Below are positions 1 through 58,812 of a stretch of 58,812 nt of DNA, one piece after another. How positions within the stretch are numbered: position 1 is the first letter of the stretch; the number at the start of each line of letters is the position of its first letter. This DNA is from Kiritimatiellia bacterium (lineage in GTDB: Bacteria; Verrucomicrobiota; Kiritimatiellia; CAIVKH01). Below the pieces are notes generated by a model that made no database searches, was not told the origin of the DNA, and saw only the letters and a program-made list of their open reading frames with translations. A program made the translations under genes and the position numbers. The DNA lies in contig JANWZO010000016.1 in assembly GCA_025054615.1 (NCBI GenBank), forward strand, positions 1 through 58,812. Reading direction: 5' to 3'.

Positions 1-37
1 CGCCTGCACATCGTGCGGCATCGCGGGTTCAGCTTGA

Positions 38-71
38 GTGACTGGAGTTCAGACGTGTGCTCTTCCGATCT
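38..71 (+). other. Illumina TruSeq read-2 adapter (sequencing artefact)
   Basis: These 34 bases match the standard TruSeq read-2 adapter exactly, beginning GTGACTGGAGTTCAGACG and ending TCTTCCGATCT. It is library DNA, not genome. Bases 1-37 lie on the far side of the adapter from the insert and are not the usual P7 tail, so they are probably a chimeric join. True genomic sequence should begin at about base 72. Confidence 0.97.
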
Positions 72-88
72 TCCACGCCCCCGCTGCG

Positions 89-511
89 TTATTCCACGTC
101 TGCTCTGCGTCCGCCCGCGCCTGCGCTTCGTGCGCCCGCGCCGGGGCTTCGGTGCGGAAGGGCGTCGGGTCGGGCCCGAGGGGTCGGGGGCGGGTGGGGT
201 GGGGGGGGTGGGGGGGGGGGGGGCGGAGCTGGCGGTGGCGCCGGGGCCGCAGCGGGCGCGGCTGCGGAGGCCTCGCTTTCCAAAACGAGAATCGGCTGGC
301 CGACTCGGGCTTTGGCGCCTTCTTTGACCAAGACCTGGGCCACCACGCCGCCGGCCGGAGAGGGAATCTCGACGGTGGCTTTGCCCGTCTCCATTTCCAA
401 AATCGGTTGGTCCGGCTTTACCGTGTCGCCGACTTTGACGAGCACGCGGACGACATCGCCGGTATCGACATTTTCGCCGAGCGAGGGGAGTTTGATTTCG
501 ATGGCAGCCAT
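89..511 (-). pseudogene. aceF: Pyruvate dehydrogenase E2 (dihydrolipoyl acetyltransferase), N-terminal fragment
   Basis: This is the start of the E2 acyltransferase of the pyruvate dehydrogenase complex, which carries acetyl groups on a lipoyl arm. Residues 1-77 form one lipoyl domain (MAAIEIKLPSLGEN, then EMETGKATVEIPSPAGG with the lipoylated Lys). An Ala/Pro linker follows that becomes poly-Pro. The frame stops at base 89, just inside the adapter junction, before any subunit-binding or catalytic domain. A functional E2 has over 400 residues, so this is a fragment caused by the contig edge and probably by a length error in the G tract, not a natural short gene. The start lies 13 bases after the aceE stop, so the two genes form an operon. 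The symbol is inferred from the aceE neighbour; the fragment alone could belong to another 2-oxoacid dehydrogenase. Confidence 0.8.
181..225. repeat. G-rich low-complexity tract in the E2 linker
   Basis: The tract is almost pure G on the plus strand, with runs of 8 and 13 G. Read on the minus strand it encodes poly-proline inside the Ala/Pro linker that follows the lipoyl domain. Such linkers are real in E2 proteins, but homopolymers of this length next to an adapter are prone to length errors. This is the likely site of a frame slip in the E2 gene. Confidence 0.7.
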
Positions 512-524
512 GTTCGTCTCCAGA

Positions 525-3200
525 TCAATCGGTCAGAGGGTTCGGCTTGGACGGGTTGATGTCGAGTTGACGGATCGCCTGCGCGAGGACCTTCCGTTCC
601 ATCTGGCCGGCGCGGACCAGTTGGGTCAGGACCGCAAGCGTGATGTAGCGGGCGTCCACTTCAAAAAAGTCGCGAAGCTTCGCGCGCGTTTCGCTGCGGC
701 CAAAACCTTCCGTGCCCAGGTTGTACATCGGCCGATTAACCCACCGCTGGATCGAATCCGGCAACATCTTGACATAATCGGAGGCGGCCACGATAACTCC
801 CTCGGTGTTGTTCAGGCATTGGGAAACATAGGGGACTTTGGGCGGCTCCTCTGGATTGAGTAAATTAAACCGATCGGCTTCCATTGCGTCCCGCCGCAGT
901 TCTTTGTAGCTGGTGACCGACCAAACGTCCGCCGCGACTCCGTAGGATTCAGCGAGCATGGCTTGTGCCTTCACGACCTCGTTGAGGATGGTGCCGCTTC
1001 CCAGAATTTGGGCCCGATACTTTGCGTTCCCAAGACTTGCCGGCTTGAAGAGGTACATGCCCTTGAGAATCCCCTCTTCGGCCCCTGTGGGCATCGGGGG
1101 CATCGCGTAATTTTCATTATAAAGAGTGAGGTAGTAAAAAATGCTTTCGCCGTTGACGTACATACGGCGGATGCCTTCCCGGATGATGACCGCCATTTCA
1201 TAGGCATAGGCAGGGTCGTAACTCATCAGGTTCGGCACCGGGTAGGCGAGCAGGTGGCTGTGGCCGTCCTGATGTTGCAGTCCCTCGCCGTTGAGCGTGG
1301 TTCGACCTGCCGTGCCCCCCAGCAGGAAGCCGCGGCAGCGACTGTCGCCCGCGAGCCAGACCAGGTCGCCGACCCGCTGCATTCCGAACATGGAGTAGTA
1401 GATGTAGAAGGGGATCGTATTGACGCCGTGATTGGCGTACGCTGTGCCGGCGGCAATAAATGAACTGATCGAACCGGCCTCGTTGATGCCCTCCTCGAGG
1501 ATCTGTCCGTCCTTGGCCTCCTTGTAGTAAAGGAGACTCTCCGCATCGACAGGCTCGTACAGTTGCCCAACGTGCGAATAGATCCCGATCTGCCGGAACA
1601 GGGATTCCATGCCAAATGTGCGGGCCTCATCGGGAACGATGGGGACGATCAGCTTTCCGACATGGGGATCTTTTACAATCTTCGAGAGCAGCCGAACGAA
1701 GGCCATCGTGGTGGAAACCTCGCGGCCTTCTGTGCCTTTCGCGAATTCGGCGAAGACGTCGTCTTCGGGCATCGTGATGGGTTTGGCGCGGACCGTTCGC
1801 TTGGGCAGGAAGCCGCCGAGGGCCCGCCGCCTTTCCATCAGGTACTTCATTTCGAGGCTGTCCTTGGCGGGCCGGTAGAAGGGAGCAGACGCGATATCGT
1901 CCTCGGAGATCGGGATGTCGAATCGGCGACGGAATTCACGCAGCTCTTCTTCATTGAGCTTCTTCTGCTGGTGCGTGATGTTTTTGCCCTCGCCAGCCTC
2001 GCCGAGACCATATCCCTTGATCGTGCGCGCGAGGATTACGCTTGGCGCGCCCTTGTGGTTCACGGCGGCGCGATAGGCCGCGTAGATTTTTTCTGGATCA
2101 TGTCCGCCCAGGCGCAGCCTGGTGAGCTGCTCGTCGCTCAGGTGTTCAACGAGCTTCAAGGTCTCCGGATACTTTCCAAAAAAGTGTTTTCGGATGTAGT
2201 CGCCGGATTCTGTCGCATACTTTTGGAATTCCCCGTCAACGACCTCGCCCATGCGCTTGACCAGATGGCCGGTCTTGTCCGCGGCGAAGAGGGGATCCCA
2301 GTCGCTGCCCCAGATGACCTTGATGACATTCCAGCCCACGCCCCGGAACACGGCTTCCAATTCCTGAATGATCTGGCCGTTGCCGCGCACGGGGCCGTCG
2401 AGGCGCTGAAGGTTGCAGTTGATGACAAAGATGAGGTTGTCGAGTTGCTCGCGGGCAGCCAGGGAAATGGCGCCAAGCGTCTCCGGTTCGTCGCACTCGC
2501 CATCTCCGAGGAACGCCCACACCTTCTGGTCCGATTTCTTTTTCAACCCTCGGTCCTCGAGGTAGCGGATAAATCGAGCATGGTAGATGGCGGTGATGGG
2601 CCCGAGGCCCATGGAAACGGTCGGGAATTCCCAGAAATCCGGCATCAACCACGGGTGGGGGTAGGAGGAGAGTCCCCCGCCCTTGGAGAGCTCACGGCGA
2701 AAATTCTCCAAGTTCTCCCGTGAAAGTCGCCCTTCCAAAAACGCTCTTGCATAGATTCCCGGCGATGCGTGTCCCTGGAAATAGACAAAGTCCGGTTCCT
2801 GCGTTTCGCTCCGTCCGCGGAAAAAGTGATTGAAACCGACCTCATACAGCGTTGCGCTGGACGCAAACGTCGAGATATGGCCGCCAATGCTGCTGTCGGC
2901 GCGGTTCGCGCGCACCACCATCGCCATCGCATTCCACCGCACGAGACTTTTGATGCGACGCTCCAACTCGCGGTCGCCGGGATATGGGGGTTGCAGGTGC
3001 GCGGGAATGGTATTCGTGTAGGGCGTAACCGAAGTTACCGGCAGCCTGACGCCCATCCGTTGGGCGTGCTGCTGCAGGTCGCTCAACAGGTTGGCAACAC
3101 GGTCCGGACCGCGGGAGTAGTACACGTCTTCCAACGAATCCAGCCAGTCTCGCGTCTCCAGTTGCTCGAGTTGCTCCGGGCTCAGATCGGAATCACTCAT
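525..3200 (-). CDS. aceE: Pyruvate dehydrogenase E1 component, homodimeric type
   Basis: This is the thiamine-diphosphate enzyme that decarboxylates pyruvate and passes the acetyl group to the E2 lipoyl arm, feeding acetyl-CoA to the TCA cycle. The 891 residues match the length of the homodimeric (E. coli-type) E1. Visible motifs are the ThDP/Mg site GDGECDEPETLG near residue 230, VNCNLQRLDGPVRGNG-like sequence just after it, and DGHSHLLAYPVPN in the C-terminal half. The start at 3200 (MSDSDLSPEQLEQ) is preferred over an in-frame ATG 57 bases upstream because GAAGGGAAC lies about 8 bases before it and the extra N-terminus looks non-coding. The E2 gene follows after 13 bases. Confidence 0.97.
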   Translation of the reverse strand: MSDSDLSPEQLEQLETRDWLDSLEDVYYSRGPDRVANLLSDLQQHAQRMGVRLPVTSVTPYTNTIPAHLQPPYPGDRELERRIKSLVRWNAMAMVVRANRADSSIGGHISTFASSATLYEVGFNHFFRGRSETQEPDFVYFQGHASPGIYARAFLEGRLSRENLENFRRELSKGGGLSSYPHPWLMPDFWEFPTVSMGLGPITAIYHARFIRYLEDRGLKKKSDQKVWAFLGDGECDEPETLGAISLAAREQLDNLIFVINCNLQRLDGPVRGNGQIIQELEAVFRGVGWNVIKVIWGSDWDPLFAADKTGHLVKRMGEVVDGEFQKYATESGDYIRKHFFGKYPETLKLVEHLSDEQLTRLRLGGHDPEKIYAAYRAAVNHKGAPSVILARTIKGYGLGEAGEGKNITHQQKKLNEEELREFRRRFDIPISEDDIASAPFYRPAKDSLEMKYLMERRRALGGFLPKRTVRAKPITMPEDDVFAEFAKGTEGREVSTTMAFVRLLSKIVKDPHVGKLIVPIVPDEARTFGMESLFRQIGIYSHVGQLYEPVDAESLLYYKEAKDGQILEEGINEAGSISSFIAAGTAYANHGVNTIPFYIYYSMFGMQRVGDLVWLAGDSRCRGFLLGGTAGRTTLNGEGLQHQDGHSHLLAYPVPNLMSYDPAYAYEMAVIIREGIRRMYVNGESIFYYLTLYNENYAMPPMPTGAEEGILKGMYLFKPASLGNAKYRAQILGSGTILNEVVKAQAMLAESYGVAADVWSVTSYKELRRDAMEADRFNLLNPEEPPKVPYVSQCLNNTEGVIVAASDYVKMLPDSIQRWVNRPMYNLGTEGFGRSETRAKLRDFFEVDARYITLAVLTQLVRAGQMERKVLAQAIRQLDINPSKPNPLTD

Positions 3201-3316
3201 CGGTGAAGTTCCCTTCTTTCGGCATGCGAACGTACGGGCACCCAGCCCAAAACGCAAGTCTGAGGCGTTCTTTCAGCCTGCTGATTTCGTTGGGCTGCCC
3301 ATGATAAAAAAATGGC

Positions 3317-3694
3317 ATGACAGAACATCAACAAGCACGAATTTGCGGACGAATCAAAGCCTTCCGATATGCCATCAGGGGCATCGGCTTGCTGCTCACG
3401 CATCATGTCCACGGCCGAATCCACGCCGTGGCTGCCGTGCTAACCATATTGCTTGGGGCCTGGTTCCGAATCGAGCGCGCCGAATGGATGGCGGTCGCCC
3501 TGAGCATTGGGTTGGTCCTGGCTGCCGAGGCCATAAACAGCGCCCTGGAGGAGCTGGCAGACGCACTGCATCCCGGCCATCATCCCGCCATCGGACGCGC
3601 AAAAGACCTTGCCGCCGGAGGCGTTCTCGCGGCTTCTATTGCGGCCGCTGCCGTCGGAGGACTGGTTTTTGTGCCGAGGCTCCTTGCGCTCTAG
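3317..3694 (+). CDS. dgkA: Diacylglycerol/undecaprenol kinase (DgkA family)
   Basis: A small membrane kinase of 125 residues that phosphorylates diacylglycerol or undecaprenol, recycling lipid carriers of the envelope. The family signature is clear: EAINSALEELADAL at residues 71-84 and GRAKDLAAGGVL at 93-104, which include the conserved Glu, Asn and Lys-Asp of the active site. Three hydrophobic stretches (about 33-50, 56-74 and 100-120) fit the three-helix fold. The substrate cannot be told from sequence; outside Proteobacteria this family is often an undecaprenol kinase. It is transcribed divergently from aceE across 116 bases. No good Shine-Dalgarno sequence is visible at the chosen start. 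Confidence 0.92.
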   Translation: MTEHQQARICGRIKAFRYAIRGIGLLLTHHVHGRIHAVAAVLTILLGAWFRIERAEWMAVALSIGLVLAAEAINSALEELADALHPGHHPAIGRAKDLAAGGVLAASIAAAAVGGLVFVPRLLAL

Positions 3695-3727
3695 ATTGAA
3701 CCCGGCTCACGCGCGGCCCATTGACGC

Positions 3728-3759
3728 GGAAGCGCCGACATCGCCCCGCGTCGGCTTCC
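3728..3759. terminator. Hairpin between convergent dgkA and DUF4380-like gene
   Basis: GGAAG-CG-CCGAC pairs with GTCGG-CTTCC around a 10-base loop, leaving a 2-base bulge. It lies between two convergent genes, where a bidirectional terminator would be expected. There is no T tract, so the call rests on stem and position only. Confidence 0.3.
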
Positions 3760-3832
3760 ATTCGTCGAACTCCTCCATCCGAGGGCTCTTTCGATTCGGA
3801 ATACGGCCGGGATCCTGCCAAGGCTGATGAAT

Positions 3833-4768
3833 TTAGCCCGTGCGCCGCGGGAGTTTCTGACACTCCGCCAGAAGTTCGGGCACGGCAGCGTCTAGCGCGC
3901 TTTCCGAGAAATCCGTGATGACATGGTCCGAAAGACCCCAATGCTCGACGTGAACGACGCGCGCACCCGGCTTGATCGCGGTTAGCGGACCCAGCGACTC
4001 GGTTTCCAACATGTCCGCGTTGGTGAACACCTCCGCATTGCATCCCATGTCGGGGTATACCGCGGCCGGGTCGAATTCATGGCGCTTGATGAAGGTGCCA
4101 AAAGGCAGCGCGTAGAGGATCCACCCTAGCGACGACCGGACCCCAATTTTTTGCGGCGATGTCGCTTGTCGGTCCTGGCGCATGAGAATGTAGCGCTCGC
4201 CCCACGTAAACCGTGCGTCATTCATTTTCGTGTATTTCCACAATACTAGGGGGCGAGCGGGGAGCAGGTTCTTTTGATGGCTGCCATAAGGCTCTTGCGG
4301 CAGGATAGCGGTTCCGCCTGGGGCCATCACGGAAAGCGCCCACGGAGCGACTGTCCACGTTTTCCGGCTTCGGTTTGTGAGGGTGTGCTCCACGCGGACG
4401 CTGCCACGGACCAGCCGGATCGCCATCGATTTTTGCAGGCCGCTGGGCGAGTCCGGTTTTTGGAGGAGCGTCAAAACGTCGCCTTTCCAAGTCCACTCAA
4501 CAGGTGAATTGTCGGGAGCGTAGGAAAGCGGTTTGGATTCAGGCGCGATCCAGAGTCGGTGCCCTCCGTAAATCCGCCAGGATTTTCCCCCTTGAAGCCC
4601 CTGCTGATCCGGGTACTCGTGGAACACGTTCGCTCCTCCAACCCGGCCGTAGCGGATCACGCGCGGTCCCACATCCGTCGTGACCACCAGTTCGCTGCGT
4701 CCATCTGTCAGTCGCACACAGTTCGGCCAGCCGCCGTAAGCCATTTGATCACAAGAAATTTTACTCAT
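3833..4768 (-). CDS. DUF4380-like protein, possible sugar-binding beta-sandwich
   Basis: A protein of 311 residues without a signal peptide. It resembles the DUF4380 family, related to the galactose-mutarotase-like fold. Recognisable stretches are DVGPRVIRYG near the N-terminus, YGGHRLWIAPES around residue 65, and the C-terminal MLETESLGPLTAIKPG followed by HVEHWGL, which is typical of these proteins. The function of the family is unknown; members often occur in genomes rich in polysaccharide degradation. The start could also be at 4780 or 4783; 4768 (MSKISCDQ) is chosen because the added residues show no conservation pattern I recognise. It is convergent with dgkA and divergent from the secreted gene at 4879. 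Confidence 0.7.
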   Translation of the reverse strand: MSKISCDQMAYGGWPNCVRLTDGRSELVVTTDVGPRVIRYGRVGGANVFHEYPDQQGLQGGKSWRIYGGHRLWIAPESKPLSYAPDNSPVEWTWKGDVLTLLQKPDSPSGLQKSMAIRLVRGSVRVEHTLTNRSRKTWTVAPWALSVMAPGGTAILPQEPYGSHQKNLLPARPLVLWKYTKMNDARFTWGERYILMRQDRQATSPQKIGVRSSLGWILYALPFGTFIKRHEFDPAAVYPDMGCNAEVFTNADMLETESLGPLTAIKPGARVVHVEHWGLSDHVITDFSESALDAAVPELLAECQKLPRRTG

Positions 4769-4878
4769 TTTGTTCACCATCATTTTTTATTTTGCAGGAC
4801 TTTTTTATCTCGCACGACCTGATTCCGTTGGCGCAAGCCCTGACTTGGCAAACCGCATGTGACGGGTATGTTTTAGGT

Positions 4879-6051
4879 ATGCGAATTCGTTTTCTTGTGG
4901 CGTTTCTTATCCTTTGCTCTGGCTCCTTGTGGGCGGAAACGGAGCCACAGTCTCCCGCCCGCTTTGATTTGCGGCGGCCGAGGCCACCGCCTGTCTACAG
5001 TGGCCGGGCAGCAATTCATGAGACGCCCATTCAGGTCGCGCCGCCAGTCGAACAGCCTGAACCGGAGGGAACCGTTGTTGAGCCTACTTTCGTTCCTCAA
5101 AGGCCGACGGACGAACGGCGTCGACCGAGAATGATTCCGGCGCCGACCGAACCGCCGCCGCAGGATTCATCCCTGCTTCCGATCCGAAGATCCGGTCGGG
5201 ACCGGCTTCGTCGGGAGGATTCGTTGCAATCACCGAACGATTCGGGGTGGGGGTGGCTGGCAAACGATATCGCCACCAACCGCGCCCGCAGAGCGGAGGC
5301 GGAGGCTAAAAATCGCGAGGCAGAAGAGGGCACTGAGGATGAAGAGGCCGCGATTTCAGACGAAGCCCGCGCCGCCCTTGCAGGTACGACGAACGCAGAT
5401 CCCTTCGCCCGTTCCGCGATGATCGAATTTCGCGACCCCGCTCGGCGGCCGGAGAATGCGAGCCGCGATCCCCAATCGCGGGAGCGCGAAGGCGACGAGC
5501 TCGAAAGCGAAGATAGGCGAGATCTGGCAAAATTCGAAAACCTCGGCACGGACGCGGTCGATGAGGCTGCACAGCCGCGCGATCGCTGGTCGCCCCTGTT
5601 GGTGGATCAGGCTCCCTCGTTTGGCTTTCGCGTCGATACCCCGCGTTACGATGCCGGCTTGTCAAGCCTTTCGACGCCGCTCGAAAGTATCCGTCGGGAG
5701 GCGGCGCAACGAGAGCCGGAGCGCAAAGCGGACCCGCTGCGATCTTTTGAATTTCCGTTCTCGGCGCGGGAGGGAGTCTCTGCGATTTCTTCGGATTCGC
5801 CCTTCAGCGCGTTGCGGGGCGCGGGCGGTTCACCCATGGTTTCAGATTCACATTCTTCGCCCTGGCGGGGTGCGTCATTCACGCCGTTCCAGCTCGCTCC
5901 CACGGATCTCGCCCCGACGCCGGCCCCGGTGTTTTCCGCGACAATTTCCCAGCCCTTTTCCACTCCTGCCACACCGCCTTCCCCCGCCTCGTCGCTGGGC
6001 GGGATGGATCGGGACCACGAACGCGCCGTGCCGCGTGCGTTGCCCTGGTAG
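4879..6051 (+). CDS. Secreted protein of unknown function, charged and Pro-rich
   Basis: I do not recognise this 390-residue protein. It begins with a clear Sec signal peptide (MRIRFLVAFLILCSGSLWA, likely cut after LWA). The rest has no obvious folded domain: residues 20-130 are rich in Pro, Arg and Glu, residues 130-240 are strongly charged (EAEAKNREAEEGTEDEEAA), and the C-terminus is Ser/Pro/Phe-rich with repeated short pieces such as SPFSAL and SSPWRGASF. The composition suggests a disordered periplasmic or envelope protein. An upstream in-frame ATG at 4792 would bury the signal peptide behind 29 residues, so 4879 is chosen. The gene is convergent with purQ. Confidence 0.65.
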   Translation: MRIRFLVAFLILCSGSLWAETEPQSPARFDLRRPRPPPVYSGRAAIHETPIQVAPPVEQPEPEGTVVEPTFVPQRPTDERRRPRMIPAPTEPPPQDSSLLPIRRSGRDRLRREDSLQSPNDSGWGWLANDIATNRARRAEAEAKNREAEEGTEDEEAAISDEARAALAGTTNADPFARSAMIEFRDPARRPENASRDPQSREREGDELESEDRRDLAKFENLGTDAVDEAAQPRDRWSPLLVDQAPSFGFRVDTPRYDAGLSSLSTPLESIRREAAQREPERKADPLRSFEFPFSAREGVSAISSDSPFSALRGAGGSPMVSDSHSSPWRGASFTPFQLAPTDLAPTPAPVFSATISQPFSTPATPPSPASSLGGMDRDHERAVPRALPW

Positions 6052-6094
6052 CGCGATTGCCCGACCCGACTGGCCCACGCAACGATCGAACGGC

Positions 6095-6895
6095 TCAGGA
6101 TGCGCGGAGATAATTGACCGCGTTGATGAAAATAGAGAGCCCGGATCCGTATTCCGGCAGGGCGCCTCGCACTTTTTGAAAGTCCCAGTGAGGGTGATTT
6201 TCAGGAAACAGATACGCCTCCGGGTGCGGCATCAGCCCGAAGACGCGGCCGGTGGGATCGCACAGGCCGGCGATCGCCTTGACGGATCCGTTTGGGTTGT
6301 GGGGGAATCTTTGCGTCGGTTTGTTCGTTGTCGGATCGACATATCGGCATACGGCCAGTTTTTTGCGCTGGATCGCGGCGAGAACTGAAGACGAGGCGGG
6401 GTAAAGACGCCCCTCCCCATGCCGGACCGGCAGATCCATCTCGGTCAGTCCACGCGTGAAGATGCAGGGAGAGTGGGGTTCGAAGCGGACGCGGACCCAC
6501 CGGTTGAGGAAATGCCCGCAGGCGTTCTGCATCAGCGAGACCGTCGGCTCGAACAGGTCAGCGCCGAGGCCAGGCAACAGTCCGAGCTTGGTGAGAATCT
6601 GGAATCCATTACAAACGCCGAGGATGATTCCGCCCCGCTCGAGGAATGCGCGCAGCTCTCCGCCCAGCCGCGTCCGGAGCCGGTTGGCAAAAACCAGCCC
6701 TGAGCCCATGTGGTCGCCAAATGAAAAACCGCCAATGAGCATCAAACCGGCCGCCTGACGCAACGGCGTCGGGTCTTCGATGACGTCGTGCAGGTGGGCC
6801 AACCGCGGCTCGGCGCCGGCGAGCCGCCAGGCGTGCGCCGACTCGGCTTCGCAATTCAGTCCATAACCGGTAAGGATTAGGATCGGGGGCCGCAT
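6095..6895 (-). CDS. purQ: Phosphoribosylformylglycinamidine synthase, glutaminase subunit PurQ
   Basis: The glutaminase subunit supplies ammonia to PurL for step four of purine synthesis. The 266 residues form a class I glutamine amidotransferase: GGFSFGDHMGSG near residue 55, the nucleophile Cys95 in GVCNGFQIL, and the catalytic His-Glu in MPHPEAYLFPENHPHW near the C-terminus. It lies 100 bases after the PurSL gene, on the same strand. The start at 6895 (MRPPILILTGYG) fits the family. An ATG at 6934 would add 13 residues read from the palindrome array upstream and is unlikely. The array (6897-6976) fills nearly all of the gap between purL and purQ. Confidence 0.95.
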   Translation of the reverse strand: MRPPILILTGYGLNCEAESAHAWRLAGAEPRLAHLHDVIEDPTPLRQAAGLMLIGGFSFGDHMGSGLVFANRLRTRLGGELRAFLERGGIILGVCNGFQILTKLGLLPGLGADLFEPTVSLMQNACGHFLNRWVRVRFEPHSPCIFTRGLTEMDLPVRHGEGRLYPASSSVLAAIQRKKLAVCRYVDPTTNKPTQRFPHNPNGSVKAIAGLCDPTGRVFGLMPHPEAYLFPENHPHWDFQKVRGALPEYGSGLSIFINAVNYLRAS

Positions 6896-6896
6896 G

Positions 6897-6976
6897 GTTT
6901 CATGCCCTGTAAAAACGGCGTTCGAAATTTCCATCCTCTGTAAAAACGGCGCGGACCGGCTTCCATGCTATGGAAA
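6897..6976 (+). repeat. Three phased 17-bp palindromes between purL and purQ
   Basis: Three units of one imperfect palindrome are centred at 6905, 6936 and 6968, so the spacing is 31 and 32 bp. On the plus strand they read GTTTCATGCCCTGTAAA, TTTCCATCCTCTGTAAA and CTTCCATGCTATGGAAA; two are followed by AACGGCG-like spacers. The same unit recurs at 22930-23009 and 52601-52648. The best-conserved unit, preceded by CCGG, is the one farthest from purQ. The array's direction is therefore opposite to the flanking genes, unlike the other two loci. Confidence 0.85.
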
Positions 6977-6995
6977 TGTTGAATCATAAAAAAAC

Positions 6996-9968
6996 CTAGA
7001 ACGGCGTCTGATAGGCGCGTCGGATCTTGTCGAGCGGCAAATCGACCACCTTCCGCCCGAATAGCCCGATCGACAGCTCCGGCGCCGCCATCACATCGCC
7101 AACGCGCGCGCACGGCAACCCCCGAAATATCGCCTCGAGTTCGGCCGCGCGTTCGGCGGGGCAGGTGACGACGAAACGGCTGTTGCTTTCGGCGAAGAGG
7201 AGGGCGTCGAGCGAAGCGCCGTCCTCAGGGACTTTTTCCAGCGCGATCCGGGCGCCGAGGCCGCCTCCCAGCGCGGCGAAGGCGAAGGCGATCGCGAGGC
7301 CGCCGAGCGTAGGAGTGTGGCTCGAACGGATGAGCCCGCGGACCTGCGCCTCGTTCATGGCGTGATAGATCGATTTGGCCATTTCCAGGTCGAGACTCGG
7401 CGGCTGGCCACCGATTCGATGGGGCTGGCCGGCGGCGAGGGCGCGCTGTCGGTGATATTCGGAAGCGCCCAGTTCACTGCGCGTCAGACCGATGACGAAG
7501 ATTGCGTCCCCAGCCTGCTTGAAGGGCATGGTCACGGCCTGCCGGACGTCATCGATTTTTCCGATCGTCGAAATCAGCAGCGTTGGGGGGATGGAGATCT
7601 TGCGACCGCCTCGAGTCGAGTCGTTCTTCATCGAGTCTTTGCCGCTGATGAGGGGGACGCCGTAAGCGGTGCAGACGTCGTAAAGGGCCTGATTCGCTCG
7701 GACAAGTTGGGCCAGCTTATAGGGGCCATCCGGGGTCTTTTCGGAGAGCACCGGATCCGGCCAGCAGAAATTGTCAAGCGCGGCGATGCGGTCCCAGCGG
7801 CCGCCCGCGCTGACAATTCGGCGTACGGCTTCGTCGACCGCGGAAGCCGCCATCGCGTACGTATCCAGATCGGACAGAAACGGATTGACCCCTTCCGCGA
7901 GTACGATCCCCTCACGGGATTCATAATCGACACGCAGGATGGTGGCATCGCTCGGCACATCGGAGCAGATTCCGACAAAGGGCTTGAGCACGCTGAGGCC
8001 CTTGACTTCGCCGTCGTAGTGGCGGCTGATCGGTTCTTTGGATCTAATGTTCGGGGCGGCGAGCAGGCGAAGGACCCAAACGCTGCGGTTGCCCGCGCGC
8101 AGGGGTTTGGGTGGGGGGACGCGTGGGGGCGACCAGGCGGCAGCCAATTCCATGCGCGGACAGCCGTCGTGGAGAAAGTCGAGCCGCAGCATTCCGCAAA
8201 GGCGTCCGCGGTGGCTTACGCGCAGAAGCCCAGATTGGGTGAACACGCCAAGCCGGGCCACCTCGACGTCGCGCCGCCTGGCCAGTTCAGCAAAAGAATC
8301 CCAGCATTCGGGGGGCACGGCGAGGGTCATCCGTTCCTGGGCCTCGGATAGGAAGATTTCCCATGGATGGAGCCCTTCGTATTTCAGAGGGGCATTGGTC
8401 AGATCCACATCGGCCCCGCCGCTGAGCCGGCACATTTCACCGATGGAGCTGCTGAGACCTCCGGCTCCGTTATCGGTGAGCGTGCGATAGAGGCCGAGGT
8501 CACGCGCCTCAATCAGGAATTCGTATAGCTTGCGCTGGGTGATGGGGTCTCCGATCTGTACGGCCTGGGAGGGCGACTCCTGACGGAGTTCCTCGGATGA
8601 AAACGTGGCGCCGTGGATACCATCTTTACCAATCCGGCCGCCGGCCATCACGATGTAATCGCCGGGCAGAACCTCTTTGCGTTCGCTCGGGCGGCCGCCG
8701 ACGAGGACCGGCAGCCGGCCAACCGTGCCGCAGAAGACCAGCGGTTTTCCAAGGAATCGCTCGTCGAATCGCTCCCAGCCGCGCGCCCATGGGATTCCGC
8801 TTTGGTTGCCGCCATCGATGACGCCCTGGTGCACGCCATCGCGGATGCGGCGAGGATGCATGAGGCCCTCGGGGAGATCGCCCGCGTAATCGGGCGGTCC
8901 GAAGCAGTATCCCCAGGTGTTGCAGACCATCTCTCCTCCGACGCCCGTGCCGAGCGCGTCGCGGTTGACGCCGACAATCCCGGTGATGGCGCCGCCATAG
9001 GGGTCCAGCGCGGACGGACTGTTATGCGTCTCCACCTTGAACAAAATATTCCAGCGTTCGTTGAACCGAATGACGCCGGCATTGTCGCTGAACACGGAGA
9101 CCAGCCAGTCGATGCGCCGGCTGACCTGTTCCGTTGTTGCCCGAATGAATGTTTTGAAGAGCGAATCGATTTCGCGCTCGGCGCCGTTTTCGTCGCGGTA
9201 GCGGATTTTCGCCGCGAAAATTTTGTGTTTGCAATGCTCGCTCCACGTCTGGGCGAGGCATTCGAGTTCCAGGTCGGTTGGGCGGGGCGGCAGGCCTGCG
9301 GAGGCCCGCTCTGCGCGGATATCCGGGCGCCGATAGTAGTCGCGGATGGCGCGCATTTCGTCGAGGGAAAGCGAGAGAATGCCGTCCCGACTGATTCGCA
9401 GGAGCTCGTCATCGGGAACTTCCAGATCGATTTCGCGGACCGCTGGCGCGGTGTCGTCGCGTATGACGGGGGGTTCCCGATGAGGCGGCGCATTCAGCCA
9501 TTCATCGCGGCTGTAGATCTGAACGGTGTGGATCAGAGGGTTGGCAAGGAGCTCTGCCGCGATTCGCTCGGCGCCACTGCGCTCCATCGGGCCGATAAGA
9601 AAGTACTGTGTGGCGGTGTAGACCTGCTCATAGGGCCCGATCGGTCGGTCCAGAACATCAGCGAGCACGTCGCGGGCGGTTCGGCCGACGTTGTCGGTCA
9701 CGCCCGGCTTGAATCCGATCTCGAGCAGCCAATCGAAGGGCGGCGCGGGGAGGCGGTCGAGTGCGGCCTCTTGCGTGACGGGATCGCAAAACGCCCGCAG
9801 GGTTCGGCCGGTCTCATCCGGATTGAGCGGGACGTCGATCAGATAGACATCCCTCGTGCGGCAGGATCGCACCGGCAGTTGCAAATAGGACCGCGCGCGC
9901 CATGCCGTGCCCTCGCCGCGCGGGTCAGGCACGCCCGGCTTGAGGCCGATCTCGATTCGAATCGCCAT
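6996..9968 (-). CDS. purL: Phosphoribosylformylglycinamidine synthase PurSL fusion (PurS-PurS-PurL)
   Basis: This is the ATP-dependent synthetase that converts FGAR to FGAM with ammonia from PurQ. The protein has 990 residues. It opens with two PurS-like units: IRIEIGLKPGVPDPRGEG at residues 3-20 and LLEIGFKPGVTDNVGRTA from about residue 80, both matching the KxGVxDPxG signature of PurS. The PurL body follows, with SEHCKHK near residue 244, ETHNSPSALDPYGGA, and a second AIRS-like half carrying ISGKDSMKND. Small PurL proteins have about 740 residues plus separate PurS; large ones of about 1300 also contain the glutaminase. This one is intermediate, with PurQ separate. The start at 9968 (MAIRIEIG) matches PurS; the open frame continues 75 bases upstream without similarity. 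Confidence 0.95.
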   Translation of the reverse strand: MAIRIEIGLKPGVPDPRGEGTAWRARSYLQLPVRSCRTRDVYLIDVPLNPDETGRTLRAFCDPVTQEAALDRLPAPPFDWLLEIGFKPGVTDNVGRTARDVLADVLDRPIGPYEQVYTATQYFLIGPMERSGAERIAAELLANPLIHTVQIYSRDEWLNAPPHREPPVIRDDTAPAVREIDLEVPDDELLRISRDGILSLSLDEMRAIRDYYRRPDIRAERASAGLPPRPTDLELECLAQTWSEHCKHKIFAAKIRYRDENGAEREIDSLFKTFIRATTEQVSRRIDWLVSVFSDNAGVIRFNERWNILFKVETHNSPSALDPYGGAITGIVGVNRDALGTGVGGEMVCNTWGYCFGPPDYAGDLPEGLMHPRRIRDGVHQGVIDGGNQSGIPWARGWERFDERFLGKPLVFCGTVGRLPVLVGGRPSERKEVLPGDYIVMAGGRIGKDGIHGATFSSEELRQESPSQAVQIGDPITQRKLYEFLIEARDLGLYRTLTDNGAGGLSSSIGEMCRLSGGADVDLTNAPLKYEGLHPWEIFLSEAQERMTLAVPPECWDSFAELARRRDVEVARLGVFTQSGLLRVSHRGRLCGMLRLDFLHDGCPRMELAAAWSPPRVPPPKPLRAGNRSVWVLRLLAAPNIRSKEPISRHYDGEVKGLSVLKPFVGICSDVPSDATILRVDYESREGIVLAEGVNPFLSDLDTYAMAASAVDEAVRRIVSAGGRWDRIAALDNFCWPDPVLSEKTPDGPYKLAQLVRANQALYDVCTAYGVPLISGKDSMKNDSTRGGRKISIPPTLLISTIGKIDDVRQAVTMPFKQAGDAIFVIGLTRSELGASEYHRQRALAAGQPHRIGGQPPSLDLEMAKSIYHAMNEAQVRGLIRSSHTPTLGGLAIAFAFAALGGGLGARIALEKVPEDGASLDALLFAESNSRFVVTCPAERAAELEAIFRGLPCARVGDVMAAPELSIGLFGRKVVDLPLDKIRRAYQTPF

Positions 9969-10032
9969 GGGGCGCCAGTGTTGGACAGATTGACGGCCAG
10001 AACAAGACGGAACTGAATGCGGCGCTTGCGAA

Positions 10033-10050
10033 ATAGGCGGCATCGCCTAT
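10033..10050 (+). promoter_or_regulatory. Perfect inverted repeat just upstream of aroC
   Basis: ATAGGCG and CGCCTAT form a perfect 7-bp stem with loop GCAT, ending 9 bases before the aroC ATG. It covers the place where the ribosome binding site should be, and no purine-rich Shine-Dalgarno sequence is visible. It could be an operator for the purL-aroC divergent region or an RNA hairpin affecting aroC translation. Confidence 0.4.
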
Positions 10051-10059
10051 CGTGGCGGT

Positions 10060-11136
10060 ATGTCCAGCACATTTGGCACGTTGTTTCGGGTGACGACGTT
10101 CGGGGAGTCCCACTGCAAGGGGGTTGGCGCGGTGGTAGATGGTTGTCCGCCGAGGATGCCGCTTACCGAGGCGGACATTCAGCCCCAGTTGGATCGGCGC
10201 CGACCGGGCCAGAGTGCGGTCAGCACCCCCCGATCCGAGCGCGACGAGGTCGTCATTCTCTCGGGCACTGAACAGGGCGTCACGTTGGGTACGCCCATCG
10301 GACTATTTGTGGCGAACCAGGACCAGCGTCCCGGCGACTACAAGGAAATGCAGAACATCCCGCGGCCATCCCATGCGGATTACACCTATCAAATGAAATA
10401 CGGCATCCGCGCCTCGAGCGGAGGCGGCCGCTCCAGCGCGCGGGAGACGATCGGTCGGGTCGCCGCCGGGGCGATTGCGGAGAAGTGGCTTCGCATCACA
10501 TATGGAATCGAAATTGTTGCGTGGGTCAGTTCCGTCGGCGCCATCGATGCGCCGCCGATCGATTTCGAGACGGTTTCGCGCAAGGATGTCGATGCAACCA
10601 TCATCCGGTGTCCGCATGCGGAAACGGCCGAGCGCATGATTCGCGCGGTGCAAGAGGCGCGGGAGTGCGGGGATTCCGTCGGCGGCGTGGTCACCTGCGT
10701 ATGTCGCGGCGTGCCGGCGGGTTGGGGCGAGCCCGTGTTCGACAAATTGGAGGCCAAACTCGCGCAGGCGATGCTTTCACTTCCCGCCACCAAGGGCTTT
10801 GAAATCGGGTCCGGATTTGCGGGCGCGCGAATGCGGGGCAGCGAGCACAATGACGCGTTCGTCAAAAAGGGAGACCGGCTGGGCACGCGAACGAATTACA
10901 GCGGCGGAATCCAGGGCGGAATCTCGAACGGCGAGCCCATCTGGTTTCGCGTCGCGTTCAAGCCTCCAGCGACCATTAGCCAGCCCCAGCCAACGGCCGA
11001 TTTTGATGGCAACGAGACCATCCTGGAGGCGAAGGGTCGACATGACCCCTGTGTGGTCAACCGCGCCGTCCCGATTGTCGAGGCGATGGCCGCGCTAGTG
11101 CTCATCGACGCTGCCCTCATCCAGCGGTCGCGCTGA
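10060..11136 (+). CDS. aroC: Chorismate synthase
   Basis: This enzyme catalyses the last step of the shikimate pathway, EPSP to chorismate, using reduced FMN. The 358 residues match the family length. Diagnostic motifs are [17 protein letters not shown] at 14-30, the FMN/phosphate loop [13 protein letters not shown] near residue 122, GSEHND near 264 and [13 protein letters not shown] near 286. It is divergent from purL with 91 bases between the starts, so the two probably share a control region. No other aromatic pathway gene is nearby. Confidence 0.97.
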
Positions 11137-11154
11137 AAAAACGCGGAGCTCTGT

Positions 11155-13299
11155 TCAGGGCGCCAGTTGGACGCCGGAGCGGAAGAAGCGGGCGGGCAGC
11201 GAATTGGTTTCCACCCATACGATCGGAACGCCCACGCCCTGGAGGTTTGTGGCAATCGGGATCCACGTGGAATCCATCACGTTGGAAGACGCTTCGATCC
11301 GGTACAGGCGGCCCGTCGCGGTCGGCACAGTGATCGTCTGATCGGTAGCATTTGTTGATACCGCCAGAAGAATGCGATGGAAGTCCGAGGGGTTGTTCGG
11401 ATCCGTCAGCGCGACAAACTCATGAAGGTCGGGGAAACCGTCGCCATCGCTGTCCCGGTCAGGCGGGGATGCGGATGTGCAATCAAATCCGTTCGCGGTT
11501 TCCCAAGCGTCATGCATGCCGTCTCCGTCGATGTCCGGCGTGTCCGATGCGGATGTTCCGAACTGGACGAGTAAGCGCGGCGGCGTGCCCGATTGCTGGT
11601 TGCTCCAGCAGCGCCAATGGTCGCCTGAGCCGTTCGCCGTGAGAACGACGAGTCCGAGATAGTTGCCAGGCGACCAGTCGGGGCGGTTGATGACCTCTTG
11701 AATTACGGCGGCCAGGTTCGGGGAATCATATTCGCCGTGCGTGGCGAACGCCGGCGGCGACCAAGTGACAGACGCGGACGTCAAAGGATAAAGGCCGGTA
11801 ACCGACGGACCGGAACCCCCCACAAACGGGGCGATATTGCTCACGTTGTAGGCGCGAATGATGAAAGTGGGAGATCCACTGTTGTCGGCAAAGCCCCGCA
11901 GGCGGAGCGTCGCGGTTTGGATGGAAGCGCCGGCGGGAATGGCGAGCGGAAACGCCATTGCGGGTTCGTAGCGGTACGATGGCGCATTTTCGCGTCCCGC
12001 GCAGAGGCAATTCGCGTTGTATTGGTTCTGGAAGGCGTTGACACCCGAGAACGACTCCACATTCCGGTTAGCCGCAGGCACCGGTTGGTCGACTGCGCCG
12101 CCGGGGAGGGGGGCATAGCCGGCGCGAAGGAAGAGACCGGTCACAGGAATAAAGAGGAGGCGATTTTGCGGGCCGGCATCGGACCAGCAACGGAACACGT
12201 ACACAGTCCCATTCAACGTTTGATTGGTGGGCGCGATGAGGGTGAACCAGTTCGTCACGGGGAGCATGCGCGTGAACGGTGTGACGTCAGAGACCCCATC
12301 TAGGATAATTGCCAATCCGGAAGGCACTGAGTGGATCGTCACGTTGGTCATGGGCGGCGGCGGGGGCGGCGGTGCCGGCGGACCGAGCGGGGCGGTCCAG
12401 TTCGTGTCGACGCTGCGGGGCATCCATTGGCCGTTGTTTGTGACGCCGGCGATCAGCCGACCCACGGGGGACAGGCCGGTGAGATCATAGACGTTGGTTC
12501 CACTGCCCTCCTCAAACCGGTAATAGGCGACCAGTCCGGGCGTGTTCGTCGCGAGAACGTTCCAATACACGTTGGAAATTTCGGCTTGCGATAGCGCTTG
12601 CGTCCAAACGCGGAACTCGTCGAGAAAGCCATTGAAGGAGGGGTAGGCCGCTCCTGCGTCGTGTTTTTCGGCGGCGAGGACGAGATAGGGATCAGAGTTC
12701 GGATAACTTGTTGGCCGGCCCACGCGGTATCCGATGTGGCCGGTGGGGCCGAAGCCCTGCGCGTCGAGCCGGCCGTCGACATAGATGCGCATCAGTCCAC
12801 TGCTCCGAACGCGCGTCACCGCCACGTGGTGCCAGAGGTCATCCCCCACGTTGTTGGTGCCGACAATCGTGCGGCCGAGATTTGTTCGGGAAAGGCCAAA
12901 CGCCACCACTCGGGATCCGCCGACCGCGCCGATGCTCACCCCAAAATCGCCGTAATCGCCATCGAAGAAAACATCCCGGTCTACGACGACATTCCCTGTA
13001 ATCCACCCGTCGCCGTTGTTCGTGTCGTATACGACGCCATTGTTGTCGGCCGCGCGGCAGCGCATCCAAAATTCGATGGTAAAATCATCGCCTACATTTA
13101 GCGGATTGCCGGGCGAATTGATGGGAATTTTGACACGATCCTGGTCGCCGGGCGGCCCGACTCCGGTGCCGTAGAATCGCAGGGAATAATGCGAAGTTTG
13201 CGCTTGAGCGGCGGGCACAGCCAAAAAGATGCCGGCAGCAGCCACCCAGCCACATGCAATTCTCCAAGCCCGGCACCGATGGATAAGATGCCGAATCAT
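11155..13299 (-). CDS. Secreted LamG / DNRLRE-like / type-3 calcium-repeat protein
   Basis: A secreted protein of 714 residues. The signal peptide ends near AAQA at residue 34. Residues 35-280 form a LamG (concanavalin-like) jelly roll with HHVAVTR, MRIYVDGRLD and VAYYRFEEGSGT. A poly-Pro linker follows, then a short beta-rich unit (TIHSVPSGLAIILDG) and a DNRLRE-like beta-sandwich at about 400-575 (SIQTATLRLRGF, then VIQEVINRPDW and RLLVQF). Two calcium-binding DxDxDG stretches come next (DIDGDGMHDAWE, DRDSDGDGFPDLHE), then a C-terminal module (GRLYRIEASSNV). LamG and DNRLRE units usually bind carbohydrate or sit at the cell surface; no catalytic domain is visible. The C-terminal calcium-repeat plus module arrangement is shared with the giant protein at 30277. 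The start at 13299 gives the best signal peptide. Confidence 0.8.
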   Translation of the reverse strand: MIRHLIHRCRAWRIACGWVAAAGIFLAVPAAQAQTSHYSLRFYGTGVGPPGDQDRVKIPINSPGNPLNVGDDFTIEFWMRCRAADNNGVVYDTNNGDGWITGNVVVDRDVFFDGDYGDFGVSIGAVGGSRVVAFGLSRTNLGRTIVGTNNVGDDLWHHVAVTRVRSSGLMRIYVDGRLDAQGFGPTGHIGYRVGRPTSYPNSDPYLVLAAEKHDAGAAYPSFNGFLDEFRVWTQALSQAEISNVYWNVLATNTPGLVAYYRFEEGSGTNVYDLTGLSPVGRLIAGVTNNGQWMPRSVDTNWTAPLGPPAPPPPPPPMTNVTIHSVPSGLAIILDGVSDVTPFTRMLPVTNWFTLIAPTNQTLNGTVYVFRCWSDAGPQNRLLFIPVTGLFLRAGYAPLPGGAVDQPVPAANRNVESFSGVNAFQNQYNANCLCAGRENAPSYRYEPAMAFPLAIPAGASIQTATLRLRGFADNSGSPTFIIRAYNVSNIAPFVGGSGPSVTGLYPLTSASVTWSPPAFATHGEYDSPNLAAVIQEVINRPDWSPGNYLGLVVLTANGSGDHWRCWSNQQSGTPPRLLVQFGTSASDTPDIDGDGMHDAWETANGFDCTSASPPDRDSDGDGFPDLHEFVALTDPNNPSDFHRILLAVSTNATDQTITVPTATGRLYRIEASSNVMDSTWIPIATNLQGVGVPIVWVETNSLPARFFRSGVQLAP

Positions 13300-13437
13300 A
13301 GGATACAAAACGCTACAAACCATACACCAACTTCGGCGTGTGGAAACCTGAATCAGCCGGCAACTTTCACCTGCGGCGTCGACACATTCCCGCTCGCCGT
13401 GCCCTGTGCGTTTTAGATCCGGTCTTGTCCGGCGCGT

Positions 13438-14448
13438 TTATTCCTGGACCAGTTCCGCGAGCTTGAACCCAGCCTCCCGGAGCATCGCCATGTCCTTCTC
13501 GTAGCCCTGGCCACCTGTGGTCAGGTAGCCCTCCGTGAACATGGAGTTGGCCGGATAAAGGGCAAGCGGCTGCATGTGGCGAAGCACGACCTCGCGGCCG
13601 CCGGCGATGCGGATGTCGCGGGTGGGGTTGACAAAGCGGAACATGCACAGGCATTTCAGCGCCTCGACCGGAGACATCTTTTCGAGATGGGCCAGCGGCG
13701 TCCCTGGCCGCGGATCGAGAAAGTTCACCGGAATCGATTCGACCTCGAGTTCGCGGAGGGTGAAGGCGAGATCGACGCGGTCCTCCAGCGTCTCGCCCAT
13801 GCCCATGATGCCTCCGCAGCACGCCTCCATACCTGCGGCTTTTGCGAATTTAACGGTTTGTACCCGATCCTCAAAGGTGTGCGTTTGGCAAATTTTCGGA
13901 AAGAACGCGCGAGACGTTTCCAGATTGTGGTTGAACCGGTCCACTCCTGCGGCGGCGAGCCGGACAGCTTGCGCTTCAGTGAGGATCCCCAGGGAGGTGC
14001 AAATCTTGATGTTCATCTCGGATTTGATCCGCCGTACCGCCTCGCAGATCACGTCCAGCTCGCGTTCCGAGGGTCCGCGCGTCGAGGTTACCATGCAATA
14101 TTTGACCGCCCCGAGCTCGTAGGCCTTACGTGCGCCCTCGACGAGTTCTTCGACGGTTTGCATCGGATAGCGTTGGACGCCGCTGTACGCGCCAATCGCC
14201 TGGCTGCAAAACGCGCAGTTCTCCCGGCACAGTCCGCTTTTGGCATTTCGGAGCACGTGCAGGCGCACGTCCCGGCCATGGAAACGACGCCGCACACGAA
14301 AGGCCGCGTGCAGCAGTGCCAGCAGGTCGTCGTCATCCGATTGCAGGATTGCAAGAGCTTCCTCGCGCGTTGGCGCGATGCCCGCCAAGGCTCGTTCAGC
14401 GAGTTCGTCCCAGTCGACTGCCGCGATTTTTCTTTCCGCTTTCGCCAT
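13438..14448 (-). CDS. bioB: Biotin synthase
   Basis: A radical SAM enzyme that inserts sulfur into dethiobiotin to make biotin. The 336 residues match the family. The SAM-cluster cysteines are C74, C78 and C81 in CRENCAFCSQ. Other conserved stretches are NHNLETSRAFFPKICQTH and AGGREVVLRHMQPLALYPANS, with the Arg that ligands the second cluster. The start at 14448 (MAKAERKIAAVDW) is favoured; the frame stays open 102 bases upstream into the purH start region, but that part is not similar to BioB. bioA is present 7 kb away and bioD, bioF and bioH are absent, so the biotin genes are scattered. Confidence 0.96.
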   Translation of the reverse strand: MAKAERKIAAVDWDELAERALAGIAPTREEALAILQSDDDDLLALLHAAFRVRRRFHGRDVRLHVLRNAKSGLCRENCAFCSQAIGAYSGVQRYPMQTVEELVEGARKAYELGAVKYCMVTSTRGPSERELDVICEAVRRIKSEMNIKICTSLGILTEAQAVRLAAAGVDRFNHNLETSRAFFPKICQTHTFEDRVQTVKFAKAAGMEACCGGIMGMGETLEDRVDLAFTLRELEVESIPVNFLDPRPGTPLAHLEKMSPVEALKCLCMFRFVNPTRDIRIAGGREVVLRHMQPLALYPANSMFTEGYLTTGGQGYEKDMAMLREAGFKLAELVQE

Positions 14449-14548
14449 GCCGCTTTTTATACAATCCGCTGAACGAGCTGCAAACCTAAAACCGGGCTGG
14501 AAATGGCCCTTTCGCTCCGCTACAAGGAAAAGGTCACGCGTTCCAACC

Positions 14549-16177
14549 ATGAAAATTCAGCGCGCACTCATCAGTGTCTCGGACAAGAGCGGCATCCTCG
14601 ACTTCGCTGCCGGTTTGGCCGAATTCGGCATTGAGCTTTTGTCGACTGGCGGCACCGCGCGGCTCCTGCAGAGTGCGGGCCTTCCCGTCCGCGATGTTTC
14701 GGAATTTACTGGATTTCCTGAGATGCTCGGCGGCCGTCTCAAGACCTTGCATCCCAAAGTTCATGCGGGCCTCCTGTATCTCCGCGGGGACATCGAGCAC
14801 GAGCGGACCATGCAGAAGCACGGTTTCCTCCCCATCGACCTGGTCGCGGTCAATCTTTACCCCTTTGAGGCCACCGCCTCCAAGCCTGACATTTCGTTCG
14901 ACGCCGCCATTGAGCAAATTGACATCGGCGGCCCCACGATGCTCCGATCCGCCGCGAAAAACCACGCGTTTGTGACCGTAGTGACCGATCCTGCGGACTA
15001 CGCGCGCGTGCTCGCCGAGATGAAGCAGCGGGGCGGCTCAACCAGCCATGAGTTGCGTCGCGAACTTGCGTTCAAGGTTTTCGCGCAGCAGGCTCGGTAT
15101 GACGCGGCGATAGCCGCGTTTCTCGCCAAATCGATCGAGCCGCGCACCGTGCCCCCGTTTGTCCTTGCCTTCACAGCGGGCGAGCGACTCCGATACGGCG
15201 AAAATCCCCACCAAGAGGCAATCGTCTATCGTGAACCCGCCGTTGATGAGGCGTGCGCCGCTCACTGCACCCTCCTTCACGGCAAGGAAATGTCCTACAA
15301 CAACTACCTCGATGCCGACGCCGCTCTGGAGGCGGTCCGGGAGCTGGCAGGACGCCACGGTGTCGCAATCGTCAAGCACACCAATCCCTGCGGGTATGCC
15401 ACCGGCGCCACGCTGGCGGAGGCGTTTGAGGCCGCATGGGCGGGTGACCCGGTGTCCGCATTCGGCAGCGTCGTCGCAGTCAGCTCGCGCGTTGATCTCG
15501 CGACCGCGCAGTGCACGGCCAACCGATTCATCGAGGTCCTGATCGCCCCAAACTACGACTCGGATGCTCTCGAGTTTTTGAAGGCTAAAAGCCGGAGCCT
15601 GCGATTGCTCCAACTCAACGCCCCGCTCGCCATCGCAAAATCCGGAGCGTCCATCCGCCAGATCAATGGAGGGCTGCTGGTCCAGGATCGCGATGTGGAA
15701 TCGATCGCGCAATGGATGGTTCCGACGGCAGCCTTTTTTCCCGAAGAAAAGAAAGCCCTCGCCGAATTCGGCATCAAGGTCTGCAAGCACATCAAATCCA
15801 ACGCGATCGCGATCGTTCGCGAATACACGCCGGGGCAGTTCATGCTGCTGGGCATGGGCGCCGGCCAGCCCAACCGTGTCGATGCACTGCGCAAGTTGGC
15901 GCTCCCCCGCGCCGAGGAGAACATTCACGCGTTGTACGAATCGCAGCGGCTATATGGCACGACCTTGAAAGAATTTCGCGACCAGATTATTCGGGAGTGC
16001 GTGCTGATCTCAGATGCGTTTTTCCCGTTCCCCGACGCCATCGAACATGCCGCCGAGGCAGGCATTCGATACATCGTTCAGCCGGGAGGCTCCAGGAAGG
16101 ACGAGGAGATCATCGCGGCCTGCGACCGCTACGGGATCGCGATGGCATTCACCGGCATGCGTCATTTCAAACACTGA
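14549..16177 (+). CDS. purH: Bifunctional AICAR transformylase / IMP cyclohydrolase
   Basis: This enzyme carries out the last two steps of IMP synthesis. The 542 residues have an N-terminal MGS-like cyclohydrolase domain (ALISVSDKSGI, then GFPEMLGGRLKTLHPKVHAG near residue 60) and a C-terminal transformylase domain containing the KHTNPCGYA active-site Lys-His and SDAFFPFPDAIEHA. It is divergent from bioB across 100 bases. Although purL and purQ lie 5 kb away, purH has its own transcription unit. The start MKIQRALISVSDKSG at 14549 matches the family; the open frame reaches further upstream only because of GC-rich sequence. Confidence 0.97.
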   Translation: MKIQRALISVSDKSGILDFAAGLAEFGIELLSTGGTARLLQSAGLPVRDVSEFTGFPEMLGGRLKTLHPKVHAGLLYLRGDIEHERTMQKHGFLPIDLVAVNLYPFEATASKPDISFDAAIEQIDIGGPTMLRSAAKNHAFVTVVTDPADYARVLAEMKQRGGSTSHELRRELAFKVFAQQARYDAAIAAFLAKSIEPRTVPPFVLAFTAGERLRYGENPHQEAIVYREPAVDEACAAHCTLLHGKEMSYNNYLDADAALEAVRELAGRHGVAIVKHTNPCGYATGATLAEAFEAAWAGDPVSAFGSVVAVSSRVDLATAQCTANRFIEVLIAPNYDSDALEFLKAKSRSLRLLQLNAPLAIAKSGASIRQINGGLLVQDRDVESIAQWMVPTAAFFPEEKKALAEFGIKVCKHIKSNAIAIVREYTPGQFMLLGMGAGQPNRVDALRKLALPRAEENIHALYESQRLYGTTLKEFRDQIIRECVLISDAFFPFPDAIEHAAEAGIRYIVQPGGSRKDEEIIAACDRYGIAMAFTGMRHFKH

Positions 16178-16234
16178 CGCCGCCCCGCCGACTCCCTCGG
16201 ACGTCATAGGAGGGGCCGCGATTTCATCATTTGT

Positions 16235-16255
16235 AAATTCCATGTAATGAAATTT
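16235..16255 (+). repeat. Degenerate single copy of the TTCCAT palindrome
   Basis: AAATTCCATGTAATGAAATTT is palindromic at 8 of 10 paired positions and resembles the unit of the three arrays. It stands alone, with no partner at 31-32 bp on either side, about 70 bp before the ABC cluster. It may be a decayed member or chance similarity in an AT-rich gap. Confidence 0.35.
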
Positions 16256-16324
16256 TGAACGATGAAGCCGATGAATTGTCAAAGTGCGAGGTCGTAAGGA
16301 GGTTGCAGAGAATCACTCCGCCCC

Positions 16325-17053
16325 ATGATCAAAGTTGATAAGCTTCTCAAGCGATTCGGCCCGCACGAGGCCGTTCGTGGCGTCACCTTCGAAGTCCGGC
16401 CCGGGGACATCCTCGGGTTTCTCGGCCCAAACGGCGCTGGAAAAACCACCACGATGCGGATGATCACCGGATATTTGACGCCCACGTCCGGCTCCGCGTG
16501 GGTCAACGGCTTCAACGTTGCCGAGCAGCCCATCGAGGCGCGGCGCGCGATAGGCTATCTGCCGGAGAATGCGCCGTCCTATGGCGACATGACGGTCGAG
16601 GAGTTTTTGCGGTTCATCGCCGCAATGCGCGGGTTTTACGGCGCGTCGGCGCGCCGGCGCGTCGATGAAACCATCGAAAAATGCATGCTCGCCAACGTGC
16701 GGCGGCAGCCGATTGACACCCTTTCCAAGGGGTACCGCCAGCGAACCTGCTTCGCCCAAGCGATCCTTCATGATCCGCCGTGCCTGATCCTGGATGAGCC
16801 GACCGAAGGGCTGGACCCCAACCAGAAGCACGTGGTGCGGACGATGATTCGCAATATGGCGCAGCAAAAGACGGTGATCTTCTCCACCCATATCCTCGAG
16901 GAGGTCGAGGCCATCTGCACGCGAGTGATCATCATCAGCGACGGGCGGATCGTCGCGGACAGCACGCCGTCCGAGTTGCGGCAGCAGGGAACCCTGGACG
17001 AAGTGTTTCGGCGGTTGACGACGACCGCCGATGTCGCGGAGGTGTCGCGATGA
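16325..17053 (+). CDS. ABC-2 type transporter ATP-binding protein (GldA-like)
   Basis: A cytoplasmic ATPase of 242 residues that powers the membrane genes downstream. Motifs: Walker A GPNGAGKTTTMR near residue 38, Q-loop region GYLPENAPSYGDMTVEEF, signature LSKGYRQR near 136, Walker B CLILDEPTEGLDPNQ, and the switch His in STHILEEV. It resembles the NatA/GldA group, which pairs with ABC-2 permeases and auxiliary proteins of the next two genes. A strong TAAGGAGGT lies at 16295-16303, but 21 bases before the ATG, too far for normal use; GGAG there could pair with CTCC closer to the start. Its stop overlaps the permease start by 4 bases (ATGA). Confidence 0.92.
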   Translation: MIKVDKLLKRFGPHEAVRGVTFEVRPGDILGFLGPNGAGKTTTMRMITGYLTPTSGSAWVNGFNVAEQPIEARRAIGYLPENAPSYGDMTVEEFLRFIAAMRGFYGASARRRVDETIEKCMLANVRRQPIDTLSKGYRQRTCFAQAILHDPPCLILDEPTEGLDPNQKHVVRTMIRNMAQQKTVIFSTHILEEVEAICTRVIIISDGRIVADSTPSELRQQGTLDEVFRRLTTTADVAEVSR

Positions 17054-17784
17054 AACCGGCACTGGCCATTCTGGCGCGCGAGTGGCGGGCGTATTTCAAC
17101 TCGCCGGTCGCATATGTCTTTCTGGTCATCTTCCTCATGTTGACCTCGTTTTTCACCTTCAACGTGAGCCGTTTTTACGAGGCGGGTCAGGCATCGCTAG
17201 ATCGGTTCTTTTTCTGGCACCCCTGGCTCTACCTCGTCCTCGTTCCAGCGGTCGCGATGCGGTTGTGGGCGGAAGAACGGCGGGCGGGCACGCTTGAGCT
17301 GCTCCTCACGCTGCCGGTCACCACGGCACAGGCCGTCCTCGGGAAATTTTTGGCCGCGTGGTTGTTCGTGCTGCTGGCGCTCGCGCTGACGTTCCCCGTG
17401 GTGATAACAGCTTTTTATCTTGGCGACCCCGATCCGGGTCCCATCGTCACCGGCTATTTGGGCAGCGCGTTGCTGGCGGGGGCCTATTTGTCGGTCGGTG
17501 CGTTGACCTCGGCGTTGACGCGGAATCAGGTCATCAGCTTCATCCTCGCGGCCGTGATCGGGTTATTCCTGCTCCTCGCGGGCTTTTCTCCGGTGACCGA
17601 CCTTCTGCATGCCGTCGCGCCGTCGTGGCTCGTTGCCGTGATTGCAGGATTCAGCTTCACCACGCACTACGAACAAATGCAACGCGGGATTATTGACGCT
17701 CGCGACCTCATCTATTTTGCGAGCGTGATCGCCTTCATGCTGCTGGCGACAAATGTTGCCCTCAACAATCGAAAGACGAAGTAG
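17050..17784 (+). CDS. ABC-2 transporter permease (GldF-like)
   Basis: An integral membrane protein of 244 residues with six hydrophobic segments (about 16-40, 55-76, 100-125, 133-160, 165-188 and 218-238). The opening ILAREWRAYFNSPVAYVFLVIFLML and the central RRAGTLELLLTLPVTTAQAVLGKFLA are typical of the GldF-type ABC-2 family. The ATG overlaps the ATPase stop, and the auxiliary gene begins 6 bases after this stop, so the products should form one complex. In Bacteroidota such sets serve gliding; elsewhere the substrate is unknown. Confidence 0.88.
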   Translation: MKPALAILAREWRAYFNSPVAYVFLVIFLMLTSFFTFNVSRFYEAGQASLDRFFFWHPWLYLVLVPAVAMRLWAEERRAGTLELLLTLPVTTAQAVLGKFLAAWLFVLLALALTFPVVITAFYLGDPDPGPIVTGYLGSALLAGAYLSVGALTSALTRNQVISFILAAVIGLFLLLAGFSPVTDLLHAVAPSWLVAVIAGFSFTTHYEQMQRGIIDARDLIYFASVIAFMLLATNVALNNRKTK

Positions 17785-17790
17785 CGCGCC

Positions 17791-19674
17791 ATGAAGCCAT
17801 CGCAAGCGAAATTTCTGACGGGTGCCGCGGGGCTCCTCACGGCTTTGGTGGTGCTAATCCTTCTCAATGTCGTGGCGAGCAGCCTGCGGCTGAGGGCGGA
17901 CCTCACCGAGGAGAAGCTATACACGCTCTCTGAGGGAACGATCCGGCTGCTGGAAGGGCTTCAGCGGGACGTCAAACTCAAATTTTATTTTAGCCGTAGC
18001 GCGGAAGATGTTCCGCCCGCCTTCAAACAATACGGACGCCGAATTCAGGACCTACTCGCCGAGTATCGCGACGCCTCGCGTGGACGCATCGAGGTCGAGG
18101 TGCTCGACCCGAAACCGGACAGTGATGCCGAGGAGTGGGCGGAGCGATACGGGCTTGCCGCGCAGCGGATCGACCCCACTGGCGAGAATCCGCCGGTGTA
18201 TCTCGGACTGGTTGCACTGGCAGGCGCCCGCCAGGCGGCCGTGCCGTTCTTTTCGCCCGCCGATGAGCCGCAACTCGAATATATTATTTCGCGTCTCATT
18301 TATGAGGCATCAACGCCGGTCAAACCTAAAATTGGTTTGCTGACCACGCTGCCCGTCCTCGGCACGGCCGGCACGCGGTTCGGCATGGGCCGAGACCAGG
18401 AACCTTGGCTGCTCGTACAGGAGCTGCGCGCGATTTCAGAAGTGGTCGAGCTTTCCCTTCCTTTGACCGATATCCCGGAGGACGTCGGAACCATCCTTGT
18501 GATACATCCCCGCGCGCTGCCAGAACAGGCGCTGTACGAGCTCGACCAATTCCTGCTTCGGGGCGGTCGGCTCGCCGTGTTCGTAGATCCGATTTGCCTG
18601 ACGGAGCTCGAGGCGTACCCGCAACCTTTCCGCGACCCCTTCTCGGTTCGCTCCGATCTGAACCGGCTGACGACGGCATGGGGATTGTCCGTGCCGGAAG
18701 ATCGCGTTGCAGCGGATAACGCGGCCGCGACCCGCGTGTCCATGGCCGACGGCAGGGTCGACCTTCACCGCGGTTGGCTTTCGTTGCGAGAATCGAATCT
18801 GAACGGACGTGATGTGACGGTGGGCAGCCTGAGCCTGATTCAGATTCCGCTCGGTGGATGGATCCACGGCGAGCCGGCGGAAGGCCTGACCCTGACGCCG
18901 CTCATTACGCTGAGCGATCAGGCCGGAAGCATGAGTGCGGTGGAGGCGTCCATGGGCGCCGCTGCGGGAATGTCCTCGTTCCGACGCGAAAAGGGGCCAC
19001 TCCACGTGGCCGTTCGACTGCAGGGCCGGTTCAAAACGGCGTTTCCGGATGGACGGCCCGGCGCGCCGGAGGCCGGAGAGGCGCCGGGTGGAGAGGGTAG
19101 AAAGGCGCATCTCTCCGAAAGCAAAACAGAATCGGCGGTCGTCCTGGTTGCGGATGCCGATCTTCTTTTCGATGCGTTCGCTGCGCGGCGTCTGCCCATG
19201 TTCGGGCGCGGTGTGTACCAACTCATGAATGACAACCTCAATTTTGCCGCGAATGTTCTCGCTCAACTGACGGGGGGATCCGCGCTGATCGACCTAAGGG
19301 GTCGCGCGGCGTTTGACCGGCCGTTCAAGCGGGTGCTCGAAATGCAGGCGCGCGCGCAGGAGCGCTGGCGCCAGGAGGAGGATAAACTCCAGGAGCAACT
19401 GCGGTTGACCCAAATGCGACTCGATGACCTTCAAGCAGCTAAATCTGAAGATCAAAAATTAATTCTGACGCCGGAACAGCGCGAGGAGATTGAGAAGTTT
19501 CGCAAACAGCTTGCCGAAACGCGCGCTCAACTGAAGGAGGTTCGCAAGAACTTGCGGCGCGAGATCGAAGAGCTCGGGCTTCGGCTCAAGGTCATCAATA
19601 TCGGCGCCGTGCCGGCGATGGTGGTCCTCTACGGCCTCGCGCGCGGCCTGCGCCGACGGTTGCGCGCGCGCTGA
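17791..19674 (+). CDS. ABC transporter auxiliary protein (GldG-like, ABC_transp_aux)
   Basis: A protein of 627 residues with one N-terminal membrane helix (about 10-32), a large extracytoplasmic part and a C-terminal helix (about 603-620). It matches the GldG-type auxiliary family: LRADLTEEKLYTLSEGTIRLL at the start, KLKFYFSR, an RIEVEVLDPKPDSDAEEWAE stretch, and a middle part with LRGGRLAVFVDP. Residues 510-600 are a long charged coiled coil (repeated LEEQL/REEIEKFRKQLAETRAQLKEV patterns). It lies between the permease and a DUF4340 gene, the usual order for this cluster. The coiled coil may bridge partners across the periplasm; that is inference. Confidence 0.85.
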   Translation: MKPSQAKFLTGAAGLLTALVVLILLNVVASSLRLRADLTEEKLYTLSEGTIRLLEGLQRDVKLKFYFSRSAEDVPPAFKQYGRRIQDLLAEYRDASRGRIEVEVLDPKPDSDAEEWAERYGLAAQRIDPTGENPPVYLGLVALAGARQAAVPFFSPADEPQLEYIISRLIYEASTPVKPKIGLLTTLPVLGTAGTRFGMGRDQEPWLLVQELRAISEVVELSLPLTDIPEDVGTILVIHPRALPEQALYELDQFLLRGGRLAVFVDPICLTELEAYPQPFRDPFSVRSDLNRLTTAWGLSVPEDRVAADNAAATRVSMADGRVDLHRGWLSLRESNLNGRDVTVGSLSLIQIPLGGWIHGEPAEGLTLTPLITLSDQAGSMSAVEASMGAAAGMSSFRREKGPLHVAVRLQGRFKTAFPDGRPGAPEAGEAPGGEGRKAHLSESKTESAVVLVADADLLFDAFAARRLPMFGRGVYQLMNDNLNFAANVLAQLTGGSALIDLRGRAAFDRPFKRVLEMQARAQERWRQEEDKLQEQLRLTQMRLDDLQAAKSEDQKLILTPEQREEIEKFRKQLAETRAQLKEVRKNLRREIEELGLRLKVINIGAVPAMVVLYGLARGLRRRLRAR

Positions 19675-19695
19675 CCCCGCTTAGGAGGCGTTCCC

Positions 19696-20952
19696 ATGAA
19701 ACCCCGCACGCTCGTCCTTCTTGCCGCTGCGTTGATCGTGCTTTCCATCGCCGCGTATTGGAGCCAGCAGCGCGACCTTGCCGCGCAACAGGCCTCTGAG
19801 GTCGGCTCGCGCCTGCTCAAACTTGAGGATATCAATCAAGTTGTGCGTGTGGACCTGATCTCGGGCACTCAGAGCGTTTCGATCGCTCGCACCGGCGAGG
19901 GCTGGGTCAACCGGAGCCGGTGGGATTATCCCGCCCGCTTCGAAACCCTCGCCGCCTTCCTGCGCGATCTAGACCGTTTGCGCGTCGCCGAGGTGATTCG
20001 GGGCGGCGCGGAAATCCTGCCCGATGTCGGGCTGGTTGATGATGGAACCAACACGCCGTTGATTGTGCGACTGTACACCGAGGCGTCGGTTGATCCGGCG
20101 GACGAATTGACCATCGGCAAACCGCGCGCTGCCACCGCGATGGCACAGGGCTTCTCGCTCCCGGACAGCCGATTCATGCGCCGCGCTCGCGGACCTGTTG
20201 TTCTTGCAGAGCCCTTTATACAGGATGTGCCGCGCCGCGCTTCCGATTGGATTCGCGCCACCGTGTTGGACATCAAAGCCTCGGAAATACGGCGTATGAT
20301 GGCCGTGCCGTCGAACGATTTCATGTATGCGATCATTCGGGCGGACGATTCATCGTATATCGGGGAGGGCTCTCTGCATGGCGTTTCGATCAATACGGCC
20401 GGTGCCGAGTCTTGGTTTCGTGCCTTTCAGGGCATCATGGCGAGGGATGTCGCAGATCCGGCGACCGCGAGGGAGTCTCTCGGCTACGACTCGGCAGATC
20501 TGGCTGTGGCGCACCTGACGAACGGGCTCGTGGTCCGCGTCCATATTGGCGCGACGGCAGGCGATGAGGGCCGCAGGTATGCCTGGCTCGATTTTGATTA
20601 CGAGGGTCCCGCGGAGGGAGAGGAAAACGACCACGAGGGGTTCGCCAACGCGCGTGCTGAACTAGAGCGATATCGCAAAGACCTCGGCAAATGGACATTT
20701 GTGCTCGATGACTCCCAAGTTCGGAGGCTCCTCTTCTTCCGCGATCAGTTGGTGGCGGCGCCTGCGCCGTCCGAGGGACCGCCCCCGACAAACCAGGAGA
20801 CATCGGAAGGGTCGCAGGGAAACACGCCGCCGGATCCAGCCGCCGCGCCGGATGACGCCCCGACCCCCGAATCGGCGCCACTCGAACCTTCCGCCGAGGC
20901 CGACGCATCAACCGAATCAGATTCCCCGGCCGCCGGTGTTGAAAGTCCGTGA
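19696..20952 (+). CDS. DUF4340 domain protein of the Gld-like ABC cluster
   Basis: A protein of 418 residues with an N-terminal membrane anchor (about 5-22). It looks like a DUF4340 protein: LEDINQVVRVDLISGTQSVSIARTGEGW, then RFETLAAFLRDLDRLRVAEVI and a second repeat of the same beta-rich unit from about residue 190. The last 60 residues are a Pro/Glu/Ser tail and probably disordered. A textbook TAGGAGG lies 8 bases before the ATG. DUF4340 genes commonly close GldFG-like clusters, and the product may be a periplasmic partner; its biochemical role is unknown. Confidence 0.8.
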   Translation: MKPRTLVLLAAALIVLSIAAYWSQQRDLAAQQASEVGSRLLKLEDINQVVRVDLISGTQSVSIARTGEGWVNRSRWDYPARFETLAAFLRDLDRLRVAEVIRGGAEILPDVGLVDDGTNTPLIVRLYTEASVDPADELTIGKPRAATAMAQGFSLPDSRFMRRARGPVVLAEPFIQDVPRRASDWIRATVLDIKASEIRRMMAVPSNDFMYAIIRADDSSYIGEGSLHGVSINTAGAESWFRAFQGIMARDVADPATARESLGYDSADLAVAHLTNGLVVRVHIGATAGDEGRRYAWLDFDYEGPAEGEENDHEGFANARAELERYRKDLGKWTFVLDDSQVRRLLFFRDQLVAAPAPSEGPPPTNQETSEGSQGNTPPDPAAAPDDAPTPESAPLEPSAEADASTESDSPAAGVESP

Positions 20953-20998
20953 TGTTCGAATCGGCTCCGGACGAGTAAACCTGGTTCTGAGTTTGGTT

Positions 20999-21029
20999 CT
21001 GATCGGAAGGCCGAAACACGGCCGGTCAG
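20999..21029. terminator. Hairpin between the DUF4340 gene and the stress protein
   Basis: Outer arms CTGA/TCAG and inner arms GGCCG/CGGCC enclose loop AAACA. It lies in the 105-base gap between convergent genes. The internal mismatch and lack of a T tract keep this uncertain. Confidence 0.3.
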
Positions 21030-21057
21030 AAACTATCTGTGAAACGAACTGGGGCCG

Positions 21058-21507
21058 TCAGGACCGAGAGGTCGGACGGGTAGGGACCACAACCACGGGA
21101 ACGGGCGATTCCCTGATGACTCCTTCTGTCACGCTGCCCACCAGCAGGTGCCGCAACGCGCCGTGCCCATGAGAACCCATCACCACCAGATCGGCGCCGA
21201 GCCGCAATATTTCCTGTAGGATTTTTTCGACCGTGTAGCCCTGAATCACGAGGGAGGTCACCGACAGGCCTTCCGCCTCCAGAGAACGGTCCAGTTCGTG
21301 GAGCTTGTGGTGCAATGCGCTCAATTCGCGCGCCACCGCCGTTCGGACGGAATCGGGTCCGGGTTCGTAGGACACGAAGTCTGGCTCCGGCGGGGCCACG
21401 TGCAGCAACGTGAGATCGGCGGAAAACGCCCGGGCGAGTTTGGCCGCGAATCTCGCGACGTCCTGCATGCCGGGCGAAAAATCCACGGGAACCAAGATCC
21501 GCCTCAT
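21058..21507 (-). CDS. Universal stress protein (UspA family)
   Basis: A single-domain Usp protein of 149 residues. It starts MRRILVPVDFSPG, with the conserved Asp of the nucleotide-binding strand, and ends with the ATP-binding signature GSHGHGALRHLLVGSVTEGV followed by SPVPVVVVP. The G-x2-G-x9-G-S pattern indicates the ATP-binding subgroup. The start at 21507 is chosen because the 18 residues read further upstream have no Usp similarity. It stands alone, convergent with the ABC cluster, 66 bases after bioA on the same strand. Confidence 0.93.
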   Translation of the reverse strand: MRRILVPVDFSPGMQDVARFAAKLARAFSADLTLLHVAPPEPDFVSYEPGPDSVRTAVARELSALHHKLHELDRSLEAEGLSVTSLVIQGYTVEKILQEILRLGADLVVMGSHGHGALRHLLVGSVTEGVIRESPVPVVVVPTRPTSRS

Positions 21508-21573
21508 TCCGATAACTAGCGTAGTGATCGGCGGGGGAAAACCAACCGAAAAACAAGGCAAAGGCAGCGCGTT

Positions 21574-22920
21574 TCAGGCGCTGGTCCCCGCGAGGATGGC
21601 ATCTACGAACCGATCTGCCAGATCGCAGAGCTCGCCTTCCGTGATAATGAGGGGCGGCATCAGGTATAGCACTGGGCCCAGTGGCCGCAACAGGATACCC
21701 TGCCTCATCAAGTTGAGTCGGATCCGGTGCGGCCGAGGAATGAGCGGCGGCCTGCCTGGCACCGTCGGCTCGGGTTCCAGCTCCACCGCGCCGATGAGAC
21801 CGAGACAACGGACCTCTCGCACTCCGTTCGCACCGCGGAGACGCCCCAGCGAATCCGCCAGTAACCTGCCGAGCCGCGCCGCTCGCGCCGGCGCGTCGAT
21901 TTCCTCGTAAATCCGCAGCGCCTCGTTGGCCGCGGCCGCCGCAATCGGATTTCCACAGAATGTGTGGCCGTGCTGGAGCGTGCGGTCCACGGGCCGATCC
22001 GCGAACGTCCGATACAGTGATTCGCGCGCGATCGTTGCGCTCATGGGCAGCGAGCCAGCAGTCAGCGCCTTGCCGACACATACAAGGTCGGGATCGATGC
22101 CCGCGTGCTCGAAGGCGAACCAGCGGCCCGTCCGTCCGAATCCCGTCGCGATTTCATCGACGATCAGGAGCGTTTCGCTGTTCCGGCACCACTCGGCCAG
22201 CGCGCGCAGCGCGGAGGCGGGATACATTTTCATCCCCGCGGCCCCGAGGCAGAGCGGCTCGACTATGACCGCGGCAAGATCGTGCCGGCGCGGCTCTAAG
22301 ACGGCGATCCAGTTTTCCGCGTTCGGATCTGGCGGGAAAGGCAAGCAGATCGTTTCGGCAAGCAGGCTGCAGAAAGGTTTGTGCCAGGCCTCCAGATATC
22401 CGACGGCCATCGCACCCAGTGTGTCGCCGTGATAGGCGCCGTGGATGCAGGCAAACGTCTTGCGTTCGGGACGGCCGATGTTGTGCCAATATTGGACGGC
22501 GATCTTGAGGGCCTGTTCTACGGCGCTCGCGCCGTCGCTCGCGAAGAGCACGCGCCGGTCATCTGTCGGCATCATTCGCGCCAGCCGCCAGGCGAGTTCA
22601 GCGGCCTGCGGATGGGTCAGGTTCGCGAGGATGCTGTGCTGCAAGACAGGCGCCTGCCGGCGGATGGCCTCGACGATCCGCGGATGACCATGCCCCAACG
22701 CTGCGCACCACCAGGACGAAATGGCGTCGATGTAAAGCCGGCCAGTGTCATCGACAAGGTAGATACCCTCGCCTCGGACAATGCACGGCGGGGGCGATTC
22801 CTCGAGCGTCGACGCCCGCGTATACGGATGCCACACGTGGGCGCGGTCCCATGCCCTTACAGCTTCCAAAGCCTCGGCCCTTTCGCCAAGGGACACGCCT
22901 GCTTGGGCAAATTTTTCCAT
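21574..22920 (-). CDS. bioA: Adenosylmethionine-8-amino-7-oxononanoate aminotransferase
   Basis: A PLP enzyme that makes 7,8-diaminononanoate in biotin synthesis. The 448 residues show HVWHPYTRAS near residue 30, SSWWCAALGHGHPRI, DGASAVEQALKIAVQYW, GAYHGDTLGAMAVG, the PLP Asp in IVDEIATGFGRTG and the Schiff-base Lys284 in VGKALTAG. The start is taken at 22920 (MEKFAQAG). An ATG 21 bases upstream would add MLCKKRG, but those codons are read straight from a palindrome unit. The same thing happens at the 52658 gene, which begins MEFFARR after an MLCKFCS read from the repeat. No Shine-Dalgarno is visible; the palindrome array lies immediately upstream. Confidence 0.94.
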   Translation of the reverse strand: MEKFAQAGVSLGERAEALEAVRAWDRAHVWHPYTRASTLEESPPPCIVRGEGIYLVDDTGRLYIDAISSWWCAALGHGHPRIVEAIRRQAPVLQHSILANLTHPQAAELAWRLARMMPTDDRRVLFASDGASAVEQALKIAVQYWHNIGRPERKTFACIHGAYHGDTLGAMAVGYLEAWHKPFCSLLAETICLPFPPDPNAENWIAVLEPRRHDLAAVIVEPLCLGAAGMKMYPASALRALAEWCRNSETLLIVDEIATGFGRTGRWFAFEHAGIDPDLVCVGKALTAGSLPMSATIARESLYRTFADRPVDRTLQHGHTFCGNPIAAAAANEALRIYEEIDAPARAARLGRLLADSLGRLRGANGVREVRCLGLIGAVELEPEPTVPGRPPLIPRPHRIRLNLMRQGILLRPLGPVLYLMPPLIITEGELCDLADRFVDAILAGTSA

Positions 22921-22929
22921 ACCGCGTTT

Positions 22930-23009
22930 TTTACAGAGCATGGAAGCCCGCGAAAATCATTTTTCCATGGCATGGAAATTTTTTGAGCGTTTTTTCCATG
23001 CGATGGAAA
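22930..23009 (-). repeat. Three phased 17-bp palindromes upstream of bioA
   Basis: In bioA sense the units are TTTCCATCGCATGGAAA, TTTCCATGCCATGGAAA and CTTCCATGCTCTGTAAA. On the plus strand their centres are 23001, 22970 and 22938, giving spacings of 31 and 32 bp, about three turns of B-DNA. The first two are perfect palindromes around one central base. The last unit is asymmetric in its right arm and its centre is 18 bp before the bioA ATG. Spacers contain ACGC or CGCGGG. The neighbouring GT39 gene ends at 23075 on the same strand. Confidence 0.9.
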
Positions 23010-23074
23010 AATTCGCGCGGGCCTAGCCGCACCTGGCTGCCAGGAGGAGCTGCCGGCATATGACTGGGTTGCCG

Positions 23075-24478
23075 TCATTGGATTTTCCATAGTTCGGCGC
23101 GGAAGCCGCGGGATTCGGCGGATCCGATGCGTTCGGCGCGCGGGGGCGGATCGGGCAGGGCAGATTCGGTGGCGGTGAGAAGGATCCAGTCGCCCGACTG
23201 GGCTAGGCGGAGGGCCTCGGGCAGATTGTCGATGTCGCGGACGGGGCGGCCGGCATGAAATTCGGCGGTGCCGCGATGGCGTCCGACCAGAAGGACGGAC
23301 GGAGCGGCGCGGAGCGAGTCGCGGTGGGCTCGGAGCAGGTCGGCGAGCGCCTGCTGGGGACGATACCTCGTCGAAAGGAACAGACTGAAGGTCAGTGCGC
23401 CGGCGGTGACGAGAATCAATGCGGCGGTTCGAATGCGAGCGAAGCGCCGATCCCGAAGGCGGGCGAGCCATCGGGCGGCGAGGAGGGCGGCCGGCGGTGC
23501 GAGCAAGAGCGCATAGTGGATTTGCTTTGAGGGCGTCAGCGAGAGGAGGAGGAAGGCCGAGGCGAACCACGCCAGCGATTCGCGTTCGATTCGACGTCGG
23601 CGCGCGAGACGGATCGAGGCGGCGAGCGCGAAAGGAAGAACGAGGCTCCAAGGCGCGAGGGCGTGGAAGGCCGTGTAGAAATAATAGTACCAGGGTCCGG
23701 GGTGGCGAGTTTCCGCGGTGAAAAGTGCGACAAGCTCCGCGCGAAGCTGCACCGGGGATTCTGGGTGCCGGATGATGAGGAGAAACCATGGCGCGGAGAG
23801 GAGAGCCGACAGGAAGAGCCAAACGAGGAGGTGAAGAGCCGTCCGCTGCAGAGGCGGCCGACCGTACGGCGAGAGGGCGACGGCGACTGCCCAACTGAGA
23901 GCCGGAATAGCGAGGGCAGCCGGCCCTTTGGTGAGGACGCCTAAGCCGGACGCAAGACCCGCTGCCGCCGTCCAGCCCAGGTGCAGACCCCTGTGAAGGG
24001 TCGCAAATCCGCAGAGGATCGCGCAGGAGGTCCAGAGAATGAGGAGGGCGTCTGTTTCGGCATGGCGTCCCTGTCTAAGGACAATGAATGTGGTCAGGAA
24101 GAGGATCGTCCCGAGCGACGCAGTTCGGGAACCGGCTATGCCCCGAGCGTAGGCGAACAGCGTGGCTGCAAGCGCCAGCGTCGCTGCTGCGGATGGAGCG
24201 CGGGCGAGCCATGCGGAATCGGTTCGACCCGCCGCGAGATAGCCTGCCGCGACGGCCCAGTACATCAAAGGCGGCTTGCGGAACCTGGGCTCGCCCAGAT
24301 AGCGCGGTTCTAGCCAGTTGCCGGATTCGACCATTTCTCGGGCCGTGAGCGCGACCCGCAGCTCCTGCTCGCGGACCATCACGGGCGCGCCGAGTCGGAC
24401 GAAATAGAGCGCGAAGCCGAGAGCAAGGAGCCAGGCGAGGGCGCTGCGGCGCCAAGGCAGGGCGGCGAAGTCAATCAC
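23075..24478 (-). CDS. Membrane glycosyltransferase, GT39/ArnT-like
   Basis: A polytopic protein of 467 residues with about ten hydrophobic helices. The first loop carries the ArnT/PMT-type signature: REQELRVALTAREMVESGNW followed by EPRFRKPPLMYW, which in this family holds the acidic catalytic residue. Such enzymes transfer a sugar from a lipid-phosphate carrier to an acceptor on the outer side of the membrane; donor and acceptor cannot be deduced. Its start overlaps the FtsB-like gene stop by 4 bases, so the two are co-translated. Confidence 0.88.
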   Translation of the reverse strand: MIDFAALPWRRSALAWLLALGFALYFVRLGAPVMVREQELRVALTAREMVESGNWLEPRYLGEPRFRKPPLMYWAVAAGYLAAGRTDSAWLARAPSAAATLALAATLFAYARGIAGSRTASLGTILFLTTFIVLRQGRHAETDALLILWTSCAILCGFATLHRGLHLGWTAAAGLASGLGVLTKGPAALAIPALSWAVAVALSPYGRPPLQRTALHLLVWLFLSALLSAPWFLLIIRHPESPVQLRAELVALFTAETRHPGPWYYYFYTAFHALAPWSLVLPFALAASIRLARRRRIERESLAWFASAFLLLSLTPSKQIHYALLLAPPAALLAARWLARLRDRRFARIRTAALILVTAGALTFSLFLSTRYRPQQALADLLRAHRDSLRAAPSVLLVGRHRGTAEFHAGRPVRDIDNLPEALRLAQSGDWILLTATESALPDPPPRAERIGSAESRGFRAELWKIQ

Positions 24479-24795
24479 GGTCGGCGCGTGCGCGCGTTTG
24501 TGGGGGCGGGCTCGTCGATGAATTTGAAGATCGTTTCCCCAGGTTTGGCGAGGCCGAGTTCCTCGCGCGCGATTTTCTCCACAAATCGAGGATCCGTGCG
24601 GAGGCGCTCCTGTTTTTGTTGGAGGTAGCGCAGCATTTCCTGCTCAAGGCGGACCTCTTCCCGAAGCTGTTCCTCGCGATCCTGTAGCGCGCGCATTTCG
24701 CGGAACTTCGGGGCGAATAGCGCGACAACGAGCACGATGGTGAGCACGACGATAGCGACCCAACTGGCCCGGTAGATAAACACCCAGATGTTCAC
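24475..24795 (-). CDS. Septum formation initiator, FtsB/DivIC-like
   Basis: A bitopic protein of 106 residues: a membrane helix at about 8-28, then a coiled coil (MRALQDREEQLREEVRLEQ... to about residue 65) and the family C-terminal piece EKIAREELGLAKPGETIF. It would act in the divisome, where FtsB/DivIC pairs with FtsL and FtsQ. The gene overlaps the glycosyltransferase gene by ATGA. The usual neighbours of ftsB, such as eno, are absent, so the assignment is by sequence only. Confidence 0.85.
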   Translation of the reverse strand: MNIWVFIYRASWVAIVVLTIVLVVALFAPKFREMRALQDREEQLREEVRLEQEMLRYLQQKQERLRTDPRFVEKIAREELGLAKPGETIFKFIDEPAPTNARTRRP

Positions 24796-24861
24796 GGTGA
24801 AGCAACCCTAGCGGATGGACACCGCCGCCTCAAGACGCGGCGAGGAATCGCGCGGCGTCTT

Positions 24862-25638
24862 TCAGCGTTCGCGAATTCGTTTGATGGATTTGGCGTGGCC
24901 GGTGGCGGAATCGACCGTAATCAGCGCGCCCTCTAGCGCCGGGTCTTTCTCGGCGACCTCGAATTTGACGGGCATACCGGTGAGAAACCGGCGCAGAATG
25001 CCGTCGACGTCGCTGCCGATGATAGAGTCCCGGGGTCCGGTCATTCCGAGGTCAGTGATGTAAGCCGTTCCGCGGGGCAGAATCGTTTCATCCGCGGTTT
25101 GGACATGAGTGTGGGTGCCGACGACAGCGGAGACGCGGCCGTCCAGATGGCGCGCGAAGGCGATCTTTTCGGACGTGGCTTCCGCGTGGATTTCCGCGAA
25201 AACGGGGGCGCCTCCAAGGTTCCGCAGCAGGGCGTCGGCCGATCGGAACGGGCAGTCGGCCGGCGGCATGAAGACTCGCCCGACGAATACGGCGACGGCG
25301 ATCCGGACTCCGTTCGGCAGTTCGATCCAGGTCGAACCGGAGCCGGGACAGTCGGGGGCGAAGTTGGCCGGCCGGATCACGCGGTCAGTCCGCGATAGAA
25401 AAGGGATGATCTCTTTTTGATCCCACGCGTGGTCGCCGAGCGTCAACACGTCGGCGCCGGCGGCGAGTAGCTCTTCCGCGAGCGCTGGCGTGAGGCCGCG
25501 TCCGGCCGCGGCGTTTTCGGCGTTGGCGATCACCGCGTCGATTTTCAGGGACTCCCGCAGCCGGGGTATGGTCCGCGCGAACACTTGTCGGCCCGGCGCT
25601 CCGAAAATGTCGCCGACATACAGGATTCGGAGGTGCAT
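24862..25638 (-). CDS. YmdB-family metallophosphoesterase
   Basis: A calcineurin-like phosphoesterase of 258 residues, of the YmdB type (TIGR00282). Metal-site motifs are all present: ILYVGDIFGAPGR at the start, IANAENAAAGRG, LGDHAWDQKEI, HAEATSEK and VVGTHTHVQTAD, with DLGMTGPRDSIIG near residue 190. In Bacillus YmdB hydrolyses cyclic nucleotides and affects development; the role here is unknown. It is on the same strand as hemW upstream and the ftsB-like gene downstream, with gaps of 74 and 66 bases. Confidence 0.92.
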   Translation of the reverse strand: MHLRILYVGDIFGAPGRQVFARTIPRLRESLKIDAVIANAENAAAGRGLTPALAEELLAAGADVLTLGDHAWDQKEIIPFLSRTDRVIRPANFAPDCPGSGSTWIELPNGVRIAVAVFVGRVFMPPADCPFRSADALLRNLGGAPVFAEIHAEATSEKIAFARHLDGRVSAVVGTHTHVQTADETILPRGTAYITDLGMTGPRDSIIGSDVDGILRRFLTGMPVKFEVAEKDPALEGALITVDSATGHAKSIKRIRER

Positions 25639-25712
25639 GCGCGGAGTGTATGCGCTCGCGTGAGGGGATCAAAGGGTTTTGGGCGCGCGCGGCACGGCTC
25701 AGACGCGGGGCT

Positions 25713-26867
25713 TCACACAAGTTCCGCAAATATGGAATCGCTGACAAAGAGGCCCTTTTCCGTGAGCCTCAGGCGATCGCCTGAGTCATCGAGAAGCCCC
25801 TCGCGGATGAGCCAGGGAAGTGCGTCCGCGCAGAGCTCGGCGTAATCGTATCCCGTGAGCGATCGGAATTCATGTCGGCTCACCCCGTCCAGCCGGCGCA
25901 GGGACATGACCAGCGTTTCGCGAGCCTTCGCGTCGGGTGGGAGTTCTTCACGGAATGCCACGGGGCTTTCGCCACATTCGAGCCGGCGGATGTAGGCGCC
26001 GAGGTCGCGAACATTTCCCCAGCGGACACCTCGCCAGTGGGAATGCGCGGATGGGCCGATGCCAATGTATTCGCCTCCGCTCCAATACAGGAGGTTGTGC
26101 CGGCATTCGTGGCCCGGTTTGGCAAAATTGGAAATTTCGTAGTGGCGATATCCCGCAGCCTGGAGCGCGGACCGGATGAATTCGTACTGCTGCAGTTCAG
26201 CGTCTTCGTCGACTTCTTTCACAAAACCGCGGCGGCGGAGGTCATTCAGCGGAGTGCCCTCCTCAAAAATTAGCCCATACCAGGCGATGTGTTCCGGCTC
26301 GAGCGCAAGCACGGACTCGAGGTCGCGACGAATCGTGTTCATGCTCATGCCAGGCACGCCGTACATGAGGTCGATGTTAAGGTTTTGAACGCCGGCTTGA
26401 CGTAGCATCCGAACTCCTTCCCGGGCCTCTTCGGCGGTATGAATCCTGCCGAGAAATTCGAGCGAGGCCGAATCAAACGATTGGACGCCGAGCGAAAAGC
26501 GATTGACCCCTGCGGCGAGAAGTTTCTCGATTTTTGACATCGTCAGGGTTCCCGGGTTCGACTCGCATGTCCATTCCACGACGCCCGAAAGGTCGACATC
26601 GTCGGCGAGGATCTTCAACAGACTGACGAGGTCCGCTTCCGAGAGCTCCGTTGGGGTTCCGCCGCCGAAGAAAACGGTGTCCGGCGTGAAGTCGGCAGGG
26701 ATCAGGGCCAGCTCCCGACGGATCGCTTCGAGAAAGGCCGGCTGGTCCGGTTGGTCGCGCTGTCGGAGGCGATGTGCAAGGGGTCCACGGGCGGTCTCGA
26801 CCGAATAAAAGTCGCAGTATGCGCACTTACGCACGCAAAACGGGATGTGGACATAGAGGCCCGGCAT
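25713..26867 (-). CDS. hemW: Radical SAM heme chaperone HemW
   Basis: A radical SAM protein of 384 residues of the HemW/HemN-like group. The cluster cysteines are C11, C15 and C18 in PFCVRKCAYCDF, and the fourth family residue (Phe-Tyr after the motif) fits. Further motifs are FFGGGTPTELSE, ESNPGTL, RFSLGVQSFD and YGVPGMS; the C-terminal part has YEISNFAKPGHECRHNLLYW and GIGPSAHSH. HemW acts as a heme chaperone and not as a true coproporphyrinogen oxidase, which fits the heme-rich respiratory cluster in this window. The gene starts 18 bases after the Prc stop. Confidence 0.93.
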   Translation of the reverse strand: MPGLYVHIPFCVRKCAYCDFYSVETARGPLAHRLRQRDQPDQPAFLEAIRRELALIPADFTPDTVFFGGGTPTELSEADLVSLLKILADDVDLSGVVEWTCESNPGTLTMSKIEKLLAAGVNRFSLGVQSFDSASLEFLGRIHTAEEAREGVRMLRQAGVQNLNIDLMYGVPGMSMNTIRRDLESVLALEPEHIAWYGLIFEEGTPLNDLRRRGFVKEVDEDAELQQYEFIRSALQAAGYRHYEISNFAKPGHECRHNLLYWSGGEYIGIGPSAHSHWRGVRWGNVRDLGAYIRRLECGESPVAFREELPPDAKARETLVMSLRRLDGVSRHEFRSLTGYDYAELCADALPWLIREGLLDDSGDRLRLTEKGLFVSDSIFAELV

Positions 26868-26885
26868 GCCGCGATCAACCGGGCG

Positions 26886-29009
26886 TCAAATGCCGCCGAT
26901 GGCGCGTGACGCCTCGCGGAGGGCAAGCCAGTCACAGAGGACATTCAGCGATTCCTCGAGGGCAAAGTCTGGGCGTTTGGAGCCGTTTTTCCCTTCGCCG
27001 ACATCGTCCTCGAGCGCCTTCCGCATAGCGCGCTCCGACTCCGCGAGCCGGAGCCGCGTGTCGAGATTGAGCGAAATCTCCGTGGCCTTTTGCCGTTCGG
27101 TGATCTGGGCGATGAGATTTGTATAGGTCCGATATTTTTCAGAACGTTCCAAACGAGCTTTCGATCGCTCCCTGAGCTCATTTTCGATGCTCGGCAGGTC
27201 TCCGACGGGCGAATATGGCGCTTCAGCGACCCTTGACCACGGCAGGGCATGGGGCAGGTGTTCTTCGCCAATTTCCATGGCCTCAAGTGGGGAGGGGATG
27301 ACGATGTCCGGTTCCACGCCGCGGAGCTGGGTAGAGCCGCCTGCGATTCGGTAGAAACTCGCTGTCGTGATCTTGAGCTGGCCGACGTTAGTGCTGACAT
27401 TGCTAAGTGGAATGAGCGACTGCACGGTTCCCTTGCCGTGCGTCTTGGAGTCGCCGATGATGATGGCGCGGCCATAATCCTGGAGGGCTGCAGCGAGAAT
27501 TTCCGACGCCGATGCGCTCATGCGGTTCACGAGGACGGCGACGGGTCCGCGGAACGCGACGCCGGGATCTGGATCATTTAGCGGTTGGACGCGCCGCTGG
27601 TCTCTGACCTGAACGACCGGGCCCCTCTCGATAAAGAGACCTGTCATTTGGATGGCATCCGACAGGGATCCGCCACCGTTGTTTCGGAGGTCCAGCACAA
27701 TGGCTTCTGCGCCCTGATCTCTGAGCTCGGAAAGCAGCCGGGCGACATCACGGGCGGAACTACGTGCATTTTGGCCGGCGCTCAGGCCCTTGAGGTCGGC
27801 GTAGAATTCCGGCAGGGTTATGATGCCAATTTTGCGTTCTACACCGTCTTCGCCGACGACGGTGCGCAGCTCGCTCTTGGCGGCTTGGTCCTCGAGTTTG
27901 ACCTCGTCGCGGATCAAGTCGATGAATGTGATTTGAGATCCGGTGGGGTCCGAGGCCGGTATGACGGTGAGCACCACCTTGGTCCCCTTTTCGCCCCGAA
28001 TCAGCCGCACGGTGCGGCTGAGGGGCCAGTGGAGGACATCCACGGGGGGGCCATCGCCCTGGGCAACGGCAATGATTTTGTCGCCGGGTTTCAAGCGACC
28101 GTCCCGCTCGGCAGGTCCGCCCGGGATGAGGCGTTCTACTTTCGCTGCGCCGTCTTCGCTGCTGAGGAGGGCGCCAATTCCTTGCAGAGATAACTTCATG
28201 CCGATTTCGAAGTCTTCCAATCCCCACGGCGAGAGGTAGTCCGAGTGAGGATCATAGGCCTTTGTGAAGGCGTTGAGATATCGTTCCGTCACGAAGTTGG
28301 CGTCGTTGTCGCGGAGAATGGTCAGAAATCGGTCATAATTCTTGCGGATGCGCTCCTCCGGCGTCATGTTCAGTTGGGCGGCCACCGAGGCGTTGGTGAC
28401 GGCGGAATTTGCATCGGCGTCTTCGTTTTCGGAAATGCCGAGCTGACGCGAAACTGTGTGATTGATGAACTCGTGTTTGATTTTGCGGCGCCACAGCTCG
28501 TTCCACTCCTCTTCGTTCGCGGGCCAGGGCGCATTCCGCCGTTTCCACGCGTAGGTTTCATCGGTCTTCAGGTCGAGCCCCTGATTAAGCAGTTCGTGGA
28601 CGAAGGCTACACGGTTGGCGACGCGGTTCAGGAAAACGTTGTAGATGTGGAACGCGACCGAGAGATCGCCGGCGCGGAGAAGCTCAGCGAGCTCCGGGCC
28701 CTTGGCGGCGAATTCCTCGATATCGGACTGGAGGAAATAGACATGCTCGAAATCGAGCGAATCCAGGTAAATGGCGAGCGCGTTGGTGGAGATGGTTGCG
28801 TCCAGCGGCCGGCGGTTGAGGTGACGTTGAGGCAGGTTGAGCGCAAGGAGTTTCGCGGCGCGGATATGGTTGGCCGTCGGCTCAAGGGGATCTTTCGCCG
28901 ACGAGGCTGTGATCGCGGATGAGCCTGCGAGCGAAAGAGCCAGCGCGACCGGGACTAGAAAACGTATGTTCATCTTCATTTCTGACGCCAAACTTTCCTT
29001 GTTGTTCAT
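26886..29009 (-). CDS. prc: Tail-specific carboxy-terminal protease (S41, Prc/CtpA)
   Basis: A periplasmic serine protease that cleaves proteins from the C-terminus. The 707 residues comprise a signal peptide (cleavage near ASSAKD), an N-terminal Prc domain, a PDZ domain around residues 240-330 ([22 protein letters not shown]) and the S41 catalytic domain with the Ser-Lys dyad: Ser near 500 in [11 protein letters not shown] and Lys near 526 in GKGTVQ. The start at 29009 (MNNKESLA) is chosen because its ATGA overlaps the stop of the upstream ferredoxin gene; internal starts at 28979 or 28973 would give a shorter, more usual signal peptide. Confidence 0.93.
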
Positions 29010-29362
29010 TCTGGGGGGTCTGTCGGGATGCGATACGCCTCCACGGGGCGGCCCCCGATCAGGTGTTCCTGAATAATTTTCTCCAGAACATCGCGTGTGC
29101 AAGAGTGGTACCACACGCCATCCGGATACACCACAGCGATGGGTCCTTGAGCACAAATCCGAAAACAATTTGCCTTCGTTCGGTAGATGCCTCCGCGGCC
29201 GGTCAGGTTCAGTTCGTCGAGTCGCCGTTTGAGATAGTTCCACGAATCGAGCCCGACTTCTTTCGCGCAACATTTGGGTTCGGTTTGGTCCGCGCAAAGG
29301 AATATGTGCCGTCGGATGTAGTGGACACCCAGGCTTCGTGCAATGTCTCCGAGATCGGACAT
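29006..29362 (-). CDS. Thioredoxin-like [2Fe-2S] ferredoxin
   Basis: A protein of 118 residues of the (2Fe-2S) ferredoxin domain family with a thioredoxin-like fold. The four cluster cysteines are likely among [10 protein letters not shown] near residue 24 and [10 protein letters not shown] near residue 66, followed by [12 protein letters not shown], the usual C-terminal pattern. These proteins are small electron carriers of mostly unknown partner. It overlaps the protease gene by 4 bases, an unexpected partner for a periplasmic protease; the link may be only transcriptional. Confidence 0.87.
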
Positions 29363-29437
29363 GTGATGATTATACCATGTTGGCCGCCAGCCGTTGGGGG
29401 GCGAAATGGAGCCCTGAGATCGGCCTCATCGGAGTTT

Positions 29438-30070
29438 CTATTTCGCGCGGGCGTTGAAAGCCCGGTCTCCAGCGTCGCCAAGGCCCGGAACGATGAAGCC
29501 GTGGCCATTAAGGTGGGAATCCACCGCGCAGACGAAGATTTCCGTTTCGGGATAAGATTCACGGACGGCATGGATGCCTTCCGGAGCGGCGATCATCGCC
29601 AGGAGCTTGATCCTTCGCACGCCCCAAGATCGGATCGCTTCGAGGGCCGCGAGAGCGGATCCGCCTGTGGCAAGCATGGGGTCGAGAACTAAAGCGATGT
29701 CGACGGCGCCACCCGGTGGCAACTTTTTGTAGTACTCGACGGGTTTCAACGTCTTCTCATCCCGATAGAAGCCGAGGTGCCACACTTCGGCATCCGGAAT
29801 CAGGTCGAGGATCGGCTCAACCATGCCGAGGCCGGCGCGCAGAATGGGCACGAGGCCGATCCGCTCCCGGAGGATCATGGCCTTTGCGGGGGCCAGCGGC
29901 GTTCGAACCTCAACGGCTTCGAGTTCAAGGTTTTGAGTGGCTTCGTAGGCGAGTAGGATCGAAAGTCGCCTTAGCGATTGTCGAAACTCGGAAGAGTCAG
30001 TTTTCTCGTCGCGTAGGCAACAGAGGTGATGTTGAACCAGCGGATGGCGCACCAAGAACACATTATCCAT
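29438..30070 (-). CDS. upp: Uracil phosphoribosyltransferase
   Basis: A pyrimidine salvage enzyme that makes UMP from uracil and PRPP. The 210 residues match the family. Diagnostic stretches are HPLVQHHLCCLRD at the start, ILRAGLGMVEP, the PRPP loop VLDPMLATGGSALAAL and the uracil-binding end FIVPGLGDAGDRAFNA. It lies 75 bases upstream of the ferredoxin gene and is divergent from the giant hydrolase gene across an AT-rich gap of 206 bases. Confidence 0.96.
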   Translation of the reverse strand: MDNVFLVRHPLVQHHLCCLRDEKTDSSEFRQSLRRLSILLAYEATQNLELEAVEVRTPLAPAKAMILRERIGLVPILRAGLGMVEPILDLIPDAEVWHLGFYRDEKTLKPVEYYKKLPPGGAVDIALVLDPMLATGGSALAALEAIRSWGVRRIKLLAMIAAPEGIHAVRESYPETEIFVCAVDSHLNGHGFIVPGLGDAGDRAFNARAK

Positions 30071-30157
30071 ATCTCTATGCTATCAGCGTTCTATTCTGTC
30101 GTCGAGCGGATCAAAGATTTGTGGATGATCATGATTTTATTTAAAGTTTGTTGCAAG

Positions 30158-30169
30158 TAAAACGTTTTA
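30158..30169. promoter_or_regulatory. LacI-type palindrome, distal site
   Basis: TAAAACGTTTTA is a perfect 12-bp palindrome with a central CG, the form bound by LacI-family repressors. It lies about 108 bp before the start of the giant glycoside hydrolase gene and just after a TTGCAA that could be a -35 element. The gap between upp and that gene is clearly AT-rich compared with its surroundings. Confidence 0.5.
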
Positions 30170-30199
30170 GCGTAAACATATTGTTAGTGCATGGGTAAA

Positions 30200-30213
30200 T
30201 TTTATCGATAAAA
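30200..30213. promoter_or_regulatory. LacI-type palindrome, proximal site
   Basis: TTTTATCGATAAAA is a perfect 14-bp palindrome, again with a central CG. Its centre is 43 bp from that of the distal site, about four helical turns, so two dimers would lie on the same DNA face. It is 63 bp before the ATG of the glycoside hydrolase gene. Sugar-responsive LacI-type control is an inference; no lacI gene is in the window. Confidence 0.5.
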
Positions 30214-30276
30214 TAATGGGTTGAGCCGTTTTTTGGGCGCGGAAGTTTATCGTTTAAGTTGTTCGGGAGTGTAGGA

Positions 30277-33200
30277 ATGCGGCGTCGATTTGTTCTGATG
30301 GTAGTCTTGCTGGCGTGCGGGGTTGGGGTGTTCGCACCCGCGCCGTCTCAGTCCGAAGTGATTCTCCAGTTATTCAATACGAGTTGGAGAGAGATGACGG
30401 ACAAGATGCCGGAGTTGGCGGAGGTCGGGTACGGCTCCATTTGGATTCCGCCGCCGACGAAAGGCAGCGGTGGACTGTCTGTTGGCTATGATCTCTGGGA
30501 CCCCTTCGACCTCGGCAGCAAGGACCAGCGGAATACGGTGAGAACCCGCTACGGAACTGAATCAGAGCTTCTTCGGATGATTCAGACGGCTCAGCGGTTC
30601 GGGATTCGGGTCTACATCGACAACATCATGAACCATCGCGCGTTCGATGTGCCGGGGTACAACGAAACGACACCGATCAATCTGTATCCCGGCATGGTTC
30701 CGGAGGATTTTCATCTTCGGGTGACCGAGGACGGCTTCTACCGGAAGTGGGACAACGTCTCGGATTGGAACGATGCATGGCAGGTGTTGAACCGCAATTT
30801 TTCCGATCTGATCGATATTGCGCAGGAGACACCAAATGCCAATTTTGGCCGCTTTGAAGGAAACACGCACCCCAAGGTCAGCTTTGTTCGGCATCCCCAG
30901 AATCCGGAGTATTACGATTATCACCCGACGCTTGGGTACGTAGGTTTCGGGAGCAGCAACATCACGGTGGGGTTGATTCAAAGCAATCAGGCGTTTTACA
31001 GCGAGGACGTCGGGGGCTATTTGATGCGTTCTGTCCGTTGGCTGATGGAACGGACGAAAGCCGACGGTCTGCGCCTCGACGCCGTCAAGCATGTGCCGGA
31101 TTATTTTTTCGGCCAGCAGAGCGGGCCCGGCAAGGATGAGAGCGACGCGGGCTACTGCGGGCAGGCCCAACTTGCTTTCAATCGCGCCCGCGGATTCAAC
31201 GGCGACGGACTCGACAACAATCATCGGGACTCGGTTTTTGACACGGAGCGCCCGCGCGACGACGCGATGATGTTCGGCGAACATCTGGGCGCACCGCCAG
31301 GGTTCTTTGGATATATCGATGCCGGAATGCGTCTGAAAGACGCGCCGCTTCGTGACCGTCTGAACGGCATGCTCGGCGAACCGTGGGGAACTCTTGCCGG
31401 CCTTGATCAGCCGGGTGGCGGGAGTTCGTTTGGGCCCGGGCAGTCCGTCCAATTTGCCCACAGCCATGACAGCGATTACGCGCGGGCGAGGCACCTTCAA
31501 TATGCGTTTTACATGACACGAGCGGGCCTTCCGAATGTCTATTCGGATGGTAATTATCAGTCGGAAACGCTGTCTCAATCGGGTGGGGCATTCCCGCGGC
31601 ATGCGAACACAGCCTATCTGGGACAGTTTGGCGACCAGCGATTGCCAAACCTCGTGTATATCCACAACCATTTCGCTCGCGGGAGCCAGTGGGGAGTTTG
31701 GTCTGACCAGGATTACCTGGCCTACCACCGCATTGATAAGCGCGAGAACCCATCGATGAGCAACGCGGATGGCACGACGCTGCTCTTCCTGATGAACGAC
31801 AACTTTTCTAGCGGCGCCTCGCGTCCAATCGTCGGAAATGTCCAATTTGGGAAGACGCCATTCGTGGATGACACGTATTTGTACAACTACTCCACGTATG
31901 GCGGCGGCTTTTACGTTTACGCCTCCCAGTTAAATTCGATCATCGTGCCTCCCGGCGGTTATTTTGCCTTCGCGCCGAGAACTCCCGAGGAGTCACCGAT
32001 CTGGAGTGCGATTGGAGGGAAAACTATTGAGATCTTCCAGAATGGGGAACGGGCGCCGACGGTCGCGTACGAGCGGCGCGACGGCCCGGACGGCGACCCG
32101 AATTTCAATCCCTACGGCGTCGCCGGCGATGTGGGAGGCGATTTCAAGTACACGTGGACTGTTCCTCGGGTGACATCGTCAACAAACCTCCGATTTGCGG
32201 CGCGAGTCGACGGCTCGGCTATCAACGTGCTGTTCAAGCTCGATGGCGGGATCGATATCAACTCGCAGATGGGACTCGGCGAGACCAACACCGCGGATTG
32301 GGCGCTGAATCGGGAAAATCGACCGGGTAAGGCGACAGATGTCTTTCTGGGATATGAGTCCGCCCGGTTTGTCCAGCGAACGTCCGGCCGTGAGAAATTC
32401 GCTGCTAAATTATCGGCCCGTAATCAATATAATTCTCTCGGATCCGAAAGTTACCAGGTGGTCATTGGGTCAACTAATGTGACGATTTATCCAGGGGTGG
32501 GGTCCAATGACTGGTCCGACGCCGAATCCGTGATCTTCGCCTACCATGACCCCGAGGACGGGATTACGGCTTCGAATCAGCCCGCTCAGAAGCAATTTTC
32601 GCCTCCTCCCGAAAACGCGGCGGGGAGCAACATCTCTATCTGGGTAAAGTCTGGATACAAATTCGACGCCAACAAGGCCTTTGTTTACTACACGACCGAC
32701 GGGACGACCTTCCCAGAGGGCGCGGCGGGGCGTGGGGTGGGCACCACGCGCGTGGCGGAAATGTTCTGGGTGGCTGAAGATACAGGGAACAGCCAGATTG
32801 ATTGGTGGCGCGCCACGTTGCCGCCGATGACCAACGGCACCGTTCTCCGATACAAAATTGGAATGTACCGCGCCCAGAACGGTTCGACGGAGGCGCCCTG
32901 GGACGTTCCCTATCCGACGCACGCCGGGAACGTGGCCAAAAAATATCGGATGATCGGCGAATGGGAGATCACGAACTTCAATGCGGCGGCTGTGAAGTAC
33001 AAGCCGCATTTCGATTACGGCAGGACTGCCACCGGTCTCGTAGAAGGATTCCACGTGCTTCGCGCCCGGGCCTTTCTCGAACGGCCCAACAAGGCCTCGC
33101 TGTACAACACGTTTGTGCAGACCTTTTATTACGACACCATTCCACCCACGGGTCGAATCGTGTTTGCTGCGAACGATGGAGATACGCTCGGTTCACAGGA

Positions 33201-36200
33201 ATACGGGTTTGTCGTGAGGACCGACCCGACCGCCCGCGATGTTTACTACAACATTCAGGACAGCAATCCGCTGAATGACGACGCCAACACCGGACTGAAC
33301 AACGGCAACGGAACCAATGCTCTCGGCCAAATCGCATGGGTGCGGGCCAACCAGGTTACGCCGAGCATCTCGATTCAGAGTGAATTTCCGGATGAATGGC
33401 GCTTTACCTACCGGAACATTCCCGCTTCCGGCGTGGCAACGGTCCAGGTCCGCCTTGCGGAAATCTCTTCGTCCACGAATCTGGCGTTGAGCGATTCCGC
33501 CGGCTGGTTCCAGACCTTGCGGCGCGTGGTCAACACCGCGGGTCCGACTCAGGAGCTTTTTATTGCCTTCCCCTCGTATGACGGGGAATTGATCAACGAC
33601 CAATGGGACTACGTGATGCGGGTGCGATTTAGCAAATCGATCGCGGATCCGTTCACCGAGGCTCAGCTCAAGGATCGATTTCTGGTGCGGATCAACGGCA
33701 GCGCCCAGCCGAAGAACTTTTCCATCGACTGGAACACCACACCCAATCATCACGACCTTCTTTTCACGCTGCCCGACCTCTTCAACGGGGACACGAATTA
33801 TCTTCACAACATCGAGGTCACCTGCCTGACGGCGGGTAATGTGCTGCTGCAGGCTTTCCGCGTCGTGCGAGCGTATTCGGCGGCTCTCGGGCCGTTTGTC
33901 TCGATTGTCATGCCACCGGAGGTTGACTCCGATGGCAAGCCCTACGTCATTGCATTGCGAGATGTCGCGTCCCCGACCGAGGAGGAGCGGAGCCATCCGA
34001 TCGTCGTGGACACGGATTTGTCGGCCAGCAATGTTTGGATCGAATTCGCTCACAATAGCGGGAGCGCATTCCGCCTCCCGAGCGTGTTGAATCCGATTGC
34101 CGGACGGGTGGATGTTGTTAATGGCAGCGCGGCAGTCATTGGTCGCGATGTGGCGCTTTCCGGCACCGTATCCGTGACGATCTCCAACAAACTGGTCACG
34201 GGATCGGGCACGCTGTTCACGAACCAGGTGCGGGCGGGCCAGACGCTTCGCATCGGCGAAATCGATGTTACGGTTACGCAGGTCGTCTCACAGACGCAGC
34301 TCTATCTCGCGGACCCGTTCCCGACCAATTCGCTCACGAACGTTGCCGCGACGCTTCTGGCTCGTTTTGATGTCGAGCTTCAGGCCGGGAGCCAGATCCG
34401 GATTTCCAACCACACGATGACCGTCGCGAGCGTAGTGAACCGCACGAATTTGGTTTTGGCGGCTTCTTATCCGGGACCCACAGCGACCGGGCTGACGGCC
34501 CTACGGGTTGATCCGAATCCGAGGCAGGTCAACGCCAACCGGCTGAAGTGGGAATTTCTTTGGACGAATATCGTCGCGCCTGGTGTCTACACCTTCTTCG
34601 CCCGAGTTGACACAAATGGTGTCACGAACACGGTCGAAGCGAGTGCGACCCGCAATGTGACGGTTGTGTTCCGGCAGGTCGTGCCCGAGAACCCCTCCGA
34701 TGAAGATGACGATGATGACGGGATTTATGATCAATGGGAAAATTCGCCGACAAATCTGCCGCCATCCAATCCCGAGACCTGGGCGAACGGGGATGTCCAC
34801 ATTTGGCGAATCTTCGGCCGCTCCGATCCTCTTTCTCCGGACTCGGATTCGGACGGCCTTTCCGACGGCCTTGAAAGCGGCTGGCGGCTGCCGCTTTCCG
34901 CCACGGACACGAACACGGACACGAATGCAGACGGATGGCCAAATTTCCGTTCAGATCTCGATCCGCCGTTCTTCAACACCCTCGACAATTTCGGCCTCGT
35001 GCCGGGCGTCAACAGCGTGTCGGAAGGCGGGGACCGGACTCGGCTCGTGCAAGGCACGATGACCGATCCTAACAATCCGGACAGCGACTATGACGGTATT
35101 CCGGATGGAGTGGAAGATCGCAACCGCAACGGGTGGACCGACGGGGACGGCGCGTCGCTGGCGCCAACGGCTGCGCCGTCGTTGTCGCGCAACTGGCCGA
35201 ATGACCGCATCGATGTCGGCGAGACCTGGCTTGAAACCAGCCCGACCACGCCCGATACCGACGCGGACGGTCTGAGCGACGGGTACGGCGAAGACAAAAA
35301 CTTCAACGGGTTCGTCGATATTGGACTGGCGCACCCGGTGACAGGTGTCGTCACGGCGCAATTGACCAATGCGGCCGTGCCTAGGATCGGCGGCGCGCTC
35401 TCGCGCCACATAGACCGACCCGCCCTGATTTCAGCTTACAGCAATGCGGTGTACCTGGAAACCGACCCGTTGATGAAGGACACCGACGGCGATGGTCTGC
35501 CGGATGGCTGGGAAGTCCAGTATGGTCTAGATCCGCTGGATTCCGGTGTGATTGGCCAGCGAAGTCTGAGAACCGGCCTGCCCATCACGAGCACGGTTCA
35601 CGGCGCATTCGGGAACCCCGATCTAGACGTCATATGCAGCACAACGAATGAGTATTACAACCTCCTCGAGTTCATCAACGGTACCAACCCGCGTTGGCCG
35701 GAGCACTGTGGCGCGCCCCCCGAGGGTTCCATCGTGATCGGCCGCGGGACGAATGTCCTGGGCGTCATCAACGGGGTCACGAATTGGGGTGAATTTACGG
35801 ATTGGACGTGGAGCGATTTGGTCGTGCTCGATGAATACGAGGGGGATGGCCCCAACAACCAGGGCGGGGACGTTTATATGGCATGGGACGGGTTCGACTC
35901 TTCTCGTGACCTCGTTGCGTTTTACGCTCGCGATGGCGGCGCGGCGAGCGGGGAATTCTATTTCCGCGTCGACCTGCATGACCTAGTGACGCTCGCAGAG
36001 GAGGGCAATCTTGATATCTACGTGGTGATCGACACCGGCAATCCGCTCGCTGGAGAAATGGCCCTGCCGGATGACGTCGACCTGGTGACCAGCATGCGCT
36101 GGGAGGTGGTGGTGGCCGCCTATCAGTCCGGGCAAGGGGCCGTTTATGTGGACACGAATCCGACCAGTAACTCCACATTGATGGGACATGGCGGTAACCT

Positions 36201-39051
36201 GACGGCCTTCGGCGTCCAGCGCCGCGACCAGAATCATCCGACCGGATTCCGCGCGTCCTATTACAATTCCGAACTTGACGCCGTCGAATTCAGCATCAGC
36301 CGCCAGGCCCTCTTCGACGCAGGCTGGATCGGAAATGTCAGCTCGCTGAATTTCCAGGTTTTCACCGTGAAGGATGGAACCTGCAATTCCTGCGGCTCCG
36401 GCGGGCGTCCTGGCGCGGGAGATATTGGAGGGCGTAATGACGCGCGGGATACGATCTACGACGATCACGTCGCCGAGGATTACTGGCAGGCGCAGGGCCA
36501 GATTCAGAATGCCTTGGTCCATTACTTCAACAAGGGCACATTTGCCGGCCGCGCCAAGGTCGCGATGGTCGCCCACGGCAACCAGCACATCCTGCCCGGC
36601 AGTGACATCCAGCGGCTGATCAACAATGGTCAGGGCGCGGGCTATCACCGCCTCCTAGCCATTCATGAGGTCTACAAGAAGCCGGTGAATCTGCACATCA
36701 CCCCGACGCTGGCCTCCGCGATCCAATGGGCTTCGGTCGATCCGGCCTTCGGCACGCCCTGGCGCGATGGTCCGGCGTTCAACGACTGGATTCGGAGCCT
36801 CGTTCAGACCGGAATCGTTCGGCTGCTCGCCAGCACATTCTCCGACCATATCCTGCCTTATTACACGCCGGAATATAACGTGGACAATGACGCGCTTGCG
36901 CGCGAGTTCCTACACCACTTCTACGGCGTGACTTTCGGTCCCGGGACGGTCTTCTGGACGCCGGAGCGCGTGCTCGATGCGGATGTCTTCAGCAAAATCT
37001 CCACGATGGGATATCAGGCGACACTGGTCGACCAGGACACGCACCTTTTCTACTGGATTGGCCGGTCGGAATCGCTGAGCCAGGGCGGCTACCAGATCAA
37101 CCAGATCAACGGCATCAAGACGTTCGCGATTCACAATTTCGCGTCCACCTACCGCTTCCAAAATCATGATCGCGGTCTGAACATGCCATTGCGAGGAATT
37201 TTCAGCCGACGCGCGCGGGCGTGGGCGCAGGATCAGATTCTCGTGCTCTTCGGCAATTGGGAGGATTTCGGATCGGGTTTAAACGCCGATGCCTACGACC
37301 GAAATGTCCGCTGGATCGCGAACCGGCCCTGGATCGAAATCGTCGCGCTTGAAGACGTGCTCAACCATCAGGTCGATTTGAACCGCGATGGCGCCGGCGA
37401 TTCGTGGACGGTCATCAACCGTGGCGCTGTCGCAACGAACAAGCTCAGCCACAATTACATTCAGCACGCGTCGCGCGGGAATTACGACAACTGGTATGTC
37501 GGCTTGGCGGGCGCCGAGCACGGCCTGATGACCAACCGGTTCGACATCCGGACCGGCGTGAAGGTGCCGACGCAGTACGGCATGCTGTACGTCGGCGGGA
37601 TCGTTTCGCAGTCTTGGGATTCCGTGAAGTCCATCGCGGACACGAATATCGGAAAACTGGGCCGCGCCGTGATGCATGCCTCCGGGTTCCAGACGGCGTT
37701 CCACGACGAGGACAACAGGAACCTTGAGAGGTTCAGCCTCGGGACCTATGTGTCCCCCGACACCACGTTTGACCTGCTGGCCGATTTCGCCAGATACGCT
37801 CAGTCCCAGACGCGGTTTGCCCGTCAGCAGCGCCGGGTCGACGCGTGGGCGGCAATCGCGCCGACCATCACCACCCCGCAGGCCGTTGCCGAAGATGTCG
37901 ACCTCGATGGCGAAGACGAATATCTCCTCTTCAATGATCGAGTCTTCGCCATATTTGAGCGGATCGGCGGCCGAATGGTTGGGGCATGGACACGCGATAT
38001 CCTCAGCGGTCGAGTATTCCAGGCCATCGGCAACCCCGTCTCCTACCCGGGCACGGAAAGCGAGGAAGAAGGGGATTTCAATGCATTCACGAATGGCGCG
38101 ATCCGCGCCTACCGCACATCCGGTCTCAAGGATTGGTGGGCTACGAAGGGTGGGGGAACCAGCACGTACGTCAATAATCTCTACAGCTTCACCTATTGGA
38201 CCAATGGATGGCGAATGGTATCGTCCGACGGCGATATCACGAAAATCGTCACCCTTCAACCGAAGAGCTGGCGGTTCCGGGTCGATTACCACCTGGCTGG
38301 CGGGATGGCCGGTCAGACGCTCTACATCCGGCATGGCCTGTCGCCAAATCTCTATGACCTGCTCCTCAACGGACAGCGGACGCTCACCCCGGCAGTCACG
38401 AACGGCGGCGTGTTGACGTTGGCGAACACCGCTTATCAGTTCACGGTTTCTGCCGAAATCGCCTACGGAGATTCCGGCCACAACACCGCATACAACCCGG
38501 CGGCGGTGGACCATCCGCAACGCGGCACGAACGTTTTCACCCGAAACATGAGGAATCAGGCGCAAACCCACCAGGTTGAACTGTTCGGGTCCGGATCCTT
38601 CTCATTCAGCATCGGCCTTCGGGCGACCATGTCCGACTGGGATCAGGACGGTATTCCCAACCTGATTGAGGACCAATACGGGTTTCTCAATCCCTTGAAC
38701 CCCTCCGATGCGTGGAATGACACTGACAACGACGGCGTTCGCAACGCTGATGAATGGATCATGAACACGGCGCTCAACGATCCTGCTGATTTTCTGAAGT
38801 GGACTTCCCTCATGCCGACGAATGCCGGAGGATTTGCCATCCGATTCCCGAGCAAACTCCAGCGCGAATACCGTGTCTGGTACGCCAACAGCGGTCCGCA
38901 TAATAATGCCCACTGGTTACAGGCAACGACAAATGCCATACCGGGAACGGGCGGGATAATCACCTGGATCGATGATGGGACGCTAACCAGTCCGCACCCA
39001 TCGGCGGCCACGAACCGGACCTACCAGATCCGCGTCAACCTGCCGGAATAA
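30277..39051 (+). CDS. Giant secreted GH13-GH57 fusion amylase-like protein
   Basis: A secreted protein of 2924 residues with two glycoside hydrolase domains. The signal peptide covers residues 1-26. GH13 follows at about 27-560: YIDNIMNH (Asp115, His120), nucleophile Asp268 in DGLRLDAVKHV, acid/base Glu335 in FGEHLG and Asp398 in AHSHDSDY, so all catalytic residues are kept. Beta-rich regions without a clear name fill 570-1470. DxDxDG calcium repeats lie at 1475-1760, then a glucodextranase/DOMON-like sandwich at about 1830-2060. A GH57-like domain spans about 2095-2360 with HGNQH (His2100), the candidate nucleophile Glu2230 in FWTPERVLD and NWEDFG (2328-2332). The end has more beta structure, calcium repeats (DWDQDGIPN, DTDNDGVRN) and the C-terminal module of the 11155 gene. 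The ATG at 30277 has GGGAG 7 bases before it. Likely substrates are starch or glycogen-like alpha-glucans. Confidence 0.85.
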   Translation: MRRRFVLMVVLLACGVGVFAPAPSQSEVILQLFNTSWREMTDKMPELAEVGYGSIWIPPPTKGSGGLSVGYDLWDPFDLGSKDQRNTVRTRYGTESELLRMIQTAQRFGIRVYIDNIMNHRAFDVPGYNETTPINLYPGMVPEDFHLRVTEDGFYRKWDNVSDWNDAWQVLNRNFSDLIDIAQETPNANFGRFEGNTHPKVSFVRHPQNPEYYDYHPTLGYVGFGSSNITVGLIQSNQAFYSEDVGGYLMRSVRWLMERTKADGLRLDAVKHVPDYFFGQQSGPGKDESDAGYCGQAQLAFNRARGFNGDGLDNNHRDSVFDTERPRDDAMMFGEHLGAPPGFFGYIDAGMRLKDAPLRDRLNGMLGEPWGTLAGLDQPGGGSSFGPGQSVQFAHSHDSDYARARHLQYAFYMTRAGLPNVYSDGNYQSETLSQSGGAFPRHANTAYLGQFGDQRLPNLVYIHNHFARGSQWGVWSDQDYLAYHRIDKRENPSMSNADGTTLLFLMNDNFSSGASRPIVGNVQFGKTPFVDDTYLYNYSTYGGGFYVYASQLNSIIVPPGGYFAFAPRTPEESPIWSAIGGKTIEIFQNGERAPTVAYERRDGPDGDPNFNPYGVAGDVGGDFKYTWTVPRVTSSTNLRFAARVDGSAINVLFKLDGGIDINSQMGLGETNTADWALNRENRPGKATDVFLGYESARFVQRTSGREKFAAKLSARNQYNSLGSESYQVVIGSTNVTIYPGVGSNDWSDAESVIFAYHDPEDGITASNQPAQKQFSPPPENAAGSNISIWVKSGYKFDANKAFVYYTTDGTTFPEGAAGRGVGTTRVAEMFWVAEDTGNSQIDWWRATLPPMTNGTVLRYKIGMYRAQNGSTEAPWDVPYPTHAGNVAKKYRMIGEWEITNFNAAAVKYKPHFDYGRTATGLVEGFHVLRARAFLERPNKASLYNTFVQTFYYDTIPPTGRIVFAANDGDTLGSQEYGFVVRTDPTARDVYYNIQDSNPLNDDANTGLNNGNGTNALGQIAWVRANQVTPSISIQSEFPDEWRFTYRNIPASGVATVQVRLAEISSSTNLALSDSAGWFQTLRRVVNTAGPTQELFIAFPSYDGELINDQWDYVMRVRFSKSIADPFTEAQLKDRFLVRINGSAQPKNFSIDWNTTPNHHDLLFTLPDLFNGDTNYLHNIEVTCLTAGNVLLQAFRVVRAYSAALGPFVSIVMPPEVDSDGKPYVIALRDVASPTEEERSHPIVVDTDLSASNVWIEFAHNSGSAFRLPSVLNPIAGRVDVVNGSAAVIGRDVALSGTVSVTISNKLVTGSGTLFTNQVRAGQTLRIGEIDVTVTQVVSQTQLYLADPFPTNSLTNVAATLLARFDVELQAGSQIRISNHTMTVASVVNRTNLVLAASYPGPTATGLTALRVDPNPRQVNANRLKWEFLWTNIVAPGVYTFFARVDTNGVTNTVEASATRNVTVVFRQVVPENPSDEDDDDDGIYDQWENSPTNLPPSNPETWANGDVHIWRIFGRSDPLSPDSDSDGLSDGLESGWRLPLSATDTNTDTNADGWPNFRSDLDPPFFNTLDNFGLVPGVNSVSEGGDRTRLVQGTMTDPNNPDSDYDGIPDGVEDRNRNGWTDGDGASLAPTAAPSLSRNWPNDRIDVGETWLETSPTTPDTDADGLSDGYGEDKNFNGFVDIGLAHPVTGVVTAQLTNAAVPRIGGALSRHIDRPALISAYSNAVYLETDPLMKDTDGDGLPDGWEVQYGLDPLDSGVIGQRSLRTGLPITSTVHGAFGNPDLDVICSTTNEYYNLLEFINGTNPRWPEHCGAPPEGSIVIGRGTNVLGVINGVTNWGEFTDWTWSDLVVLDEYEGDGPNNQGGDVYMAWDGFDSSRDLVAFYARDGGAASGEFYFRVDLHDLVTLAEEGNLDIYVVIDTGNPLAGEMALPDDVDLVTSMRWEVVVAAYQSGQGAVYVDTNPTSNSTLMGHGGNLTAFGVQRRDQNHPTGFRASYYNSELDAVEFSISRQALFDAGWIGNVSSLNFQVFTVKDGTCNSCGSGGRPGAGDIGGRNDARDTIYDDHVAEDYWQAQGQIQNALVHYFNKGTFAGRAKVAMVAHGNQHILPGSDIQRLINNGQGAGYHRLLAIHEVYKKPVNLHITPTLASAIQWASVDPAFGTPWRDGPAFNDWIRSLVQTGIVRLLASTFSDHILPYYTPEYNVDNDALAREFLHHFYGVTFGPGTVFWTPERVLDADVFSKISTMGYQATLVDQDTHLFYWIGRSESLSQGGYQINQINGIKTFAIHNFASTYRFQNHDRGLNMPLRGIFSRRARAWAQDQILVLFGNWEDFGSGLNADAYDRNVRWIANRPWIEIVALEDVLNHQVDLNRDGAGDSWTVINRGAVATNKLSHNYIQHASRGNYDNWYVGLAGAEHGLMTNRFDIRTGVKVPTQYGMLYVGGIVSQSWDSVKSIADTNIGKLGRAVMHASGFQTAFHDEDNRNLERFSLGTYVSPDTTFDLLADFARYAQSQTRFARQQRRVDAWAAIAPTITTPQAVAEDVDLDGEDEYLLFNDRVFAIFERIGGRMVGAWTRDILSGRVFQAIGNPVSYPGTESEEEGDFNAFTNGAIRAYRTSGLKDWWATKGGGTSTYVNNLYSFTYWTNGWRMVSSDGDITKIVTLQPKSWRFRVDYHLAGGMAGQTLYIRHGLSPNLYDLLLNGQRTLTPAVTNGGVLTLANTAYQFTVSAEIAYGDSGHNTAYNPAAVDHPQRGTNVFTRNMRNQAQTHQVELFGSGSFSFSIGLRATMSDWDQDGIPNLIEDQYGFLNPLNPSDAWNDTDNDGVRNADEWIMNTALNDPADFLKWTSLMPTNAGGFAIRFPSKLQREYRVWYANSGPHNNAHWLQATTNAIPGTGGIITWIDDGTLTSPHPSAATNRTYQIRVNLPE

Positions 39052-39060
39052 GCTGGCGGC

Positions 39061-39082
39061 GGCGCTCAACTTTTTGAGCGCC
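39061..39082 (+). terminator. Hairpin terminator after the giant hydrolase gene
   Basis: GGCGCTCAA and TTGAGCGCC form a perfect 9-bp stem with loop CTTT, ten bases after the stop codon. No T run follows, so termination efficiency is uncertain, but stem quality and position fit the end of a single-gene unit. Confidence 0.6.
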
Positions 39083-39087
39083 TCTGC

Positions 39088-39114
39088 TTGACGCAACGCT
39101 AAAGCTACTCTAAT
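39088..39114 (+). promoter_or_regulatory. Candidate sigma-70 promoter of the respiratory operon
   Basis: TTGACG (39088-39093) and TCTAAT (39109-39114) each match the consensus at five of six positions. The spacer is 15 bp, shorter than the ideal 17. It lies just after the terminator hairpin and 92 bp before the first gene of the alternative complex III cluster. The call is by pattern alone. Confidence 0.35.
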
Positions 39115-39205
39115 TATCACGCAGTCGTTGCGAGACTTGGCTCGTTGGCTTGGTAACAGTGACCCAGCGACTCATTGTGCTTCGCAGCAACTTTTGAATT
39201 AGAGA

Positions 39206-39865
39206 ATGGCGCAAGTTTTTCATCGATCCGCGAACACGATTGCGCGATTCAGTATCGTTGGTCTGGTTTTTCTCATTACCGGCGCCCTTGTCGCGTTGGA
39301 CCAGCTCACGCGCTCGCCGTACACCACGGAGGTCGGGGTAGCCCGCGCGCAGCCAATTCCCTTCAGTCACAAGCACCATGCCAACATGGGGATCGATTGC
39401 CGTTATTGCCATACGTCCGTCGAGGACGCCGCGTTTGCCGGCATTCCGCCGACAAAGACCTGTATGAATTGTCACTCCATGATCTTTGCCGATGTTCCTA
39501 TGCTCGAACCGGTTCGAGAGAGCTGGAGGACCGGTGAGTCGCTGCAATGGACTCGCGTGCACGACCTGCCCCAGTTTGCCTACTTCAACCACAGCATCCA
39601 TGTGGCCAAAGGAATCGGATGCTCGACCTGCCACGGGCGGGTCGACGAGATGCCGCTGGTTTACAAGGCAAATGACCTGTACATGCAGTGGTGCCTCGAT
39701 TGCCACCGCGCTCCGGAGAATTATGTGCGTCCGAAAGATAAAATTTTTGACATGGCGTGGCAGCCACCGCCCAATCAGCGGGAAGTGGGATTGCAACTGG
39801 TGAAGGAATACAAGATCGACACTGAACACTATAAAATGCTCGATTGCAATTTGTGCCATCGATGA
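39206..39865 (+). CDS. actA: Alternative complex III pentaheme cytochrome c, ActA
   Basis: A membrane-anchored multiheme cytochrome of 219 residues. One N-terminal helix (about 14-32) is followed by exactly five heme sites: CRYCH (65-69), CMNCH (86-90), CSTCH (139-143), CLDCH (163-167) and CNLCH (214-218). Five hemes and this position as first gene identify ActA of alternative complex III, the quinol:electron-acceptor oxidoreductase that replaces the bc1 complex. Its last bases overlap the actB start (ATGA). Confidence 0.92.
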   Translation: MAQVFHRSANTIARFSIVGLVFLITGALVALDQLTRSPYTTEVGVARAQPIPFSHKHHANMGIDCRYCHTSVEDAAFAGIPPTKTCMNCHSMIFADVPMLEPVRESWRTGESLQWTRVHDLPQFAYFNHSIHVAKGIGCSTCHGRVDEMPLVYKANDLYMQWCLDCHRAPENYVRPKDKIFDMAWQPPPNQREVGLQLVKEYKIDTEHYKMLDCNLCHR

Positions 39866-42800
39866 GCGATCGAAATCCATCTGTTACGGCGGGCGCGGAA
39901 GCCCTGTTCGAGCGGGCCCTGTCCGAGAGCCGATGCTCGAATTCTACCGCGCTGTGGCGCAGCTTGGAGGAGCTCGCCGAATCGCGAGGCGCAGACCCGA
40001 AGAACCTCCGGGACTCGCTGGAACGGTACGCCGCCGTTGCTGAATGGGATCCGATCGACCGCCGTGATTTCCTTCGGCTCATGGGGGCGTCTCTGGCGCT
40101 GGCGGGGCTGACCGCGTGCACCAAGCAACCTGAGGAGAAGATTGTGCCTTACGTTCGGGCGCCAGAGGACGTGGTGCCCGGCAAACCGCTGTTTTTTGCA
40201 ACTTCTTTTGTCCATGCGGGTTATGCCGAGGGGATTCTGGCCGAGAGCCACATGGGTCGCCCGACCAAAATCGAGGGCAATCCGTTGCACCCGGCAAGCT
40301 TGGGCGGATCGAGCTTGTTCGCGCAGGCATCGGTCCTCCAACTGTACGATCCCGATCGCTCTCAAGCGCACTTAAAATTTGGCCGTCAGGCGACATGGGA
40401 TCAGTTCATTCGCGAAGTTGAAAACGAGCTAGTTTCACTCCAGTTATCTCAGGGTGCCGGTCTACGCATTCTGACCGAATCGGTAACCTCTCCGACCCTG
40501 ATCGCCCAGATCCGCAGCCTTCTCGAACGCTTTCCTCAGGCGAAGTGGCACGTCTACGAGCCGGTCAATCACGACAACATCTTCGCCGGGGCCGAGCTTG
40601 CCTTTGGAGAGCCTTTGTGGCCGCGATATCACTTCGACAAGGCCGCTGTTGTGCTCTCGCTGGACAGCGACTTTCTCGGTCGCGGTCCCGGTCACGTTCG
40701 ATACGCACGGGATTTTGCCTCGCGCCATTCGCCGCTTTCGACCGAGGGCATGAGCCGCCTCTATGTGGTCGAATCCTCGGCAAGTATTACAGGTGGGCAG
40801 GCTGACCATCGCTTGGCGGTCCGTGCAAGTCGTGTGGAGTGGATCGCGCGCGCAATCGCGCGGGGGTTGGGCATCGATGCGGCTGCCGGTCCCGGCGACG
40901 CTGAAAAGGCATGGATTGAGGCGGTTGTTCGAGACCTCAAACGTCATCGGGGCGCCGCCGTGGTACTGGCGGGCGAAAATCAACCGCCGATCGTCCACGC
41001 CTTGGCGCACGCCATGAACGAGGCGCTCGATGCGTTTGGCAAAACCGTCGAAATGCTTCCGCCAGTCGAAGTTTTTCAGGGCTCCCAGACGGAATCGATC
41101 AAAGAGCTGGCGGCGGACATGAAAGCCGGTCTCGTCAAGATGCTCTTCATCCTGGGGGGGAATCCTGTCTACACCGCGCCGGCAGATTGCCAGTTTGAAG
41201 AAGCTCTGCAAAAGGTCCCCTTCAGCGTCCACCACAGCCTTTATCGCGACGAAACGTCCAGATGGTGTCGCTGGCATATCGCTGCGACGCATTATCTCGA
41301 AGAGTGGAGCGATGCCCGAGCTTTCGACGGTACAGCCTCGATCATCCAGCCGCTGATCGAGCCTCTCTACAGCGGGCGCTCGGCTCATGAGGTTATGGCG
41401 GCGCTTCTGGGGCAAACCGGGAAGAAAGGGTTGGAACTCGTCCAGGAGCATTGGAAGGCCCAGGCCCAAAATGCGCCCGATTTTGAGAAACAGTGGCGCC
41501 GCTGGCTTCACGATGGCCTCGTCCACGGATCCGCTTTTGCCGGGAAAACTGTAGGAGTCAAACGCGGACTGGCGTCGGAACCCCCTGTTGAGAAAGCTTT
41601 GGGCGCCTCTGAGTTGGAGCTTTCCTTCCAGCCCGATTATGGAACTTGGGACGGGCGTTACGCCAACAACGGGTGGCTTCAGGAAGTGCCGCGACCCATG
41701 ACGCAGATTGTCTGGGACAATGTCGTGCTCCTTGCGCCCCAGACGGCTGCCTTGAGGCGTTTACGGAACGGATTCGTGGTGGAATTGATTTCCAGCGGTT
41801 ACAAGGTGAGGGCCCCTGTGTTTGTCCAGGCCGGCCATCCGGAGGACTGCGCCACGGTTTTGATGGGTGGCGGCAGGAGCCGTGCCGGCCGGGTGGGAAA
41901 TGGCGCCGGCTTCAACGCATTCGCTCTAAGGTCCACTGCCCAGCCATGGATTACTGTAGGTCTCGCGCGCGATACTGGGGAGACATCCGTCGTCGTGACG
42001 ACCCAGGAACACCACCGCCTGAGCGAGAAACACCACGCACGATTATATCGATCCGCGACGCTGGATGAGTTCAGGAAGAAGCCCGATTTTGTCAGGAAGT
42101 ACGACGAGTTCGGTCAAACACCACCCTCCATCTACCCGGACTTCGATTACACCAAGGGCAACCAGTGGGGAATGGTGGTCAATCTCAATGCCTGCATCGG
42201 CTGTAACGCCTGTGTCGTTGCCTGCCAGGCCGAAAACAACATTCCGGTGGTCGGCAAGGATCAGGTACGACGCGGGCGGGAAATGCACTGGATCCGGGTT
42301 GATCGATATTTTGTCGGTGATCCACAAAATCCGGCGATCGCACTGCAGCCGGTCACCTGCATGCATTGCGAGAATGCGCCATGCGAAGCGGTCTGCCCTG
42401 TAGCCGCGACCGTGCACAGCCGCGAAGGCCTGAACCAGATGGTGTACAACCGATGCGTCGGCACCCGTTATTGCTCAAACAACTGCCCCTACAAAGTCCG
42501 TCGCTTCAACTTCTACAAGTTTGCTGATCACACCACGCCTTCGCTAAAACTGCAGCGAAATCCGGACGTGACCGTTCGCGCGCGAGGGGTGATGGAAAAG
42601 TGCACCTTCTGCGTGCAGCGCATCAGCGAGGCACGGATCGAGGCGAAGAAGAAGGGGCGTCTTGTCGACGTGGTTCAGGACGGCCTTCAAACTGCCTGCC
42701 AACAGGCCTGCCCGACGCGGGCCATCGTCTTTGGCGACATCAACAATCCAGAGGACCCGGTCGCCAAGTTACGCGCCTTGCCGCTGAATTACGGCATGTT

Positions 42801-42909
42801 GGTCGAGCTCAACACGCGTCCGCGGCTGACCTATTTGGCGAAGGTGCGCAACCCGAATCCCGATCTGGAACAACCGGCCGTTGAAACGGCCCACGGGGAA
42901 CATGCCTGA
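39862..42909 (+). CDS. actB: Alternative complex III iron-sulfur/molybdopterin-like subunit, ActB
   Basis: The large periplasmic subunit of 1015 residues. It begins with a twin-arginine signal, RRDFLRLMG at 67-75, followed by LTACTK, a possible lipobox. The N-terminal two thirds resembles molybdopterin oxidoreductases; ActB proteins keep the fold without the cofactor. The C-terminal third is a ferredoxin-like subunit with four cysteine clusters: NACIGCNACVVACQ (about 777), CMHCENAPCEAVCP (about 833), CTFCVQ (about 914) and ACQQACPTRA (about 945), for several iron-sulfur clusters. Both halves are fused, as usual in ActB. Start overlaps actA, and the stop overlaps actC (TGATG). Confidence 0.93.
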   Translation: MSDRNPSVTAGAEALFERALSESRCSNSTALWRSLEELAESRGADPKNLRDSLERYAAVAEWDPIDRRDFLRLMGASLALAGLTACTKQPEEKIVPYVRAPEDVVPGKPLFFATSFVHAGYAEGILAESHMGRPTKIEGNPLHPASLGGSSLFAQASVLQLYDPDRSQAHLKFGRQATWDQFIREVENELVSLQLSQGAGLRILTESVTSPTLIAQIRSLLERFPQAKWHVYEPVNHDNIFAGAELAFGEPLWPRYHFDKAAVVLSLDSDFLGRGPGHVRYARDFASRHSPLSTEGMSRLYVVESSASITGGQADHRLAVRASRVEWIARAIARGLGIDAAAGPGDAEKAWIEAVVRDLKRHRGAAVVLAGENQPPIVHALAHAMNEALDAFGKTVEMLPPVEVFQGSQTESIKELAADMKAGLVKMLFILGGNPVYTAPADCQFEEALQKVPFSVHHSLYRDETSRWCRWHIAATHYLEEWSDARAFDGTASIIQPLIEPLYSGRSAHEVMAALLGQTGKKGLELVQEHWKAQAQNAPDFEKQWRRWLHDGLVHGSAFAGKTVGVKRGLASEPPVEKALGASELELSFQPDYGTWDGRYANNGWLQEVPRPMTQIVWDNVVLLAPQTAALRRLRNGFVVELISSGYKVRAPVFVQAGHPEDCATVLMGGGRSRAGRVGNGAGFNAFALRSTAQPWITVGLARDTGETSVVVTTQEHHRLSEKHHARLYRSATLDEFRKKPDFVRKYDEFGQTPPSIYPDFDYTKGNQWGMVVNLNACIGCNACVVACQAENNIPVVGKDQVRRGREMHWIRVDRYFVGDPQNPAIALQPVTCMHCENAPCEAVCPVAATVHSREGLNQMVYNRCVGTRYCSNNCPYKVRRFNFYKFADHTTPSLKLQRNPDVTVRARGVMEKCTFCVQRISEARIEAKKKGRLVDVVQDGLQTACQQACPTRAIVFGDINNPEDPVAKLRALPLNYGMLVELNTRPRLTYLAKVRNPNPDLEQPAVETAHGEHA

Positions 42910-44294
42910 TGTCCGCTACCGCTCCAGAGGCGAAATTGGGGTATGAAGAGATTCCGGAGGTCGTAGACCTCCGACACACCTATGACTCCGCGACCGACAA
43001 GATCAATGGCGTGATTTTGTCGGGGAAGACGCCCATGCCATTGGCCGTCGCGATGGGAATTACGTTCCTGGTCGCAGGCATTCTGTTCCTGACGATCGGA
43101 CATTTGCTCCGCATGGGTATCGGCATTTGGGGCAACAACCAGCCGGTCGCTTGGGCCTTCGACATCATCAATTTCGTGTGGTGGATTGGGATTGGCCACG
43201 CCGGGACGTTGATCTCCGCCATCTTGTTCCTGTTTCGACAGGAATGGCGGACATCCATCAACCGTTTTGCCGAGGCGATGACGATTTTCGCCGTCATGTG
43301 CGCGGGACTTTTCCCGCTCCTTCATACCGGCCGACCCTGGCTCGCCTACTGGCTGTTTCCCTATCCGAACGTGATGCAGATGTATCCGCAGTTCCGCAGC
43401 CCTCTGATGTGGGACGTCTTCGCGGTTTCGACCTACTTCACGATTTCTCTGCTGTTCTGGTACACGGGCTTGATCCCCGACCTCGCGAGCCTGCGAGATC
43501 GCGCCAAGAATAGGATCACCAAGGTCATTGCCGGCATTTTTGCCATGGGTTGGCGCGGCTCCGCTCGCCACTGGCAGCGTTACGAGATCATCTATCTCTT
43601 GCTGGCCGGCATTTCAACCCCCCTGGTGGTATCCGTGCACAGCATCGTCGCCTTGGATTTCGCCGTTTCCCAGTTACCCGGCTGGCATACCACGATCTTT
43701 CCGCCGTATTTCGTTGCTGGCGCCATCTATTCGGGTTTCGCCATGGTCCTGACGCTCGCGATTCCAGTGCGGGCCCTGTTCGGCTTCAAGGATTTCATCA
43801 CGCAGAAGCACCTGGACGTGATTTCGAAGGTGATGCTCGCGACGGGCCTGATTGTCCTCTACGGGTATGCGATGGAAGCGTTTATCGCTCTCGTCTACAG
43901 CGCGAACCCCCATGAGGAATTTCTGATGCGGAACCGTATGTTCGGTCCGTACGGCTGGAGCTACTGGGCGCTAATTTTGTGCAACGGCGTGATTCCCCAG
44001 TTGTTGTGGTTCAAGAAGATTCGCCTGCACACCGGAATTGTCTGGGTGATATCCATCGTTATCAACATTGGCATGTGGCTCGAGCGGTATGTCATCCTGG
44101 TGACAACGCTGCACCGGGATTTCGTCCCAAGCTCATGGGGTATGTACACGCCGACCATCTTCGATTTCTCGATGTTCATTGGCACCATCGGGTTTTTTGG
44201 ATTCATGATGTGTCTCTTCCTGAGGTTTGTCCCGTCCGTCGCCGCTTTTGAGCTGAGGGAACTTCTCCACAAGAAGAAAGCGCATCCCCATTGA
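42909..44294 (+). CDS. actC: Alternative complex III quinol-binding subunit ActC (NrfD-like)
   Basis: A polytopic protein of 461 residues with about ten membrane helices, of the NrfD/PsrC family that binds quinol. Recognisable stretches are VWWIGIGHAGTLISAILFLFRQEWRTSINRFAEAMT near residue 95 and RPWLAYWLFPYPN near 145. The ATG overlaps the actB stop. ActC and ActF are homologues, and ActC holds the quinol site in structures of the complex. The cytoplasmic C-terminus ends in a short Lys/His-rich tail. Confidence 0.93.
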   Translation: MSATAPEAKLGYEEIPEVVDLRHTYDSATDKINGVILSGKTPMPLAVAMGITFLVAGILFLTIGHLLRMGIGIWGNNQPVAWAFDIINFVWWIGIGHAGTLISAILFLFRQEWRTSINRFAEAMTIFAVMCAGLFPLLHTGRPWLAYWLFPYPNVMQMYPQFRSPLMWDVFAVSTYFTISLLFWYTGLIPDLASLRDRAKNRITKVIAGIFAMGWRGSARHWQRYEIIYLLLAGISTPLVVSVHSIVALDFAVSQLPGWHTTIFPPYFVAGAIYSGFAMVLTLAIPVRALFGFKDFITQKHLDVISKVMLATGLIVLYGYAMEAFIALVYSANPHEEFLMRNRMFGPYGWSYWALILCNGVIPQLLWFKKIRLHTGIVWVISIVINIGMWLERYVILVTTLHRDFVPSSWGMYTPTIFDFSMFIGTIGFFGFMMCLFLRFVPSVAAFELRELLHKKKAHPH

Positions 44295-44297
44295 GTC

Positions 44298-44888
44298 ATG
44301 ACCGATCCCGAGCACAGCCCAAAGATTTACGGCCTTGTAGCCGAGTACGAAACGCCAGAAGCGCTGGTGGAGGCGGCGCGCAAGGTGCGTGATGCCGGGT
44401 TCAAGCGCATTGATGCCCTCACTCCCTTCCCCGTGCATGGCTTAGCCGACGCCCTCGGTCTGCCCCGGAGCCGAATGGCAGGTCTTGTGCTGGCCGGCGC
44501 CATGGCGGGCGCCTTAGGCGGGTTCGCCCTCCAATACTGGCAGTCCATGATCCAGTATCCCCATATCGTATCGGGACGGCCTTATTTCAGTTGGCCCAAC
44601 TTCATCCCTATCGTCTTTGAGTGCGCAATTCTGGCCGCGGGCTTGACTGCCTTTGTAGGTATGCTAGTGCGGAACGGATTGCCACGCCCCCATCACCCGG
44701 TCTTCTCTGCGCCGCGGGTCGACGATGCCACGACAAGCAAATTCGTTTTGGTGGTAGAGGCAACTGATCCCCTGTTCGACGAGGAGAAGACGGCCGCCCT
44801 CCTCAAATCCACGGGTGCGAATTTCGTGGGAGTGGCTCCGCTAGAAGATGGCGCGCCGGACCCGCACGATGGGCCCACGCTAAACTGA
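44298..44888 (+). CDS. actD: Alternative complex III subunit ActD (DUF3341)
   Basis: A membrane protein of 196 residues. The N-terminal cytoplasmic part opens YGLVAEYETPEALVEAARKVRDAGFKRIDALTPFPVHGL, the DUF3341 signature, and two helices follow (about 55-75 and 100-125). The C-terminal tail returns to the cytoplasm. It sits between actC and actE with gaps of 3 and 5 bases, the standard gene order. Confidence 0.92.
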   Translation: MTDPEHSPKIYGLVAEYETPEALVEAARKVRDAGFKRIDALTPFPVHGLADALGLPRSRMAGLVLAGAMAGALGGFALQYWQSMIQYPHIVSGRPYFSWPNFIPIVFECAILAAGLTAFVGMLVRNGLPRPHHPVFSAPRVDDATTSKFVLVVEATDPLFDEEKTAALLKSTGANFVGVAPLEDGAPDPHDGPTLN

Positions 44889-44893
44889 AGGCC

Positions 44894-45481
44894 ATGCGAC
44901 GACTAATGTCCCAGATTCTGATCGTTGGCGCACTCGCCACCACCGGTTGCGAATTGCGGCAGGCCATGTACGACCAGCCCAAGTACAGGCCGCTGCAACG
45001 CAGTGAATTTTTCAGCGATCAGCGAGCCTCCCGACCCATCCCCGAGGGCACCGTGGCAATCGGGCTGCTCAAAGACGATGAGCATCTTCACGATGGGGTT
45101 GTGGACGGCAAGCCAGCCGAAACTTTTCCATTCCCCGTGACCCGCGAGGTCCTCGCCCGAGGCCAAGAGCGATATAATATTTTCTGCATGCCGTGCCATG
45201 ATATGTCGGGTTCCGGCAATGGCATGGTCGTGCAACGCGGTTTCAAGCGGCCGGCGTCCTTTCATGAGCAACGGCTTCGCGATTCGCCGCCCGGCTATTT
45301 TTACAGCGCCATCAAAAACGGATTCGGTCAGATGCCGAACTATGCGGATCAGATTCCGGTTCGCGACCGCTGGGCGATTGTCGCCTATATCCGGGCGCTA
45401 CAGTTGAGCCGAAACGCGACGATCGAAGATGTTCCTCCGGAACATCGGGCCGCGCTCGAGGCGGCCAGGGTAGGACGATGA
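44894..45481 (+). CDS. actE: Alternative complex III monoheme cytochrome c, ActE
   Basis: A cytochrome c lipoprotein of 195 residues. The signal ends in ATTGC at residue 19, giving a lipidated Cys. The heme site is CMPCH (98-102), and GQMPNYADQIP near residue 155 supplies the axial Met. It contains the family stretch RGQERYNIFCMPCHD. ActE takes electrons from ActA/ActB and passes them towards the oxidase. AAGG lies a few bases before the ATG. Confidence 0.92.
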   Translation: MRRLMSQILIVGALATTGCELRQAMYDQPKYRPLQRSEFFSDQRASRPIPEGTVAIGLLKDDEHLHDGVVDGKPAETFPFPVTREVLARGQERYNIFCMPCHDMSGSGNGMVVQRGFKRPASFHEQRLRDSPPGYFYSAIKNGFGQMPNYADQIPVRDRWAIVAYIRALQLSRNATIEDVPPEHRAALEAARVGR

Positions 45482-45485
45482 CCGC

Positions 45486-46700
45486 ATGAACGAACGACTC
45501 CAATCCCTCCGTCTCAAAGCGCTGGCTGTGGGCATCGTCGGAACGGGCGCGACGATCGCCAGTTGGTTTGTCATCGGGCCTGATCAGTTTTTTCAGTCCT
45601 GGCTTGCAGGATTCATGTATGTGTTTGCTTTTGCGTCCGGCGGCCTTGGGCTGCTGATGATTCATCATCTGGCATCTGGCCGTTGGAGCTTTTGCCTGCA
45701 GCGGCCCTATGAGGCGGCAGCTCGGACCTTTCCATTGATCCTCGTGCTTTTTATTCCGATCGCCTTCGGAATGGACCGGCTCTATGCCTGGGTGAATCCT
45801 GCGAAACACCACGACCATGTCCTTGAGCACGTCATGCAGCACAAGGGCATGTATCTGAATCTGCCATGGTTTTTCATCCGCACGGGAATTTATTTTGCAA
45901 TCTGGATCGGACTGACGTGGCTCCTGACAACGTGGTCGGCCTTGCAGGATGCTCGGCCCGCGGAACGCGAACTCTATGGTCGCAAGATGCGGATGTTGAG
46001 CGGCATCGGCCTGGTGATCTTCGGGCTTGCCGTGACGTTCGCCGCCTTCGACTGGGCGATGTCCGTTGAACCCAAATGGTACTCTTCGATCTATGGCGCC
46101 ATCATGATGGTGGGGCAGGGGGTGTCAACCCTCTGTCTCATGGCGATCGTTGCCCGCATCCTCTCCGCCGACAGCCGATACGGTTCGGTCATCGGCGTCC
46201 AGCAGTTCCATGACATTGGAAATATGATTTTTGCGTTCACCATCCTTTGGACCTACATGAACGTCAGCCAGTTGGTCATTATCTGGTCGGGGAATCTGCC
46301 GGAGGAAATTGAATATTATGCGCATCGCAGCCACGCACCGTGGACGCAGATTGCGGCTGGTCTGGCGGTCTTCCATTTCTTCATTCCGTTCGGACTGATG
46401 CTGTTCAAAGCGGTCAAGAAAAACGCCCGGACCCTCTCGTGGATTGCCGGTGGCCTGCTCGTGATGAGGTTTGTGGATTATTTTTGGACGCTGATGCCGG
46501 CGTTTCGCCATGAGCATTTCCACATTTCATGGGCGGATCTGGCCGCGCCGATCGGCATGTTTGGCCTCTGGCTGTTCGTCTTCCTGGGGAATCTCCAAAA
46601 ACGGCCATTGCTGCCGTTGAATGACCCTCGATTCGCACATATATTGGCGCATCCGGAAGAGCACGATACAGGTTGGGAAGCCGATGCATCCGATGCATAA
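45486..46700 (+). CDS. actF: Alternative complex III subunit ActF
   Basis: A polytopic protein of 404 residues with about ten helices, homologous to ActC but shorter. Typical features are the FFQSWLAGFMYVFAFASGGLGLLMIHHLASGRW stretch near the N-terminus, and QQFHDIGNMIFAFTILWTYMNVSQLVIIWSGNLPEE near residue 245, both family hallmarks. ActF lacks the quinol site but may help in proton movement. Its 3' end overlaps the next small gene by 17 bases. Confidence 0.92.
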   Translation: MNERLQSLRLKALAVGIVGTGATIASWFVIGPDQFFQSWLAGFMYVFAFASGGLGLLMIHHLASGRWSFCLQRPYEAAARTFPLILVLFIPIAFGMDRLYAWVNPAKHHDHVLEHVMQHKGMYLNLPWFFIRTGIYFAIWIGLTWLLTTWSALQDARPAERELYGRKMRMLSGIGLVIFGLAVTFAAFDWAMSVEPKWYSSIYGAIMMVGQGVSTLCLMAIVARILSADSRYGSVIGVQQFHDIGNMIFAFTILWTYMNVSQLVIIWSGNLPEEIEYYAHRSHAPWTQIAAGLAVFHFFIPFGLMLFKAVKKNARTLSWIAGGLLVMRFVDYFWTLMPAFRHEHFHISWADLAAPIGMFGLWLFVFLGNLQKRPLLPLNDPRFAHILAHPEEHDTGWEADASDA

Positions 46701-47103
46701 TCAGATGAGCCAGACGACGCAGAATCCGAGCGGTCCAGACTACGCGGACCGAGATATCCCGTCGCGGGCGATTCTCCGATTTGTGGGATTTGTCGGGCTG
46801 TTCACCGTGGGCACCTTATTGTTGCTCCGAGGGATCTTCGTGGCTTTCGATAAGCGCTCTGACCTGGCCGATCGGGCCGTGGTCGATTTTGTCCGCCAGC
46901 ACCGGGTTCTTCCGCCCGAACCTCGCCTTCAGGTCGATGAGCCGGCCACTTGGGCGCAGGAATACGCACGGCAGCGCGCGTCGATCTCCGAATATGCGTG
47001 GGTTGACGAGCGCGCCGGGATCGTTCGGATTCCTGTCGAGCGGGCGATGGAAATTCTCGCTGAGCGCGGTCTCCCGGCTAGAAATGCGGAGGATACGCCG
47101 TGA
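46684..47103 (+). CDS. Small membrane protein between ActF and Sco
   Basis: A protein of 139 residues with one membrane helix at about 30-50 (RFVGFVGLFTVGTLLLLRGIFVAF) and a soluble C-terminal part of about 85 residues with EPRLQVDEPATWAQEYARQRASISEYAWVDERAGIVRIPVERAMEIL. The phrase WVDERAGIVRIPVERAM resembles a short conserved motif seen in small proteins next to caa3 oxidases in other bacteria, but I cannot name a family. GGGAAG lies just before the ATG at 46684, which overlaps actF; starts at 46693 or 46705 are possible. It overlaps sco by 4 bases. Its place suggests assembly or stability of the ACIII-oxidase supercomplex. Confidence 0.7.
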   Translation: MHPMHNQMSQTTQNPSGPDYADRDIPSRAILRFVGFVGLFTVGTLLLLRGIFVAFDKRSDLADRAVVDFVRQHRVLPPEPRLQVDEPATWAQEYARQRASISEYAWVDERAGIVRIPVERAMEILAERGLPARNAEDTP

Positions 47104-47948
47104 TCTGGCGCGGCGTCATGTGGATTGCCCTCGCGGGGTGGGGGGTTGCCGTTGCGAGCGCAGCGACACGCTCCTTGCCGATGGAGCAAAAAACGGAACC
47201 CCCGCCACCGGAGGTTTTGAAGCGGACGGGATTTGAGCAGAAGCTCGGCGCCACCCTTCCCTTGGATGTGCCGGTCCGCGATGAAGAGGGTCGCATCGTC
47301 CCGTTGGGTACGTATTTCAAGGACCGTCCCGTCGTCTTCGCGCTCGTCTATTACAAATGTCCGATGCTCTGCAATCTCGTGCTGAACGGCATCGTCGAGG
47401 TTATGCGCCAGGTGGCCTTCGAACCCGGACAGGATTATGAAATTGTGACGTTGAGCTTTGACCATACGGAGACGCATGTCTTGGCCGCGCAGAAAAAGGC
47501 CAGTTATGTCCGCGAATTGGCCAGACCAGGCGCGGAGTCCGGCTGGCATTTTCTAACTGCGGATGAGCCCGCCATCAAAGCCGTTACCGAGGCGGCCGGC
47601 TTTCGTTTTGCGTGGGATGAGCGGGCCAAGGAGTTTGCGCACGGCAGTGGAATTATGGTGGCCACGCCGGACGGAAAGCTGTCGCATTATTTTTATGGAG
47701 TGGTGTACTCGCCCCGCGATGTCCGACTGGCTCTCGTCGAGGCGTCTTCTGGAAGGATCGGGAATCCGGTGGACCAACTTCTCCTCCTCTGCTATCACTA
47801 CAATCCCGTCGTTGGCGGCTATAGTGCAGCCATCATGAATCTCGTGCGGTTCGGGTGCACGGTGACCGTGGTCGCGGTTGGAAGCTTTGTCTGGGTCTCC
47901 TGGCGTCGCGAGAAACGAAGCAGGATGCTGACGCCGGCTGCCGCATAA
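47100..47948 (+). CDS. SCO1/SenC copper chaperone for cytochrome oxidase
   Basis: A thioredoxin-fold copper chaperone of 282 residues that delivers copper to the CuA site of the oxidase. A signal peptide or anchor covers residues 1-21. The copper ligands are Cys87 and Cys91 in YYKCPMLCN and the His in KLSHYFYGVVYSP. A second membrane helix near residues 245-270 leaves a Lys/Arg tail inside, a form seen in Sco proteins from act-cox operons. It lies directly before coxB, whose product holds CuA. Confidence 0.92.
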   Translation: MIWRGVMWIALAGWGVAVASAATRSLPMEQKTEPPPPEVLKRTGFEQKLGATLPLDVPVRDEEGRIVPLGTYFKDRPVVFALVYYKCPMLCNLVLNGIVEVMRQVAFEPGQDYEIVTLSFDHTETHVLAAQKKASYVRELARPGAESGWHFLTADEPAIKAVTEAAGFRFAWDERAKEFAHGSGIMVATPDGKLSHYFYGVVYSPRDVRLALVEASSGRIGNPVDQLLLLCYHYNPVVGGYSAAIMNLVRFGCTVTVVAVGSFVWVSWRREKRSRMLTPAAA

Positions 47949-47970
47949 AGGGGGGCCCGGTGGATATCCG

Positions 47971-48918
47971 ATGAACAACGTATTTCGATTGTTGCCCGAG
48001 CAGGCATCGACTTTGGCGCCCCAGGTGGACGCCATCTACATATTCCTTGTTGCCATTAGCGTATTTTTCACGCTCCTGGCCGCAGGTTTGGTGCTGGTTT
48101 TTGGTGTTCGGTTCCGCCGACGTGCGGGGGGGGTAACCCCTGAAAGACCGCACGAAGATAGCCGCTTGGAACTGGCAGCCGGAGGTTTATTGCTCGTCAT
48201 CCTGCTCGTGTTATTCGGGTGGGGCGCTAAGGTCTATTTCGCAGCCGCCCGTCCGCCCGCTGACGCGATGGAAATTCTCGTAACCGGGAAGCAGTGGATG
48301 TGGAAACTGCAGCACCCCAACGGCAAGCGTGAAATTAATACGCTGCATATCCCTGCCGGTAAACCCATCCAACTGACGATGACCTCCGAAGATGTGATCC
48401 ACAGCTTTTACATTCCCGCATTTCGTGTGAAACAGGACGTCCTTCCGGGCCGCTACACTCGCCTTTGGTTTCAGGCAACGAAACCGGGTAAGTATCGGCT
48501 TTTCTGCACGGAGTATTGTGGTACTGAGCACTCCATGATGGGCGGATGGGTCTATGTCCTCACGCCTGCTGATTATGAGAAGTGGCTTGTTGGTCAGACG
48601 GGCGTCGCGATGACTGAGACGCCCGTCCAGGCAGGCGAGCGGTTGTTTGTGCAACTGGGATGTCAGACATGTCACAATCCCAATTCCGGCGCGCTGGGTC
48701 CGAATCTTGTCGGGGTATTCGGCCACACAGTACGATTGGCGGATGGCACCGAGGTAATCGCTGATGAGGATTATTTGCGAGAATCTATTCTGAATCCACA
48801 GGCCAAGATTGTCGCTGGTTATGCTCCGGTCATGCCGGTATTCAAAGGAATCGTGACCGAGGACCAGTTGATGCAACTGGTTGCTTACATCAAAAGTTTA
48901 GCGGGAGCGTCGAACTGA
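47971..48918 (+). CDS. coxB: Cytochrome c oxidase subunit II with fused cytochrome c (caa3)
   Basis: The 315 residues hold two membrane helices (about 23-47 and 70-90), the CuA domain and a C-terminal cytochrome c. CuA ligands are His144, Cys179, Glu181, Cys183, His187 and Met190 ([12 protein letters not shown]). [10 protein letters not shown] carries the aromatic electron-entry patch. The heme site is CQTCH at 231-235, with PVMPVF near residue 290 for the axial Met. The fused heme defines a caa3-type enzyme, so ActE can pass electrons without a soluble cytochrome. Confidence 0.96.
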
Positions 48919-48919
48919 T

Positions 48920-50584
48920 ATGAGTCACGCGGCTTTGGCTACGGCAGATGATACGCCGAAGAGTTACCTCTCGAATCGGTTCTCGATCCAATCGTGGCTC
49001 TTCACCGTCGATCACAAGCGTATCGCCATTCTGTACCTCATCAGTCTGACGGTGTTTTTTCTCCTTGGCGGCGCCGCGGCGGCCATTTTCCGGCTGGACC
49101 TGATGACGCCGCAAGCCGACCTGTTGCAGTCGGAAACCTACAACAAGCTATTCACGATGCATGGCATCGTGATGATCTTTTTCTTCCTCGTTCCGTCGAT
49201 CCCGGCTGTCCTCGGCAACTTCCTTGTGCCGATCATGATCGGGGCGAAGGACGTCGCGTTTCCGAAACTGAATCTGTTGAGCTGGTATGTATTCATGGCG
49301 GGCGGTCTGCTTGCGCTCGGCGCCATCGTACGCGGAGGTGTCGATACCGGTTGGACCTTCTACACGCCCTACAGCAGCATGTACGCGAATTCTCACGTGA
49401 TCCTGGCTGTGGCCGGTGCATTTATTGCCGGATTCTCGTCGATCATGACGGCTTTGAATTTCATCGTCACCATTCACAAGATGCGCGCGCCGGGCCTCAC
49501 GTGGTTCCGCCTGCCCCTCTTCATCTGGGCCATGTATGCGACAAGCCTCGTGGTTATTCTCGGGACGCCGGTGGTTGCAATCACGCTGGTGATGATTTTT
49601 ATTGAGCGTTTCTTCGGATTTGGATTGTTTGACCCCGCCCTCGGAGGGGATCCCGTCCTTTTCCAGCATCTGTTTTGGTTCTACTCACATCCGGCCGTCT
49701 ACATCATGATTCTGCCGAGCATGGGGGTCGTCAGCGAGCTGGTTTCCTGCTTTTCCCGTCGCAGGTTATACGGATACACCTTCGTCGCCTTTTCCTCGCT
49801 GGCGATTGCAGTGATTGGTTTCTTTGTCTGGGGCCATCACATGTTCGTAAGCTCACAATCGGTTTATGCCGGCCTGATCTTTTCCTTCCTGACCTTCTTC
49901 GTCGCGATTCCAACCGCGATCAAGATCCTGAACTGGATCATGACCATGTACAAAGGGTCTGTCTCCTTTGAAACGCCGATGCTGTATGCCTATGGATTCC
50001 TCGGGCTGTTCACGATCGGCGGGCTCACGGGCCTCTTCCTCAGTACGCTTGCAACCGACATTCATCTCCACGACACCTACTTCGTGGTCGCCCATTTCCA
50101 CTACGTCATGGTTGGCGGCGGTGTCATGGGCTTTCTTGGGGGGCTCCACTTCTGGTGGCCAAAGATCACCGGACGCATGTACCCAGAAGGCTGGGCCAAA
50201 TTCGCGGCGATCGTGATCTTCGTCGGATTCAATCTTACCTTCTTCCCGCAGTTCCAGCTCGGCTATCACGGGATGCCCAGGCGGTATCACACCTATGCCG
50301 AAGAGTTTCAGATCCTGCATGTGATGTCGACGGCCGGCGCCTCTGTGCTCGGGGCGGGCTATCTCATCATGGCCGGCTATATGATCTGGTCGCTGTTCAA
50401 GGGCAAGCGGGCGCCAGCCAATCCTTGGGACGCCCGCGGATTGGAATGGGAAACGTCGTCACCGCCTCCGACGGAGAACTTTTTGACCACGCCCGTCGTG
50501 ACCCAGGAGGCTTACGCTTACGACAAGCCGTCCGTGACTTGGGTCCCGACCGCTCATCCAATTCCGGAGGGCCACCGTGTCTAG
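48920..50584 (+). CDS. coxA: Cytochrome c oxidase subunit I, A2 type
   Basis: The catalytic subunit of the proton-pumping oxidase; 554 residues, 12 or more helices. It holds the heme a and heme a3-CuB ligands: TMHGIVMIF (His), [10 protein letters not shown] with the His-Tyr pair (His257, Tyr261), WGHHMFV, and [13 protein letters not shown]. In place of the Glu of GHPEV it has Tyr255-Ser256-HPAV, which is the YSHPxV mark of A2-type oxidases, as in Rhodothermus and Thermus caa3. The K-channel motif region [14 protein letters not shown] is kept. Its stop overlaps the coxC start by 8 bases. Confidence 0.97.
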
Positions 50585-51302
50585 CCACGCCCACGCCAGC
50601 GCGCATGTCGCGCATCACTTCGAAAGCGCTGTGCAACAGCGCGAATCCGCGACGCTCGGCATGTGGATCTTTCTCGTCACCGAGGTCATGTTTTTCGGCG
50701 GCCTTTTTGCCGCCTATGCAATCTATCGGTCGATTTATCCAGAGGCGTGGGTGGTCGGCAGCCATCTTCTGAGCATCGGACTTGGAGGGTTCAATACCGC
50801 GGTGCTGCTTGCCTCATCTCTCACGATGGCGCTGGCCGTACATGCGGCGCAGACCGACAAACCGAGGGCTTCGGCGCTCTGGATCGTATTGACCCTCGTC
50901 CTGGGGTTGGTCTTCCTCGGCGTCAAGGTGGTGGAATACTCCGGGAAATATGAGCACCACCTCGTGCCCGGCCCGAATTTCCATCTCGATCCGGCTGCCG
51001 AGCTGGCCAAACTGGAAGCGTCCGGCACGAAGGTGGGTGACCATCTGCGGCACGCATTTGAAACGGCCAATCCGGCCCACGTCCAATTATTCTATTCACT
51101 CTATTTTTCAATGACCGGCATGCACGCGCTTCACATGGTGATTGGCGCCGGTCTGATGATCTGGCTTCTTGTCACAACCTTGCAGGGTCGATATAGCTCG
51201 GCCTATTACAACCCGGTTGAAGTCACCGGCCTGTATTGGCATTTCGTCGACATTGTCTGGATTTTCCTGTTCCCGTTGCTGTACCTGGTGGGGAGGCACT
51301 GA
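50577..51302 (+). CDS. coxC: Cytochrome c oxidase subunit III
   Basis: A membrane protein of 241 residues with six or seven helices. The opening [29 protein letters not shown] is the family hallmark, and the C-terminus ends with [21 protein letters not shown]. The start codon is GTG at 50577, inside coxA, which suggests translational coupling. The insert around residues 110-150 ([24 protein letters not shown]) is a soluble loop of moderate length. Its stop overlaps the next gene (TGATG). Confidence 0.96.
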
Positions 51303-51637
51303 TGAGCGGCGAACATGTCATGCCCATACGAGTGTATCTCGCGGTCATTGCCACTCTGATGGTTCTGACCGTCGTCACTGTCTGGGTTGCATTTCTCGAT
51401 TTCGGGTTTTTGAATGATGTCATCGCGGTCGGTATTGCGGTCTTCAAAGCCTTTTTGGTCGCGGTGTACTTCATGCATCTCCGTTTCGCCGCGCCCATCA
51501 CGCGCCTGTGCGCCGGCGCGGGCGTGATCTTTTTCGTCATTATGATCGCCCTGACCCTGAGCGATTACCGGTCTCGCGCCTGGCTCCCGTTTCCGGAGGG
51601 CTGGGAGACAACTGTTGAGACCACCGTCCACCACTGA
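51302..51637 (+). CDS. coxD: Cytochrome c oxidase subunit IV (prokaryotic)
   Basis: A small protein of 111 residues with three hydrophobic helices (about 10-30, 36-60 and 65-88). VYLAVIATLMVLTVVTVWVAFLDFG and the motif VFKAFLVAVYFMHLRF are typical of prokaryotic subunit IV (COX4 pro family). The ATG at 51302 overlaps the coxC stop; the upstream open frame is not similar. The gene symbol is by position and family and is not certain. Confidence 0.88.
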   Translation: MSGEHVMPIRVYLAVIATLMVLTVVTVWVAFLDFGFLNDVIAVGIAVFKAFLVAVYFMHLRFAAPITRLCAGAGVIFFVIMIALTLSDYRSRAWLPFPEGWETTVETTVHH

Positions 51638-51648
51638 GCGATTCTCCC

Positions 51649-52542
51649 ATGCATGAGCGGAGGACCCTCATGGCGATGCTGGCTGCGCTCTGGGAACTGT
51701 CCAAGCCGAGAATCGTCGGGATGGTCCTTGTCACGACGGCTTCCGGTTTTTTCCTTGGCGCGGACGGGCGCCTTACTGGGGAGGGGACGCTCGCGCTGCT
51801 GTCCGCTTTGTTCGGCACGGGGCTTGCTGCCGCCGGCGCTGCGGCGCTGAACAACTTTCTCGAGCGCGACGCAGACGCGCGGATGGAGCGGACGCGAAAA
51901 AGGGCGCTGCCCGCCGGCCATATCGAGCCCGCCCATGCCCTCGCTTACGGTATCCTGCTGGTCCTCGGTGGAGTGGCTTGGCTCGCTGGACTCGTCAATC
52001 TCCTGTCCGCCTTCCTCGTTCTGCTTACCGCCTTTCTGTATGTCCTTGTGTACACGCCGCTCAAAAGAGTGACATGGCTCAACACGTCCATCGGCGCGAT
52101 TCCGGGGGCGCTTCCCCCGATGGTCGGTTGGGCCGCAGCGACCGACGGCCTTCATGCAGGCGCCTGGATTCTGTTCGTAATTCTATACCTCTGGCAGCAC
52201 CCGCACTTCTACGCCATTTCTTGGATGTATCGGGAAGATTACCGCGCCGCGGGCTTCAAAATGCTCGCCAACCTCGATCCCTCCGGCTGCCGGCTATTCC
52301 GTCATGCGATCTTTTTCTCCCTGGTTCTGATTCCTGCGTCAATCGCCCTTTCCGCGATCGGCCTCACGGGCAGCGTCTATTTGGCGGGCTCTGTATTTCT
52401 TGGAGCCGCCCTGCTGGCGGCCGGGCTTCACCTCGCCCAGCACAAACGACATGCCGACGCGCGCCGCGTCCTCCTCGCCTCGGTCGCTTATCTGCCGCTT
52501 CTGTTTGGTCTCATGGTCCTCGACGTCGCCTTCCTCCGGTGA
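51649..52542 (+). CDS. ctaB: Heme o synthase (protoheme IX farnesyltransferase)
   Basis: A UbiA-type prenyltransferase of 297 residues that adds a farnesyl group to heme b, the first step to heme a for the oxidase. Catalytic motifs are NNFLERDADARMERTRKRALPAG around residue 70, containing the Asp-rich site, and YVLVYTPLKRVTWLNTSIGAIPGALPPMVGW with the second site further on. About nine helices. It closes the operon; heme a synthase (ctaA) is not in the window. A hairpin follows 29 bases after the stop. Confidence 0.95.
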   Translation: MHERRTLMAMLAALWELSKPRIVGMVLVTTASGFFLGADGRLTGEGTLALLSALFGTGLAAAGAAALNNFLERDADARMERTRKRALPAGHIEPAHALAYGILLVLGGVAWLAGLVNLLSAFLVLLTAFLYVLVYTPLKRVTWLNTSIGAIPGALPPMVGWAAATDGLHAGAWILFVILYLWQHPHFYAISWMYREDYRAAGFKMLANLDPSGCRLFRHAIFFSLVLIPASIALSAIGLTGSVYLAGSVFLGAALLAAGLHLAQHKRHADARRVLLASVAYLPLLFGLMVLDVAFLR

Positions 52543-52571
52543 ACGGATTGGGGGACCCGCATGCCGCGGAA

Positions 52572-52590
52572 CGCCAAACCGGGTTTGGCG
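52572..52590 (+). terminator. Hairpin terminator after ctaB
   Basis: CGCCAAACC and GGTTTGGCG form a perfect inverted repeat around one base; a hairpin with a 7-bp stem and 5-base loop is likely. It follows the 13 kb act-cox-ctaB operon and precedes the palindrome array, and is the only strong hairpin there. No T tract. Confidence 0.5.
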
Positions 52591-52600
52591 AGTCGCATAA

Positions 52601-52648
52601 TTTCCATGCTCTGGAAAAACTCGTCCAACGGCTTCCATGCTCTGTAAA
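52601..52648 (+). repeat. Two phased 17-bp palindromes before the binding-protein gene
   Basis: Units TTTCCATGCTCTGGAAA and CTTCCATGCTCTGTAAA have centres at 52609 and 52640, 31 bp apart. The second is identical over 17 bases to the unit nearest bioA and is also centred 18 bp before the chosen start codon. The spacer ends in CGG, as in the other arrays. Confidence 0.85.
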
Positions 52649-52657
52649 TTCTGCAGC

Positions 52658-54481
52658 ATGGAATTTTTTGCCCGCCGATGTTCTTCAACCTTCCGACGTT
52701 CCCTCGTGCGGCCGCTGTATCCCCTGACGCTGATTCTTGCGGCGTTGCTGGTCACGGGGTGTGGAAGGGCGCTGTTGGAGGACCGTGCCGAACGCGACCG
52801 GACCCTTTATCTTGCCTCCGCCCGAATTCGCGGGTTTGACCCGGCGAAGGTTTCCGATGTGGCGTCGGCCAAAGCGATCGCCCTGGTATATGAAACGCTC
52901 GTGCAGATCGCGTATCTAGAACGCCCATATCGCGTCGAACCTTTGTTGGCAGATGGGATGCCAGAAACCTCTCCGGACGGCTTGCGCTACACCTTCAAGC
53001 TGCGAAAAGGCATCCACTTTTCGGACGATCCATGTTTCCCCGGCGGACGGGGGCGCGAAATGACGGCGGATGATGTGGTCTATTCGATCAAGCGCCTGGC
53101 GGACCGCAAAGTAGCGTCCTCCGGATGGTGGGCGTTCGAGGGGCGGATTCGTGGACTGGACGAGTTCCGCGCGGCGAGCGGCGGGCCCGGCCCGACCGAT
53201 TACAACCGTCCTGTCGAGGGGCTTCGCGCAATCGACCGCTATACGGTTGAATTCACGCTCACGAAACCGTTTCCTCAGTTTCTATGGGTGCTGGCGCTCC
53301 ACTACGCGTCGATCGTGCCTCGCGAGGCGGTTGAATATTATGGAGATCGCTTTGCCGCGCGGCCGGTCGGGTCGGGGCCGTATCGGCTCATCGAATGGCG
53401 CAGGAACTATCGAAAAATTTTTGAGCGAAACCCCAAATGGGCTGAAACCGGGCGCGTCGACCGCTATCCGTCGAGAGGGGAGCCCGGGGATGAGCAGGCG
53501 GGACTTCTCGCCGATGCCGGAAAACCGTTGCCCCTCATCGACCGGATTGTGATGTATGTCATCGCCGATTCGACCACGCAATGGATGATGTTTTTGCGCG
53601 GCGAATTGGATGAGTCTGACATTTCCCGCGACAACTGGAGCGTGGTGATCGGCCCGGACGGCAACCTGCTGCCGGAACTGGCCGCGCGCGGCATCCGACT
53701 AACCGTCTCGCCCCAACTTCGGATCAACTACATCGGATTCAACATGAACGATCCGGTCGTGGGCCCGAACCGCGCATTGCGACTGGCTCTTACCTGCGCG
53801 TTCAACTCCGAGGAATGGATACGCCTGCACAACGGGCGAGTGCGTCGGGCGCGCGGACCGATTCCGAGCACCTTGGCGGGCTATGAGCCCGATTACGACC
53901 CGTACCCCTTCAATTTGGAGCGGGCGCGGGCCTACCTCGTCGAGGCGGGTTACCCAGGGGGACGCGACCCTGCAACGGGCCGCCGGGTGGAGCTCACCCT
54001 TGAACTGGGGCGCGCCGATGATCCTGAGTTGCGCCAAGCGGCCGAACTGATCGCGGCCTTCTTTGATCGGATCGGCGTGGCTCTCCGTCTTAGTTTCAAC
54101 AATGGGCCGGCCTTTTTTGAGAAGCTCGAGCGGGGCCAGGCCCAGATGTTTTATGTCGGATGGCTTGGCGATTACCCGGACGCCGAGAACTTTCTTCAGT
54201 GCCTGTATGGACCCAATTCGGACGGGGGCCCAAACCGGGCACACTACCGGAGCTCCGAATTCGACCGCCTGTTTGAACAGGTCCGTGTCATGGAAGACTC
54301 GCCGGAACGGACGGCGCTTTACAGCCGGCTTGCGCGAATCGCGATGGACGACGCCCCATGGATTTTCGTGGCCGAACCGTTGAGTTACACGCTGCATCAG
54401 AGCCGGCTTCGAAACCGGAAGCCGCACCTCTTCCCATATGGGGTGGAGAAATATTATGGTCTTTCCTCCGATCCCCGCTGA
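52658..54481 (+). CDS. Oligopeptide/dipeptide ABC transporter substrate-binding lipoprotein
   Basis: An extracytoplasmic binding protein of 607 residues, SBP_bac_5 (OppA/DppA) family. The signal peptide ends in the lipobox LLVTGC near residue 35, so it is lipid-anchored. Family stretches are RIRGFDPAKVSDVASAKAIALVYETL, YTFKLRKGIHFSDDP, LRLALTCAFNSEEW and MFYVGWLGDYPDAENFLQ. It binds short peptides or similar ligands for the ATPases downstream. The start is taken at 52658 (MEFFARR); an upstream ATG at 52637 would add MLCKFCS, read from the palindrome unit. Permease genes are missing. The next gene overlaps this one by 26 bases. Confidence 0.88.
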   Translation: MEFFARRCSSTFRRSLVRPLYPLTLILAALLVTGCGRALLEDRAERDRTLYLASARIRGFDPAKVSDVASAKAIALVYETLVQIAYLERPYRVEPLLADGMPETSPDGLRYTFKLRKGIHFSDDPCFPGGRGREMTADDVVYSIKRLADRKVASSGWWAFEGRIRGLDEFRAASGGPGPTDYNRPVEGLRAIDRYTVEFTLTKPFPQFLWVLALHYASIVPREAVEYYGDRFAARPVGSGPYRLIEWRRNYRKIFERNPKWAETGRVDRYPSRGEPGDEQAGLLADAGKPLPLIDRIVMYVIADSTTQWMMFLRGELDESDISRDNWSVVIGPDGNLLPELAARGIRLTVSPQLRINYIGFNMNDPVVGPNRALRLALTCAFNSEEWIRLHNGRVRRARGPIPSTLAGYEPDYDPYPFNLERARAYLVEAGYPGGRDPATGRRVELTLELGRADDPELRQAAELIAAFFDRIGVALRLSFNNGPAFFEKLERGQAQMFYVGWLGDYPDAENFLQCLYGPNSDGGPNRAHYRSSEFDRLFEQVRVMEDSPERTALYSRLARIAMDDAPWIFVAEPLSYTLHQSRLRNRKPHLFPYGVEKYYGLSSDPR

Positions 54482-55484
54482 GAACGCGAAACCCGTTCCC
54501 CTTCCGGCTGGCGGCCTTGGCGGACAGACCGACATCGTTCTATCGGTCCGCGATCTCTCTATTCAATTCGGGTCCGCGGAAAGGCCCGTCCGGGCGGTGG
54601 ATTCCGTGTCGTTTGACATTGCGGCCGGAGAAGTAGTCGCGTTGGTCGGCGAAAGCGGCTGCGGGAAAAGTGCCACGGCGCTGGCCGTAGCTCGCCTGCT
54701 GCCCGAGCCACCGGCGCGCTACACGGGCGGATCCATCATTCTCATGGGGGTGGATGTCTTGAAAGCGGATGCCGCCAAGCTGCGCGCCATGCGGGGGGGC
54801 TCCGTTGCCTACGTCTTTCAAGAGCCGGCCGCAGCACTGAACCCGGTGTGGTCCATCGGTTTTCAGATCGATGAGGTATTGCGGGCCCATCGTCCTGAAG
54901 TCGACCGGGCGGCCGAACGGGAGCGCCTATTCAGAGCCGTCGGACTGGATGACGTGAAACGCGTATCGCGGGCGTATCCCCACGAACTCAGCGGTGGGAT
55001 GCAGCAGCGCGCTATGATCGCGATGGCGCTCGCCGGAGGGCCCAGACTGCTTATCGCGGATGAACCTACGACCGCGCTCGACGTCACCGTTCAGAAGCAG
55101 GTCCTCGACGTTCTGATTCGACTCGCCCGGGAAACCAATCTAGCAATGCTGTTTATCACCCACAATCTGGCGCTGGCTTCGAAAATCTCGAGGAGGATCA
55201 TCGTGATGTATGCCGGTCAGATCGTGGAGGAGGGGACCGCCGAACACGTCCTCAGTTCGCCGCGCCATCCTTATACGCGCGCACTGCTGCGGGCTTTGCC
55301 CAGATTGCGAGGATCTCTTGAGCGCCTGGAAGGTATACCCGGCGTCGTTCCCGCCGCTGATGCCTACCCTGGCGGCTGCCGTTTTCATCCCCGTTGCCCC
55401 TTTGCGAGAAAACTCTGTTCAGAACGGGTTCCCGATATGGAGGAGGGTGTGCGGTGTCACTTTTGGCGGGAGATACCGAAATGA
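54456..55484 (+). CDS. Oligopeptide ABC transporter ATPase, OppD/DppD-like
   Basis: An ATPase of 342 residues with Walker A GESGCGKSATAL near residue 67, signature LSGGMQQRAMIAMAL, Walker B LLIADEPTTALDVTV and the switch His in ITHNLAL. The C-terminal part HPYTRALLRALPRL with GCRFHPRCPFARKLC carries the Cys-rich tail typical of OppD/DppD. The start MVFPPIPAEN at 54456 lies within the binding-protein gene and has GGTGGAG upstream. Its stop overlaps the next ATPase start (ATGA). Confidence 0.92.
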   Translation: MVFPPIPAENAKPVPLPAGGLGGQTDIVLSVRDLSIQFGSAERPVRAVDSVSFDIAAGEVVALVGESGCGKSATALAVARLLPEPPARYTGGSIILMGVDVLKADAAKLRAMRGGSVAYVFQEPAAALNPVWSIGFQIDEVLRAHRPEVDRAAERERLFRAVGLDDVKRVSRAYPHELSGGMQQRAMIAMALAGGPRLLIADEPTTALDVTVQKQVLDVLIRLARETNLAMLFITHNLALASKISRRIIVMYAGQIVEEGTAEHVLSSPRHPYTRALLRALPRLRGSLERLEGIPGVVPAADAYPGGCRFHPRCPFARKLCSERVPDMEEGVRCHFWREIPK

Positions 55485-56257
55485 GCGGAGAGGGGCCTCT
55501 TGTTTCTCTCCGGGGCGTGTCGGTGCGCTACCATGCGCGCGGCCGAAGCCTTCTCGCCTTGGAGGATGTCAATTTCGATATTTGGCGCGGTGAATGTGTG
55601 GGGTTGGTGGGCGGGAGCGGGAGCGGTAAGACCACGCTTGCCCGACTGCTCGTCGGCCTTGTACGCCCGGAATCGGGCTCGGTCACGATCGCAGGTCGTT
55701 CGCTCGGCGAATGGATGCGCACGGATCGGCGCCGATTTCGACGTGAGGTCCAGATGATATTTCAGGATCCCTACGGGTCGCTCAATCCGCGGATGACGGT
55801 TCGACAGGCCCTTCGGGAAGCCTTGCGCGTCCACCGCGTATCGGCTGCCCCTAGCGAGGAGGATCCTGTGGATCGGTTGCTGCGGCAGGTCGGACTGGAC
55901 GCCTCCTACGGCGATCGATTCCCTTTCGAACTCAGCGGGGGCCAACGTCAGCGGGTTGGCATTGCTCGGGCGCTTGCGGTGAGGCCGGAACTGTTGATTG
56001 CTGACGAGCCCGTGTCGGCTTTGGATGTGTCGGTCCAGGCGCATGTGCTGAATTTGTTGCTGGACCTGCACCGGGCGGGCGGTCTCACGTTGCTTCTTGT
56101 GGCCCATGATTTGGCGGCCGTGCGTTACGTCTGCCGGCGGATCGTCGTCCTGCATCGGGGCCGAATAGTTGAGGATGGCCCCGTCGAAAGGCTTTTTGAA
56201 AATCCCGGCCACCCCCATACCCGCGAGCTGTTGCAAGCGGTGCCTGATTTGGCGTGA
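55481..56257 (+). CDS. Oligopeptide ABC transporter ATPase, OppF/DppF-like
   Basis: The second ATPase of 258 residues: Walker A GGSGSGKTTLAR near residue 42, MIFQDPYGSLNPRMTV, signature LSGGQRQRVGIARAL, Walker B LLIADEPVSALDVSVQ and switch His in VAHDLAA. It lacks the Cys-rich C-terminal tail of many OppF proteins and ends at HPHTRELLQAVPDLA. OppD and OppF normally form a heterodimer on the OppB/OppC permeases, neither of which is in this window. Confidence 0.91.
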   Translation: MSGEGPLVSLRGVSVRYHARGRSLLALEDVNFDIWRGECVGLVGGSGSGKTTLARLLVGLVRPESGSVTIAGRSLGEWMRTDRRRFRREVQMIFQDPYGSLNPRMTVRQALREALRVHRVSAAPSEEDPVDRLLRQVGLDASYGDRFPFELSGGQRQRVGIARALAVRPELLIADEPVSALDVSVQAHVLNLLLDLHRAGGLTLLLVAHDLAAVRYVCRRIVVLHRGRIVEDGPVERLFENPGHPHTRELLQAVPDLA

Positions 56258-56277
56258 CCGCCGTCAACGGCAACCGC

Positions 56278-57504
56278 TCATGCGCTCTGGATCATTTCCG
56301 CGGCTACGATACAGATGTCGTCCGAAACGCCCGTCCTGGCGGCAGCCTGGGCGCGAGTGAACACATCGTTGATGATCGCATCCGGTTGCAGCCCGAAATA
56401 GCGGTTGATTTGTTCACAGAGCTCAATTTCGGGAGTGATGGCCCCCTCCCTCGCCGCCTGATATTCCAGCAAGCCGTCAGAGTACACCATCAGGAGGCTG
56501 CCTAGCGGCATCACTTCCTCGCATTCGGCGTAGACGGTGTTGGGCTGAAGGCCGAGGCCGGGTTCCTTCGAGCGGCTGTCATACAGCGCGCGCGCCTTCC
56601 CGAAATTCGGGTCGATCAATATGGGAGAGGGGTGTCCGGCGCAGGCATAACGGAGGGTATTCTGGCTCACATCGATCACTCCGCAGAAGGCGGTAGCGAA
56701 ACGAAGAATTTCGGGTTCGGAAAAGAGGGAATGCACGCGTCGATTGAGGGTGGTCAAAATTCCGGCCGGAGGCGTCTCGGCGCGGACCATCTGGCCTACC
56801 CACACGCGGAGGATGGCCGCAATGAGGGCGGCTGATATGCCGTGGCCCATCACATCGCAGAGGAAGATGATCGCGGATTGCGAATTGTAGGAGGCGACAA
56901 CGAAGAAATCGCCGCTCAGTTGTTCGGCGGCGGAATATCGGTAGTGGAATCGCAAACGAGGCGGTCCATTTCTTTCGGGAAACGTCTCGAGCCGATTGGC
57001 GGACAACGCGCTCATCACATCGCTGGCGAGGGCAAGCTCTTCGCGGTACCGCTCATTCACCTTTCGAAGTTCCTCAACGGCCCTCGCTAGCTTTTCCCGC
57101 TGAAGATATTGTTCGGTGACGTCCCTCGATACGCCGAAGGTGCCGATAATTCGCCTGTTTTCGTCCCGGATTGGCAATTTGGTTGTGGAAACCCAGGTCC
57201 GCCGGCCATCCGGCCACGTTTCCATTTCGATTTTTCCGATGATGGGGATCCCGGTGGCCATCACGCGGGCCTCGTCTTGAAAAGCTTCGCGGGCATGCTC
57301 CTCCGTGAAGAAATCAAAATCGGTCTTCCCAATTGCCTGGGCCGGGTCATCGAGGCCGAACCACCGCGCCAGGGCGCTGTTGATGCGGATGAAACGGCTT
57401 TTCTCGTCTTTGAAATAGATGTGGTCTGTATGGCTGTCCATCAACAGTCGAAGCATTTCGCTGTCGGACAGACCGGAGCGTGGGGGCGAACCCGAATCCG
57501 TCAT
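56278..57504 (-). CDS. PAS-domain PP2C-type phosphatase (SpoIIE/RsbU-like)
   Basis: A cytoplasmic regulator of 408 residues. Residues 15-135 form a PAS domain (LLMDSHTDHIYFKDEKSRFIRINSALARWFG... GTFGVSRDVTEQ), a coiled coil at 135-165 links it to a SpoIIE phosphatase domain (LSGDFFVV, LCDVMGHGISAAL, FCGVIDVSQNTLRYACAGHP, VYSDGLLEYQ), where the Asp residues bind Mg/Mn. Such proteins dephosphorylate anti-anti-sigma factors in partner-switching stress control. No RsbV or RsbW homologue is near. It is convergent with the ATPase gene, 20 bases apart, and lies 73 bases downstream of the isomerase gene. Confidence 0.9.
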   Translation of the reverse strand: MTDSGSPPRSGLSDSEMLRLLMDSHTDHIYFKDEKSRFIRINSALARWFGLDDPAQAIGKTDFDFFTEEHAREAFQDEARVMATGIPIIGKIEMETWPDGRRTWVSTTKLPIRDENRRIIGTFGVSRDVTEQYLQREKLARAVEELRKVNERYREELALASDVMSALSANRLETFPERNGPPRLRFHYRYSAAEQLSGDFFVVASYNSQSAIIFLCDVMGHGISAALIAAILRVWVGQMVRAETPPAGILTTLNRRVHSLFSEPEILRFATAFCGVIDVSQNTLRYACAGHPSPILIDPNFGKARALYDSRSKEPGLGLQPNTVYAECEEVMPLGSLLMVYSDGLLEYQAAREGAITPEIELCEQINRYFGLQPDAIINDVFTRAQAAARTGVSDDICIVAAEMIQSA

Positions 57505-57577
57505 ACTGCCACTATATCCGGCAACAGGGGGATTGAAAAGGGCTGTGCGGGATAAGGGCGAAAAGACCGCCGTCGGC

Positions 57578-58624
57578 TCACAACGGTTGATGTACGACGA
57601 TGTCGGCCTTTTCCTTCAATTCATTGATGTATTGTTGAATGATTCCCGATGCCTTCTGGCCGCGCAGAAATGCGGCGATGTTTGTACGGACCTCGTCCAA
57701 TGTAAGTTCTCGCGCTGGTTCGCGGCCTTCAACCCGGATGATGTGAAAGCCGAAGCGGGTTTCGACAATATCTCCGATTTCACCGATAGGCTGAGTGAAC
57801 GACGCCTCTTCGAATTCCGGAACCATTTGACCGCGCGGGAAAGTGTAAACGCCACCGGTTTCCCGACTGCCCGGATCATCCGTTTCCTTGCGCACCAATT
57901 CGGCAAAATCCTCGCCGGCAATCAGTCGTTCCCGCAATTGCTCCGCCTTCTTGCGTTGCTCCTCCCGGTCCTGCCCCTCTCGGACGGCCACAAGAAGGTG
58001 GCGGGCTGTTGCGAGTTCCGGTCGTTGGAACTGTTCGGAATTGTCCTCATAAAATTGGCGGATTTCTTCCTCGCTGACGGTGACAGCATTGGAGACGGCC
58101 TGCTCGATCAACTTTCGGACGCGGATATCATCGGCGAATTCGCGGCGGAACTGCTCCTCGCTGATTCCGCGATCGGCGAGAATGGCGGACAGATCCATCC
58201 CAGGGGGGAGAGCCGCCTGGAGCTCGGCCCGGAAGGAGGCCATCTCCTCATCTGATACGGTCAATCCTAGACGGTCCGCCTCCTGCAAGAGGAGCAGTCG
58301 GGCGATGATCTGGTCGAGAATTTGCGAGCGCAGCCGAGGCAACATTTGCGCAAGCTGCTCTGATGGCATACGGCGTTGCAACTGTTGGGCTCGCGCATTC
58401 AATTCGCGCTCAATCATCTCCGGAGTGATCGGAACACCGTTGACCGTGGCCACGACGCCGGTGGCGACCGATCCGGTATCTGCCGGCTTTGGGGGCCGGA
58501 ACAAGTCGGTGCTTTTGGACAGGTCCACATCGGTTCCCTCATTGGATCTCGAGGGGTTACAGCCCAGAAAGAGAGATGCGAAAGCCGCGAACGCGGCGAG
58601 GCAGGTGTTTCGATTCGACAACAT
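57578..58624 (-). CDS. Parvulin-type peptidyl-prolyl isomerase lipoprotein (PpiC/SurA-like)
   Basis: An envelope chaperone of 348 residues. The signal ends in LFLGC at about residue 21, so it is a lipoprotein. A SurA-like N-terminal domain follows (NGVPITPEMIERELNARAQQLQ to about 190), then a parvulin domain with ATARHLLVAVREG, GEDFAELVRKETDDPGSRETGG, FPRGQMVPEFEEA and TRFGFHIIRVEGREPA. The start at 58624 has AAAGGAA 5 bases upstream; the open frame continues 54 bases further without signal. It would help fold outer-membrane or secreted proteins, which this genome makes in large sizes. Confidence 0.92.
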   Translation of the reverse strand: MLSNRNTCLAAFAAFASLFLGCNPSRSNEGTDVDLSKSTDLFRPPKPADTGSVATGVVATVNGVPITPEMIERELNARAQQLQRRMPSEQLAQMLPRLRSQILDQIIARLLLLQEADRLGLTVSDEEMASFRAELQAALPPGMDLSAILADRGISEEQFRREFADDIRVRKLIEQAVSNAVTVSEEEIRQFYEDNSEQFQRPELATARHLLVAVREGQDREEQRKKAEQLRERLIAGEDFAELVRKETDDPGSRETGGVYTFPRGQMVPEFEEASFTQPIGEIGDIVETRFGFHIIRVEGREPARELTLDEVRTNIAAFLRGQKASGIIQQYINELKEKADIVVHQPL

Positions 58625-58812
58625 GGATTCCTTTCGTAATGGTTGATCAACCGTGCATGACTTATCGATCGGTGTCAAACCCGCAAATGGAAAATGTCAT
58701 GACTCTTTGAAAATGTCTCCTTTGCAAACTCGATAGAAATGACCCCATGGCGTCGTCGGGAGGGTCGCAGCGATGGTATTACTTCGAATGAGTCATAAGG
58801 GGCGAACGAGGC

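Follow-up and report, generated by a model that had tools for sequence, protein, structure and literature searches.

A GH13 alpha-amylase unit and a GH57-like unit are joined in one continuous reading frame of 2,924 residues in a bacterium of the Kiritimatiellia lineage, and this fusion is real, old and recurrent across the phylum Verrucomicrobiota. The gene lies in the window analysed here, a stretch of 58,812 nucleotides on contig 16 of a draft genome of 2.48 Mb (51 contigs, 95% complete). Judging from sequence and predicted structures, we lean, without strong confidence, towards the view that it encodes a secreted, calcium-rich, multi-modular alpha-glucan enzyme, in which the GH13 half would cut and the GH57-like half would mainly bind and position the glucan or act in a non-classical manner.

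Organisation of the chain

The preliminary description of this DNA had read the gene as one uninterrupted, exported chain with GH13 and GH57 folds separated by calcium repeats and beta-sandwiches. Translation reproduces its coordinates exactly, Pfam together with AlphaFold and Foldseek bears out both folds, and a Pfam TSP3_bac match and an all-beta model account for the intervening parts; export would proceed via a predicted signal peptide. An in-frame TTG start is also present 6 codons upstream of 30277 in the ORF listing. The parts of the chain are as follows.

30277-39051, + strand: complete ORF encoding the GH13-GH57 fusion (2,924 aa, one terminal stop)
30277-30354, + strand: predicted signal peptide, residues 1-26 (MRRRFVLMVVLLACGVGVFAPAPSQS), showing a positive n-region, a hydrophobic core and small residues ahead of EVILQ, with counterparts in homologues
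30355-32076, + strand: GH13 alpha-amylase catalytic unit, residues ~27-600 (PDB profile matches, Foldseek, invariant catalytic residues)
31078-31080, + strand: GH13 nucleophile Asp268 (GLRLDAVKH), in 54/54 readable rows
31279-31281, + strand: GH13 proton donor Glu335 (FGEHLG), in 55/55 readable rows
31468-31470, + strand: GH13 transition-state stabiliser Asp398 (SHDSD), in 56/56 rows
32089-34146, + strand: beta-sandwich domain series, residues ~605-1290, all-beta in the AlphaFold model
34147-34506, + strand: lineage-specific insert of ~120 residues before the calcium repeats, residues ~1291-1410, present in only 24-30% of fusions over 1301-1400
34654-35646, + strand: calcium-type DxDxDG/TSP3 repeat linker, residues ~1460-1790 (Pfam TSP3_bac), conserved in fusions
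35719-36531, + strand: beta-rich domain preceding GH57, residues ~1815-2085 (alignment and model), also in stand-alone GH57 relatives
36550-37371, + strand: GH57-like (beta/alpha)7 barrel, residues ~2092-2365 (model, Foldseek, HHalign)
36574-36588, + strand: HGNQH, residues 2100-2104, equivalent of GH57 CSR-1, aligned with LHGHLP of a canonical GH57
36964-36966, + strand: GH57 nucleophile equivalent Glu2230 (FWTPER) at the end of strand 4, in 56/56 fusions and 9/9 stand-alone relatives, aligned with FWLPEC / GVWLTER
37255-37257, + strand: Asn2327 at the GH57 proton-donor position (alignment and model)
37261-37266, + strand: Glu2329-Asp2330, candidate replacement acids
37876-38631, + strand: C-terminal beta-sandwich of the GH57 unit, residues ~2534-2785 (model; the top fold match, TLGT 1k1x, extends over 794 columns)
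38629-39048, + strand: C-terminal module of two calcium-type repeats and a short beta-domain, common to many ORFs of the same genome

On sequence and on the predicted model alike, the N-terminal half is placed in GH13 by every test made. The Pfam GH13 profile scores 37.4 bits against a cut-off of 22, and when the PDB is searched with a profile of 45 N-terminal halves, liquefying amylases of archaea and bacteria come up (1mwo, E 1.3e-37; 3bc9, E 1.8e-35). The AlphaFold model of residues 27-1200 (pLDDT 85, pTM 0.84) has the TIM-barrel alpha-amylase fold, and its best 50 Foldseek matches are only alpha-amylases and related GH13 enzymes (E 2e-19). The Asp/Glu/Asp triad, reported as complete in the preliminary description, is invariant together with D115, R266, K271, H272 and H397 in the readable rows of the 56 fusions compared; position 119 is Asn except in three readable rows. 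The half shares its catalytic fold, the four GH13 motifs and the complete triad with the GH13_5/GH13_7 liquefying alpha-amylases (1mwo, 3bc9, 1e3x), to which it is ~18-21% identical in structural alignment; unlike in those enzymes, the GH13 unit here is only the first fifth of a multi-modular exported chain. The simplest expectation is that it works as an endo-amylase.

The GH57-like domain begins about 1,500 residues after GH13. Within the beta-sandwich stretch (residues ~605-1290) W/Y positions are conserved, the profile region 763-855 gives a weak match to the N-terminus of alpha-amylase 8jnx in the PDB profile search, and in our reading residues ~770-900 look like a starch-binding-type beta-domain. 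The TSP3_bac match falls at residues 1735-1755, and the calcium-type repeats probably serve as a rigid linker. At the other end of the chain, a profile of the C-terminal module has 38 matches in the genome, many on large, probably exported ORFs. The window holds two copies, at 38629-39048 and at 11158-11577 (- strand), each with two DxDxDG repeats and a short beta-domain ending in YRI/YRV. The preliminary description had supposed that the chain may be held on the cell surface; recurrence of the module in dozens of ORFs would agree with a shared tail for sorting or attachment, and the module looks like an undescribed tail of this kind.

Recurrence and descent of the fusion

Since the window comes from a draft genome of 51 contigs, an assembly join or sequencing artefact had to be considered as the source of so long a chain. 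The same uninterrupted fusion, with both halves in one frame, was found in 56 distinct full-length ORFs from 49 genomes (window included; 2,414-3,383 aa). A contig scan for relatives returned three close relatives, and full-length homologues in two other assemblies are ~82-83% (L039; nearest 83%) and 73% (L038, 'Kiritimatiellia bacterium ACE_NR_VERR3') identical. A fusion-specific query, residues 1280-1935 with the calcium-repeat linker included, had matches in 58 of 346 genomes from the class Kiritimatiellia and in 40 of 388 genomes sampled across the phylum Verrucomicrobiota; seven of those 40 lie outside Kiritimatiellia, and all seven carry ORFs of 2,757-2,881 aa. The architecture in the preliminary description is thus present in relatives both within and beyond the class. 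Furthermore, pairwise distances of the GH13 and GH57 halves are correlated (r=0.61; maximum of 500 permutations, 0.21), which argues that the two halves have travelled together. Recurrence of the uninterrupted fusion and co-inheritance of its halves exclude an assembly join, and the chance that the chain is an artefact is vanishingly small.

When the tree is rooted on the stand-alone GH57 group described below, all fusions fall into a single clade. The fusion event would have occurred once, before the sampled Verrucomicrobiota classes split or before transfer between them, and the gene would then have been inherited as a unit. In one genome (G007, L060:4468-12993, - strand) the fusion gene is split among four frames, reflecting either a decaying gene or assembly indel errors. 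A 26,627-residue 'ORF' containing the fusion (G075 contig 61, L111-L115) was rejected as an artefact, 72,000 of 80,708 bases being N.

Fold and catalytic positions of the GH57-like half

The Pfam GH57 profile (PF03065) matches residues 2165-2261 marginally, with 21.6 bits against a cut-off of 21.2 (23.6 when the GH57 half is searched alone), and 22 of 33 related modules match it, the best at 4.7e-10. A sequence-profile search of the PDB with this half returned no relevant relative, so that the GH57 assignment rests on fold, HHalign and Pfam. In the AlphaFold model of residues 1810-2790 (pLDDT 87.6, pTM 0.89) the seven strands of the incomplete (beta/alpha)7 barrel follow in order and are succeeded by a helical bundle, as in GH57, and GH57 structures are the best matches in the PDB; the barrel named in the preliminary description is therefore present in the prediction. 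The top fold match is the 4-alpha-glucanotransferase of T. litoralis (1k1x, E 1.5e-20). The best 50 matches also include the amylopullulanases of A. aeolicus and S. marinus, the branching enzyme of T. thermophilus and AmyC of T. maritima, with GH38 alpha-mannosidases interleaved among them. TM-scores stay modest (0.2-0.5), an effect of the several domains in the query and of the large rmsd of the alignments. The T. litoralis enzyme (1k1w/1k1x) shares the barrel, the helical region and the C-terminal beta-sandwich, and has its nucleophile in xxxER(V). In contrast to it, the GH57 half of the fusion, which is 12% identical, has no Asp at the donor position and is preceded by a beta-rich domain and GH13, and the relationship is not recognised by sequence profile.

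In GH57 the nucleophile is a Glu at strand 4 and the proton donor an Asp at strand 7 (PMC6037648). HHalign places HGNQ and FWTPER of the fusion opposite CSR-1 and CSR-3 of a canonical GH57 from the same genome, which agrees with where the preliminary description had put HGNQH and FWTPE with Glu2230. The final His of HGNQH, which it had counted as kept, is conserved in only 12 of the 56 fusions, with Ala in 35; H2100 is present in 56/56 and N2102 in 55/56. The typical CSR-1 is of the H-x-H-x-P type, and the fusions read H-G-N-Q-x, with Asn third. In the model Glu2230, the strand-4 (CSR-3) nucleophile, follows strand 4, and R2231 beside it is invariant across the fusions. What the preliminary description overlooked is the donor position, the last residue of strand 7 (CSR-4), where the Asp is replaced by Asn2327. 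Across the 56 fusions this position is N in 17, M in 13, D in 10, R in 4, A in 4, H in 3 and another residue in 5, and 2326 is never Asp. With the GH57 fold and the nucleophile in place and the donor Asp missing, the C-terminal half is best called GH57-like.

The donor comparison relies on stand-alone paralogues, chosen by homology alone, and on proteins of the same genome from a Pfam search; a DxE check on canonical GH57 proteins of relatives is partly circular, the set having been chosen with that pattern. The nine stand-alone relatives (L064, L071-L078) consist of the beta domain, GH57 and the beta-sandwich (878-1,278 aa, ~30% identical), with the motifs HANQS, VPERV and FDDWEA, and their host genomes mostly carry the fusion too. 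They appear to be an uncharacterised GH57 group. In 9/9 of them both 2326 and 2327 are Asp. Other GH57 proteins of the same genome read TDGENG, YDAELFG, SDGDNYG and TDGDNAWG at the donor site; phmmer searches of two of them against the PDB, made to map the donor residue, gave no matches. The ten fusions with Asp2327 form one nested part of the tree and mostly have Ser or Gly at 2329, so that their Asp2327 looks like a secondary regain. Loss of the donor Asp while E2230, R2231 and H2100 stay invariant argues that the GH57 pocket is still under selection.

Proposed function and genomic setting

The reading to which we lean assigns the two halves different tasks. The GH13 unit would be an endo-acting liquefying alpha-amylase, GH13_5/GH13_7-like, and would do the cutting. 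The C-terminal half, with its beta domain, (beta/alpha)7 barrel, helical region and beta-sandwich, would be an old unit derived from GH57 that retains its nucleophile, and probably its glucan pocket, but no longer has the classical donor; it most likely binds glucan chains and offers them to the amylase, or at best acts by a non-classical route. Observed here are the anatomy of the chain, its conservation, the predicted folds and the missing Asp; amylase activity, a binding role for the GH57-like half, export with attachment, and a single origin are inferred. Against a purely binding role stands the invariance of Glu2230 in all fusions, for which binding alone would give no clear reason, and the Asp at the donor site in ten fusions and the well-conserved acids at +2/+3 leave room for catalysis.

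These acids are the basis of an alternative in which both halves are catalytic and the proton comes not from Asp2327 but from Glu2329 and/or Asp/Glu2330, which closely follow strand 7. Position 2330 is acidic in 52/56 fusions and Ala in 9/9 stand-alone relatives, so that an acid occurs there only in fusions, and E2329 is found in 45/56. Moreover, position 2329 is Ser or Gly in 7 of the 10 Asp2327 fusions (Fisher p = 1.4e-4 over rows), as if one acid were needed at either place, a p-value that overstates the case because these fusions are nested in the tree and the rows are non-independent. The invariant nucleophile fits this alternative as well; however, ordinary GH57 enzymes also have a Glu at +2 beside the Asp, and retention of the acid need not imply a new role. 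We regard a relocated acid as possible, if on the unlikely side, and it is doubtful that the GH57-like half constitutes an unrecognised group of active enzymes, with its acid moved to Glu2329/Asp2330 and coupled to a GH13 endo-amylase.

The preliminary description had envisaged a glucan-degrading machine of two working enzymes, an amylase plus a branching or debranching activity. Its conserved GH13 and its GH57 fold stand, and the fold, the invariant nucleophile, the CSR1/CSR3 motifs and the presence in the same genome of an exported GH57 protein with complete motifs (contig 2, 1,388 aa) would all suit a GH13 amylase joined to a GH57 partner of classical type (amylase, branching or debranching enzyme). 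The classical donor, however, is Asn here and non-Asp in 46/56 fusions, and a GH57 without one catalytic residue is very probably unable to act as a typical GH57 (PMC6037648). Branching or debranching activity is therefore not implied by the motifs, and two classical enzymes in one chain are decidedly improbable.

Spread over several ORFs, the genome has 14 places that match GH13 and 5 that match GH57, and the many other exported and cytosolic proteins of these families suggest that alpha-glucan is a central substrate. One of them, an exported ORF of 2,277 residues (L080:4617-11447, contig 3), has an N-terminal GH13 35% identical to that of the fusion and a second, complete-looking GH13 near its C-terminus, so that long chains with two glucan modules would be a recurrent habit of the lineage. 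About ten related genomes have ORFs of 2,030-2,309 aa whose N-terminal GH13 is related to it. A search around the fusion gene for a conserved operon or utilisation locus met housekeeping genes (uracil phosphoribosyltransferase (UPRTase), a tail-specific protease, Fe-S/NrfD-type redox genes) with no functional link, and beyond the closest relative most of these neighbours are no longer found. The UPRTase gene (29438-30070, - strand) adjoins the fusion, and four relatives examined also have a homologue close to their fusion gene, with other neighbours differing. The opening part of a redox operon occupies 39844-44294 (+ strand): a 1,021-aa 4Fe-4S protein comes first and an NrfD-type membrane protein second, a combination that hints at an enzyme of the alternative complex III type.

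Searches of open-access literature on GH57 combined with GH13 fusions, multidomain enzymes or the taxon found no description of a GH13-GH57 chain. A published secreted enzyme with alpha-amylase and pullulanase domains likewise carries two alpha-glucan modules in one chain, both of which we take to be GH13, whereas the second fold of the present fusion is GH57-like and without the usual donor. GH57 'like' groups that lack one catalytic residue are already known, and a GH57 sequence of an Opitutaceae bacterium has been mentioned as unclassifiable (PMC6037648); the latter is possibly a relative of the GH57-like module. The known groups share with this module a GH57 fold with incomplete catalytic machinery, but they are related to named specificities, whereas the module is a separate, Verrucomicrobiota-borne GH57 branch joined to GH13.

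An exported chain that combines two unrelated alpha-glucan folds and is retained across a phylum is an uncommon architecture. For annotation, the caution is that a motif-based label of dual amylase/branching enzyme is probably wrong for the second half. The 56 fusions and nine stand-alone paralogues provide a natural series of the same GH57 pocket with and without its proton donor, and they make testable the question of what becomes of a retaining glycosidase fold after its acid is lost and its nucleophile is still invariant.
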